DNA of 64,000 nucleotides from positions 141,054,361-141,118,360 of the forward strand of contig NC_079492.1 in the NCBI RefSeq assembly GCF_020520425.1. The letters are read 5' to 3'. Within the stretch, counting starts at the first letter, position 1. Each line of letters begins with the position of its first letter. The position numbers and the translations under genes were made by a program. Shown piece after piece: positions 1 through 64,000 of the stretch. Source of the stretch: Spinacia oleracea (Eukaryota; Streptophyta; Magnoliopsida; Caryophyllales; Amaranthaceae). The notes below the pieces were generated by a model. It was not told the DNA's origin. It worked only from the letters and a program-made list of their open reading frames with translations, and made no database searches.

Positions 1-567
1 TCATTTTAGTCATGAAAAGATCAAAATATTAGATAATTTAATTTTTTGGTTACTCGTTTCCTTTATGGGGAATGCACTCATTGCTTTTATGGGAAATTAA
101 AAATAATTAATTGCTGATTGTGTTGGGAACTTAAAACCAATTTGAAATTCAAAATTAAATTTCAAAACACATTTCAAATTTCAGTTTGAAATTTTCAAAA
201 GAGATAGAATCTTTTAAAGTTGAGGTGGCATATTATGAGTGGTGGTGTGCAAGATGCTCTTGCACACCTTGTGTACTTCTATCATCATCCATTTTTATGC
301 GCATTTGACAAATTATTTATTGAAAATTTCACTAACTTTTGCTCAAAAGAAAATATTTTTGCATTTTCTGATAAAACAAAAAATTAAAATTTCTGCATTT
401 AGTGGCCATGGGAAAAGAAATACTCGTAAGAAAATCGGATTCACGTGAAATGCACGTGCAAAGCTAGTGGCTTAGCAGCACGCCAGCACCAGAAGTCGAG
501 CGAATTAGCTAGAACACAGAAAAAGCTCAATTCGGAGAAGAGAGAGAAAGCTTCTCATACTTCATCA
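1..567. other. Spacer upstream of first gene
   Basis: AT-rich sequence with no gene that I can support; the open frames here have no recognisable protein features. A near-perfect hairpin lies at 244-268 (11-base arms GGTGTGCAAGA / TCTTGCACACC around a 3-base loop). The last 100 bases before 568 probably hold the promoter and 5' leader of the following gene, but I see no clear TATA box. Confidence 0.5.
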
Positions 568-3500
568 ATGGCGATTTCTTTTCTTCCTCCCACTTCCATC
601 CAGGGAAAGCTCAACCACCACAGTCACCAACGCCCCTATTTTCTCTCGTCACCGCCGCCGCCTCACCGGCTTCCTATGCGCGTGGTGGCGTTCCAGCGAG
701 GAGACTTCGAGTCCTTGAAGCGGCGCGTATTATCAGGTGAAGCTTTGAAGGAAGTATGGCACTCCGCCAACGACGGATTCGAACAGCTTGTCTTCGACGC
801 TAGGAAGGCTGCTGAGCGGTTTGACCGCCGTTACTCCATCTCCCGTCGCCTTTCTTCCGCCGCTGAAGCTGCCTCCGTTCGCGTTCGTGAAATGGACCGT
901 GACTATGAGGTTACTCAGAAATGGCGAACTTTCTCTCTCGACTTCTCCCGCAATTTGCCTAGGGTTCGTCTTTCCCGCTCTCTCTAGTGCAGAATTTTGT
1001 TATTTTTGCAATTTGATTATATTTCAGGAGTTTGTTGTATGTTATTGTTAAGAAATTGAGCTGATTTTAGGAGTAGTGTCTGAACATCGGACATGAAATT
1101 AAGAGATTATGGTGATGTGATAATTTCGATTTGTCAAATTGGGGACGTTTCCTTCATTGCATTTGAGCTAGTTGCAGACTGAATTAGGGTTTAAGAATCA
1201 TGATAACGGGACCAAACTCGAACACGATCCATTTATCTGAAATGATAGCTCTATTATTGATAATCATGGGAACATGTGGATATTGTTTGGCTTTTAAAAT
1301 TGCCAAGTTGTGCTGTTTGGAAAACATACCATTACCTCAATACAAGTATAGATGAAAACTTAGTTAGAAGTATGTGGTGATGTAGGTTTATCATGTCCTG
1401 TAATTCTATTTCACTCGTTTTGTTTTAGTGGTGGAAGTTGACAGCATGATTAACGTTGTTCATTTTCTTGTTCTTGCAGTATAGGAAGCAGTTCAATAGT
1501 TTCATGGATACTCCCCTTGGAAGGAGTTCTGCAGTAAGTATTATTTGAATTTATGCACTGCTTTGCATCCGTTCTACTATACGAAGGTTATATTTTCAAC
1601 ATGCATGCCTTGAATTTTTCACATTGAAACTTGAGCTTATCAGCAATTTAGCAAGCTACCACTATTCTTTAAAATTCATGGTCATTTTTTCTGGAGTTGT
1701 TGATAACAAGGAGCAAAATTGACTACCTCAGTAGCCCCTTATCATTTACGCTTGGGATTGGATTAGCATAGTCAAATATGGGAGAAATGAATGTGTGGCA
1801 AAATGACATTTTTGTCTTTCAATATACCTCTTTTTCTGGCCTGTCATTTTGATTGTGAATGGAGGTTTTTTACTAAGCATACCAGATGACTGTAATCTGT
1901 AGAGAAGAACCCCTTTATCCCCTAAAATGACATCCCTTGCTTTCTGAAAGGAGACTCCTTTAACTGAAATTATATCTTCATTTTGTTGAACTGCCCATAC
2001 CCTTACTGTATCTTTACAAGGAGTTATAACACAGCTTTCAAAGCTGAAGGGAGTTGTATTATTGGTAAAACACATTCAAAGAGATAAGTCAATATTTCCC
2101 CTTAAACTTCACACAAATCCGTTTTGGGTATTCTCTCGGGAGAGGAAAGTAATTCATTCGACCCAGTGGCTCTTCTACCATAAATTCCATTCAGGTGCCA
2201 TCTTTTCTCATCATTTTAAGCAAGTGGTGCCATCTTTTCTCATCAAATCATGTTGTCGTTGGCAAGAATCCGTTAGTTTCATTGTATCATCTCTGTCGGA
2301 GAATGCTTCTAATGTATGTATTGTTCTGTTCTATGGCAGTCTAAATTTTGACTTCAATATTCCTCTTGCCTTTCTCTTCACATCTCCTATATCTGTATGT
2401 ATTACCGTCTTCCTTTCATCTTCTTTTCTTTGGGGTTGGCTCATTGGTTACATACTTACACACCTTGAAAAAGACTGAATGTGTAAAATCTTTAGTTCTA
2501 TTCACTTTTGAACTCTTTAAATAGATCTACATGTTAAATTCTTTATGTGCATAATGAGGTAGTCCTGTTGTTGAGTCAATGCTATAGTTTTTGGTTTCTT
2601 ACTTTATATGCTCATCTCCATTTCAGACAATCTTCTTCTTATGGTTTGCTTTGTCCGGATGGCTGTTTCGGTGTTTAATTATTGCCACTTGGGTATTGCC
2701 AATTGCTGGTCCTCTTCTGCTCACCGCTGTTGCTAATAAAATGACCGTAAAGGTAAATGCATCTGCTTGCATTAGTTAATTTTCATATATTTTGTGTTCA
2801 ATTTTTTTTTTTGACTGCTTTCTGCTTACTATGGTAAGTTGGTTAAGCTGTATTTTGCTTCTTGAACATCGTCTGTGGGTAAAGAGACACCTTGTCCTGA
2901 TAATGGTCTAGCACTAGCCTTTTGAATTTAATCCCCTGTATAAATTGCTGGTTAGTTCTGTCCATCTTTTGGGAAGGCGGAAGTCCATTAGTATGTCTGC
3001 AAAGTCATATGTATTGGTTATAATCCAATGTCTGTCCTCACTTGTTTGCTAGCAAGCCTTGTTTTAGGGTCTGAGTTCTTTCCAATTTTGTTTAGTTTGA
3101 AGTTAGTGGTGAATGGTGAAAGGAAAGGGCACATTGAACTTTTTAAGACCAAGGTAGTTGATAAATGTTTTCCCAATGGTCCTTTTGTCACCTCCCTCTC
3201 CAGCTGCAAACTTGATATGTAAAAGAAGAAGAGATATGTCTACCCAGAATTTAATAACGAGTTGTACTAACGGAGTACTTGATAATGTACTGTTTGTGGC
3301 TTACTCCGTATTATCTTGTCCTTTAAAGGGTATGTATTAGGGAGACAACGAGATACCTTAATCTCAAAGTTTTTTTTTTGTTTTTATGAAAAACCCAAAG
3401 ATATAATAACAGAATAAAGAAGACCAAAATCAACTGGTTACTACTCTATTGTCCCTTCTTGTTCCTTTATCAGTCATCATTTACTGAGGTATGTGAAGTC

Positions 3501-4302
3501 TGAGTTATTGGGTGATCTCAGTGGGAAGAGACATATCAGGAGTTATCGTGTGCTTGGAGGGTTTTTGTGGTTACCCCTTTGGATAATGTACATGGTCTCT
3601 GATGACTTGGCAAGGCCTGAATGTCTTTGGAGATGAATGATATGAGAAGGTATATGTAGTACGATAGGATGATACTATGTTTATATGTATAAGGCATAAT
3701 TGATCACGGTTATAGCTCCAAGAACATGCTGTAACAATATGATAATCTCGGAGACTGTCGAACATTACTAGAATAGTTCTCTGTTCTCCTAGATGGGGTG
3801 GTTTTGACGTAATTTTTGGGTTGATGGTAGATCCAGGGTAGATGTGTTGGTAATCTTTTCTAATGCTGTACGCCCGTACTGTCAAATACTTAGCTTGAAA
3901 GTGGGCAACATTTCTTCAGCTGCCTCGTTATACATTAGAACAGAAATAGACGGCTGCTACAACATGCTGGAAGAGGCTCCTGTAGTCCACATGGTTGCAA
4001 GAGTTATGCTTTAGTGGGATAGCCATGTCCCACATTCCTACTATAGTTAGCACTTAGCAGTTAGCAATATGCTTCGTGCATTAGATGTTCTCATGCACCT
4101 TTTGCAAAATCTTTCACAGGGTGCTTGCCCGGCATGCAAGAGGGAGTTTATAGGCGTGAAGAACAGTGTAATACGTTGTCAAGGTTGTCGTAACATTGTC
4201 TGGCAGCCACAAGGCACACAAGATGATTTCTTCTCAAGAGGTGACAAAAGAACACAGTCAAAGAATTCTGATATCATAGACGTTGAATTTGAGGAGAAGT
4301 GA
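568..4302 (+). CDS. Uncharacterised plastid-type membrane protein with C-terminal zinc ribbon
   Basis: Four exons, all GT-AG and in phase 0: 568-963, 1480-1533, 2627-2752, 4120-4302, giving 252 residues. I do not recognise a named family. Residues 1-45 are rich in Ser, Pro, Arg and His with almost no acidic residues, as in a plastid transit peptide. Residues about 50-130 are a charged, probably helical region. Residues about 151-183 form one long hydrophobic stretch (TIFFLWFALSGWLF...) ending in small residues, so one or two membrane spans. The last exon begins with two paired cysteine motifs, CPAC and CQGC about 18 residues apart, as in a zinc ribbon, followed by an acidic tail. The start was chosen because the ATG at 568 opens the transit-like segment; the frame stays open upstream to 445, but that part looks like leader. 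A poly(A) signal AATAAA lies at 4774. The exon structure is well supported; the function is unknown. Confidence 0.8.
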
Positions 4303-5183
4303 TGAAAACCGATATATAACTCAATTTGGAGATGATGTTAACCTGTTCCATTCGGGACCAACAAGCTGGAAAAATAGGAATGCAATCATAAGCTGGAGAA
4401 AGAGAAAAGTGTGTTCCTGTTTAGGATGCCTACACAGTCACACACTCGGATTCTAGGAATTGATTTTGGTTAAGATGTTGCTGCTATATTCTATATGTTG
4501 GAATCTGAAATAGTCACATCTGAAATAGTCACATTGAGAAGCATAATGCTGCTTATCTTCTTTTTTGGGATCTTTGTTTCTACATTTAGAAAGCTGATAG
4601 GCTGGTATGTAATAATTTGTTCTGTTGGTGCATTCACTTCGCCATTGTACAGTAAAAGATCTCATCATACTTCGTGTGTAGATAATTTGGTTGAAGTTCG
4701 AGTGTTAAGTGTTAACTTATCCAATGTACTTGTGTTACCTGCTTTTAGGTAGCTTTTCTTTGCACCATGTCTCAATAAAAAGGGGATTATACACCTCATC
4801 TTACATAATTAACAAAGAAGGTTAATAATTGTACATCTGTGTTGTATAAAATGATCCAATTTAGTGGTAAGTCGGTAATTATGCAGATTCTTTAATGCTT
4901 TTCTGCATATTTTAATTAATCAGTTGATCTTGGGGTTAAGAATGTGACATGCACATACATAAAATATAAAATGTTCGGTATATAGATGAGTCACACAATG
5001 TAGATAGGCAATATGATTGAACTTCAACAACTACATTAACTACTCCGTACTACACTAAAAAGTTAGTTCATATAAATCATGAACACTCTAAACTTGCTCC
5101 ATTGTTAAGTATAAGCTTCCTTGAAAGCTACTGCTTGACAGACTTTATACTACCCAAATCAATATCCAAAGATTTTTAAACTA
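4303..5183. other. 3' UTR of first gene and spacer before GXM
   Basis: About 450 bases after the stop are probably 3' UTR, ending near an AATAAA signal at 4774-4779. The remainder is AT-rich spacer. I see no gene in it. Confidence 0.5.
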
Positions 5184-5353
5184 AGATTCTGTTTTGTTCA
5201 CCTTATTTTCACTTATTTCAGGAAAAATAAAGGTTAACTAAGTACATTTTATAACTAAAATAAGTTTTGATAAATCCTAATAAGTTTAGATAAGTTCAGA
5301 TAAGGTAAGTTTCAGGGAAAACAAGTGACAATCAGTTGAACAGAACACATTCT
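5184..5353. mobile_element. Small MITE (GTTCAGATAA-repeat family), copy 1
   Basis: The ends are imperfect inverted repeats: GATTCTGTTTTGTTCACCT on the left, and AGTTGAACAGAACACATTC on the right, which reads GAATGTGTTCTGTTCAACT on the other strand. The interior carries short repeats such as GTTTAGATAA and GTTCAGATAA. The same terminal motif and the same 10-base internal unit occur in the larger copy at 26784-27173, so this is one dispersed family. It lies 300-470 bases upstream of the GXM start codon, in its promoter region. Superfamily not certain. Confidence 0.55.
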
Positions 5354-5446
5354 GATTATTACAATGATTAATTAATCATTAAGCTAATCATACTAGTAAC
5401 TGTAAACTTTAAATTAAGACATACTAATCAAAATAACTTGCCAGTT

Positions 5447-5470
5447 ACCAAACATGCAGATCCACCAAAT
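5447..5470 (+). promoter_or_regulatory. Two SMRE-like MYB46/83 sites upstream of GXM
   Basis: ACCAAAC (5447-5453) and ACCAAAT (5464-5470) both fit the published secondary-wall MYB-responsive element ACC(A/T)A(A/C)(T/C). They lie about 95-120 bases upstream of the TATA box. GXM genes of Arabidopsis belong to the secondary-wall programme controlled by MYB46/MYB83, so the sites are in a sensible place. Seven-base motifs are frequent by chance, so this is suggestive only. Confidence 0.3.
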
Positions 5471-5565
5471 ATCAGTATAGTACTTTGCTTCATCTTAACT
5501 CAATAATAATACAGTTGCTCAATAGTCTTCATCACATAACCAATACCCTCCTCAATCTCACTTCA

Positions 5566-5572
5566 TATATAT
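5566..5572 (+). promoter_or_regulatory. TATA box of the GXM gene
   Basis: TATATAT about 85 bases upstream of the GXM start codon, followed by a CT-rich stretch (ATTCCTCTTCC) typical of a plant transcription start region. Confidence 0.5.
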
Positions 5573-5654
5573 TCCTCTTCCTTAGCATGTATTTGCAACA
5601 CCAACATAAGCTTAATTCATCTTCTTAATTGCATTCATCCTAAAATTAAACACC

Positions 5655-6497
5655 ATGAGATCTAAACCTCAAGGCCCTCATAATGTTAAGCTCCTCTTAT
5701 TAGGAGTTACCCTAGCTTTTCTCCTCCTCTTTATCTTAAGATCAAACTTATCATCATCATCTTCTTCTTCTGACCAAATTATTAGTAAGAAAGATTCAGA
5801 TTCATGTTCATCAACCTGCACAAAAATCCCATCTTCTTTATCACATGCACTTATTCACTACACAACCTCAAACATAACCCCACAACAAACACTCAAAGAA
5901 ATCTCAGTTTCTGCCAAAATCCTACAACAGAAATCCCCTTGTAACTTCCTAGTCTTCGGCCTTGGCCACGACAGTCTAATGTGGAGCGCGCTAAACTATG
6001 GAGGCAGAACCGTTTTCTTAGAAGAAGACGAATCATGGATTCAGCAAATCAAACGAAGATTCCCAATGTTAGATTCTTACCATGTTGTGTATGATAGTAA
6101 AGTTAATGAAGCTGAAAACATGATGGAAATGGCAAAAGGTGAAGAGTGTAGTTCAGTAGGGGATGTTAGGCATTCAATGTGTCAACTTGCATTGAAAAGT
6201 TTACCAAAAGAAGTTTATGAAACAAAGTGGGATGTGATAATGGTGGATGCACCAACTGGGTATCATGATGAAGCACCTGGTAGAATGACTGCAATTTATA
6301 CTGCAGGGATGATTGCTAGGAATAAGGAAGATGGAGAAACAGATGTGTTTGTTCATGATGTTAATAGAAATGTTGAAGATAAGTTTTCTAAGGCATTTTT
6401 GTGTGATGGGTATATGATGAAGCAAGAAGGGAGGTTGAGGCATTTCAATATACCAAGTCATAGGGATGGATCACACATGCCATTTTGCCCTAATTAA
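5655..6497 (+). CDS. GXM: Glucuronoxylan 4-O-methyltransferase (DUF579, GXM type)
   Basis: Single-exon gene, 280 residues. It belongs to the DUF579 family, whose GXM members move a methyl group from S-adenosylmethionine to O-4 of glucuronic acid side chains of xylan in the Golgi. A short cytoplasmic head is followed by a membrane anchor at residues 11-29, a Ser-rich stem at 32-60, and the catalytic domain at about 80-276. Visible motifs are VFGLGHDSLMW at 100-110 (cofactor-binding loop), FLEEDESW at 121-128 and WDVIMVDAPTGY...EAPGRM at 192-211. The ending RLRHFNIPSHR...FCPN matches GXM1/2/3 better than the related IRX15 branch, as I remember those sequences. A TATA box lies 85 bases upstream and AATAAA at 6633. 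Which of the three GXM paralogues it matches cannot be decided here. Intronless structure is usual for the family. Confidence 0.9.
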   Translation: MRSKPQGPHNVKLLLLGVTLAFLLLFILRSNLSSSSSSSDQIISKKDSDSCSSTCTKIPSSLSHALIHYTTSNITPQQTLKEISVSAKILQQKSPCNFLVFGLGHDSLMWSALNYGGRTVFLEEDESWIQQIKRRFPMLDSYHVVYDSKVNEAENMMEMAKGEECSSVGDVRHSMCQLALKSLPKEVYETKWDVIMVDAPTGYHDEAPGRMTAIYTAGMIARNKEDGETDVFVHDVNRNVEDKFSKAFLCDGYMMKQEGRLRHFNIPSHRDGSHMPFCPN

Positions 6498-7560
6498 TTA
6501 GTTTCATTTTTTTTTTGAAAGATTTATGATGAGTTTCTGAATTTTCACAATATTTTTCGATTTCATAAATTTCATAAAAGGTTTATTAATATTGGATAAT
6601 TGGAAGATGGTCTTCCAAATTCTATTTTTTTTAATAAAATTGGTAGGTACTATTTCTCTTTATAGCTCGAAATACTAAATAATATATGAGTACTATAAGA
6701 AGAAAATTCATTCACTTGATTAATTTTTCTTACTTGATATTGGTTGTTTAAAAAACATAAAATATACTATGCATTGTTAGGTAAAATTAACATGATCTCG
6801 TTTTAAATTTTCTACATATCTACCTCTATTTTTACTTCCTTACAAATTCCCAATAATGCAAAGGATTCTCGTAAGCATGAATTCGATCTCATTGTCCATA
6901 ACTTTAACCAACTAAGGTAGTTGATATTTACTATTTTCTTTAATAGACACGGTATACTCCTTATACAAACATTCTGATTTGGAGGTTTTAGATGTTTTTA
7001 AAATGACTACTAATAGATTGTGAGGTTTTTTTTTTTTAAAAAGGAAAAATGCCAAAGATAAGAAGATGCTCAAACCACACACCAAAAAAAATAAAAAAAA
7101 ATTTAACCCACAAATTCTAAATAGTACACATGTTGACATGTATGTGTGTACTATAAAAAAATACAAGCCGAATGTACTAGAAAAACACATCCAGTGTGAT
7201 CATTGTGTCATCATCTATTCATCATGATCAAAATAAATTTCCACCAAAAAAAATCAAAACCTTTAATAGTGAGACAATTAGGTTGAACTTTATTCACTTC
7301 ATATCGGATTACGACTGTACATGTTTTTAATAATTAGTCATCTCAAATCTCTTACGGAGTATATCTCATTTGGAATCAGAAGTCACCTCAAATCACATAT
7401 TTTTTTTTATTAAATTTATAAAAGATTGATTAACCTTATAATCTAGGGTGATAAATAGATAACTGATTAGACTTGTGTTACACGAAAAACAAGTACATTT
7501 GTTTTGCATCCAAAACATGATGGTTAGGTAGTACTACTACCAAACAAGGTTTGGTCTTAT
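6498..7560. other. Spacer downstream of GXM
   Basis: AT-rich spacer with homopolymer runs and no supportable gene. The first 150 bases are probably the GXM 3' UTR (AATAAA at 6633-6638). Confidence 0.5.
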
Positions 7561-7640
7561 TACTCCCTCCAGTTTTTTTAAATGCATCACTTATTTTTTA
7601 CGGGTGTTTTTTATTTAAATACATCGCTTATACATTTGGT
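7561..7640. repeat. Stowaway-like end fragment
   Basis: TTACTCCCTCCAG at 7560 resembles a Stowaway terminal repeat. It is followed by two near-copies of AAATGCATCACTTA / AAATACATCGCTTA. I could not find a matching right end, so this is at best a one-ended remnant. Confidence 0.3.
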
Positions 7641-7974
7641 AGCTTTCTACTACATTTTATAAATTTTCCCTTTTTTTTTTATTGAACCCCCACAAAAATA
7701 TTTTAGGAAAATTATAGGTGGTGGCCTCCAGATTCCACAAATTCTAAACGGTGGAAAATAGAAAACAAGGTTTTAAAAATGGCCCCGTGGTTTTGATTGA
7801 TTAATGAAAGTGAATAAGGGGGAAGAAGAGGTGTTGTTGGGAAAATTAAGGACAACATTTGAATTTTATTTTATACAATGGGTTGTGGTTTACACACGCT
7901 AATTTCCCACAAAAAGGTAACTAGTCGGAGTAAATCATGAGAATGTTGTCTTTTTGCCTGACTTTTGGCAAAAT

Positions 7975-8232
7975 ATGGTTTATGCATCCGGGTGCACAAT
8001 GCTTAATGTGCACCCTGTTTTACAAAGAACATATAGTTTAGATACAAAGAACATATTGTTCATACCCAAAGAACATATAGCCAATAAACATATAGTTCAA
8101 ATCCATAGAACATATAGTTTAAATATTTCACTAGTATATGTACATTAAAATCATTCTCAATGTTAATTATATTTTCAATAAATGTTCAATATGGTGCACA
8201 ATGAACAATGTGCATCCGAGTGTATAATCCAA
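7975..8232. mobile_element. Palindromic MITE-like element with AAAGAACATAT repeats
   Basis: The left end reads TATGCATCCGGGTGCACAAT; the right end, on the opposite strand, reads ATACACTCGGATGCACATTG, giving imperfect inverted repeats. Inside are four to five diverged copies of a roughly 22-base unit centred on AAAGAACATATAGTT (8032-8122). There is no coding capacity. Target duplication and family were not determined. Confidence 0.45.
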
Positions 8233-8979
8233 ATTGCAGGCTTTTGCCAGATCAAAGATACTGTTTTTAATTAAAGAAAATTAATTCAAGGTGCTTTTTG
8301 ACCCAAAAAATACTACTCTGTAATACTGATCCTCTGTCCCGGTACTAACATACTGCTCATAAATGAGGAAAACATAAGATTTTTTTAACAATTTTGTCTA
8401 ATTTAATTTCAACTTCTATTTTCACTCTAAAAAATAGGAAATTTTGACTTTTACTACCTTAAAAAAGTTAGACAAATTGTTTGTTACCACTTCAAAAAAA
8501 TAGAAATTGTATTTTACTACCTAAAACTAAAATAATTTTTTTCCACCTTCTAACGACAAGATGAACCATGTGGGTCTCAATTCAACGATTATATTCTGAT
8601 TTCTTTCTCTTTTCTTATGACTTCCATGTACATAAGCTACTATTTGTCCTTGTTTTCCATTAAATTCACATAACTTGGTAATATTTCTTATATTGATAAT
8701 TTGATAGTGGCACAATTCCTTTCCATATTTGCAAAGGAAAATCATGCTGCTTTTGATTTGCGTTAGAAAGGGGTCTCACAACGCCCACATAACATTTTCA
8801 TCCTTTTTACAGTCAAGAGGTGTTAAAACACAAATTTTATTTTGTTTTTGGATGGTAATGTAAAATATATTTTGATAATAAAATAATTTTGTGAATATAT
8901 TTTACTCAATAGGTGTAAAACTCAATTATCCCTAAAAATAATCTGGAATTCTCCTCTGTCCTTTTCTAAACACACCCGA
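8233..8979. other. Spacer upstream of Fe-SOD
   Basis: AT-rich spacer with no gene I can support. It contains runs resembling eroded MITE sequence (CTCTGTCCCGGTAC at 8331), but no paired end was found. Confidence 0.4.
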
Positions 8980-8990
8980 GTACTTATATA
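8980..8990 (+). promoter_or_regulatory. TATA box with adjacent GTAC core, Fe-SOD promoter
   Basis: TATATA at 8985-8990 lies about 100 bases upstream of the Fe-SOD start codon. A GTAC core (8980-8983) touches it. In Arabidopsis the copper regulator SPL7 acts through GTAC cores and FSD1 responds to copper, so the position is notable. A single 4-base core proves little. Confidence 0.4.
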
Positions 8991-9088
8991 CGGAGTAGCA
9001 CGATTCGGGTTATAACTACTCATAACTCATAAGTCATAACTTCGTAAGAGAGTGTGTTTGGCACATTTCACTATTTCAGTTCTAGAAA

Positions 9089-12000
9089 ATGTCTGCTGTT
9101 GCTGCTCCTTCCGCTATTTCCATTTCTTCCTCATTTCTCACTCATCCAGGTTTGTTTAGTCATTTCTTTTAAAAAAATTAAAATTAAACTACATGTTTTA
9201 CGGAGTATTTATTTATGAAATTATGTTAAACTCAGTTATGTTTGCAGGGTTTAAAGGGGGGCTCAACTCTACCCGCTTCTCACCATGGAAACTCAAGGAA
9301 GTGGGTATTCATAATTTTATAATTTAAATGGTTTTGCCTGATTTTTATTTTTGTTGGGTAGTGAAATTGATAGTGAGTGTATATTGATTTTTGCTTTAAA
9401 ATGTTGTTTTTAGTTGCTGGTTAATTGCGGATTATCATGTTTTTTGTTGTAAAATTGATGGGATTGAAATTTATTATTGTTGAAGCCAAAGCTTTTATAC
9501 AAAATTATCTCTTTGAAACTATTATTGTTTTTGGCTGAAAAGTTGGTCAATTAGGTGATCCATAGAGAATTTTCATCTTGAAAAGCTGTGTACCAAACTT
9601 ATTTTTGGTTGTATAACTAAGTTAATGAGCTAGAAGCCAGTATGAAAGCAAATGAAAACTCATTCCTAATTAAAAAAAAAAAAAATCTAGTTGTGAAGAT
9701 TTTGACTATGTAATCTGATGTGGATTCACTAAAATGCTGCAAAGAAATGAAATTCGTGTTTACTCAAGTTGATTCTTTAAATGATTATTATTTGCTTTAT
9801 TCAAGGGACAATATTGGCGTTTTACTTTGGTTGAGATCTAAAGTTGTTTACTTGAGATGATAAGATGCTGTGGCAGCACTAGAAAGTGTTTGTTTAGCAA
9901 ATTGGTAGAATAAATTGACAAAATTAGGCCAAGTTACTAATCAAACTATTGTAGTACTAGTGTACTACCCGAATCTACTGAGTTCGAGGAAGTGATCAAT
10001 TGATTACTAGTAGTAGAATCTGCCATTAGTTAATGGAAGTGAATTAAGCTGACAACTTGAAATAACATTTAGCTGTGATATGCGGACCAAAGCACGTCTT
10101 AGATTATGTAATTCTAATTGTGTTATTGGCTTCTTGAGTGACATTGCTTAACAGTTATGGTGTAGCTCACATTTTTATTTTTGCATTTGAAACTTTTTGA
10201 AAAGGAAATTTTCATCATGAAGCTTAATCTGTTTTCGACATAATTGGTCAAAGATTTGATGTTCTCTAATCTGATATTACTTTGTGAAGAATAATTACAT
10301 TTTTTTTCTGACAATACAATGCTGCAGACAAGAGTAAGAAGAGCCAGTGCTGATGTTGTTACAGCCAAGTTTGATTTGAATCCCCCACCTTATCCAATTG
10401 TAAGATTCGAATTACTTGAAAGCTTCTTCATCTGATCTTTCTTGCATAAACTCTCTCTATTTTATTTTGCTACATGATGTTTGACTGTGAAAAGCAATAT
10501 TCTCTTAATCTTTTTAATTTGCTAATCTTTTGGCGCCTTTATAAGGTGAATTTCAGGAACATTGAAATGTATATGTATCTGTGTGTAGCACTTTTCAGAT
10601 GATTTGGTATTATGGCTTTTAACATGGAGCTTGTGACCTCATGGTTAAGGTGTCTAACACCCATGGTGGTTGTTGGCTGCGTTCATCAAAGGTCACAATA
10701 TCCTATTATAATGAAATTATCATGAATGGTGTAAATAGGTTCAAACTTTTTGAAGTCTTATCTTTTACTTCTGACCTCCAAAAGATGTCATTCCTTTCGT
10801 GTCTCAAATTATTTATTCTTGATTCTGTTTCTGATATCTTGCACATTCATATGCTACCATTACTTACAAATTTTGGCCCCTTTAACTTAATCAACGTAAT
10901 GATTCTTGGTGAGATTTTCTACTTCTAGTACCGTAGCATCAACAAGATTTGCAATTTTGTTAATAAGCTTCCTGTTGGTGAATGATCTACCTTAGGTCTG
11001 TAATTTAGTTTCTTTATTTTTTTGGAGATAACCCTCCCTTGGTCCAAAAATAGAAAAGGATAGGCCGACTTCAGAAATTTGGTACTAATCTAGATTTCAA
11101 AGTCGAAGGTGCCTTATTTCTTCTAAACTTTCTTTTCATGTTCTCCATCTTGGATCTTCTTAATTTGAAACCCACTAAAGTTCTAGCTTGTCATTGAAAC
11201 TTTCTCTTGTATCGTCAATCAAACAAGTTGATCCACAAATAACATACTCAATAATCTACAAGAAATCCCTTGGTAAGCTGCATAATGAGATTCCAAATTT
11301 GAAATTTTGGATTTTGATAGAAGAAGATTTTATATGCACTACCTATGTGAAATTGGCTGTCTGTGAGATGTAAAATGGACTACTAGACTGGATTTTTATA
11401 AAATTAAATCGTACATTGAAGTTGTTTTCTATTGTTGATTGATCCTTTTTTCATTTAACACTTAATAGGATGCCTTGGAGCCTCACATGAGCAAACAGAC
11501 ATTTGAATATCATTGGGGGAAGCATCATAGAGCATATGTGGATAACTTGAACAAGCAAATAGTTGGAACAGAATTAGATGGATTACCTCTCGAAGAAGTA
11601 GTACGTATCACATATAATAAAGGGGACATGCTTCCTGCATTTAATAATGCAGCACAGGTATGTGTTTGTAACCTTGTTCTGATGTGGTGGACGGTCGTTG
11701 TTAGAATGTCAATGGTTTCATATATGGTTACATTTTTGAAATTAGGCCTGGAACCACGAGTTCTTTTGGGAGTCCATGAAGCCTGGTGGTGGGGGAAAGC
11801 CTTCTGGCGAGCTTTTGGCACAAATTGAAAAGGATTTTGGTTCTTTTGAAGCATTTACTACTGAATTCAAGACTGCTGCAGCCACACAATTTGGTTCTGG
11901 CTGGGCTTGGCTTGTTTGTGAGTGTCCCTTGTCAAAAGCTTCTTAGTCTCATAAATAAATTTCACGAGATTTTCCCTCCCGTTGTTTTACTTTAAGGCTT

Positions 12001-13021
12001 TGTTTGGTAGGGTATAAAACGTTTTTCATGAAAAACGATTTTTCCCTTTTCAATCATTTTACGTTGTTTGGTTTGGCAAGGGATGGAAAACAATTTTTCA
12101 TAACTCCTTCAAAGGTGGAAAATCTTTTTCCATTTGAAAGGGGGTGAAACCACTTTTCCACCTTTCCTCCTTACCTCCCTATCCTTTCTTCCCCTTTATC
12201 TTCCCCATCTTCTCCCATTTTCTTTTAAGGAATCAAACAAAGGAAACCTAGCTAGTTTGGAATTGTGTTTTCCTTGGAAAATGTTTTCCATGGAAAATCA
12301 TTTTGCACTGAAACGTTATACACCAAACCAAACGGGACCTAAATTTAGAAAAGAGAAATAAGAGAAGATTCTATATTTTATGTTAAACTTACTGGTTTTC
12401 CGTTGACTGCAGATAAAGCAAATAAATTGGATGTCGGAAATGCAGTAAACCCGAAGCCTTCCGAAGATGACAAGAAGCTTGTAGTTGTCAAGAGCCCAAA
12501 TGCTGTGAACCCTCTCGTTTGGGATTATTATGTGAGTATCATATCTTTAGGTTCATGCCCTTGCGTTATTGTAGTGCGCTGACAAGTGACATGGATTAAG
12601 TAATTGTCAAAAGAAAAAAAAACATGCATTTCAGGTACTTGTATTTTCTAAGAACTTGTTTATCGTCACTGATGTATGATGTGTCATATGTTGCAGCCAA
12701 TTCTTACTGTTGATGTTTGGGAGCATGCGTATTACTTGGACTTCCAGGTTAGGCTGACTTCTGATTATTTACAAATGCTTCTTCTTATAAAAACAATTTA
12801 AGAAAAAAGAAGGAAAAAGTGAAATGTATTTAAAACAAGGCTTTTTTTGCTGCTTACTGTCTGAGAAACTGTTCATTTTGCTGTCTTTTATGCAGAATCG
12901 AAGGCCTGATTACCTCTCGATCTTCATGGAAAACCTTGTTTCCTGGGATGCTGTCAATGCAAGATATGAGGCAGCCAAGGCTTTTGCTACCGAGAGAGAG
13001 GAAGAGGCAGCGCAGAATTAA
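9089..13021 (+). CDS. FSD1: Iron superoxide dismutase, chloroplastic (FSD1 type)
   Basis: Eight exons: 9089-9149, 9248-9300, 10328-10399, 11469-11657, 11746-11917, 12413-12531, 12697-12747, 12896-13021. All join in frame to 280 residues. The enzyme converts superoxide to hydrogen peroxide and oxygen. Residues 1 to about 45 (Ser/Ala/Arg-rich) form the plastid transit peptide. The four metal ligands are all visible: His77 in FEYHWGKHH, His129 in AWNHEFFW, and Asp228 and His232 in [10 protein letters not shown]. The C-terminus [18 protein letters not shown] followed by a short Glu-rich tail fits FSD1 rather than FSD2 (long acidic tail) or FSD3. Intron 5 carries a Tourist-like MITE. A poly(A) signal AATAAA lies at 13562. 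Identity is firm; the paralogue assignment is fairly firm. Confidence 0.95.
11996..12339. mobile_element. Tourist-like (PIF/Harbinger) MITE in Fe-SOD intron 5
   Basis: The ends GGCTTTGTTTGGTAGGG and (opposite strand) GGTCCCGTTTGGTTTGG are imperfect inverted repeats of the GG..TGTTTGGTT type seen in Tourist elements. They are flanked by a 3-base TAA duplication (11993-11995 and 12340-12342). At 344 bases it has no coding capacity. It lies wholly inside the intron. Confidence 0.75.
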
Positions 13022-13688
13022 CAAGATTTCGCTAGACAGTAAGTACTGACGGCTATTATATAGTGTGATACTGATGGCTCATAATCAAAATAATGGGAAC
13101 ATGTTTAAGGTAAGGTTTGTACCAAGTTCTAAGCAATAATTGGACAAAGATTTAGGACAGTATACAAACCTAGTTAGGCATGCTTTCGAGTTCAAGAGCT
13201 TCAAGATTAGCTTAGTGTGCCTAAACACAGTAATAAGAAACTTAATAGCTGATTGCTCATAAAAGTACACTTTCAACTTCTGAGAAAATACATCCAAAAT
13301 TATGTCATATTTTGAGGATTATGTTATTCTAATTTCATTTGCTTTTCTTACTTGGTAGGTTTAATGGTTAGTTGGTTACTAATGATCAAGTTAGCAAGCA
13401 GTATATGCCAGAGTTGGTGCTGAGGATTGAATTCGTAGTTTAATCTTGTGGAATATGGTCAAGCTGTTGTAGTTCAGCATAAGTGTTCCTTCTGTTGATG
13501 ATTGTATGTATAAAGGGTGTATTATAGCTTGTTATACAGTTTTGATTGAAATGCTTGTGAGAATAAATATAACGAGCAACTCTGTGGAAACATACTTTTG
13601 TAGAGGAACTTAACGGCGAATAATGCAGAATTATTTTTACTCTGTACTATTGTTCTTATGATCTTCACATGAAAATATAAATTGATTT
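13022..13688. other. 3' UTR of Fe-SOD and spacer
   Basis: The Fe-SOD 3' UTR extends to about 13590 (AATAAA at 13562). An AG followed by coding-poor sequence near 13360 may mean a 3' UTR intron (13041 to about 13357), but this is not certain. No other gene seen. Confidence 0.4.
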
Positions 13689-13735
13689 AAGTCACTGCAT
13701 ATACAACTCAGAATATGCTAGCTTGATTTCCAAAG
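13689..13735. repeat. Second copy of a 48-base piece of the MED22 3' region
   Basis: About 48 bases (GTCACTGCATATACAACTCA ... GATTTCCAAAGTC) match 14833-14880, just past the MED22 stop codon, with roughly five differences by eye. The two copies are in direct orientation and bracket the LINE fragment and the MITE between them. Confidence 0.7.
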
Positions 13736-14240
13736 TCCCATTCAACACGGTCATAAGCTTTTCCATATCTATTTCAAACTTTTTGTCAGAATCTCTTGTA
13801 CTAACAAAATATCATCTTAAATAGCTCAATCTGGAGCAAAATCATTTTGCTAAGGACCTATAATTTCTTTTCTTTAACTAAGGTTTGATTTGGTTGACTA
13901 ATATTTTGGCCATAGCTTTGTAAATAATAGTACACAAACTAATGGGACGAAATATATGTGCTTCATTTGGGTGATCAACCTTTGAAATTAGCGTAATAAT
14001 TGTATGATTAATTTGTCGAACAAGATTCCATTATGAAAAAACGACATATAAAAAAAAAGCTTGTTTAATTTCGTTGTCTTGGAACGGTTGGATTAGAGCT
14101 ATATTATCGTCTGTAGAAATACTAGTTTGTATACTTGTATCCAAAGAATAGTTATACTACGATAGTGAGAATGATTCGACTTAAATCTAGTACAGAATTA
14201 AAATCGGCCAATATGAAGTAGCCAGTCAAAAATTTAACTG
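13730..14240 (-). pseudogene. L1-type LINE reverse-transcriptase fragment
   Basis: Read on the minus strand, pieces of a plant L1 reverse transcriptase appear in order: FQDNEIKQAFF near 14070, then FRPISLCTIIYKAMAKILVNQ around 13955-13880, then (in a shifted frame) IDMEKAYDRVEWDF at about 13770-13731. These match the conserved order of the L1 polymerase domain. Frameshifts and stops interrupt it and both ends are missing, including the YADD active-site region. This is a dead, truncated insertion between Fe-SOD and MED22. Confidence 0.7.
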
Positions 14241-14298
14241 CTTGCAGCAGACTACAATATTAAAAAATCTGCCTAGGTTTGAATTTGGGATAAATAAA

Positions 14299-14772
14299 GG
14301 GGCTTACTATTTACCGCCCCATATTACTCAAAATCCCCCATTCATTTACCCATATACTCTTTTTTATTTAATCCCCTCATTCAACATTTACCCATATACC
14401 GCCTCAAATCTAACCACCACCGTCGGCCACCATCGCCGGCCACTACCATCACGTCGTAGGCGACAAAATGACCGAGTCTTCACAAGAGTTTTTTTGTCCG
14501 GAATTTTTTAGAAACTTATGCATTTTAGCTTGTACCATGGTACAGGCTTATGGATTTTAAGCTTGTACCATGGTACAGACTTATGGATTTTTAGCTTCGA
14601 CCATGGTATTGACTTATGCAGTTTAAGCTTGTACCATGGAAGGAGCTAAAAATTCATAAGCCTGTATGGTGTGAGAGAATTGGAAAGTAAGATTAAGTAA
14701 GGATACTAATGGAAAATAAGGGAAAATAGTGGGGCGGTTTTGAGTAATATGGGGCGGCTTTTAACTCTCCAC
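14299..14772. mobile_element. Mutator-like foldback MITE with 33-base internal repeats
   Basis: The terminal regions are inverted copies sharing the core CCGCCCCATATTACTCAAAA (left 14315 onward; right on the opposite strand). Flanking TAAATAAA occurs on both sides (14291-14298 and 14773-14780), an 8-9 base duplication as in Mutator-type elements. The interior holds about 3.5 tandem copies of a 33-base unit containing AGCTTGTACCATGGTACAG (14523-14640), itself partly palindromic. No coding capacity. It lies just beyond the MED22 3' end. Confidence 0.65.
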
Positions 14773-14958
14773 TAAATAAAAGAAAAATCAGAATCCAATT
14801 TTACACATAATTAGTGAAGTCTATCCCTGTTCTCAGTCACTGCATATACAAATCAGAATCTGCTAGCTTGATTTCCGAAGTCATTCCCCCTCCCCCCAAA
14901 AAAATACCTAGACATTTTTCCGACAGTAAGATGATTAGAGCGTAATATTATGGCGGCC

Positions 14959-16837
14959 TCAAGGTGATGAAGGTTGGGCGGCCTTCTCAGCAGAAGAATA
15001 GAAATGTGATTCAAGGTCTTTGAGAGTGGCAGCAGCCTCTTCCCCAACTCTACCTAAAGTAATGTCTGTCTTCTCTGCTAGCTTATTGAATTCCCCAATG
15101 CGTTGTTCTACATGGTCATTCAGCGATGCAAGTCCAGAAAATATAGCAGTCTGCTTCAATTCTGACACCAACTTCAACAGTGAGTCAGCTGCTTGTACCT
15201 GTTAATGAACAAAGAACATAACAAGTGGAATAAAGATAATCAGCATGAATAAGGAACTGAGTGGCAGTTCAAAGAAGTTAGGAGACGGGAAATTGGGAAG
15301 ATAGACTATCTGCCAAATACTTTCTCAATTAGTATTTATCCAGGAGAAAACAAGGCATCTAAACTGCGACAACTGAGAATTCTATCAAGAGAACTTGCAT
15401 CAGCCCAAAATCCAACAACGGATTGAGATTATTTGATATTAAACATAATGACAATAGTTGTATTCTGTGTATGGCAACAAAAACATATCATCCAGCTGCT
15501 TCAGTTCTACTCTTAAATGCCTGAGGCCAAAAGCTAAGGAATCATAATACTCTGTAGCCTGTAGGCTAGGTGCTAGTTATTAAGTTCCAACAGAAAATAT
15601 AGATAATACGGAAGTAAAACAAGAGGTCATTCTCATAGAAAGTGATACCTCAAACAAGAAGAATATCATGAACAATATTAAGTGGTAAAGAGCAAATTGT
15701 TAAACAAAAATGCAATAAATAGTCAGAAGCCTTTGGTCAAATGCAAGTCAGCTTAGGATGGACAAGGGGATATGGAGAAATCAATAACTCGAATATGGCC
15801 GTGCATAACCTGAAGCCTCAGCACTACCCACCATAATTGAAATTATGTCAAAAGAAGATTGACCATTAACTCAAACTAAATTCATTGAACCCCATTTACC
15901 TACATACTCATGCACTCACAAGCTCAAGCATCAAGAGCACGAACCAAAACAAGTTTGTAAAAAGAAGGATGTAACATATTGAAGTGCATATAATTAAAGA
16001 TAGTAAGATCATGCTCTCACCATCCTGGCTGCGCGCACTTCCATCATGAAAGCTTCTTGTTGATTTCTAACGGGTGGGTCATTCACCTGGAGAATTAAGA
16101 AATTCAGACACTTTAATAGATACTACAGTGCCTTGCTAATATATATGTATGTATTAGCTAACTCTGACTCTTGGCTTTTCCCTGACACAGCAACAGACAC
16201 ACGCTTGGACATCCGACATTGCTGACTTAAGAAAATAAAAGAAATAGTGTTCGAGGTTCTGACTTCTGCACTGCAGAAGCAGTTGCTTTCTCAATATTAT
16301 CCATAAATCATAACTAAAAATTGATACAAAAGCAGAACAGATAACAATATTGATGAGGATTGTTTTGGTTCACAAAATTGGAATGCAACGTAAGGGAATA
16401 AAACCCAATTGTTGGAAGCCACAGATCGAAGTTTCCATACTAAATTTCCATGCGTTCAAACAACCTTTGATTCTCTGAATGTGTTCTATATCTTGTAACT
16501 TTAATATTTGGTTCATGTTAGAAATGGAAAATTGTCTTAATTGAAAACAATTAACTAAAAGTTTTCCCAAATCAAGCACACATAACTGAGATTACTCAAG
16601 CTGAAACTAAGCATGCATATCTCAGCACAAATCAAGAAAAGAAATATTACTTAAATCCACAACTTATAAGGGAAGAAAGAGGTGAAGACAAACCCGGGAA
16701 ACATTGACAAGGACAGTGAAATTGTCAACGAGACTGGAAACATCAGTTTCCACTCTCTGCAAAAGAGCTTTTTGCTTCTGAGCTGCAGCAGCAGCAGCAG
16801 CGGCTGTAGGCCCACCTCCGCCGCTTCCTTTATTCAT
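14959..16837 (-). CDS. MED22: Mediator complex subunit 22 (head module)
   Basis: Three coding exons on the minus strand: 16837-16694, 16086-16021, 15198-14959, joining in frame to 149 residues. MED22 (Surf5 family) is a small helical subunit of the Mediator head module, which bridges transcription factors and RNA polymerase II in the nucleus. The protein opens with [11 protein letters not shown] and a run of eight alanines (trinucleotide repeat in the DNA), then [34 protein letters not shown], and the conserved [20 protein letters not shown] followed by [12 protein letters not shown]. These match plant MED22 proteins along their length. An acceptor at 16844-16845, six bases before the ATG, implies a leader intron. 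A leader exon probably starts above 17970 and is split by the Copia element. Confidence 0.93.
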
Positions 16838-16843
16838 TCTGGG

Positions 16844-17969
16844 CTATAGGAAATGTAAGGCACAATCTTAGGTTAGGCAGAAGAAAACTATTGATGGAAA
16901 AAACATTGCTACATGGGAAAAGAATGGAAGAACTCAAATGCAGTTTTCTGGAATTCGCTAGATAGGTATTCTAGTATCAAACAGCAAATTTGAAACTTCT
17001 TCTGGGCATGTTTTGGTCCCAAAGAAAGTGTCAGCATGTCAACGACTCAACGTAAAATGACATAGGTATATGACATTGAAATGAAGAATCCAAGCAACAT
17101 AAAATTGCCTTGTCCTTGTTCCTATTACTCCCTTTGTCATTTTCAGTTCTTAAGTAAAATTGGAGAAAAGTGTACTAATTGGCATAGTTTTGTGATTAAA
17201 TAAACAAGACGAGACTTGTTGGCAAATAGTAAATGTATTAAAAAGGCCAAGCTTAATACTTACATTGCTGCTCATTATCTAAGAAAAAGGGTGATTTCAA
17301 ATCAATAACTATAATTTATGAACAGTGTTAATCACATGGCATAATCATAAACAAATAGAATTTCAATATATTCATTTCAACTCAAATTTTAATTATTTAA
17401 GCTCAAATTTTATTCATTCAATCTTAAAGTTTATTCATTTAATTCACTTTTTTCGTTTCTTGTTTTATTCTCCGCATTTTTTGTTTTTCTTTAACGATTT
17501 AATTACAAAAATGCAATGTTATTTACATTATTCACAAATCACAGTTATTAAAATGAGAATCTTTTCGAAACAGAAAGGTCACTAAATCACAGAATAGAGG
17601 GCATACATTATCTACAATAAAATCAGCTATGTGAAACAAAACTCGCAACACTCCCCCAATAGAACTCCACTACCTCTATCCCCACAATTCGCATCACCAG
17701 GCCCGTCCCTGAGCCCCAGTAATCCTAATCAATCTTATTGAAAAAGATTCATACGAATTTCAAGTAGAATTATGAAGACTACCAGTAGTTAACTAACTCC
17801 ATCTACAGTACTTTGTTTCACTGGATAATCAGACATCAATAATCGTAAAGATTAATACGAGTTTCAAGTAGAAGTATGAACAGAATATATTTATCATATC
17901 AGGAAATTGAGATGTTGAATCAGTAAAATACAAATAAAATCAACAGAAATTTTAAAAAAAAATCGATAC
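16844..17969 (-). other. Probable leader intron of MED22
   Basis: On the minus strand the sequence TTTCCTATAG (acceptor) lies just before the MED22 start, and CTATTCTCG followed by GTATCG (donor) lies at 17970-17965. The 1.1 kb between is AT-rich with no gene. The intron is inferred; introns in plant 5' leaders are common. Confidence 0.5.
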
Positions 17970-18294
17970 CGAGAATAGCAGCAGCAGTGAAGGACGGGTG
18001 GTTGGCAGAGGTGCCGCCGACTAGAGGTGGTGATACAACTACAAGACTGCTGCTTTTGTTGGAGGGGATGAAGACTGGAAGGGGAAGGAAATGCGACGGA
18101 AAAGAGTGGATGGCGCAGGTCGTTGTTGCCGGTAGCACTCGATGCGTGAAAATGTTGAGGGAACCGCTGAAAGGGAGAGATCTTCTTAAGGTTAGATGCG
18201 ATTTGGAACAAGACAGAGGAGAGAGCGAATTGAAAGAAGAGAATCAAGAGATAGAGGTGGAGGTGGAGGTGGAGGTGGAGGTGGTGGTTGGGAC
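17970..18294 (-). other. Probable 5' leader exon of MED22, downstream part
   Basis: Pyrimidine-rich on the minus strand and not AT-rich like the neighbouring spacer; it ends in a donor at 17970. It includes a (CCACCT)n tract (18254-18285). Sequence of the same character (CTCTCTCCTCTCCCGAACCC on the minus strand) resumes beyond the Copia element at 26546-26620, so both look like one leader exon interrupted by the insertion. The open frames here resemble no known protein. Confidence 0.5.
18290..18294. repeat. Target site duplication GGGAC, left
   Basis: GGGAC flanks the left LTR and recurs at 26541-26545 after the right LTR, the 5-base duplication expected for LTR retrotransposon integration. 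Confidence 0.9.
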
Positions 18295-18944
18295 TGTAGG
18301 AACATATAGATGCATAAAGAGGAATTTCAGGAAACAATTTCCTAACATCTATCACAGGATCTCATGCATAACAATAGTATAGATCAGATTAAGTCGAAAG
18401 AATAATCACCTTTGAAGCGTGTTCTCCCGTTCGTATGCAAGCTTCGAAGATCTTAGAGCCCCACTTGTTGCTCCTCTACTCGGTCCACAAGCACGAATTG
18501 AATCCCACGTATGCTAGTACGGAAGAGAACGATCACAATCTGTCTCTTGCTTTGTTTGGGATGTACGGCGTTTAGAGAATTAGAATTAGGGTTTTTGTGT
18601 TTTCCTTTTGTCAGATATTGAATGAACGTGATTTTTAAATCCCTGACATTATAACTATTATAATGTGAGAGTTTTAGGTTAACACAAAACCAAAGCCCAA
18701 CATTCTTCCCTTAACAGACCGGTTGCCATCGGGCCTTTTGGGCCCATTCCAATTAATGCTTATATGTGTGACCTTATAGGATTAATATATTTTAGTTGTA
18801 GGTCCAATCAATATTGTCCTGCTAATCACATTTATTCTCTAGCAAGCAAATATGATTACTAAAATAATTAACTTATTATCTTCATAATTAATTCCTATTT
18901 ATATTTAGTAATTGCCGGAAATGTCTAAGGACATAATTCCTTCA
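18295..18944 (-). repeat. 3' LTR of the Copia element
   Basis: 650 bases, TG...CA. On the minus strand a TATA-like ATATAAATAG (opposite strand of 18895-18904) could start transcripts running toward MED22, whose start codon lies about 1.45 kb downstream. Confidence 0.9.
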
Positions 18945-19704
18945 ATCTCCCACTTGTCCGAAGACAAGAACGCAATGCTAAATTCCTTAAGTCTCTTAAT
19001 GCCAAAATTTGATAACACACTGTTATTCTCAAATTCTAGTTTCTTGATCGCCGAGTTCGAACTGTTCAAATAAAGATTAACTTTTAATCCCATTCCGCAT
19101 GGCCATGCAATTTTCAGTTCTCGCTCATCAAGAGGCCCAGACACCATTCCTATCAAATAGGAGGACTTATTCACTCTTGTATGACCATAACTCCCACTCA
19201 ATTCTTAGCCCACCTGATCACTGCCTTTATAACCTCCTTTTACGGCGCGGCGTTTAACAGCGTCAAAGTTAAACTAATTGTCTCGTGGTTATTAAGACAT
19301 ACTCATGTCTAAGGAATCCACTAAATATAGAAGTTTGATTCTACTTTTAGAATCTAGTTAGGTCAAGTCACAATGCATCAAGTATACATCCATATAATCA
19401 ATTAGACATCCCTATGTCTCCATAGCCCATGGAACTGCACTATCAATTAATTACATGCTAGTCTTCACATAAATCACTTATGTCCAATTTAGTGATTTAG
19501 ACTAGGGACTTAATAAGTTGTGATTTCAGTTCACTTTATAGGGTTCCATTATCAAAACGTTTTCGATAATCCTATTTGAAAACACAAGTTATTTGGACAT
19601 TTTATTTAATACTAAACCAAACAATTAAATAAGAATGAACTTTTATTGATAAACATTCAAAGCATAATAAATGTCTTTACAATTGTAAACATAAAGTAAA
19701 CAAA

Positions 19705-22700
19705 CTAAAGCCATTCTCCCATATGCCTAAGCCCCATAGACCTAGTATGACTCTCATGCTTAGGTTGAGCAAGCGGTTTAGTCAGAGGATCAGCCACGTT
19801 ATCCTCAGTATGAACCTTGCTTACTTTCACATCCCCTCTTTCAACGATCTCTCGAATAAGATGGAATCTCCTGAGCACATGTTTGGATTTTTGGTGCGAT
19901 CTGGGTTCCTTGGACTGGGAAATGACACCATTGTTGTCACAATACAACTCAATGCCATTTTCAATGCTAGGAACTACACCAAGTTCACTAATGAACTTTT
20001 TGATCCAAACAGCTTCTTTTGCTGCATCACTTGCTGCAATATACTCAGCCTCTGTTGTAGAATCTGCGATGGTACTCTGCTTAGAACTCTTCCAGCTCAC
20101 AGCCCCTCCATTGAGACAAAATATGAAACCAGATTGTGATCGGAAATCATCTTTGTCACTTTGGAAGCTTGCATCGGTGTATCCAGTGGCAACCAACTCA
20201 TTATCTCCACCATAGACCAAGAAATCATCCTTAGTCCTTCTTAAGTACTTAAGGATATTCTTTGCTGCCATCCAGTGCGCCTCTCCTGGGTTTGACTGGT
20301 ATCTGCTGCACATACTCAAAGCATATGCAACATCCGGTCGAGTGCATACCATGGCATACATAATGGACCCTACTGCAGAGGCATAAGGAACATTACTCAT
20401 GCGCTTGACCTCATCAGGTGTCGAAGGACACTGAGTCTTGCCAAGTGAAATGCCATGTTGCATGGGAATGAAACCTCTTTTGGAGTTTTCCAGCTTGAAC
20501 CTTGCAAGAACCTTATCAATATAAGTCTCTTGGCTAAGTCCAATCAGCCTTTTGGATCTATCTCTATGGATCCTTATTCCCAAGATGTATTCAGCTTCTC
20601 CTAGGTCTTTCATGGAAAAACAACTTTTAAGCCATTCCTTGACTGACTCAAGCATGGTCTTGTCGTTTCCTATGAGAAGTATGTCATCCACATACAAGAC
20701 TAGGAAAGCAATACTACTCCCACTCAACTTCTTGTATATACAAGATTCCTCTTCATTTCTGAGGAAGCCAAAAGATTTGACTGCCTCATCAAATCTGAGG
20801 TTCCAACTCCGGGATGCTTGCTTAAGCCCATAAATGGACTTCTTAAGCTTGCAAACTTTTCTTGGACTGTTTGGATCTTCAAAACCTTGTGGTTGTGTCA
20901 TGTACACATCCTCTTTCAAGAACCCATTCAAGAAAGCGGTTTTGACGTCCATCTGCCAGATCTCATAGTCATGAAAGGCAGCAATCGCAAGAATTATCCT
21001 AATGGATTTCAGCATGGCTACTGGTGAGAAGGTTTCATCATAGTCAATACCATGAATTTGTCTAAAACCTTTTGCCACTAGTCTTGCCTTAAAGACATCA
21101 ATGTTTCCATCTTTGTCCTTTTTCAGTTTGAAAATCCATTTGCAACCTATGGGTTTAACCCCATCAGGCAAAGCAACCAAGTCCCATACTTGATTTTCAA
21201 ACATCGAATCCATTTCGGATCTCATGGCTTCAAGCCATTTCTCGGAGTCTTGACTCGTCAAAGCATTTGTGTAGCTAATAGGTTCATCATGTTCTAAAAT
21301 CTCTATTTCAGAACTTTCAGTCAAAAGGAAATCAATATATCTCTTTGACGGAATGACAGTCCTACTAGACCTACGTTGGGGAACAACAGGAGAAGTTTCC
21401 ACCTCATTAGGTTGAGGGACTTCGCATGGATTATCTCCAAGTGGGACGATAGAAGGCGCATGAATGGAATGCACCGCCTCCTGAGCATTTTCATGCTGTG
21501 TCGTCTCTGACGAGGTGTGAACCTCATCCATTTGTTGCTCATCTCGAATTTCTTCGAGATATACATTACTCCCACTTGTCTTTCTGGAAATAAACTCATT
21601 TTCTAGAAAGACACCATCGCGAGCAACAAACACTTTGTTTTCGCTTTGGTTGTAGAAGTAGTATCCCTTAGTCTGTTTTGGGTAACCCACAAAAAGACAC
21701 TTATCGGACTTGGGTGAAAGCTTATCAGAAAATAAACGTTTTACATAAACTTCACAACCCCATGTCCTTAGAAAAGACAATTTTGGAACTTTTCCAGTCC
21801 ACATCTCATATGGCGTCTTTTCTACTGCTTTGGACGGAGCTCTGTTGAGTGTGAATGCCGCTGTTTCAAGCGCAAATCCCCAAAATGAGGCAGGAAGGTT
21901 AGCAAGACTCATCATGGACCGAACCATATCTAATAGAGTTCGGTTCCTTCTTTCGGAAACCCCATTCAATTGTGGTGTCCCTGGTGGAGTCAATTGCGAA
22001 AGTATTCCACAATCTTTCAAATGATCACCAAACTCTTGAGATAAATATTCACCACCACGATCGGATCGCAATGCTTTAATTTTCTTTCCAAGTTGGTTTT
22101 GTACTTCATTTTGGAATTCCTTGAACTTTTCAAAGGATTCCGACTTATGTCGCATGAGGTAAACATATCCAAATCTGCTCACATCATCAGTAAAAGTAAT
22201 GAAATACCCGTACCCTCCCCTAGCCAAAGTACTCATAGGTCCGCACACATCAGTATGTATGAGGGCTAAAAGATCATTGGCCCTTTCACTTGAGCCTGTG
22301 AAAGGAGATTTTGTCATTTTCCCCATTAAGCAAAACTCACATACTTCAAATGATTCAAAATCAAATGATTTGAGAATTCCATCCTTATGAAGTTTCTCTA
22401 TGCGCTTTGAGCTTATGTGGCCTAATCGACAATGCCATAGGTAAGTAGGGTTCAAATCATTTGGTTTGTGTTTCTTGTTTTCTATGTGATAGATATGGTT
22501 TTGTAAGTCTAGTACATACAAACCATTTGATAATTTAGCAGAGACATAGAACATACCATTCAAATATGCTGAACAACAATTATTCATAATTTGAAATGAA
22601 AAACCTTCCGAATCCAAAATCGGAATAGAAATTATGTTCTTGGTAATAACTGGAACGTAATAACAATTATAAAGTTCTAATATTAAACCAGAAGGCAAGC

Positions 22701-23742
22701 GTAAACTATAATCTCCTACAGCTAAAGCAGCAACTCTTGCTCCATTGCCTACTCGGAGATCCACTTCGCCTTTGCTCAAGCTCCTACTTCTTTTTAGTCC
22801 CTGCACATTACCAATAATGTGAGATCCACAAGCGGTATCAAATACCCAAGAAGCAGTTGTAGCTAAATTAACTTCTATGACATAGATACCTGAAGTTAAA
22901 GCACCAGTCTTCTTATCCTCCAGATATTTGGGGCAGTTCCTCTTCCAATGACCAATCTTGTGGCAGTGGTAGCACTCATGTTGAGCAGCTACCTTAGCCT
23001 TGGGAGTGGCCTTTGGCTTGGTTGAAGAGTTCTCATTGGCAACTACCTTGCCCTTGTTCTTCTTCATGGGAGCCCCTTTCTTCTTGAACTGCTTACCTTT
23101 ACTAACCATTAGAACATCCTTATGTTTAGGTTTACTTGGTAAGTTTCTCTCAGCCTGAATTAGTGAACCATGCAACTCTTGCAGGGTAGCCTCCCCTCCT
23201 TGCATGTAGAAGTTCAACTTAAAGTTATGAAAATCTTCAGGCAAGGATCTGATGACTATGTCAGTTGCCAGGTCCTTAGGATAAGGGAAACCCAATTTCT
23301 CCATGGTCTGAAAATGTCCAATCAAATCGAACACATGCGGACCAACGGGCTTCCCCTCTTCCAACTTGGAATCCAGAAGTTTGCAGTTTGCTTCAAATCT
23401 CTCCAATCTAGCATTTTTCTGAAACAAAGTTTTCAGTTGCTGGATTATGCTGTAGGCATCCAGACCATCAAAACGTTTTTGATACTCTGGTTCCATGCAA
23501 GCAAGCATCAAGCATGTTACTTGCAAGGAGTTATCCTCTAGAGTTTGTCTAGCTCGCTTTTGAGCTGCAGTAGCATTTTCTGGCAAGGGTTCAGGTAGAG
23601 GATTGTCAAGAACACTTTCTTTTCCTTCCGCTCTGAGAATAATTCTCACAGCCATTTGCCATTGTAGGAAGTTGGTAGCATTCAGTTTGTCTTTTTCAAT
23701 TAGAGGGCGCAAGTTAAAAGTAGAGTTGTTTGCACCAGACAT
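19705..23742 (-). CDS. Copia gag-pol polyprotein
   Basis: A single frame of about 1345 residues from the likely start MSGANNSTFN (an in-frame Met 19 codons further upstream also exists). Domain order is that of Ty1/Copia. Counting from the upstream Met, gag is at 35-240, the zinc knuckle CYHCHKIGHWKRNCP at 276-290, the protease motif FDTACGSH near 320, the pre-integrase HCRLGH region near 456, integrase at 512-680 (HTDVCGP, SDRGGEY), reverse transcriptase at about 880-1110 (KARLVAKGF, YVDDILL) and RNase H near 1210-1330 (STTEAEY). Integrase preceding reverse transcriptase separates Copia from Gypsy. The frame looks whole. Confidence 0.95.
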   Translation of the reverse strand: MSGANNSTFNLRPLIEKDKLNATNFLQWQMAVRIILRAEGKESVLDNPLPEPLPENATAAQKRARQTLEDNSLQVTCLMLACMEPEYQKRFDGLDAYSIIQQLKTLFQKNARLERFEANCKLLDSKLEEGKPVGPHVFDLIGHFQTMEKLGFPYPKDLATDIVIRSLPEDFHNFKLNFYMQGGEATLQELHGSLIQAERNLPSKPKHKDVLMVSKGKQFKKKGAPMKKNKGKVVANENSSTKPKATPKAKVAAQHECYHCHKIGHWKRNCPKYLEDKKTGALTSGIYVIEVNLATTASWVFDTACGSHIIGNVQGLKRSRSLSKGEVDLRVGNGARVAALAVGDYSLRLPSGLILELYNCYYVPVITKNIISIPILDSEGFSFQIMNNCCSAYLNGMFYVSAKLSNGLYVLDLQNHIYHIENKKHKPNDLNPTYLWHCRLGHISSKRIEKLHKDGILKSFDFESFEVCEFCLMGKMTKSPFTGSSERANDLLALIHTDVCGPMSTLARGGYGYFITFTDDVSRFGYVYLMRHKSESFEKFKEFQNEVQNQLGKKIKALRSDRGGEYLSQEFGDHLKDCGILSQLTPPGTPQLNGVSERRNRTLLDMVRSMMSLANLPASFWGFALETAAFTLNRAPSKAVEKTPYEMWTGKVPKLSFLRTWGCEVYVKRLFSDKLSPKSDKCLFVGYPKQTKGYYFYNQSENKVFVARDGVFLENEFISRKTSGSNVYLEEIRDEQQMDEVHTSSETTQHENAQEAVHSIHAPSIVPLGDNPCEVPQPNEVETSPVVPQRRSSRTVIPSKRYIDFLLTESSEIEILEHDEPISYTNALTSQDSEKWLEAMRSEMDSMFENQVWDLVALPDGVKPIGCKWIFKLKKDKDGNIDVFKARLVAKGFRQIHGIDYDETFSPVAMLKSIRIILAIAAFHDYEIWQMDVKTAFLNGFLKEDVYMTQPQGFEDPNSPRKVCKLKKSIYGLKQASRSWNLRFDEAVKSFGFLRNEEESCIYKKLSGSSIAFLVLYVDDILLIGNDKTMLESVKEWLKSCFSMKDLGEAEYILGIRIHRDRSKRLIGLSQETYIDKVLARFKLENSKRGFIPMQHGISLGKTQCPSTPDEVKRMSNVPYASAVGSIMYAMVCTRPDVAYALSMCSRYQSNPGEAHWMAAKNILKYLRRTKDDFLVYGGDNELVATGYTDASFQSDKDDFRSQSGFIFCLNGGAVSWKSSKQSTIADSTTEAEYIAASDAAKEAVWIKKFISELGVVPSIENGIELYCDNNGVISQSKEPRSHQKSKHVLRRFHLIREIVERGDVKVSKVHTEDNVADPLTKPLAQPKHESHTRSMGLRHMGEWL

Positions 23743-25890
23743 GATAACTACAATAAAAAGTAAAGCAAGATTCAATATAATGTTTATCAAAAGTAGCAAT
23801 TAAACAAATTCAATTCACTACTACCCTTTATTCAAAATTAGAAGTCCCCATTGTATAAAGAATTAACCAAGATCCCCTCCCACTACAATCAAACGGACTT
23901 TGGCCCTGCTACTTTAATTTATAGTATTCGAGGTAAGTAAACATTTTACTAATTATAACTGATTATAACTCTTGGTAGACAGGTTAACAACTCTTTGTAT
24001 TTTCCTATCTCTTAGCTTCAAAACCCAAAACTTTGTCTTTTGATAGTTTTGTTGAGTTAAACCAAACATTAACATGTAAGTTTCAAAAAACCTACCCTAC
24101 TATCCCCGGAATTATAAGCAACACCCTGCTTTGGCAGAACCTATTACTCATGATCTAAGGCTTTATAGGTGTTGTATGGAAAAGCACTTAAACTCAATAT
24201 TATTTTGGGACCTAAGTTTACTATGTTGGTTAATTAAAAGTGAACACATTGCTTTAAATAACCACATACATAAACTCAATAAGCATTTTAAGGCAATATA
24301 AAATGCATAAAAATAAATGTGATCCTAGTATGGCCCCTAAAAAATAAGCTCAAATCTTCTTGGGTTCCTGTTCATCTTTCTTGGATCTCCATCCTTGAAT
24401 TTTTGATTGAACCTTCTTACTTCATCGAGCTCATAATACGAACTTTATAATCAATTTAAACTTTTAAATTAAATTACAACAATACAGAACGATGTGCAGA
24501 TCGTATTTCAAAATTTACAAGAATACAAAACGATACGCAGATCGTATTTTCTATCCTATTTTGGGCCATACTAGTCACTTGCCTGTAACAAAATATCATA
24601 ATATTCCATACACGCATATAATATTAAAATATATTAGACACAAATTATTTACTTATTAACTATTAATAAGCAAATAACATTTCCAAAATAATACTAAAAA
24701 CTTAAACAATTTAAGTTTAACATTATTTTAATTCAATTACTATTTAAATATGGCTAGAATAATCTCATTAATCTAGAATTTGCATTCATTGAAAATTACG
24801 AATTATGCTCAAAACGAAGATCTGATTTTCCAATTTAAAAAAAAAAAATCAAATTACTCAAACTTTTTGGAAATTAATTGTATGAAAAATCCCCTTTCTT
24901 CTTTTCCCTTTTTTTTTTTTTTTTTTTTAAAGCAAGAGAACAGCAGGCAGGCATGAGACCCGCCCCTGCCTCGCCGGAACGCCGCCCTAATTATCCCTCC
25001 ACCGTGGCTCCACCGTCGCGGGTGGTGGCCACCCAGCCATGGAGGTTGTTATTTTAATTTGGGTAACAATTACCTAAATTAAATTAATCTTTATTCAACT
25101 TTTGTTAAAGATTAACAATTTAATTAGGGTTTAATTATCCGAAAATAATGGGAAAAAAATTTGAATAAATTAACAATCCTTAAACTGAATTTTAGGGTTG
25201 TTAGAAGTTAGATTTCAATTTAAACTCTTTATTAAAATTAAATCTAACAAGAATTCAAAATTTAAGGCATAATTATCTCATTTTATTCAAATAATTCAAG
25301 AAAATAACAATTATAATTCGAAAAATTCGAATTAAATTACCAGGAAGATCTATTGAATTTTCTTAACAAATAAAATCAAAAATTTTAATTGTTATCCTTA
25401 AATTTTATGATTAATCGAATTAAACATAAAAATTAACCAAATTCAATAATTAATATACAAAAATTCCGAAAATTAGTTAAAAAATTACCAAAAAATTTCG
25501 GCTATTGTATAAAAATTAGGGGATAATCAGTAGATTTATTTAACAAATTAAAAATCAAATCTTTAATTGTTAACAAATTATTTCCATGATTAATCTTATT
25601 AACCATTAAATAATTTAAAATCTGACGAATTTAATTTTAAAAAATCCGAAAATTTTTATGAGATATTAACTGTTAATTTCGAACCTGTGATAAAAATTTC
25701 GGAATTTTATAAATTTATTTTGAGCAAAAATTAATTAAATCACGATTTAATGATTCCAATCAATTAATATCATATATTAATTTTGCAAATTCAAGCCATA
25801 AATAAATCTTCCCTTAATTGAATCAAAATAATAATGTTGCATACAATCATGATCATAAAATATTATGCAAGAGGCTAAAACTGATACCAC
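23743..25890 (-). other. Long 5' internal leader of the Copia element
   Basis: About 2.1 kb between the 5' LTR and gag, mostly AT-rich with no long frame. It contains a run of more than 20 T (24907-24929) and, beside it, a sharply GC-rich patch at 24957-25035 unlike the rest of the element. The primer-binding site TGGTATCAG lies directly next to the LTR at about 25881-25889. Confidence 0.7.
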
Positions 25891-26540
25891 TGTAGGAACA
25901 TATAGATGCATAAAGCGGAATTTCAGGAAACAATTTCCTAACATCTATCACAGGATCTCATGCATAACAATAGTATAGATCAGATTAAGTCGAAAGAATA
26001 ATCACCTTTGAAGCGTGTTCTCCCGTTCGTATGCAAGCTTCGAAGATCTTAGAGCCCCACTTGTTGCTCCTCTACTCGGTCCACAAGCACGAATTGAATC
26101 CCACGTATGCTAGTACGGAAGAGAACGATCACAATCTGTCTCTTGCTTTGTTTGGGATGTACGGCGTTTAGAGAATTAGAATTAGGGTTTTTGTGTTTTC
26201 CTTTTGTCAGATATTGAATGAACGTGATTTTTAAATCCCTGACATTATAACTATTATAACGTGAGAGTTTTAGGTTAACACAAAACCAAAGCCCAACATT
26301 CTTCCCTTAACAGACCGGTTGCCATCGGGCCTTTTGGGCCCATTCCAATCAGTGCTTATATGTGTGACCTTATAGGATTAATATATTTTAGTTGTAGGTC
26401 CAATCAATATTGTCCTGCTAATCACATTTATTCTCTAGCAAGCAAATATGATTACTAAAATAATTAACTTATTATCTTCATAATTAATTCCTATTTATAT
26501 TTAGTAATTGCCGGAAATGTCTAAGGACATAATTCCTTCA
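25891..26540 (-). repeat. 5' LTR of the Copia element
   Basis: 650 bases, nearly identical to the left LTR (about four differences by eye). Followed by the second GGGAC at 26541-26545. Confidence 0.9.
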
Positions 26541-26783
26541 GGGACGGTGGGGTTTAATTTGCTGGTGGAGGGAGAGGGTTCGGGAGAGGAGAGAGAAAGT
26601 GAGTTACAAGGGACATAATTCATAAATAAGACAAGTGGGCTTTGCTTACACAGATATGTTCCTGTAACATTAATTAAAGAATTTAGGCCAAATTCAGCAT
26701 TTTAAATTTAATGAAGCCCTTGAATCCAAACATAGCATTATGCGATTTGGGCGTTAGGAGCTTAGGATCCTTTGGAGTTTTAA
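26541..26783 (-). promoter_or_regulatory. Probable original MED22 leader start and promoter
   Basis: On the minus strand, a TATA-like CTTATTTATGAATT (about 26612-26625) precedes CT-rich sequence (CACTTTCTCTCTCCTCTCCC) that runs to the GGGAC insertion site. This fits a plant transcription start followed by the first bases of the MED22 leader, now 8.2 kb from the remainder of the gene. Inferred from composition and orientation only. Confidence 0.4.
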
Positions 26784-27173
26784 GGGTGCGTTCTGTTCAC
26801 CTTAAAAAAAATAAGTTTCAGTTCCAATAAGTTCAGATAAGTTCAGATAAGTTCCAATAAGTTCCAATAAGTTCAGATAAGTTCAGATAAGTTCCAATAA
26901 GTTCCAATAAGTTCAGATAAGTTCCAATATTAATAATAATGTTATTATTTATTAATATTAATATTAATATTAATTATTAATTATTAATTATTAATTATTA
27001 ATTATTAATTATTAATTATTAATTATTAATTATTAATTTCAATAAGTTCAGATAAGTTTCAATAAGTTCCAATAAGTTCAGATAAGTTCAGATCAGATAA
27101 GTTCAGATAAGTTCAGATAAGATCAGAAAAGTTCAGATAAGTTCAGGTCAAATAAGTTGAACAGAACGCACCC
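26784..27173. mobile_element. MITE of the GTTCAGATAA-repeat family, copy 2
   Basis: Near-perfect inverted ends (GGGTGCGTTCTGTTCA and, opposite strand, GGGTGCGTTCTGTTCA) are flanked by TTAA on both sides (26780-26783, 27174-27177). The interior is almost entirely simple arrays: 10-base units GTTCAGATAA and GTTCCAATAA, and a block of 6-7 base ATTAAT / TTAATTA units (26939-27036). It shares ends and unit with the copy at 5184-5353. TTAA flanks could be a duplication or part of the ends; superfamily uncertain. Confidence 0.65.
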
Positions 27174-27177
27174 TTAA

Positions 27178-27640
27178 GTGGGGAGGAGATACTTCAAACT
27201 TATTTGTGCATCTTGTGAAAAAAAAAAAAAAATGGGTGAATTAGAGTTTGATCATGTCTAACGAGAGTGTTGATCAAGGGAGATTTGAAAGTAATTTTGT
27301 AGAATGAAAAAACTAATTTTTAAAAAGCTCATATTATTCAATTAAGGTTTGAAGAAGTAGGTGTAATAATAATAACTTTTCCCTACTCCGTATTATTTAA
27401 AAAGTTACAATTTTTCCTTGCTTAAATTAGTTTATGTGAAAGTTCTTAATGGTCATTTACACGTTAAATAGCTAACAGTTAACCGATAATTTACCAAATA
27501 CTTTACACAAACAACTAACGTCTAACATCTAGTCACGTAATTTACACTTCACGTACATTTCTAATATTGAGGTCCATATTCTAGCAACTAATTAAGGTTA
27601 TGTGAACAAAACTCCATTAACCCTCAAGAAGTCAGAAAGT
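27178..27640. other. Spacer upstream of SKIP31
   Basis: AT-rich spacer; no gene seen. Confidence 0.4.
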
Positions 27641-27642
27641 AC

Positions 27643-27870
27643 CTACTCTGTCCTTCGTAGTTCTACTCACTTCCTAATTTTATTTGTTCATTTATATTTT
27701 AATCTCATTATTTTATTCTATTTTAAGCAAACGCCCTTATTATCTTACACCCTTCTAATTTCTTACCTCACAACAATTATACTTCTCTACATAGGTCCCG
27801 TCAAAAAAAAATAAAAAAAATACTTCTCTACATAGGTAACCGATTAACCCATTAAAACCGAAGGGAGCAT
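27643..27870. mobile_element. Degenerate Stowaway-like MITE
   Basis: The left end CTACTCTGTCCTTCG and the right end (opposite strand) ATGCTCCCTTCGGT are eroded forms of the Stowaway terminal CTCCCTCCGT. The interior is AT-rich and non-coding. It lies about 300 bases upstream of the SKIP31 start codon. Confidence 0.5.
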
Positions 27871-28015
27871 GTTTCAATAAGTGAATTGGGCCTTTAAACA
27901 GTACACAAACAAACAACCCAAAAACGTTGGCCCAGTATCCTGCCAGCCCAATACCCCAACCGACTCATCTGGCCAAATACAGACATAGAGAAACAACGGA
28001 AATTTCGCCGAGGCA

Positions 28016-28023
28016 TATATATA
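28016..28023 (+). promoter_or_regulatory. TATA box of SKIP31 gene
   Basis: TATATATA about 140 bases upstream of the start codon; followed by a leader of mixed composition. Confidence 0.5.
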
Positions 28024-28163
28024 CGCTCTTTCACCGCCGGCGAAGGTTCGCCGGTTTCCGGTTTTCTGATGGCTGGAAAATCCTGAATTTCCCGATTGAA
28101 ACCCTAATTTATTCCATCTTGTTTTGTGGAAATCCCAATTCTGATATCAGAATAGAAAAAAGG

Positions 28164-31100
28164 ATGTCGAATTTGGATGAGGAAGAGGAATATCTAGCTC
28201 AATTTCTCGAATCTGAGGTCCTCTCCGAAGTCTCCGATCAGGTTTCGTTTTCTCTTTCTTCTCTAGATTGATGTCAAATTTAAGAAATTTATCAAATTAT
28301 TCCGATTGCTTGCCTCTAAAATAATTCCAAAGTACCCTAATTTCAACTTTTGTATGATTAGTTTATGTTAAAGCAAACAAATTTAGGGGGTATGTTTTCT
28401 TATTTTATTCTTCAATTTTGTGGAGATATTATTTTCTTCGAATTTTGTGACTGAATATTTCCGTGGCATGATAATGTATTGGTTCTTTTGTGAAAATTTT
28501 GTAGATAGAATATTGAGAATTTTTTGTTATACAATGACGAATGTTGAAATTTCCAGCAATTTTACTCTTTTCTGATTTTGAAACTTTCCAGCATTTTTAC
28601 TTGTTTGAGTTTGGTGGGGAGTCCTTAGAATTTATGCATTAGTGGAACTTTATGTTATGAGTAAAGAATGAGAAATTAATTGGATTATGGATATCTTTGA
28701 TGACAGGATGAAGACACAAAGGACACGGAGAGACCAATGAAGAGGACGCGTACAGAGGATATTTTCAGAGTGACCGAAAATGATGCTTGTGGTACCCTTA
28801 AAGATTGCGGGTTGACGGTTGAGTGTTCGAGTTCCAGCATAAGTGGCGATATAATGGTTGGGAGGAGGATTGAAACAGGGATTTTAAGCAAGATACCTCC
28901 TGAGCTATTTCAGCATGTTCTCAAGTTCCTGTCTTCTGAAGTATCCAATACTGACTTTGAACTTGATTGACTATTTATGTTATTTCTGAGTTTTTGTTTA
29001 TGCTAGGATCTTGTATTGAATGTTTTATCCGGTATGTGCAGGATCTCATTTCATGTTCACAAGTATGCAAGTTTTTGAATAATGCAGCAGCTGAAGAATC
29101 CCTTTGGCGTCGTTTGTGAGTATAATAATCTATGTTTGCATCTTGTAGTACTTGTTGAAGTTTAGGCCTTTGCCTTTTCTTTGTTTACTTGCTGGTATCT
29201 TTTGTGTTTATTCATGGTGAACTATATTGCTACTTGATTTTGATCGAGTCACTGAAAATATCTAGCCTGTGCACTGAACCGCTGTTGCTTATCCAGTCAA
29301 CAATTACCTACTTATCTCGTTCAATGAAAGAAAATGTGATATGCCAATCTAGTTTCATTGTTACTGTGTTGGTAGTTGCATTTGTCTTGTGTATGATCCT
29401 CTTCATGTTATCTTTATCCATTCTGTTAACCTTTGAGGCGTGCTGGTACTTCAAAGTGTTTGTAACATTTTTGTGTTCTCTTTTTAATGGGATCTTTTGA
29501 AGTGAAATCAGTTCCTGACAGAATTTCATAGCTTTCGCTCTTTTAGAAATATTAATGGGAGATAATAGTTGTTCTAAATGTTACTTGCACGGTGAATATG
29601 AAGTCTACTGGTACTAGCAGTTACTATATATACTTCCATGCCAATACGTGCCTATTGGCTTATTTTAACTCCGTAGCTTTCATTGATGAACTAGACCAAC
29701 TGTATGGGCTAGGCTATGACTCTTCCATCTACTGAAAGAGGCTAGGAAAACATGATTTATCCTTGTTTGATTCTTGATGCTTGGAAAGATAGAAAACAGG
29801 AAGAGCAAAGGCAGGCAATATAATTTTCAATTACTGATCTTTAAAGCTTCTTTGATTTTTGAAGATGACTGAAAAGAAAGGCTGGGAGGGGAAGGGAAGG
29901 GAAGAGGTAGAGAAAAAGAAAGGAAGCAAACAAGATTAAATTTGTTTGGTTTATTTTGGCCGGGATTGATAATTCATTTGGTTGGTTGGTTGGTTGGTTC
30001 ATTATAAAAGATTTTGAAAAAGGAAGGATTTATGCTATTAACTTTCTTTCCATATATTTGCATCCACTTTCTACCAAACAAGCCTTAAAACTCAATATTA
30101 CGGAATTGAGTGAATTCAAGCAGTAGGCAATGTTTTGTTCTTCAGTCTTTTTAATGCTGACAGGCAGCTTGGCTTCTTTTGTAATTAGCATCAAGCATGA
30201 GGGTATCCGGTGGTAAAAAGAAGAATCAGTTGAAAAAGTAACTGTCATGATGAAAGGGTAACAGTAAGATAATTTGGAAATGGAAGAGAAATGTACACAC
30301 TTAGGGAATGCCGTGCCTGCTCAATAACTCAAAACGTTGTGCTGATTTTGTTTTCACTTTAATTTTTTTTCCCCGATCAGTTCACTATTTTTTGAAGTGC
30401 CTTTAGTCCTATGAAGTTGCCAGTTTATTCAAAGCCCACATTATACATTGCCTGCAGGTATTGCATGCGTTGGGGATTGTTGCCACAAACAAAGAATTTA
30501 CGCGACTGTGCTTGGAAGAAGCTGTATATCCAGGTATTTTTTGCATATTTTTTTAATTTAACGTAGCAGTATGTAGTGTCAGTTTTAAGTACCCTAAAGA
30601 ATATCCTACTTCAATTTATCTACTTTAGATGGTTGGTATTTGGTGGAATCTCTTGCACCGGTAACCATTTTCTTGTCTAAATACTTCCGTTTTTTCTTTT
30701 GCAGCGTGATGAGGAAGATATGGTTCAGTCTGTGACGAATTGTCAGCCTGAGTTTAAAGAGTATTATCTTCAAATGTATGCAGCTAAGCGAAGTCAAGCT
30801 CCACTTCTTTCGCAGGTAACCTGGGGATTTGTCAGGCTCAAGTCTTTTCCTGTCAGCTGTAAGAGATGATATGTAGCTGCATTTGCTTCCCTATGGTGAC
30901 TGTAGTACCCAAGCTAGAGTAGAGTGACAGATTAATGCTGCTGGTATTGAATATAATTTAGATCACATAAATATTAAAATTTGCTTAACTTGGAACAACT
31001 GTTGAGAATGATCCAACTGGACCTGTTTTCGCTGAAACATATTTTGCTTTTTTACTTGCAATAGAATTCAAGAAACTTTTAGTCGAGTTTAAACTATAAA

Positions 31101-34100
31101 CTTCCCCAATTTTCCCAGGAAAATATTTTATTTTAAAATTTTCTTTTAGATGTTAGGTGGCGTAAGAATGTTTTCTTCTTTTTCATTCCACTCTTCTTGT
31201 ACGTCAAACCACTCTTGTAGTCTTGCTTTTCTCTGGTTTTCTTTTTGCTGTTTCTCATATCCTCTGTTTTGTTCCACGTTATTTAGTAAAGTTTTATTGA
31301 GACAAAAGAAGAGAAATAATTCAGAGGTGTAAGACTTGTAACAGTATCAGAATTGCAAATAATTGTTCACTTGTTGTCTGACTTATCTAATCTTCGATAT
31401 ATTCAACTGGCACATTCTTGTTTATCTCTTGGACACATGTTGATGTTGAACTGGATATTCAATGACGTTGCCTACTATTTTAGGATATACTCTATATATG
31501 TTTTTTTTTTAAAAGGAGGTCATATTTAACGTGGATTTTCTTTTCCTGCTTCATGTGGATGTTAAGGATCTGACTTCCCCATCTGCACACCTTAAGACAT
31601 TGATTTTTCCAACTGCAGATTTTGACCAACTTCAAAGTTTATGAACAAACATGTAACTAATAATCTATCATTTCTACCTTGCCACACCAAGTATGAGATA
31701 CTTCTGGTTCCACTAAGAGGGTTTCGAAGTTCAATAATGTATATATTTTTTGTTCCTGCAATTGAACTCTCATTTAGTCAACTTTGTGCTTCTCATCATG
31801 TTTGGGATTCATGGTCTGGTGCATGTTAATTTCTTTTTGTTCAATGTGTATTGTATTCATATCCTTGTATATTCATGGTACCAGTCTAAATATTTTTTTT
31901 TAATTTTATTTTGGCAAGGTAAACGACGATCTTATCATTCTTGACAAAACAGTTGCTGATCAAGTGTTTCTATGGAAGAGAAATAAAGGCCTCAGTGATA
32001 TGGTGGTCACAGACCATACTTGTTCTGGGGAAGTTTGTTCTTACTTTCAAATTGGGAATGTCTTCATTTGTGAAAAGACAGGAAATGTCCATGGTAATTC
32101 CTTTTTCTGACTGTGCAAGACTAAAGATTGTACCACATGCATAACAAGCTTATTGCAGATTTGGTAATTTATTCTGTTCTTTTATTGCCAGTATGTGATG
32201 ATACATGTAAAGAAGCTATCGCCGATCCTGCAAATGAGCTTTTGGTTTGTACTGTATCTGGACGCTGCTTTGACAGACTACTCTCACCTTCTGAAATGGC
32301 AGGAGATGGTGTAAGTAATTGTTTTTTCCTATGTTATCTGCAGTGTACAGTCTCCCACTCCAACCCCACCCCGATTAAGGAAAAAATATTCCACGAGTTC
32401 TCTAATAGAATGATTAAAAGTTGCATCTTCTTCGCTAGTTATGAACTTGCAATATATTTTATCTTACAAATTTTTAAACTTCTTTAATGGTCGTTCAATG
32501 TTCAGTGTTCAATTATTTACCGTCTGATTTTATGAGACTCGCTGTTACTTCCTTTTGTGAACTTCTTACACTAGTCAAGTCTCTTTTGTCGTACTCTTGT
32601 CTCTTGTCCTCTATCTCTCAATTATAGCAGAATCTTTTTGCGGTGTGCTCCGTTTACTATTAGGAGGCATTTGATTTGGGGTATTCAGGAAAGAGTAAGG
32701 GGATCAACACCTCTTTCCCTTAGATGTTTGTTAGGTCAAACTTATTATTCTCAATCCTCTACACTGATTTCCCACCCCGACTAGGTTTTTCCATTCCCTT
32801 TCCCCTTACCCACCCACGTAGCCATTAGTTGTCTACAACCTTGTATATCACCAGCCCCACCACTTCTTCTCCAACCACCACCAAATTGACCCACCACCAG
32901 AACTACCGCATAAACCCACCAACACCTCCCACACTCCAACCACCACCACAAAGTTAACCCATCAAATCACTACAGTCGCTGCCCCTCTCCGAAAACCACG
33001 CACTACATCACCACCAACTAAAATCAAACCGAAAAACGAATTCAAGAGTGAGGATGTAAAATATCACTTCATACTAATAAGTATGGCTTTATATGGTCAA
33101 ATTTGCCCATGAATACTCTAGATCTGGAGTTTTATGGCCGAACTGAACCTCTGAATCCGGTGAGCGGTCATGAAGGTGGAGGCAAAGTGCGCTGTTGAGG
33201 AAAACCAATGGTGAAAGAAGGAAGACAGAGGATGGTGACAACAGAAAGAATGAAGATAGAGGGCTGATGGTGAATGCTGGTGAGGTCTTTTGGGAGCCTT
33301 GTGGTGAAAGAAGGAAGAACAAAGAGGGGGTGATGTAAAAAAACATTTATCAATCCAAACAACCTATGATATCAAAGGGATTATCTTTCCATTCTCCGTG
33401 TTTCCGTTTCTTAAACTCTTTCCTTTTCCCTTTTAAAAACGAAATGGGCCCTTAAAGGTAGGAAACCCAACGGTACTCTTTCTTTCTAACCACAGCTCGT
33501 CTTTCCTCTGTCCTTGGTTTTAGAATTCCTTTCAAGCCAAAAACTATATAACCTTCCCAGTTCTAAACCCCAAAACTTCTTTCCCTCAACAAAAAGGAAA
33601 GTCCCTGTAGCCTGCCACTCTCCCTTCTTAATCTAATTGTGAGCGTGGAAGATTTTCCACTGGGGATGAGGTGGTTGAATACTTGAATTATAACCCTATT
33701 ATATCATTATGTGTATTTCAAGGATGTGCTAGTGATTTTTTTGCCAGTTACAAGAATGAGTACTGTTTTCAAGGCCTAGAAGTTGTCAAAATTATTTGGT
33801 AAATAAAGCTGCACATAGTACCATGGTATCCTGTGTTATCCTTTTTCAACTAAAATGTACTACGTACCAGATTACCATGTACTGTAATTGCCAGTCACTT
33901 ATGTGAAATTTGACACTAGTTCATTTTAACGGAACTGGCTGCTTATGCTATCCTGCGACATCCCTCTTTGATTGCATTAAGATGTACCAGCTATCATGAT
34001 TGTAATTTCCACTTTGTGATTGTGATGCTAGCAAGAACAGTTCTATGGAATGGCTTCTTATGAGTCCCTCCATAGATTATGTTTTACTTATAATTTCATT

Positions 34101-34460
34101 TTATTTAGTTAGGGAAAACCAATAAATACCTAGTAGTAGAACAGGCAGAATTTTAAGGTGCGGTGTTTGTATACACTATACCTATTATTTTCCATGACTG
34201 CTGTATTCTGATTAAAATGCTGGAAATATACAGGACCAGGAGCTACAACAAGATGTTGTAGCTGATGAAGCAGAACCATTCATGGGAGCTGGTCGTTTTG
34301 GTATGAAATTCACCTTCACTGTAACTTAAAACTGATACATACTTTCTGTGAGCTTGTTTTAAAATCTTATGTTGGTTACTCTTTCTCAGCACGAGCTTAT
34401 CTGTTGGGGTATAACTGTGATGATGAGAAGGAACTTGAAGCTGCCTTGAGGTTTTGCTAG
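28164..34460 (+). CDS. SKIP31: F-box protein, SKIP31 type
   Basis: Nine exons: 28164-28241, 28707-28940, 29042-29115, 30458-30533, 30705-30815, 31919-32093, 32192-32310, 34234-34300, 34390-34460; 334 residues in one continuous frame. F-box proteins are the substrate receptors of SCF ubiquitin ligases; SKIP31 is an SKP1-interacting partner of Arabidopsis. The F-box lies at about 86-129 ([19 protein letters not shown] ... [21 protein letters not shown]), followed by YCMRWGLLP. The N-terminus is acidic with a basic patch MKRTRTED. Residues about 205-260 hold clustered cysteines ([31 protein letters not shown]), suggesting a metal-binding fold. It ends [22 protein letters not shown]. No LRR or Kelch repeats are present. 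Intron 7 holds a MITE. Confidence 0.88.
32663..33451. mobile_element. Tourist-like element in SKIP31 intron 7
   Basis: The left end GGAGGCATTTGATTTGGGG and the right end (opposite strand) GGGCCCATTTCGTTTTTAA are imperfect inverted repeats, flanked by TTA on both sides (32660-32662, 33452-33454). 789 bases, non-coding, with CCACCACC-rich stretches in the middle. This is larger than typical Tourist MITEs and may be a composite. Confidence 0.5.
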
Positions 34461-35840
34461 AGACCCAATAATATGTTTTCTACCATAATGGTGAATGCAT
34501 CAGAAGCCCCTGTACTTGAGATGATGTTAATTTATACTTGTACCATGAAGGTGTTGTAAGTTAGTAACTGCTATTACTTACTGTATCACTAAAACTGTAT
34601 GTCTGTATTGTAATTTGTAAGCTTGTATTTGAATTTGAGTAGTATTTAAAATTTGAAGTTTGTAATAATAGTTCAATGAAGGTTACTTCTTATCGGTTTT
34701 GGATCCTCTAAAGTTCTAAAATAACCCTACAAGGTAGAGTTTGAGCATATCAACCATTGAATGAAAAATCAATGGTTCATATATTATCTTTCCGAAATTC
34801 CCCTATTTTTTCTCATCAATATGAGCCATTGATTTTAAAATGTATGGTTTAGATACAATTCTACCTTGTAGAGTTTATTAAAACTCTAGAGGATCCAGAC
34901 TCTTTTTTATCTATCTGCTTCAAACAGCAACATGATTCTTTTGTCTTTCCATATTAGTAATATTACAGCGTATCGTATGTACTGCTGAAGCTCGAAAGTG
35001 CAGGCGTCCAGTAGGAAAGTGCAACTATGAAAAACATGAATTGGACTATTCTTGTGTGAATGTGGTCCACAATAATATTAGTGTAAACCCAAAACTAATA
35101 ATTTTCTCTAGTACTCTTTTTACATACGTAAGTACCTTTATTATTCATACAGTGATTACGCACCAAATTTGTTAGATGTAATAACCATTTTTTAAATCAT
35201 AGTAACCCTATGTTTTTAAAAGTGATTTGTTACTTAAAATCACATTTTTCAAGCACAACATGTATAAAAGACACTGATTTGATATTTGTTGGGTCTGGAA
35301 GAAGTTGCTTGTAGCTACATTGGTTGTCTTGACCAAAAATGGACTGCTAAGCGGATAGTACCTCCAAACCCTCAAACAATGCACTACTGCTGTCATATTT
35401 TTCTTTTTCCTGCTTAATAATCCTAATAAACATGCCAAAACAAATTAAGAACAAGTTGTTGACATTTTTTAAGGCATGGTCGACAATAAATTTAGTGTGT
35501 ACCGAATTCATTTAAAAATTGGTGAAATTGCGAATATGTTCACTCAAACCTCTAAAACCATCCCTATCTTGGTGACGCTCTCTGGACCAAGGATCATTAT
35601 CTTGATTCTTAAGTAAATTATATAAATAGACCAATATCTTAAGCACAAAGGCATTGAAGCTTCCCTTTTATAATTGTTAAATCACGAGATACATACCTTG
35701 TTTTGTGTACATGACCACTTAATATGCTCATCAAGTTTCTAACTTTTATTGACTTGTTCTCCTCCAGCCTGCTAGGAATACTTTATATTATTACGAGTAT
35801 TATTGTTTGCAAGTATTTCCATCCAAGAAAATCAAGTGTG
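34461..35840. other. 3' UTR of SKIP31 and spacer
   Basis: The first 230 bases are probably SKIP31 3' UTR. The remainder is AT-rich spacer without a supportable gene. Confidence 0.4.
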
Positions 35841-35935
35841 TCTTGGCCTAGTGGAAATGATTCCATCTTCCAACCAAAAGGTTTGGGGTTCCCCTTATCA
35901 CTCCCCCCACTCTCAAAGTGTCTAACCTGCTAATC
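35841..35935 (+). mobile_element. Possible tRNA-derived SINE fragment
   Basis: TGGCCTAGTGG (35844-35854) resembles a polymerase III A box. GGTTTGGGGTTCCCC (35880-35894) lies where a B box (GGTTCGANTCC) would be. It cannot fold as a tRNA and no tail was seen. Low confidence. Confidence 0.3.
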
Positions 35936-36089
35936 CGAGCGGGTGATTTTACTCTTTATGACTAATTCTTGATTGTCCAAAAGTATGAATGTAGTAGTTA
36001 ATAAACTATTTGTTTTCTTAAGACTTCATTTTGATCCCTTACAGTCCATTTTATAGTTAACGGTAATTGAAGATAATCGTAATAATATG

Positions 36090-36213
36090 TTTTTTCTTTT
36101 GGTGTGAATGAGCCACAAGGACAATACAAATTACAAATGGGGGCAGGGAAAATCGAAACAGAGACCTATTGTACACAGGCTTTCAGTCTTAACAACTAAG
36201 TCAAGACCTAATC
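36090..36213 (-). mobile_element. Possible tRNA-derived SINE fragment, minus strand
   Basis: On the minus strand, AGGTCTTGACTTAGTTGTTAA (A-box-like) is followed about 35 bases later by GTTTCGATTTTCC (B-box-like), then CCTGCCCCC. The layout resembles the head of a plant SINE. No tail or duplication identified. Confidence 0.35.
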
Positions 36214-36630
36214 GATTAACTGTAATAATATGTCGGTGAAGATATAAGTATATTATTTGCTTCACTTTAAAAGTATTTTCATCATTTTGTTATGAAAGTC
36301 TTTATCAATGCGTACTAGAAGGATTCTATTATCAACATCGAAAAGCACGGGGTAGCTTATAAAATACGAAGTGAATGTGTGAATGCATATGAATTAAAAG
36401 TCTAGTTTATCTTATCTCTATATACTCCCATTAAAAAGTATTGAAGTATTTGGTATAAGTTAAAATCAAATGAAATTGTAAATCCAACATGAACTTGCTT
36501 AATAAGTAATGAAATGAAGTAATTTGCATACATTTATCTAAAATGAAAAATACAATCACTTAATCCGCTATAGACTTACACTCGGGTGTATTTATATTGA
36601 AATTTTGAAATAAATAAACAGGTAAAAATA

Positions 36631-36895
36631 ATACTTCCTCCGATTTTTAATACTCGCAACGTTTGAAATTTTTATACTATTTACATATTCTACTTTGACT
36701 ATGATTGGTGATTTATAAGTAAGATAAAATATAGTAATGTCAGATGTTGTTAGATTCGTCTCAATGTGTACTTACCAAATATCATTTTTTGGTAATTTTT
36801 GCTTAAATATAATTAAAGATATTAATGATCAAAGTTGTGCATTGACATGCATGAAAGTAACAAACGTTGCGAGGATTAAAAATCGGAGGAAGCAT
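36631..36895. mobile_element. Stowaway-like MITE
   Basis: The ends are near-perfect inverted repeats over more than 30 bases (ATACTTCCTCCGATTTTTAA on the left; ATGCTTCCTCCGATTTTTAA on the opposite strand at the right). The inner parts CGCAACGTTTG also match. Flanks are TA-rich, as expected for Stowaway. Non-coding. Confidence 0.7.
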
Positions 36896-36965
36896 AGTTT
36901 TAATTTGAGTTTTAGATACACCTGATTGTAAGATGGATATGTACAAAAACACAAATTCTTATCGT

Positions 36966-37215
36966 ATAATAAATATTGTACACCGGAGTAAAAGTTAACA
37001 CAAAATGCTTAAAAGTTAAGCTTATATATGTAAAATTTATCTATTTGTAAGTGATTTTTTTTTCATTTTAATAAAACTTATTTCTTCAAAATCACTAATA
37101 ATGTATAAAATCAATCATTTAACCCTTTAAAATATAAGTTATAAAAAAATGAATAAAAGTTATCTTGGTGTACAATAAATTTATTATATACCTTGTGCGC
37201 GCAAGACCTTTTGGT
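36966..37215. repeat. Dispersed repeat, copy 1 (upstream of glycine-rich gene)
   Basis: Shares order and sequence with 41879-42165: TGCTTAAAAGTTA, TTATATATGTAAAA, CATTTTAATAAAA, TTATTTCTTCAAAATCACT, ATCATTTAACCCT, and the end GTGTACAA...TACACCTTGTG...GCAAGACCTTTTG. Non-coding; probably a small transposon. It ends less than 100 bases before the TATA box of the next gene. Confidence 0.65.
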
Positions 37216-37307
37216 ACAAAAATCACGAGCCGTGTGTAGTGCGCGTTGAAATACCGCGTGGAATCGAATTCCCAGAAACGAAGGGGGATATTTTCTCTTA
37301 TTACAAG

Positions 37308-37320
37308 TATATATAAATAA
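37308..37320 (+). promoter_or_regulatory. TATA box of glycine-rich protein gene
   Basis: TATATAAATAA followed by a CT-rich leader (TTCTTCTTCCTCTGTTTC). The leader exon appears to end with TTTTAG before GTACGG at 37414, giving a leader intron of about 1.5 kb up to an AG at 38896 or 38906 just before the start codon. Confidence 0.55.
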
Positions 37321-37413
37321 ATAGGATAAACTTCCCTATTATTTCTTCTTCCTCTGTTTCTTTTACTCGATTTTCTCATTTCTTCTCTTCTGATCATTTT
37401 CTGCTAATTTTAG

Positions 37414-38905
37414 GTACGGTGTCTCTCTCTTCCTTTCTATCTTCTCTGATTTTGTTATCTGCAATTTAATATTCTGGGTTAATTTTGATGGGTGTTGAGC
37501 AATATTTTTGTTTATTTTGCGAGTTTTTGACTTTGATCAAAGCTCTTTTACATGTTTTCAATGCTGCGATCATGTACTTTATATTTTCTGGAGTACCCAG
37601 ATTTCCTTTTTTGCAGATTTATTTTTATGAGATTACATGCAATCCTGTGTTTGACTTTTGTGATTAATCTTTGATGTTATTTTGGAAAATGATATTATGA
37701 TCAGTTGATCACATTTATTTGTTCGATTAAGATTATATGAAATGTCAACTGATTTTGTTGTATAAATTGTTGGTTCATTTTTCCCCCAATTGTAGGGAAT
37801 ATTATTTTACTTACATAGTTACATTCATGCAAAAAATAAAAATAAAAATTCGTTGTGTTGTGATTGATTTAGGTTTTGGATCTGGTGTGATTGTTTTGAA
37901 GATAATGAAGATTGGGAAGATGTTGCCTTAGTTTTTAACTTTCTTGGGCATTTGTTTGTACTGTTGTGTTGTATTCAGAATTTTATTTGTGTAGATGTTT
38001 TGCTAGAGAAAGTGTTTGATTATTATCTGAAGTTGTGTTTATAATACAAGTCTAGTTAGCCATTCTTTGCTATTCTATTGGTAGGATAAAAGACAGTTAC
38101 TGCTTCAAAATCGAATTTTCTGATCAAATTGGAGAGTTGTCTGATTCGCCTTATTTTAGCATGTTTTATTTGGGTGTATTAGGAGCCGCAGTGGCACCAA
38201 ATGTAGACGGGGTTTGATCCCAAGTCTCGGGTACCTCCCTCAAGTCTTTAACCAACTATGTTATTTGGTGTCTATTGATCACTCCGTCTCTAAAAGATTA
38301 CTTTTTTTGGGTGTCCCTTTGCCAACATACCTTAAATGGTAAATTTTTCCACCCGTTTTCTCCCTATCTCCCTCCTCATGAGCCTACTCTATCAACCTAT
38401 GTGCATATTTTACAACTAATTCTTAATAAAGTGAATTTTGGCTATTGGACAATTTTTTAGGAACAGAGAGTATTTTCGAGCATGTTGCACATGTACTTGC
38501 ACGTATGCCTATGGAAATATGCTTATCATGTGCACTGGATTCGAAGTCGCTATCAATCTAGTTCCGACTGTTGAAATTTTACTACCCCTGTACCCCTTTC
38601 CCCCGGAAGGGTGTGTTTTGCAACTTATTTGCTTAGTAAATTTCAGTTGAAGCTAGGAACAACTAGACTGCCCTCAACTAGCCGACCTTTTTTGTTCATA
38701 TTTTTTTTCTTCTTATATGCGATTGCAAGGATGAAATTAATAACTTAATCAGGCTTCCTATCATTGTTATTCTTTTGCTCGACAAGCATGTTTTCTTAGC
38801 GTTTGAATGGTCTATATTTGTTCTATTATGAATGGGATCTGTCACTAGATAAATCGTGGAGTAACTTATTGACCATGTTTAATTTGTATGCATTAGTTTG
38901 TTGAA
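37414..38905 (+). other. Probable leader intron of glycine-rich protein gene
   Basis: Starts GTACGG after a CT-rich leader and ends with AG a few bases before the ATG. T-rich throughout and without coding features. Long leader introns often raise expression of plant genes; that role is only inferred here. Confidence 0.45.
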
Positions 38906-38911
38906 GCAAAC

Positions 38912-39881
38912 ATGGGGGGTGGAAAGGACAACTATAATGAATCTGACAAAGGACTGTTCTCAAATATTGCTGGTCTTGCTGGTGGACATGGTGGCCATGG
39001 AGGACACGGATACCCACCTCAGCAAGGAGGCTACCCACCTCATCAGGGTGGCTACCCGCCACAACAAGGTGGCTACCCACCTCAGCAGGGTGGCTACCCA
39101 CCTCAAGGCTATCCTCCCGCCGGATATCCTCAACACGGTGGTTACCCACCTCAGCAGGGAGGCTACCCACCTCAAGGCTATCCTCCTAATGCTTATCCTG
39201 GTGGTCATGGTTCGCATCAATCTGGAGGTCATGGCTCACATTCAGGTAATAATACTTAAATAGAGGAGTTTGAGTTATGTACATAACATCGGTAATACTT
39301 CATCCGTTCCTTGAATATCGCACCAATTTGATTTTTACTCTATTCACACTACGACTTTTTGGAGTCATGTGAGATCTTGTTAGATTCGTATCGATATATA
39401 TTTTCTAAATATCATTCTTTTTCTTTTTAATTTTACTCATACATAATTTGAGATATTAAGAGTCAAACTAGTGTATTAAAGTAGTAAAAGTCAACCATGG
39501 TGCAATATGTAAGGAACGGAGGAATTATATCATTTTTCGCATTAATATCTTTTATATAATTTGTTGGTCTGGTGTCCTTGTTCAGGTGGATCAGGAGGCA
39601 TGGGTGCCATGGGTGGAATTCTAGCTGGAGGTGCTGCGGCCGCTGCAGCAGCATATGGAGCTCATAAGTTGACACAGGGTTCACATGGTTCTCACGGTGG
39701 TGGTATGCTTGGTGGTTTTGGTGGTGGTTCCCATGGTGGTGGCATGTTTGGTGGCTCTCATGGTGGTGGCTACGGTCATCATGGAGGAAAGTTCAAGCAC
39801 GGGAAACACGGCAAGTTCAAGGGTGGCAAACATAAGGGTGGCATGTTCGGAGGTGGAAAGAAGTTCAAGAAGTGGAAGTAA
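38912..39881 (+). CDS. Glycine-rich protein A3-like (XYPPX-repeat protein)
   Basis: Two exons, 38912-39245 and 39586-39881, joined in frame to 209 residues. The N-terminus [20 protein letters not shown] is followed by about ten Tyr-Pro-Pro units in Gly/Gln context (GGYPPQQ) at residues 33-90. Next come a small-residue stretch [16 protein letters not shown] with a hydrophobic core, Gly-rich GGGS/HGG repeats, and a basic His/Lys-rich tail ([18 protein letters not shown] ... KKFKKWK). This layout is that of the plant glycine-rich protein A3 group, whose function is not established. The repeats make the DNA internally repetitive, and several opposite-strand frames here are only its shadows. The intron holds a Stowaway-like MITE. 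Confidence 0.88.
39293..39528. mobile_element. Stowaway-like MITE in the glycine-rich gene intron
   Basis: The left end ATACTTCATCCGTTCCTTG and the right end (opposite strand) ATTCCTCCGTTCCTTACA are inverted repeats, with matching inner segments AATATCGCACC / CATATTGCACC. It makes up most of the single coding-region intron. Confidence 0.7.
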
Positions 39882-40857
39882 TTGGGATGTCCCCATTTCA
39901 GTATACATACCTAATAACTTAAATGACTACTTATTTACTTGTTGTGCTTAAGGATTATGTTGGATGTAGTGTTGTATTTGTTGTCATGGATTGTTCTCCT
40001 TTGTGGCCTGAACCAGTCAGTGCGGCATCTTCTTGACCATTGCGATTTAGATATATACATGAATGGAGCTTGTGTGGCTTGTCTTTCCTGATTTCACGTT
40101 CTAATTTGAGGGTTTCTTTGACTAGAAATATTGCTGCATTTAATTCAGTTTGTTTCATTGTATGGTTTAATTTAACAGAGCATTTTGCTGTTGATATCAT
40201 GATATGTGAACTAAAATTATCCAAATAATACAATGTTTGTTTCTGCTCATCTTTAGTTATATGACAAATCATATGTAGTACTCGTAGTATCATATAATCG
40301 ATTGTGTTTGTTAATAAGTACAAAACTTGAATGCGAAAAGGATCCTTCCAATTTGCCGTATCAAATTAGAACATAATGGATTTCAAAATTTGTTTATATT
40401 ACAAAAAAATCGCGGTAAACTGCGCCATACACCATTTTTGTTTACTGGTGCTTTAGTTCAATTACATTGGAACAAATGCACCAGGATACAGCTTGGTATA
40501 AAACTAAACTGAATAAAAGAAATGTTTAGCTACAACTTATGAACCGATCTTTATCAAGATCAATGATTCAACAGAATTTTCATAAATATCCGATTCAGAA
40601 TAGTATTGCAACAGCTTCCCCTGCCCTGACTGCCCTGACTGCCCTGCCCTAGAAGAGGGCAAGACTTCTCTTTGTACGCCTGAGTTGCAGCAAGCATTGC
40701 ACCAATAACCAAAATATGTTCCTCTGTTAGAGTACTGCCAGCTTCCGGCCAAACATGAAGTACTGTCTACAAATGTCTGTCAGCTGATTGCATGCTTTTG
40801 TCTCTCCGTGTAATGCCTTTACAGTTCTCGTGTTGGAAGGGCGTACGGTCTAGGCAG
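39882..40857. other. Convergent 3' regions of glycine-rich gene and XEG113
   Basis: The two genes point toward each other, so both 3' UTRs lie here. A short array of CCCTGACTG-like units occurs at 40620-40652. No additional gene can be supported. Confidence 0.5.
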
Positions 40858-43800
40858 CTATACTGGAGGGTGATCATCCTCCGGTTTTTGTGGCGGTAAT
40901 GGTTTCCAGTTAGGTTTCTTATCCCAATACATATCATAATATATATGACCTGGTGTGTTATTCATCACACAACACCATATGCCTACATAACGTTTAACAC
41001 GTTTCTCAAACTTCTGCTCTCTCTCCTAAATGAGCATATTACCATGTAAGTATTTACAGGAACTACGTACGGTAGCAAGCAGCATGCACACAAAAGCTAG
41101 GAAATGTTTTGAAACGGAAACTTACCTTTTCAGCAAACCCAAGGAAGGCATCCTGGATTGACATGAAATTTATAACTTTGACATTCTTGAATGGGGAGAA
41201 CACTGACTTGAACTATCAAACAATTAAAACATAAGATAATCAATTGCATTGTTGAATATATTTAATAAGATAAAGGCTAGGCAGAACTGAAAAAGGAACT
41301 CACATTTACAAAACAAAAACACTCAAATAACAAGGAAGCAGAAAGTTAAAGAGTCCTTTCTCAAATTCTTTTTCTTGTGTAAGATTGTATTGTGAGTGAT
41401 AAGATCACGAGGATGAGGAGGACTTGATCGGGGATTACAGGAGATGGAATATAAATGACTGGGTATTACCCATAAAAGAGGTCCAAATTTTGGCCAGCCC
41501 CTTTTGTGTATATCATCATCTCAACCAAATGCTGATCCACTTTTGTGGATTTTATCCTATCTTCTCCAGTATGAGTATCTCAAAGATGTCTAGCTCTTAT
41601 TTAGTATCACAAGTTCTTATGCACTAAATACTGTACACCGTAAATTTAACTACGGAATCTTTCTCATTATACCGGCGAGGATGCCTGACCAGGGTTTAGA
41701 TCTTTGTCCATCATTTCTTTCTATTTCTTTTGAATTACATGACTGGAAATCCTCCTTTCATCGGTGGCCAAAAGACCAATCACTTACTACCTAATTCCGA
41801 GTTTCAACCGAACTGCTCCATTTTTTTTTTTTTTTTTTCCTGTTGCTTTGTCTTCTTCGGACCGGACCCCCTAACCAATATGCTTAAAAGTTACCCTTAT
41901 ATATGTAAAAGTTCTATTTTTTAGTGATAAAATTTTTCATTTTAATAAAAATTATTTCTTCAAAATCACTGATAATGTGTAAAATTAATCATTTAACCCT
42001 CTATAAAGTTATCTATCAATTTTTTTTTTATAATATAAAACTTAGACAAAGCATATTAAAAGTTACAAAAAAAACTAGGTAACAGTTACAAAAAGCTGGT
42101 GAAAAGTTATATCATGGTGTACAAAAAATTTAATGTACACCTTGTGAGTGCAAGACCTTTTGATTTAGTATAGTCCATAACAAGAATCCTACAACACTAA
42201 TCAAGAATAATGAGAAAATACATATACTAAGAGGCAATTGAAAACTTAAAATAACCTCCTTGTACATTGTGAACATTCACAACAAGATACCAAATAAAGG
42301 AAAGCATCAAGTATACAGAACAAAACTTTCAAGCAACGCGTTAGCACCCAAACTCTCATCTTTCATCTTGCAAACTAAAACCATTTGTAAATAACTTTCC
42401 TGTACTACAAGAACATTCACAACAAGAAGATGCCAAATAATGAAATCCCAAGACCCAAACAAAAAGACCACCAAAACTTTCAAGCACGTTAGCACCCAAA
42501 CTATCATCTTGCAAACTAACGGCATTTGTTATTCTTCACGCTTCGTTGCCATATAAGTAACAAGCCTGGCTAATGACAGGTATCCAGAGGTAGTAAATGT
42601 TAGGGAACAATCACAAACAACGCATCTCTATTACATACTTCAAAAATGAAATGTGAAAGTAAGTCCTATTATTGGAAGCGGTGTAATACCTTGGAAATTG
42701 CAGTCAGGCTATAAAATAGACAGGTTTCAAGATAGGTGGGAGAAAGAGCATATTATGCATTTTTAAAAGGATAATTTCCAGCTCCAGACAAACATAAATA
42801 AGGTAGCAGCAGAGTAGCTAAGATAAAATCAGTTCTGGGGGGTAACACGGTAACACCATTGACTAAATGGCATGCTAGCAATGATTTAGGATAGGAAGAC
42901 AGAGAAGGATGGCTACAAACAAGGCTGGCGTGGAAGGAGGCCTAAGTAAGATGATCATCTGTCACTTGGAAGGTGGGATTGTGTCTCTCAGTCTGGTTCT
43001 ACATCATAAGTTCATAACCAATTTAGGAAATGTAAAACAATTTAAGGCCTTAGGAAAAGGATCAATAAAACATGATGAGTAACATCAGATAATAAACACA
43101 TTAGGACAATTATAGATTTTATGAAGCACCCACGCCTATTTTAAGTACATACTAGCTTCCACTACTGCTCTCTCTCTCTGTTCTTGCAGTTTTCCTCCTC
43201 TTTTGTTTACTATGTAGCCCTTTGTTTGTGTAGAGAATTTTGTGTTGGGCTATTACTACAGGGAGACAGAGGAGATTTTATGGGATAAAATTACCAGATG
43301 GTTGGCTGTTTAAGGCAGGTGATTTCTTAAGATATCAGCAATAGGTGCACTTGTAGTGAACATCTAAGTGTATTTTACCATACCATAATAAGTTTAATCA
43401 AATTAAACGACAGTTTATCAACAATCCCCAACTATCATAAATGAATACCGTTTTTTCGCTGCCATGTTTGGGAAATCTAAGCAGTCCGGCAGCGCTAGAA
43501 TTACTGGTAGCATGGCAGTCTTTTGATCCCACTTGACAAAGTTGCACATCGAGCCACGACTCCTTTACCTAGACACCAAAAAAGTCAGGTAAATTATTTT
43601 TTTAAATATGCAGTTTCTATTGGATGGATCTATCACATCCCTATATTAACATACTTTCAGGGGCAGTGCTGGGTTATCAAGAAAGGAATATTCCCTGATA
43701 TCAATATGTGGGCCAAATTCTTGCTGTGACAAGTCTCGCAGCATCACGTTAACCTGCAGTAGATATTCAAATAACAATGTCAAATTTAATATACAAAAAC

Positions 43801-46800
43801 ACATGTAAATCTCAGCAACCAGATTCAAGACTTAAGTTTAAGAGTATGTAACATGAACATGTGTTTGAATCAAGTCTCCCCTGTATAAGTATAGAACACA
43901 CAACGATAAACATGGATTTATATAGTCTCCTTGAAGAACCATTGTAAGTTTGCAGTTCGAAAGAATTCTAGGAAGTGGGAAGATTTTTACTTCAAAAGGA
44001 ACACCCCCAACTTCACCTTTTTCTACCTTCACAAGAATCAGAAAACTCTCTTCTTCTAACGGTCAGTGCACGTAAGTTCCAAGTTCTATATACTTAGACA
44101 TTGCCATGCGTCTTCTTAACTCTAGCAATTAACAGAGCAACTTTTCAGACTGAAGACATATTGAGACGCACAAACTTATTCACATTGAAACATCAATACT
44201 AATGCAATATTTATTGTCAGATTCACAACCTTTTTGGTCTATATCCAATGGAGAGAAGGCAAGAAGACAATGACATTAGCTTATTATTATTTCTTCTACT
44301 TATTTGGTCGTCTTTGTTCCAACTGTCTTTCTATTCTTCTTTTAAATATTTTTGTCTTCTCCTAATGCTTCTATGACCCTCAATCAACTTTCTATTCATA
44401 AAAAACAACTTCAATTATCTCTAGTGACTCAGTGAGTAAGTTTCTCGTAGATGAAATGCAACAGAGAACAAACAAATAGCCTGACAAGCATTTATAGGTT
44501 TTCCGTTCAAGATAAAAGTAAAAGAAAACTCTCTTGATCCTTCACATATACCAATATTGGTTATTTTCCAGGTAAAACATTCAATATTAAAACACCAAAC
44601 TATTTCAAGGCCAGACTCACGCAAATGATTAAGCAAAAGAGTAAAAGCAATTAGCCTAAACAAGGATTGTAGCTGAATGAATTTTCACGCTATGCTCTAC
44701 CTCAAAAACATGATCCATAGGGCAAATGAAAGGTTGCCTTGTCATGGTACCCTCCAGGATTCCAGGATGACCAAACCAAAGCCTATCCAACCTGCACCAT
44801 ATTGGAGGCATAACCTATAAATCATAGCAAGAAGTAAACAAGATGTCAACATATAAATTCCCAACGAGGCAATCTTAAGTCCTGATTCCTGAAGTCATAA
44901 ATCACAACTGCAACTGGTAAAATCTACAAATTTGCATCACTCAATTTTTCAGATTAAAAGATGCAAGACTAGAGGACATAATAGACAAGGCACCAACACA
45001 CTGCAAATCTTCAAATTATTCGAGTATAAACAACTTATGTACTCTGGGAACGCAAAAAATACAATTTGACCATCGTCTTCTCTATAGAAGGGGTCTGTTC
45101 TTGTTGACAGAACATAATAACAGATTAGAGGTTAAAATGGTCAAGGCAACTCACAAGAATATATGTAAAACTCTAGGTACTTCTAAAGTACAAAGTTTGT
45201 TGAAATCCCGAGGAAGGGGGAGACAAAAAAAAAAAGAAAAAAAAAGGAAAGAAGCTGAAAAAGGAACTAATACATCTAATGCCGATGTGGTATATCCTCT
45301 TGTCAAAATGTATATTTATTATAAAGTTTCTATCTGTTAACCTCCCTTTTTCCTATATGTACTCTCTCTAATATATTTTAGTTCGTGCTTAATATTAGGA
45401 TGATGTATCACAATTGATAATTATGAACTTAAAATAAACAGAATCAAATATTCATTTTGAGTAGAGATGCACATCGACAGCCACAATTACAAAAGATATG
45501 CATTTACGAACAGTCAAACGTGTTCTCACCAGGGTACGATTCAGCAATGACGCGATAGCAAGTGCTGTTCGTATCTGTTTCATCTGAAGAAAAGCATAAA
45601 AGGTCATTAAGCAGATGTCATACATAGTAGCAACTACAGACATCAGCAATTTACATTGTACCTGATAATTAACAACATCAAAGTGTGACTCAACACTATG
45701 CTCTCCATCTAATAACAAGCTCCTCGGAATGGATGGCTTAAAGGACAAGAAACCTCCTGCATTAGATTCAACAGAGGTGGCAGATCATCTATGTTCCAAA
45801 CTTTCAAATACAAAGCAAAGAGCTTATGCAAGGGCTAAGAGATGAACCCGAGAACAATGCTAAATCCAATGTATTGTTACTACCGCTAGAAGATAAGAAA
45901 GTTTATAATCATTGTTAACTTCTAACTTTTCTAGATTTATATGCTTTAATCAATATATGATTATGAAGAACAATACTGGACTCAGACACTTTTCCATCAG
46001 ATTTGATAATAGACAAATAGCCAATCCATATCTCCCAACGAACACACATGTACTTCTTTATAAAATAAATGTCAATCAACACCAAAGACAGGCTTAAACA
46101 CTACCCTATAGAGGTCCACAGAAGCCCAAATCGAAACGGCCAAATACTTTGACAAGAGGAACTTCCACTTAAAAGACTGTCAGACACACATCACATATTT
46201 CACGTGAGACCATTAACATGCCCATCCTGAATTTCTTTGAGGGTACAGGATCCTTTATCTTCAGGTTTTTTTGTTCATTCAGTAGAAAGATAGGACAAAC
46301 AAGCCCCTCACTCAGTATTCGACTGGTTTGAAGGGAGAGGGGGAGGGGGGGGGGGGGGGGGGGGAAGCTTACTGTAGTCTGTCGGGGCAAAGCAATACAG
46401 TTAGGAAACCTCACAATTTTCAACTCTTCTCATGAAATACATGTCAAATGACTAAGAGCCTTTAAAGTAAGAAGGCATGCATAATTTCCCTTCTTGCCAA
46501 TCAATAGCAACATAGGACAAACAAACCCCTCACTCAATTTGTTGTCCTAGTTAACAGATTTAAAAAGATTAAGGAATGAGGAAATGGACCGAAATATAAA
46601 TTTGCAGTGGAACTGAACCACCAGGAGGGTTAATATGAAACATACTAAGGCAATCACTATGAAATAAAGAGAATACAAAAATGCAAGTAATAAATCACCA
46701 ACAAGCATGAAAGAGGTTTGTTTCTAAACATGAAAGAGAAGAAAAAGGTGAGGTACAAGCAGTCGTCTTTTTGCTACATGAAATGAAGCACATATATTAT

Positions 46801-49800
46801 GGGAAGTCTGGCCAAAGTACCTGGAGAGTTATAGTACTCAGGTGGATCATAAAACAACATGGCTTCTCGTAATCGATGGCGTTTTCCTTCAGTACCAGCG
46901 TACTGGAATGTGGTATGCACTGCATACGGCTCCAGTTTAAATTGTTGATACATTGCCTGTGAAATAAGTATCACTCTATAAATCATTCTCAAAAATGTGT
47001 CCTTACATACTACAGCGCAGAATTTTTATTCAAACTCCTGGACCCTATTAAGCCAGACATAAAGATTAGTAGTCCGCAAATCAGAATGCAATACATACAG
47101 ATGGCTTTTCTGAGATACTGAGGAGAGTTTGCTGAAACGAGAATGTGTACAATTAAGAGTATAGAAGACAAAAGATCTGTTACAATTGCGCCTATTAATA
47201 AAACAGACTATCTGGAAACAAAGTCCCTAGAAAACACAAGTGGGGAAAACCGACAAAGAGGCAGCAGGAGTCATATTTTCAGGGACAACCTGGTATCTAA
47301 AGCTTCAATCACTGTGTTCCAACCTAATACGCCAGATAACAGCTGACAAATGGAGAAATATTTCCAGGGACAACCTGGTATCTAAAGATTCAATCACTGT
47401 GTTCCAAGATCTTTCCCTGTAAAATTAAGCTGACAAATGGATTCCAACATTTGAGGTGGCTATTGTACACCAAACCTACTACCCCTGTCTACCCCGTCCT
47501 TCATCCCCAAATAATAGACCACATCCTAGTTTAGGCCATCCCAAATATAAAGGCCAATTTCTAGATTCAGTATGTTAAATTTATTTTTCAGTATGATGAT
47601 GACACCATTAAACAAAAATTCCAAAAAAAAAATCAATTGGTATGGTGCACATGTAAAATGTTTATAGCCAACGGATAATTATTGTACTTAGCTCAACTCC
47701 TTAAAGATGATTAACCATATACGGCCTGGTATTAGGTATAAAGGGAGTAATTCAGGTTGATCAAGACATCCAAGCAAGGTGCAATAACAGAAGAGATGCT
47801 AATTGTTCTGGCTACAATTAAAGTGCAAAACATAAATCCAGGAACAATGCCTGATATAGGCTCCTCTTCAACAGCAGGTTGCTGGTTACACTAAGAACAA
47901 TCATTATACAACACTAACTATACTCAAAATGGTCACTCAAGGGAAATATTTGACTCTGCCTGGTACTTCTCCAAATGAATTGCCAACATAATGGGTGTCA
48001 AACAAGCAGGGGTAACAAGTGGAGAATAAAGTTCTGAGCATGACTTGCTCTATATTATCAACACTCCAGACCCTAGTGTCTGATCCAGCAAGGGAACAAA
48101 AATCAAAAGGTTCCTAATCTAACTTCCTCAAATCTTCTCCTGAAACAAAAACGTACAAAATTGAATCTTTCTTTTAGTGCATAAACTTCTTTACGGAAAT
48201 TACTTACTTAGACAGGTACCTGACTCCTGAGTAATATAGGTTGGGTAAATGGGACATCTTCCCTTAAATTATCCCCCCATGATGAATTAAGTAATCCAAT
48301 CTGACTCAAAATCCACCTTAATGGACATTAACTTCTCCATAAGTGCATATGTGACTTACTTGTCGTCGTTGTCGACCACTCAACCATTATGAACAACCTA
48401 CTAGCAGGAAACAATACAAATTCGGAAGACACAGTGCCAGAAGTAGCTCCGCCTTAGAAATTATTAAGCTATATTAGGAATATTAAATATTATGTTAATA
48501 TTAGGATTGCCATATTAGTATCCTAATATTAGGATTAACATAATATTAGTATAATATCTTAAAATTAGGATTACCATATTATTAGTAGTATTATCTTAAT
48601 ATATCTAAGAATAGTTAGGTTGAAAATAGTTAGGAATTGTAATATATATATTCATTAATTTAATAAGAAGGAAGGTGGCTCTTTGCGTCATATTTGTCAT
48701 GGTATCAAGAGCAAGGTAAGATTTTTTTTTCCTCCGCAAATTTGAGGAGAGAAATAAGGTGAGTTTTGAGGTCGTGTAATGACGAAGGATGATGAGGAAA
48801 CTCCGCCACCGAAGGATGAACTTGCGAAGGAATACTATCTAGGATCATCTGATGGTCCAGGAAATATACTTACACCTATTAAACTTAGAGGCTCCAAGAA
48901 CTACGATGAGTGGTCTACATCGGTTCGTAGAGCTTTGATTTCGAAGAGAAAATTTGGCTTCATTGATGGATCAATCAAAGAACCAACAACATACCCGGAT
49001 AGACTTGCAGATTGGATTGCTGTCCAATCTATGTTGGTATCATGGATCACACACACGTTGGAGGAATCGTTGAGATCAACCGTAGGAGATTATGATAATG
49101 CCGAAACTTTGTGGCTTCACCTGAAGAAGCGCTTCTGCGTGGTCAGCGGCACACGTGTCTGCAAATTAAAAACAAGCCTCGGTGAATGCAAGCAGGGAGG
49201 TAATGAGACAGTAGCTGAGTATTATGGCAGGCTGTCCATTATCATGAAGGAACTTGTGAATTATGCAAGGGTACCTAAGTGTGATTGTGGAGGTTGCACG
49301 TGTGGTATTGCAGCGCAAGTAGCGGAGATTAGAGAAGAGGATCATTTACATTATTTTTTGATTGGGCTTGACAAACCTTACGAAGCCATCCGAGCCTATG
49401 TTACTCCGAGTCTCCGACACGGCGTCCGGCAGTGGGTGTCGGTGTCGACACGACCCGACCCGCGACACGACACTCGACACATGTCCGGGGAGGTGTCGAC
49501 ACCGGTGTCGGAAAAGAATCCAAAAATCAGGTGTCGAACTCTTTCTCTTTGTTGTAGATCTGAACTTCACCGGAAAAATAATGGGCTTTGATCTCCTTGG
49601 TGAGGCGAATCGGCCGGAAAAAATGGCTGAAATAAGGGTCAGGAGAGAAAGAAGAAAGAGAAGAAAGAAAACAGAAAGAAGGGTTGAGGAGAGAGAAAGA
49701 AGAAAGACAGAAAGTGGGTTGTGGTCCAACCCTTCATCTTTTATTAAATTTTTTTAGTATTAAAGTTCTGTAGCTGAACAGTGAGGGAATCTTTTAGCTT

Positions 49801-52800
49801 TTTGAGGGCTTTTTTTTAGTTTTTACGGAGTAATAACTGCTCGTATTCCGTATTTTATTTTTTGTTTTTATTTTTTTACACCATTCACCTTTCCTAGATA
49901 AGACTTTTATCTTCCCTATACAAAGACTTTTATCTTCCCTATACAAAGACTTTTATCTTAGCCTATTAAAGAAGTACATAATACCATATACTTTTTTTTT
50001 AATGTTTACTTTTAGAAATTTTTAATTTATAAAAAGTGTCGATTTTTTTCCGACACTTTATATGGTAACCGTGTCTAAAACCCTAGTCAAGTGTCTACAA
50101 AAATTTGGATCGAAGTGTCGGATACTCCGACACACGTGTCTGACACGACACCGACACCCGTGTCTGAGTAACATAGATACGAGCCCAATTACTAGGACAG
50201 ACGCCTCTACCTTCGATAGATGAAGCATACCAATCAGTGACTAATACTGAGGATTTACGAATAAAGGAAGGCCATCAACGTGAGGGTAACATTATCGCTT
50301 TCAAGACTGAGGTACGAGGTAAGTCGGGTTATCGAGATCATGCCACTAGATTTTGTAACATTGCAATAGGGAAGGCCATGAGGATGAGACGTGCTACCAG
50401 CTAGTTGGCTTTCCCGAATGGTGGGATGATAGGAGAAAAGGAGGACGAGGCTCTGGCCGTAACAATAGTAGAGGCGGTCGTGTAGGAGGCAATGGTGTCA
50501 CAGGGCCAAGTAATCAAGGGGCAGTAGGTGGTGTGCGAGCTAACAAACTCACAAGCCAGGGACATCAAACTTCTTTTGCTGCTTTTGGGATGACCGAAGG
50601 GCTAGCAGGAGTATCCTCCACTCAAGTCCAGCAGATTATTGACCTGTTGACATCCAAAACCAATATGAAATTGCAAGGTATATGCGATAATAATTTATTA
50701 TGGATCGTTGATACGGGAGCATCAAATCATGTTACAAACGACCTCTCAATATTGATGAATGTGCGGACGATCCAAAATTGCCCTGTAGGCCTCCCAGATG
50801 GACAATTCACTAATTCGAATCAAATTGGTTCGGTGGAATTGAATGGAGGATTAATACTTGATAATGTGTTATTTGTACCTACTTTAAATTGCAATTTAAT
50901 TTCTGTGACGCAATTGAGTGATGAATCAAACTGTGTGATTCAATTTACTAACAAGATATGTGTTATACAGGACCGGTTGACGAGGAAGATGATTGGCCTA
51001 GGTGAACGAAGGGATGGACTTTATTTTTTTCGTGGAACTCCGTTGGTCAAGGTGTGTGCGGTTGAGACAGAATGTGTGGTCGAACTGTGGCATCAACGAA
51101 TGGGGCATCCATCGGAAAGAATTGTGAAGCTTCTTCCTCCTGTGAGTAATGTTGTTAGGAGAAATAATAATGTATGCGATGTTTGTCCTCGTGCTAAGCA
51201 TACTAGGAGTCCTTTTCCTGTTAGTGAAAATAAACCTGGCTCTGATACCATGACAAATATGACGCAAAGAGTCACCTTCCTTCTTATTAAATTAATGAAC
51301 ATATATATTACAATTCCTAACTATTTTCAACCTAACTATTCTTAGATATATTAAGATAATACTACTAATAATATGGTAATCCTAATTTTAAGATATTATA
51401 CTAATATTATGTTAATCCTAATATTAGGATACTAATATGGCAATCCTAATATTAACATAATATTTAATATTCCTAATATAGCTTAACATCCCCCCTCAAG
51501 GTGGAGCATGTAGATCTCGAATGCCCATCTTGTCAAGAAAAAATAGGAGTCCTTTTCCTGTTAGTGAAAATAAACCTGGCTCTGATACCATGACAAATAT
51601 GACGCAAAGAGCCACCTTCCTTCTTATTAAATTAATGAATATATATATTACAATTCCTAACTATTTTCAACCTAACTATTCTTAGATATATTAAGATAAT
51701 ACTACTAATAATATGGTAATCCTAATTTTAAGATATTATACTAATATTATGTTAATCCTAATATTAGGATACTAATATGGCAATCCTAATATTAACATAA
51801 TATTTAATATTCCTAATATAGCTTAACATCCCCCCTCAAGGTGGAGCATGTAGATCTTGAATTTTTTCTTGACAGGATGGGCATTCGAGATCTACATGCT
51901 CCACCTTGAGGGGGGATGTTAAGCTATATTAGGAATATTAAATATTATGTTAATATTAGGATTGCCATATTAGTATCCTAATATTAGGATTAACATAATA
52001 TTAGTATAATATCTTAAAATTAGGATTACCATATTATTAGTAGTATTATCTTAATATATCTAAGAATAGTTAGGTTGAAAATAGTTAGGAATTGTAATAC
52101 TCCCTCTGTCCCAGATTAGTTGTTACACTTTCTTTTTTCGTCCGTCCCAGATTAGTTGTTACACTTCTAAATCAGGAATGACCCCACAATTATTATATTG
52201 TCTCTCTCTTCCCACTAATTTTCTTTTTGTCCCCACCCCCTCTCTCATTCAATTAAAAAATTTCCCCACTAACTCCCATCACATCTACTTTTTCAGTAAA
52301 ATAACAATTGATAACCAAACAACCACTTATTATCTAAAACTTTGTGCAAAGGTAAGTGTAACAACTAATCTGGGACGGAGGGAGTATATATATTCATTAA
52401 TTTAATAAGAAGGAAGGTGGCTCTTTGCGTCATATTTGTCAGAAATAGAGACACTTATAAACCCACTAAAATATTTTTTATATCACATTATAAAGCCCTA
52501 ACTACCCATTTATAGGCTAGAAAACATTAGCCCAAGCCACCAAAATTCCCTATACTTATCGCCAAACCTGTATATGTGAAATCCCTAAGCCTTTCCAGCT
52601 TTCCCCAACCCCAGACCAAAGAAATTCAATTGCTGTCTATTCAATCCCCTGTGCAGCTAACCCATGATTCTAAACAAGGTTAGCAAAACAAAATACAAAC
52701 GGGGTGAAAGTAAGGAAATTGGTTAAAAGTAATGCACCTCCAAGAGAATAAAAGGCGCCTTTAACACATCTAACCTCTAAGAAATCTTCTCAGCAAAAGA

Positions 52801-55800
52801 TACATAAAATGAGGATTCATAGGATCTCCTCACTAAAAAGAGCACCTCATAGGTTAAATTGTTTAATCCCCTATCAAGTACAGAACCATATTGATGTAGA
52901 TGCAAGCGACACAAAATTGACTTGATTCTTATGTTTTCCGTTAGATTAATTTGGATGTTATCATGGGTTAGAGGAAGATGATTTGAATTCCATGCTTGAA
53001 GAAACTAGAGGACAATTTTTTTTTTCAAGAAGGGAGTATAATGCAAGAGCATGCATGGTGATGCGTGGATGATTACCGTTTCAAGACTCTTCATATCTCT
53101 TTATTGCTTAATTAGATTTTGCTCATGAGTTTTTGGTCTCACTTGAGACGGTTTTCTCATTTTGGGAAATTTCATTTTGATGTATGTTAGATTTCCTAAT
53201 TCAGTTAGGAGTAGAAGTTGGTTTCCTAAACCTATTAGGATTTGGTTTTAGGTTTTCTATTTTGAATTGGATTAATTTTCCTACTTGCACTAGGATTAGG
53301 TTTCCTTGTTGTTTTAGGACTAGGATTAAGTATAAAGCTTCCAGAATATTCCCGCACTCTATTCCCTATAAATAGAGGTGCTTATGCTTGTTTTACACAC
53401 AATTCAGAAATCAATAAACTTCAGAGCTTTGCTTAATCAAATCGAGAGTTTTGATCTTTCGTTGCTTGTGTTTAATTCTAGTAGTGGCTTGAACGTAAGT
53501 AAACTTTTGCTTAATTTCAGCCTTTCAGGAGTGTTTCTAGGACTTAGGTCTCATACTTAGGATTCAAGAGTGATCTTCTAGGCTAGGGGATTCGATTGGA
53601 ACTTCAAGAGTGATTTACCAACTTGAAATATCAGTTACAATTTGTGTGAGTTAGATTGCAATTTAGTGGTCTTATTTACGCATCACATATGTCCCAGGCA
53701 TTTAGATTATGACCAGACAACACCCGGAAAGCCTATAGAATTTTCTTAATACATCAAGAGCAAATAGTAGTGTCGGCAGATTATAGACCGGAAGCACAAC
53801 AACAATATCAGCCCCCACCTGATTCTATCAATCCTAATCTCAAATATCAACACCAACTGGAAATCGAACTGTGCATAAAGTTGGTTCTTTTTTCCTTCAA
53901 AACAGAGCTTATGAACATCAACCACTTTAAAACAAAAAAGAAGAAGAGGGAAGATGGCTTTGTGTAACCATTAAGCTGCCGTCGCCAGAAATGAAATAAA
54001 ATCGAGCAGAAATCAAATGGCAGGTATATCTTCTTCCACTAGGACATATCACAAAACCATTCCTGTCAAGTGTCAACAGCTATCTTATCCAGAAAGTTAA
54101 GATCCTATCATAGGCCATTTTGAAGTTGTCAATACCAGCCCACTGCATGCATCCCTTCAGGAAGCACCAATCAATGAATTGCTCATTAGCAAGTAACAAA
54201 AACTCATCCAAACCAATTGAATGCACCTATCAATCCAACCCAAACACCAGTTCAAACACAACTCCATCCAACCTATGCACTCATCATCTTAATTCAAACA
54301 CCACATTCTTCCCAAAATTTCTTACCCTCCCAAGATCAGTAACTGAATTTCATTTCCACATCCAAGCCAAGCACTCTTACTGACACTTACCAATATGCTA
54401 CAACACCAGAGGCAGAGTTTTGAGGATGATAAGTTGCTGCACCTGAATTCATTGATTAAGCACCAGGAGTATACACCAAATCTCAACTCAGCAGCTCGTT
54501 CTTAGCCAGTGCAAGAGTGGGAACATTGACCATTGCTGCCGAGGCCGTGAATTCTGTGCTAATTACTACCCACCTTGAGGAGGACAAGGTGGAAGTTTAG
54601 GGGGCCAGTATTGCAATGAATCAAGTGTAAGGAAAGGGCACAATAGGTAGTGAGTGGTATTTGGTAGAAGACAAATTAGGTAGGTGTAGTAGAATGGTTA
54701 TAAATGCTGGCACATTAAGTTATGGGAGGGATGTTGAGAATTTGGTAAGCTTAGGCTTTGGAGTTCGGAGAGTGGTGCCCCAAGTCACTAAACCCGGAGA
54801 TTGGTGGCCTCAAGTCACTACCTACTATCTAGTATAGTAGTATCCTATTTTATGTTCATCATCTATCAAGCATATTAATATATTTTCTGCCATTATTATT
54901 ATGCTCAAGAATATCAGTTCTTACATAGTTCCAGAAGAACATAACAGAAGATTGCAAAGAAAATCGACAGAGACTTATTTCAGAAGTAAACATCTTTTAT
55001 TCTTATACATAGACAACACATCCATACTATGATTCAAGTATGCATAATGTTGTTCTGATATCCGCAATTCCGCATTGAGGATTTGAGGCACTCAATAGTC
55101 AATAGTTAAGTTTACAAGGTCTTGTGGAGTACAAATCTCCATCAAAGTGCTGGATTGAACAAAATCGAGAAGGGAATTTACAGGAGAGAAGGTAATAAGC
55201 CCATTGATTCACCTAGCTGAAGCTGAGAGAATAAAAAAAACTTGATCCCCCGCTTAGTTTGATAAATCATCAAGTCAGAAAAATTGACCATCAAGTTGGT
55301 TTCTGAGGAAAGGCTTTGTCAGGAAGTTAAGCAGTGTTGAGGGAGCTTTATTAGTTGGAAGAAATAGTGTCTTATTTGGTCAAGCATGAGTCATTTCTAT
55401 CTTTTGTTGGATTTCTAGCCCGAATATCAAAAAGTTTCTGAACTATTCAGATTAGCAGCAAACTGTTCATTGTTCCTGAACCGTTTATGAGGCCAACCTC
55501 AATCATTCAGCTTTCCAGCTAATACTCCCTCCGTCCCAAATTACTCGTTACACTTACCTTTGCACGAAGTTGTAGGTGATAAGTGGTTGTTTGGTTATCA
55601 ATTGTTATTTTATTGAAAAAGTAGATGTGATAAGAGTTGGTGGGGTATTTTTTAATTGGAGATGAGAGGGTGTGGGAAAAAATTTAGTGGGAAGAGAGAG
55701 ACAATATAACAATTGTGGGGTCATTCCTAATTTAGAAGTGTAACAAGTAATCTGGGGCAGACCAACAAGTAATCTGGAACGGAGGGAGTACTATGAAGGT

Positions 55801-58800
55801 CTATCTAAATCTTAGTATATCCAAAAGCAAGGCATGGGTGGAAGGTGTTACTGAATATGAATGTGTTTTGTGACTTACACTGCACTTATGGTGATATTTG
55901 ATGAAACCCATACATGAATGGAAATTTCACGGTTCAGCAACTGATCATTGTTTATGTGCTCAATGCACCCTTGACACTGCGCATAAACTTCTGTAATTCT
56001 ACCTTGCTTTTGGGATTCAAAGTAGGTTGACAATGACAGTGGATCTTGTTCTGGTCTGACCCCATAAAGGGCACACGGGTAGAAATGAAAGGTATGATCC
56101 CAACCAACTCCCTCCCTCTTAAATCATCCAAGTTTAATTTTGTTAAGAAACTAATCAAAACTTATCCTTCAAGGATGCTCTCCTAATCTCCCTCTGTCCC
56201 TATTCTAGGCATGAAGATACGTCAAAACTGCATAAAAGAACTGAAGAAGAAAATGTACCTGAATAAAATAGGTATGTCCACTACAGAATATGCTGGATGG
56301 AAGGAGCCCCAGCTTGAGATTTCCATCATAAGCATAGAAAAGACCACTTTCATCATCAACAGAAGGTCCAAGCTGCATTCGTAAAATATCATTGAACCCA
56401 TTCTGATCCCATATCTTTTCATCAGCGAGTAGCAACTCTTTCCAATGTTTAGCCAACTTCTTTGAAGATTCTGTCGGTCTCCAGTGAAAGATTCCTATAT
56501 TGTATGCACCACTAACTGTTGGACAGATATAACAATGAGTACCATATATATTGAGCAAAGCATATATATCTATGAATCTTATATCGCGGAAAGCAATGGT
56601 ACATGCATTGTCATTTAAAAAATGGAACAACCCACTAACATCAAGAAACCGGCCCAAGGATCATAAACAACCATGGAAACCCATTAAACTTCGAACTAGT
56701 TTTTAAGGGAAGACATTCTTCAGCATTATCATGTTTAATGGTTAAGGCACCCTAAAATCAAATTGATTTCTGCAATCATTTGAATCAGACCTCGCCCCAC
56801 GTATACAAGATCATTGGGACTAAAAGAAACTACTGGCTTCGGTTTGGAAATGAACACCAGCAAAAAGAAAAAGAAAAGCCCACGCACCAGATTAAGAGAG
56901 AGACAACTGACAAAACCTATATAAAAATCATACATTCCATAAAGCCTTTGAGGTACATTATAAGGCTTCCAATGACACGAACACACCAGGATACCTTTTG
57001 TGAATGTGAAAAAAATCTAAATTGACCTCGTACACTGATCACATAAACTATAAGCTAAGTAACCTTTTTAAAATACCATAAAAAATATACAATCAAAATA
57101 ATCTGCCTTCATTAATACAGGATTAGAAAAAGAAAAAAATACACTAGAATTCTTGACGAAAACTGAAGGAAAGGAAATATAAGGTCCACAAGAAAAGCTG
57201 TTCCAGCTGATACATGTATATCACAAAAAGTTGTATAAGAAGATAAAATATTATGTGTATGATTAGAGACTACAGAGTATGTACCAGATCTTTTGCTATT
57301 AAGATTGTAGAATATTTTTGTGTGATAACTAGTAAAACAGTATTCAGTAACTAAAATAAATTCTAACAGACTCACCTTGCTGCCAAACATCCAACCTATC
57401 ATCAACCACTGTTGGTATAACTTGATCAGTTGAAGTCAAAACATCTGCTTCAGGAAATCGAGCAAAATATGGAAGGGGGTTCTGTTACATGAACATGAAA
57501 CGTTACCAAGGGGAAGACAATACATAAAAGAAAGAATATAAGAGAAGCAACCCGAAAGATAAGGATCATAAATTTGTTGAAAAACTGGCAAAGAAGTAGT
57601 AACCATAAAATGTGCATTGCAGGTTTTGCAGCCACAAGCTAACATAGAGGTCTCAAGGAACACAATCTTTTTAACTTCAAATATTGTTCTGAACATTTGA
57701 ACGAGAAAAACACGGATAGTTGTATATCTTTCATATCTTTACATTCATGTGAACTTAAAAAGTGTTTGAATATAAATATAGGGACCCAATTAAAGCATCG
57801 TAATAATGACCCTCAAAACCATGGTTTGCAACCTAAGTCTAGAATTATGTGTTTAATGAGGCAACCGAAAAAATAGTTTGGAGCTGCTTGAATTTAGAAT
57901 GTTGCATGGTAGTCAAACATAAGTTGCGGCACTAGAAGTAGTGTAAAGGGAAAGTTTAGCTCATTAATTGAATCGCACAATGACACTCGAATACAGAAAT
58001 GAGGGTTGAAGTCATAGCTTGGGATGCGGAGTGAAAAACTATAGTTACTATTCCCTCAATCCCATATTAGTTCGTACACTTTCCATTTTCATCTGTCCCA
58101 CATTAATTTTTACACTTTCCATTTTGGAATAGACCCCACAATTATTTTAGTATCTCTCTCCTCCCACTACCAAAAGGTTAGGGTCCTACACACTCTCACA
58201 TTCAATTAAAAAAAATACTCCACTATCTCCTATCACATCTACTTTTCAATAAAATTACCTACTATCTCCTTTTACGTCTACTTTTTCAATAAAATAATAT
58301 TTGATAACCAAACGACAACTTATCTCCTAAACTTTGTATCCTGATAAGTGTAAAAACTAATTTGGGAGGGAGGGATTATAATTTTAGAATTACCACATTT
58401 AAAGTGTCCCTTTAGTGCATCTTACAATATAAATGGTCCAAAAATTAGACAGAATAAAGTATCCTATAATCTAGACAACTCCAACACATTCCTTTCTTAA
58501 GTTTGACTTATTTGAATTTTGTACGAGTAAAAGCAAGCTACTAGCCCGATCATTGTGGTGAGGGGCCAAGGCCCTTATACCATTTGGATGCTAGTCACCT
58601 ACCAATAAACTCTAGAAAGACGATCCACGCATAAAATTAAATAAAACAAACCTTAACTTTTCCATTCCAGTTGCAAGATAATGGCTATTCCACTGTTGAA
58701 TCTAGAGCGCCACTCTAATGATTGAAGGCAGCAAAATATGCAAAAAGATTTAATCCCAAACATAGAAAAACAATAGAATGAGTGAAAAAGGGTACCTTCA

Positions 58801-61301
58801 ACCAAACCATGTCCGTGTCACACATCAGTAATTCATAGCCAAAAGGAAGAATAGAATCTATTAAAATAACCTTCTCCCTTCCCATTTTATGAAAAGTTGG
58901 TGATCCCCATCCCACATCTATAGTGCTCATGTGACTTCCCATATCAAAAACTGGAATGCCCTTCCAATACAGTGCTTCCAACAATTTAGTATCCATCGCA
59001 CCTACAGTAACAACAAGTTAAATAAGACTTCTTATTTCTATATACCACAATAGATGTATATGTTCCTGCTTTAGTTAACTAAACGAGCCCTGTGCTTCCT
59101 CCACAACAAGCTCCAACGCCTTCCCCCCCCCCCCCCCCCCAACAAAAAAAAAAGAAGAATAGAACATTTCCAAATATCTGTGTTCTGTCCCCTATCTCTT
59201 CTCATTCATCTGACATCCTTTTCTTCTTAAGAAAAGATCGAAGCCGGTTTCAGTGGGAATTAGTTAACCCTGGGAAGAGTGTAGGTTCAACCCCTACTAT
59301 GCTTGATGTCAACCCATTTGCACAAATCAATGGCGTTCGTACTCAATAATCCGTCATCTCTTAAACAGTTTCTACCTACTTTTATGCTTCTTCCACATGA
59401 AGCTGTAAATATTTGTATCCCTATGACTTAAAAGATCACGTGAAGTTAAAATATTAACAGCATGTTCCTTCTAAAAAGAATCTTGCTATTCGTACATACT
59501 GTTTATAATATATAAATTGCATAGTAATTGTGTGTGTATGACTGTGTGTGTGAGTGGCTGAGTGCATGCGCGTTAATTCGTTTATGTGTGTGTATTTGAT
59601 GACAAAATTCCGCATGACTAAACAACTTCCAAGTAGTTTTCGAATTCCACAAGTTTGTAGACTCTTTATACTATTATTCAGCAATCTACATAGATAAACG
59701 TAATTATCTCATATAGTTTCATAATATTATACTCAGATACTCTTATATACTTTAGACTAGTAGATCAATCTTATCTTTTGAAGTTTCCATGATTCTATAT
59801 CTTCCATAAAAACGATTTTTTTAGTTATTAAGACACACAAAAACGTTACATGTAAATGGGAAGCCATGTTTCGGACAAGGTGTCTACGTTATAGATATTC
59901 TGTATGAGTGTACTACCTCCTGGTTCTTTTAATCTATTCCCTTGACTTTCATCAATACCAAATTACCAATGTTACCATACATTTTAGGAAAGAGAGGTAA
60001 GTTGTGACAATGACATGCATAAAGTAGTGTATGTGAAAGTAAGTTATGGGTTCATTGTCTAAAATTAGTAAGTTAAAAATGTGTATATTTTAGAAAAATA
60101 AGAAAAGAGACGTGAGTAAATTAAAAAATAAAAAACCCCGTAAGGAGTATGTAGTAAACATTTTGGTGTCTTATGGCAAAAAGAATATCATTTTGTTTTA
60201 CGGAATGTGTAAAAAACACAATTTAGAACAACAAATTAGAATGGCTCTTCGCTGAAAGTAACACAATTTCATACAAGTATATGTTTGTCGTCAAAACAGC
60301 TAACAAAGTCAAAAAGTTAAAAATATACTTTTGCTTTGAATTATAAAGGAGTGAAGGACAATAGCAAATGGTTCACTAACTTGTCCTTTAACTAATTCTT
60401 ATCAAGTACTCTGTAGTAGTCCGTAGTAGGTTAGTCAAAAGGGTATCAAAGTGAAATACTCTTAACATTACAAGGGTCGAACTTGCGAATTGAACATTTT
60501 ACCTGTTCGAGCATTGTATAAGGCACCGAGTTAAACATGATGAATCATATAGAAATTATGAACTCGAGTAAGAATGCTTAACAGTGAGGTCACAGCAAAT
60601 ACAGCCCACTAATTGGAACGGGGATGGAGGCACATTATATAGCAAAATTCAAAGCTACGGAAGATACTATCAGGATAAATTCAGTTTTCAACTAAAATAA
60701 TCTGAACGAAGCTGATCAAGAAACAAGACTTTTCTGGCAAGACGTTGAGGTTAAAAGAACTCACCAACTAGGAGGTTTGACAAACCCAGATCAGTCAAGT
60801 GTTTAACCCAAGTCAGGATAAAATCCATGAAGGCATAGTTTCCAAAAGTGACTATGATTGTATTATCCTTCACCCTCTGCTCCACCAACTCTTTTCTCAA
60901 CCGAAAGGAATCAATAGGTGGCATTTTCTTAGATTTAGGGGGAGGCTCCCATATAGGCTTCAAATTTGTGCTCTGGGGATTGACAGGAGACACTGAGTGT
61001 GTGCTTAAACCTGTTGACGGAGAAGAGTTTGGTGCTTGTAGAAGAGAATCCCCTCCTGAAATATAATTCAAAACAGATGTAGCTTAATCAAGTTGTTGAT
61101 TAAACCTTTGGAAAATTATTCGCTTTTTCATGAAAACATGAATGCACAATTATATGGACTTAGATGACTTAGATAAATTGGGAACTGAAAATTCAACCAA
61201 ATCAAGGTATGTCCCCCTGTTGTCAATCGAACAGGTTCCTGAAGATGAGAATCAAAAGATCTTGCCTCAAATCTTCATCCAGCATCCTCCCTCCCCACCT
61301 C

Positions 61302-61332
<31 letters not shown>

Positions 61333-62623
61333 CTTCACCCTTAAATAGCTCTTTCAAGGAAGTTTCTGACAGCCTGGCACCTGCCCACGGATGGAGAATA
61401 AAGCCTTCACCTTACACATTCAACCATGCTACACATGTGCCTTCCTTTATATTGACTACAGCAAGACCGTGTCACTTCTACATCCACATTTTCTCTTTTT
61501 CTTACCCTATCTTAAAGTGAGACCATCCATATTAACATGCTCACTTTTAAAACCATAAAACAGCACAGGAGATAACACCTATCGAACATCATCTGGTTTT
61601 ACTTCCATGGGTATCTAACTAACTCCCAGTATACCTTTCCAATTATCTGTCTGCGTACAACATGAAAGCCTATGTTTTTGAAAAGTAGTCCAGGGGCAGG
61701 AATATTTCAAATTCCAGTAACTTATCCCACACCATTGACAACCCCTGCAAGATTTTCCCTCCACATAGTAACTTATATTCATTCACAAAAGAACCAAAAA
61801 TGTTCTGAGTTCTCCCTCCTTAATTCAAACTACTACTCTTCATTGAGTTCATCTCTCAAAAACTATGCACTGTGGAATGGTAATGAAATTTACCATTGTA
61901 AACATTACCATCACTCAAACTTGCTTAACATACCAAACGAAGTGCAATATAACTTTAAACTTTAAAGTAATAGAAGGTTGCTTATAAGATACGGAGTACG
62001 GAGTATCCATGAGCAAAGCATTGTCTAATTTTACAATCAAAGGAAAGCTCATCCCAAAACCAAAGATCGGAAATTTCACAAGGGAAAACGAAAGCATTAT
62101 TGAATATCTAATTTATAATGCATTCCTGCACCTCAAACACAAAAATGTTCCCCCATACCCCGATCCTCGTATCCTAATTCACTCACAATACATTTCCATA
62201 AAGCTACCTCAATTGAACACTTAACCTATCAATCTCGAACTCAAAAGCACCACTGATAGCAAAGAAATCGCAAACCATTGTCCAGAAAGTGCAATCACTC
62301 CACATACTTACCTTTAAACACATAAACATAACAAATATTTAAATTCCTACTAATAAAATCTACACATGGTTCAAAACTGCAATAAGTTCTACTTCAATCA
62401 ACAACAAAAATCGTAAAATCAGAGCATGAGAGATAAAAAGAGATGGATAATTACTTGAAGGCGAAGTGGAGATAGAAATTCGAGCATCGGGAGGCTCGGA
62501 TGAGTAAATAGCAGAAAAAACATAAAATGAAGAGAAGATGATTCCGACAATCACAGTTGCATAAATTGTAACAAATAATGGCTTCGATTTTGCAGCTTCT
62601 TGGCATGGATTTTCCAACGCCAT
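40858..62623 (-). CDS. XEG113: Extensin arabinosyltransferase (GT77), XEG113 type
   Basis: Thirteen exons on the minus strand: 62623-62455, 61055-60765, 59001-58796, 57481-57376, 56515-56259, 46956-46821, 45756-45662, 45583-45530, 44814-44701, 43753-43655, 43568-43449, 41212-41126, 41025-40858. All junctions keep frame, giving 633 residues, close to the Arabidopsis protein (about 640). XEG113 adds beta-arabinofuranose to extensin hydroxyproline arabinosides in the Golgi, which matters for wall strength and root hairs. Residues 14-40 are the type II membrane anchor (KPLFVTIYATVIVGIIFSSF). Other conserved parts are GAMDTKLLEALYWKGIPVFD, CDTDMVWLK (the DxD-type nucleotide-sugar motif at 215-217), GAYNIGIFHWRPTE, and near the end RVKRYVGIWCCV and PGHIYYDMYWDKKP. 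Intron 5 (46957-56258) is 9.3 kb and full of transposons. Confidence 0.93.
41820..41838. repeat. Poly-T tract
   Basis: About 19 consecutive T in XEG113 intron 11, just before the second copy of the dispersed repeat. Confidence 0.8.
41879..42165. repeat. Dispersed repeat, copy 2 (XEG113 intron 11)
   Basis: Matches 36966-37215 in the same orientation (shared blocks TATGCTTAAAAGTTA, TTATTTCTTCAAAATCACT, ATCATTTAACCCT, GTGTACA...TACACCTTGTG..GCAAGACCTTTTGAT). This copy has extra AGTTACAAAAA units. Non-coding. Confidence 0.65.
42255..42530. repeat. Tandem duplication of about 135 bases in XEG113 intron 11
   Basis: Two consecutive diverged copies share GAACATTCACAACAAGA, GCCAAATAA/ACCAAATAA, AAAACTTTCAAGCA, GTTAGCACCCAAACT and CATCTTGCAAACTAA..CATTTGT. 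Non-coding. Confidence 0.75.
46345..46364. repeat. Poly-G tract in XEG113 intron 6
   Basis: About 20 consecutive G on the plus strand (C on the gene's own strand). Confidence 0.85.
47275..47425. repeat. Imperfect direct duplication in XEG113 intron 5
   Basis: CAGGGACAACCTGGTATCTAA followed by GCTTCAATCACTGTGTTCCAA recurs 88 bases later with few changes; AGCTGACAAATGGA also recurs. No coding role seen. Confidence 0.75.
48457..48461. repeat. Target site duplication GAAAT, left
   Basis: GAAAT precedes the first 238-base LTR and recurs at 52442-52446 after the last one, so the whole rearranged element entered as a single insertion. Confidence 0.85.
48462..48699 (+). repeat. LTR copy 1 (direct, 5')
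   Basis: 238 bases, ending TTTGTCA before the primer-binding site. Rich in short AT motifs (TTAATATTAGGATTACC) that make it partly palindromic. Confidence 0.85.
49397..50176. mobile_element. Mutator-like element nested in the Copia gag region
   Basis: The left end reads TATGTTACTCCGAGTCTCCG and the right end, on the opposite strand, TATGTTACTCAGACACGGG. It is flanked by nearly identical 9-base sequences ATCCGAGCC (49388-49396) and ATACGAGCC (50177-50185), as in Mutator-type insertion. Many CGACAC / GTGTCGG units fill the termini. About 780 bases; the frames inside resemble no transposase, so it is non-autonomous. Confidence 0.65.
51251..51488 (-). repeat. LTR copy 2 (inverted)
   Basis: 238 bases, reverse complement of copy 1. 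Bounded on one side by the primer-binding site (read inverted, CTCTGATACCA) and on the other by the polypurine tract (inverted, TCCCCCCTCAAGG). Confidence 0.85.
51591..51828 (-). repeat. LTR copy 3 (inverted)
   Basis: 238 bases, starting 340 bases after copy 2 and differing from it at about two sites by eye. It has the same primer-site and purine-tract neighbours. Confidence 0.85.
51829..51916. repeat. Long palindrome between LTR copies 3 and 4
   Basis: TCCCCCCTCAAGGTGGAGCA ... GATCT on the left is mirrored by AGATC ... TGCTCCACCTTGAGGGGG on the right, around a centre near 51870. With the flanking LTRs the inverted repeat exceeds 250 bases per arm, if the MITE in copy 4 is ignored. Confidence 0.8.
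51917..52441 (+). repeat. LTR copy 4 (direct, 3'), with MITE inside
   Basis: Begins TGTTAAGCTATATT after a GAGGGGGGA purine tract and ends TTTGTCA before GAAAT. Without the Stowaway insertion its length is again about 238 bases. Confidence 0.85.
52098..52386. mobile_element. Stowaway MITE inside LTR copy 4
   Basis: The ends TACTCCCTCTGTCCCAGATT and (opposite strand) TACTCCCTCCGTCCCAGATT are inverted repeats, with TA duplicated at the insertion point compared with the uninterrupted LTR copies. It shares terminal and inner sequence (GTTACACTT) with copies at 55523 and 58048. Confidence 0.85.
53185..53690 (+). mobile_element. Possible solo LTR in XEG113 intron 5
   Basis: TGTTAGATTTCC near 53186 starts a segment with a good promoter-like CTATAAATAGAGG (53367-53380) and AATAAA (53411-53416), then a T-rich stretch; this layout resembles an LTR. 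No target duplication or second LTR could be found. Confidence 0.3.
54510..54900 (+). mobile_element. Remnant resembling the 3' end of a Gypsy element
   Basis: A frame near 54570-54600 reads TTHLEEDKVEV then stop, followed by sequence like GGASIAMNQV, which resembles the last residues of some plant Gypsy polyproteins. A purine stretch ATGGGAGGGA precedes TGTTGAG at 54731. Old, fragmentary and broken. Confidence 0.35.
55523..55790. mobile_element. Stowaway MITE in XEG113 intron 5
   Basis: TACTCCCTCCGTCCCAAATT on the left; GGAACGGAGGGAGTA on the right. The inner segment (TTGGTTATCAATTGTTATTT) is the reverse complement of part of the copy at 52098-52386, so it is the same family. The right end carries a partial tandem repeat of the terminus. 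Confidence 0.8.
58048..58378. mobile_element. Stowaway MITE in XEG113 intron 3
   Basis: CTATTCCCTCAATCCCATATT on the left; TTGGGAGGGAGGGATTATA on the right. The inner TTTTTCAATAAAATAA...TGATAACCAAACGACAACTTAT matches the other two family members. Contains a short internal tandem (CTACTTTTCAATAAAATTAC / CTACTTTTTCAATAAAATAA). Confidence 0.75.
59123..59140. repeat. Poly-C tract in XEG113 intron 2
   Basis: About 18 consecutive C, followed by an A-rich run. Confidence 0.85.
61301..61332. repeat. Poly-C tract with adjoining (CA)n in XEG113 intron 1
   Basis: About 18 C followed by roughly seven CA units. Confidence 0.85.
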
Positions 62624-64000
62624 TTTTAATCTTCTCCGATCACCAAATCAAAATGATCATCAAAAAATGTTGTTTATCTGCCCAGACTAATGAGATTATT
62701 ATTAATGAATCAATGAATTTCTAAATTAAAAGATTGGTTACAAATTTGTTGTGATCATTGTGAAGAAATTGGGGAAGATCATCGGAAATTAGGGTTCGGT
62801 GAATTTAGGTTAATTTAATAGTTTTGATGAAGATTGGTTTGGGCGCCCAAAAAGTGAGAGTGACGACGAGTTCGTCTTCAGTAAGTGGAGTGTGGAATAT
62901 TCAAACGTAAAAGAACAAGGTTGTTTGTCTGCTTAATTTTCCTAAAATTATTAATTAATGAAGAAGATTGGTTTAATTAGGTTGATTAAACAAGAAAAAC
63001 ACTACACTTATATTATAGACAACTCTTGCATATTCTTATGGTGTGGGACTTGGGTTGTCATCCCAACATATTATTAGTATTATACATGAAATTTATGTAA
63101 GAATATACAAAGTATTTGTTTTCCTCCGAAAATATGCAAATCATGTTTAAAATCAAAGTGTTGCGTAGATATTTCATATATTTAGCACAATTATGGCACT
63201 TCTAAACAAATTCAATTCTAAGGAGCCGCCCCATCTTGTGTCTCTCTCCTCTGCTTTTCTTTCTCTAGGGTGTACAAAAATTAGGGTTTTTTAGGTTGGA
63301 AATAGTCAAATCACTTTAGATATTTGGTTGTTTTCGACTCAATTCTCTTTAATTTTTAGTTTAATAAACTACACTTTATAAACTACACTTTATGCATGTA
63401 GTGAGTTTCTTTAATGTCGTTAGTTTATTCGTGCAATTCGTCTCTTGTTAGTAGAGTACGTTAGCTGACAAGAAGGACATGTGTATTCCATGGTTGAATC
63501 TTCTGATTTATGTGATGAGTGCGCATCATTATTCAAGTACAATATCAAATTTGAAGCATATTTTAATGTCGAGGCAACTACTACGGATATCGTTAACTAT
63601 GGAGGCCTCCATTCATCTAAAGTAGAAGATGTTTAACGGCAACATGTTTCTTGCTACATATATGATACATCTCTAGTTTGAGAGTCATTCTTAATGAGTG
63701 TAGTTGTTATTCTAATGATTTTTCTCTTTCCTATCAACTACACACAAAAAAATGGCACTCTTGGTTGCAAAAAGCAATCTGATTTCACAAGGCATTTCTT
63801 CTACGTTGCAAAATGCAATCTGATTTCACAAGGCCTATTGGTCATGGACCCAAAGACAAGTGGCCCAAAAAGTAAATAAGCTAAAAAGCCCCTTAAACTT
63901 GTAGAAATAGTTTTGGGTACCCAATGGAGTAGTTTTTTAAGTCTGTAAAACTCGCCAATAATCATAAAAACCTTGTCCTAAAAATGGACTCAACACTTAC
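62624..64000. other. Upstream region of XEG113
   Basis: The first 250 bases probably hold the XEG113 leader and promoter on the minus strand. The remainder is AT-rich spacer without a supportable gene. Near 63765-63835 a 28-base unit (GCAATCTGATTTCACAAGGC and neighbours) occurs twice in direct orientation 44 bases apart. Confidence 0.45.

Follow-up and report, generated by a model that had tools for sequence, protein, structure and literature searches.

A one-LTR circle reads PPT-LTR-PBS-leader (polypurine tract, LTR, primer-binding site, leader), and in autointegration the LTR termini attack and join an internal target; both products of Ty1 are reportedly treated by Garfinkel (2006), and the recycling of plus-strand strong-stop DNA in Ty1 and Ty3 is said to be the subject of primary papers by Lauermann and Boeke. 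In the excerpted sections of PMC5371799, the plus-strand strong-stop DNA of Ty1/Ty3 carries a partial tRNAiMet copy (12 nt in the model), the tagged DNA builds up as a dead end, and the progeny PBS is not the tRNA copy. The complex elements of grasses have two complete cores separated by an internal LTR, attributed to an R-region switch of two RNAs (PMC1950507, in the part available). According to the excerpt of a 2025 review, reverse transcription has been studied in yeast Ty1 and plant elements are presumably alike, with indirect plant evidence for strand transfer in its section 3.4 (PMC12786077).

Here we describe a Copia locus in a window of 64,000 nt of Spinacia oleracea DNA (contig NC_079492.1), which is of a known kind, the template-switched complex elements. 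As in the grass elements of Sabot and Schulman (2007), extra internal LTR sequence lies within one 5-bp target-site duplication (TSD), the outer LTRs are near-identical, and that study assigned the rearrangement to reverse transcription (available part of PMC1950507). A single TSD (GAAAT) and highly similar outer LTRs are found in spinach as well, while a pair of complete cores plus an additional internal LTR is not: unlike the grass elements as presented in that part, the spinach locus has a single, truncated core and a pair of inverted LTRs, and tRNA sequence is copied at its junction. Like Ty1/Ty3, it would show tRNAiMet copied and the copy not inherited by the canonical PBS; unlike the Ty1/Ty3 products in the excerpt of PMC5371799, the spinach copy is 16-19 nt long and the tagged DNA sits in an integrated element. 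It resembles Ty1 autointegration and one-LTR circles, as outlined in the excerpted review (PMC12786077), in being a dead-end product of a retrotransposon's own cDNA, and differs from them in having no LTR-end joins to internal targets and no PPT-LTR-PBS-leader. Among the open-licence literature matches listed, compared at the level of titles and the beginnings of abstracts, we found no plant element with an internal LTR that is inverted and marked by tRNA sequence. We consider it likely that the locus is a defective element produced by reverse-transcription errors, probably within the particle, and then integrated normally. Its features are as follows.

48457-48461, unstranded: target-site duplication GAAAT, left (sequence)
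48462-48699, plus: 5' LTR, 238 nt, starting TA (the other window copies TG; sequence and LTR alignment)
48700-48716, plus: canonical PBS of the family type TGGTATCAAGAGCAAGG, then leader TAAGATTT (CAAGG-type in relatives)
48770-49402, plus: gag fragment, Retrotran_gag_3, copia type (Pfam PF14244, 1.6e-14), entering the insert after 49396
49397-50176, unstranded: 780-bp insert in gag, putatively DNA-transposon-like
50359-51231, plus: Pol_BBD, GAG-pre-integrase and integrase start (Pfam PF22936 and PF13976 on 50359-51342)
51232-51250, minus: copy of the tRNAiMet 3' end, unit 1, 18 nt, antisense = TGGTATCAGAGCCAGGTT
51251-51488, minus: inner inverted LTR 1, 238 nt, differing from the other window copies by two substitutions
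51489-51544, minus: inverted PPT with the internal 3' end, unit 1, 56 nt, final T common with the integrase piece
51544-51574, plus: 31-nt stretch of integrase, second occurrence, TAGGAGTCC...AATAAA
51572-51590, minus: copy of the tRNAiMet 3' end, unit 2
51591-51828, minus: inner inverted LTR 2, 238 nt, unlike the 5' LTR solely at the TA start of the latter
51829-51862, minus: inverted PPT with the internal 3' end, unit 2, 28 nt to GATCT, then fold-back letters
51857-51916, plus: 3' end of the internal region and PPT, forward
51917-52441, plus: 3' LTR, split by an insert, 238 nt without it
52098-52386, unstranded: putatively MITE-like insert in the 3' LTR, 40-nt inverted ends (93%), TA flanks
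52442-52446, unstranded: target-site duplication GAAAT, right (sequence)

The sequence-only reading had placed four 238-nt LTR copies within one GAAAT duplication, with the inner two inverted, and both observations were borne out (inner copies at 51251-51488 and 51591-51828). Self-comparison of the window resolved a palindrome with 217-nt arms around a 20-nt loop (51863-51882), the fold-back lying 35-54 nt upstream of the 3' LTR, and inverted arms 244 nt (99-100%) and 239 nt (100%) in length, far above chance. The tandem 340-nt unit of that reading stands as a period (starts 51204 and 51544; 300 nt at 99%) and not as a repeat of like units, since unit 1 continues to ...GTCAAGAAAAAAT and unit 2 goes into the fold-back. 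All LTR copies end in CA and three start with TG. Alignment revealed only three substitution sites among the four copies, and the outer two are one substitution apart if the insert is set aside. An origin of inner LTR 1 from a different sister element was considered and thought unlikely; one of its two substitutions is private, and the second is shared only with the 3' LTR of the sibling element L011 among 12 aligned relative LTR sequences.

Copia-type gag and pre-integrase domains (PF14244, PF22936 and PF13976, all above the Pfam cutoff in the window) place the element in Ty1/copia, as does the order of integrase before reverse transcriptase, which is taken from L011: there rve covers residues 390-479 at 30.6 bits, below the cutoff of 32.6, and is followed by RVT_2 at 842-1027 (198.2 bits). 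The 5-bp TSD, TG...CA LTRs, PPT and PBS agree with this assignment, and the fragment at 50177-50401 gave no Pfam match. Siblings L009 and L011 also have 5-bp TSDs; none was found for L010, since the match to its 3' LTR stops 10 nt short of the end. Similarity to the relatives stops once the AAA at 51232-51234 is passed. From the tRNA/integrase junction to near its 3' end, the element lacks roughly 2.7-2.8 kb of pol, the shortfall being 2669, 2775 and 2756 nt against the three siblings measured. The 780-bp insert is flanked by ATCCGAGCC and ATACGAGCC, which look like a 9-bp duplication with 8 of 9 positions matching; relatives are contiguous across it, their matches stopping at 49396 and restarting at 50177-50180, and a pattern search gave at least 73 genome matches, its own copy counted. 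The MITE-like insert is absent from the other three LTR copies of the window.

The sequence at the inner LTRs carries most of our argument. The arrangement described earlier, a PBS on one side and a PPT on the other, is present, although the PBS is not the element's own: TGGTATCAGAGCCAGGTT, directly after both inner LTRs, is identical to the last 18 nt of tRNAiMet, and directly past it runs antisense integrase without a leader (2/2). In the relatives (15 loci fetched, 14 with a readable PBS), a diverged PBS ending CAAGG, with small variants, and then the leader come after the LTR in 14/14; the leader reads AAGGTAAGATTT in most, and the tRNA-type PBS occurs in 0/14. Pattern searches of the 894-Mb genome, whose counts are lower bounds, found the LTR end of this family with the tRNA-type PBS at two exact sites, both being the inner copies; none of 40 more sites at up to three mismatches combined TTTGTCA with GAGCCAGG, and the tRNA/integrase junction was found elsewhere not even at three mismatches. 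The 18-mer itself occurs at 75 genome sites at least, and it serves as the ordinary PBS of other LTR families in this genome. GATCGAAACCTGGCTCTGAT has at least 17 genome sites, and all 12 that were fetched were called tRNA-Met(CAT) by ARAGORN; the fossil L063, included in both sets, is a second case in this genome of tRNA copying with fold-back. The window has no Rfam match and no ARAGORN gene. An 18-nt copy would be consistent with a stop at methylated A58, which we presume.

Two qualifications apply. First, the tRNA type and the subfamily PBS differ by only two changes within the 18-mer (a substitution and a missing base), and integrase shares AAA and CTGG with the tRNA-type sequence (up to three letters, of the AAA, in unit 1), so a mutated family PBS as the source of the inner 18-mer appears improbable but not impossible. 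Second, the inner units end as strong-stop DNA does, with the 3' end of the primer tRNA copied (18-nt match, 2/2), and their starts lie upstream of the PPT/U3 boundary, by 28 and 56 nt; they are therefore not plain PPT-primed strong-stop DNA, and self-priming or another primer would be needed. As judged from the letters themselves, the tRNA imprint indicates that the element was probably scrambled during reverse transcription rather than by self-integration. That the rearrangement is older than integration, as the sequence-only reading proposed as one of two options, is upheld by the single target duplication, the near-identical LTR copies and the tRNA-type sequence, which suggests a reverse-transcription intermediate.

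The point of entry into integrase, AAAGCTGG, resembles a PBS and agrees with the tRNA end in 7 of 8 letters, a match length picked after the junction was seen. Only two of 4,924 sense positions in sibling L009 do as well, the entry point being one of them, and its antisense strand likewise has two sites at 7/8. At lengths of 7, 9, 10 and 12 nt, respectively 5, 6, 12 and 54 of about 4,920 positions are equally good. The family-type PBS matches the entry site at half of the positions at most.

We postulate the following course. Minus-strand DNA primed by tRNAiMet would jump to the 3' R and copy U3, the PPT and some 60 nt of the internal region; its 3' end ...ATTCAA may then switch onto minus-strand DNA at ...TCGAAT (5/6 positions), either by snap-back in cis or in trans. 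After the switch, copying would proceed through the PPT and the LTR and 18 nt into the attached tRNA, with a halt presumably at methylated A58. The resulting end ...CCAGGTT could pair with AAAGCTGG, bypassing the minus-strand PBS, and be extended toward the template 5' end; a further switch from ...CTCCTA to TTTTTTCTTG, with 1 nt in common, would repeat the LTR, the tRNA copy and the integrase entry and so give the 340-nt tandem. A normal second transfer would make the 5' LTR together with its family-type PBS, and the linear DNA would be inserted by integrase provided in trans. We infer the order of these steps; neither it nor strand polarity is fixed by the sequence. DNA folding of the nascent strand did not predict the required snap-back and favoured another hairpin.

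It is also conceivable, if unlikely, that alternative end joining by the host, using microhomology of 1-3 nt, linked two cDNA fragments before integration, a tRNA-tagged strong-stop duplex and a 5' half whose end lies in integrase. Junction overlaps of 1-3 nt and the short templated 31-nt integrase piece fit such joining, and a review of plant elements states that PBS microhomology is used by alternative end joining for second-strand transfer (PMC12786077, section 3.4), fly and mouse elements being named for a related study in another passage of it. However, the 7/8 match of the tRNA end at the integrase site exceeds what end joining needs, and the identical junction occurs twice. Rearrangement after integration, by break repair with template switching or by gene conversion from another element, is a good deal harder to credit: microhomology at the junctions would suit it and at least one later insert means that the locus has been altered since, yet the pattern search of the genome found no donor joining this LTR end to the tRNA-type PBS, it is not obvious how chromosomal repair would come by a tRNA copy, and substitutions separate the four LTR copies at so few sites.

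The model of the sequence-only reading, a one-LTR circle or autointegration, is now very improbable. It drew on the inverted inner LTRs with PPT and PBS at their borders and on autointegration known from Ty1 (PMC12786077, excerpt). A circle would bring the family PBS and leader, and the inner copies have neither, their PBS being of the wrong type and running into integrase (2/2). Each inner LTR still has the PPT on one side and the tRNA-type PBS on the other, and therefore the LTR ends were not used in an attack; at neither copy do LTR termini join an internal target with a 5-bp duplication. An assembly or polishing artefact is very improbable, for while 217-nt palindromes and tandem repeats are difficult for noisy long reads and the published spinach assembly is built from Illumina-polished PacBio CLR reads (PMC8668906, in the part available), such an error could hardly create a tRNA-type PBS that the pattern search found beside no other copy of this LTR.

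Reverse-transcription errors followed by normal integration thus remain our preferred account, and one insertion holds the family PBS at the canonical place and the tRNA copy at two aberrant places. It is possible, and we suggest it tentatively, that the reverse transcriptase of a plant Copia element copies tRNAiMet over 18 nt without handing this copy on to the progeny PBS; since other LTR families have the 18-mer as their ordinary PBS, a rule of non-inheritance would hold good, on this evidence, for this Copia family alone. An LTR with PBS and PPT does not, taken alone, constitute evidence of circles or autointegration. A tRNA-marked junction preserved in the chromosome would reveal the identity of the primer, the extent to which it was copied and the exclusion of that copy from the normal PBS.

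The inverted LTRs of this element most likely go back to an accident of reverse transcription that bears the mark of its primer, and not to self-integration. The sequence-only reading had described four LTR copies, the inner two inverted, inside one GAAAT target duplication, an observation that is borne out by the window sequence (C6:141054361-141118360); the locus is more informative than that account allowed.

Features of the element (window positions)
48462-52441, the element, between two GAAAT copies
48462-48699, 5' LTR; next come a family-type PBS, gag and the first part of pol
49397-50176, 780-bp insert in gag with inverted TATGTTACTC-like ends and a possible 9-bp duplication
51232-51862, two inverted LTR units, downstream of the pol start
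Between the inverted units and the 3' LTR, a forward 3' end with PPT
51917-52441, 3' LTR, split by an insert
52098-52386, MITE-like insert in the 3' LTR, about 287 bp with inverted CTCCCTCTGTCCCAGATTAG ends

The element is a Copia element: fragments in the window match copia gag (PF14244), Pol_BBD and GAG-pre-integrase, and in the related locus L011 integrase precedes reverse transcriptase, with an integrase match (30.6 bits) slightly below the cutoff of 32.6. Target duplications of 5 bp flank siblings L009 (AACTC) and L011 (CAGAT), whose LTR pairs differ at one and five positions, respectively; none was found for the third sibling inspected, L010, because its 3' LTR as matched stops 10 nt short of the end. 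The gag insert has 73 genome matches, its own copy counted. The MITE-like insert postdates integration, since it is missing from the other three LTR copies. Alignment of the four copies, with the 3' LTR as a joined row, gave three substitutions across about 950 positions. With a plant rate of 1.3e-8 substitutions per site per year, the age comes out on the order of 0.2 million years, the error being wide; any copying errors among the substitutions would lower it.

We fetched 15 loci, picked from 55 genome matches to the LTR and leader, and compared their PBS with that at 48700-48716. The PBS ends in CAAGG in all 14 readable loci (L015 shows none) and is exactly TGGTATCAAGAGCAAGGTAAGATTT in six of them; it departs from tRNAiMet by an A where GAGCC has its second C (14/14) and by an extra A (9/14). 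This family PBS also occupies the canonical place in the window element. The inner LTRs are followed by TGGTATCAGAGCCAGGTT, antisense. The tRNA-Met(CAT) genes of the genome terminate in AACCTGGCTCTGAT plus A, and those with this ending are presumably the initiator genes. As CCA is added to the tRNA 3' end, the 18-mer reproduces the final 18 nt of the tRNA exactly. It ends just short of position 58, a methylated position of initiator tRNA at which reverse transcriptase stops. The copied length lies between 16 and 19 nt, because the integrase too has AAA at the junction.

At the inner LTRs the tRNA copy runs straight into antisense integrase, with no leader at either junction. At the entry point the siblings have AAAGCTGG, compared with AAACCTGG in the window. 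In L009, AAACCTGG is matched at 7/8 or better at 2 of 4,924 sense positions, the entry site being one, and likewise at two antisense sites; for lengths of 7, 9, 10 and 12 nt, 5, 6, 12 and 54 sense positions are as good. Six other siblings, counted over the whole fetched stretch with flanks on the strand fetched, have two or three such sites each, the entry site always among them. A family-type PBS never agreed with the entry site at more than half of positions (lengths 6 to 10). The PBS-like entry site lends real but moderate support, moderate because the 8-nt length was picked after seeing the junction.

Across the genome (894,210,420 bases, 242 contigs), the LTR end with an exact tRNA-type PBS was found solely at the two inner copies; 40 further sites with up to three mismatches have a different LTR end or lack GAGCCAGG, several being other LTR families with an ordinary tRNA-type PBS. 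The integrase-tRNA-LTR junction was found only at the inner LTRs with up to three mismatches allowed, and so no sign was found of the rearranged form spreading.

In Ty1 and Ty3, according to the review PMC5371799, 12 nt of the tRNA are copied into the first plus-strand product, a dead-end molecule that is displaced, and the progeny PBS is not a tRNA copy. Judged by its sequence, the spinach family looks the same in this last respect, as its mismatched PBS persists in 14/14 loci and at the canonical place. The inner units resemble tRNA-tagged strong-stop-like material trapped in an integrated molecule, although their starting points, unlike that of strong-stop DNA, are not at the PPT. Of the plant precedents found, the nearest are Sabot and Schulman's template-switched complex elements (PMC1950507), for which the sections consulted mention neither inversion nor a tRNA tag. 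As to how the pieces were joined, the main alternative is host end joining at PBS microhomology (PMC12786077), with which the sequence is also compatible. A one-LTR circle or self-integration, the origin proposed earlier, does not fit inner LTRs with a tRNA-type PBS leading into antisense integrase without leader.

The fold-back has 217-nt arms around a 20-nt loop (51863-51882). In the inverted arm the letters are AGATCTTGAAT, as against the AGATCTCGAAT predicted from the forward arm. The odd letter of the inverted arm would be expected had the minus strand continued to a sibling-like ...ATTCAA and then switched onto TCGAAT while retaining its own last letters. Folding energies did not single out the fold-back hairpin, and therefore the switch may have occurred in trans. 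Both units have the integrase-tRNA junction in common. Their starts differ, with unit 1 beginning at ...AAAAAAT/TAGGAG (one shared nt) and unit 2 at the fold-back; the 3'-end stretch is 56 nt in unit 1 versus 28 nt in unit 2, so that unit 1 cannot have arisen from unit 2 by tandem duplication alone. Either the misdirected end could have gone to one PBS-like site on both occasions, or the strand could have gone back into the loop and taken its path a second time; tandem formation is the least certain step of the scheme.

The 18-mer occurs at 75 genome sites, of which 31 were scanned for an inverted LTR within 1.5 kb; the other 44 include both window sites. Two 18-mer sites (G000:C2:25243968 and 25248957) are LTR ends separated by 5 kb on one strand, with a tRNA-type PBS and identical over the 45 letters ahead of it, resembling a tandem element with a common LTR. 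One scanned site, L063, has an inverted LTR. Its palindrome (about 1075-1997 of L063, enclosing G000:C5:99221769-99221793) consists of an LTR, a complete reverse tRNAiMet with one letter changed, and the LTR inverted; it is the sole exact genome match to a 25-nt tRNA read-through. The LTR end is unlike that of the window element and belongs to another LTR family. Identity between the arms is 92.6% in the 148 nt adjoining the tRNA but 82% across 942 nt, pointing to an old or mixed origin. The last seven letters of the tRNA copy complement the acceptor strand; copying went through the whole tRNA, and these letters could have primed back onto the LTR. L063 has the appearance of a fossil left by read-through and snap-back. 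ARAGORN labels the copy as a tRNA-Met gene, so such fossils can pass for tRNA genes. As a second example, L063 suggests that tRNA-tagged strong-stop DNA with a fold-back has entered the spinach genome more than once.
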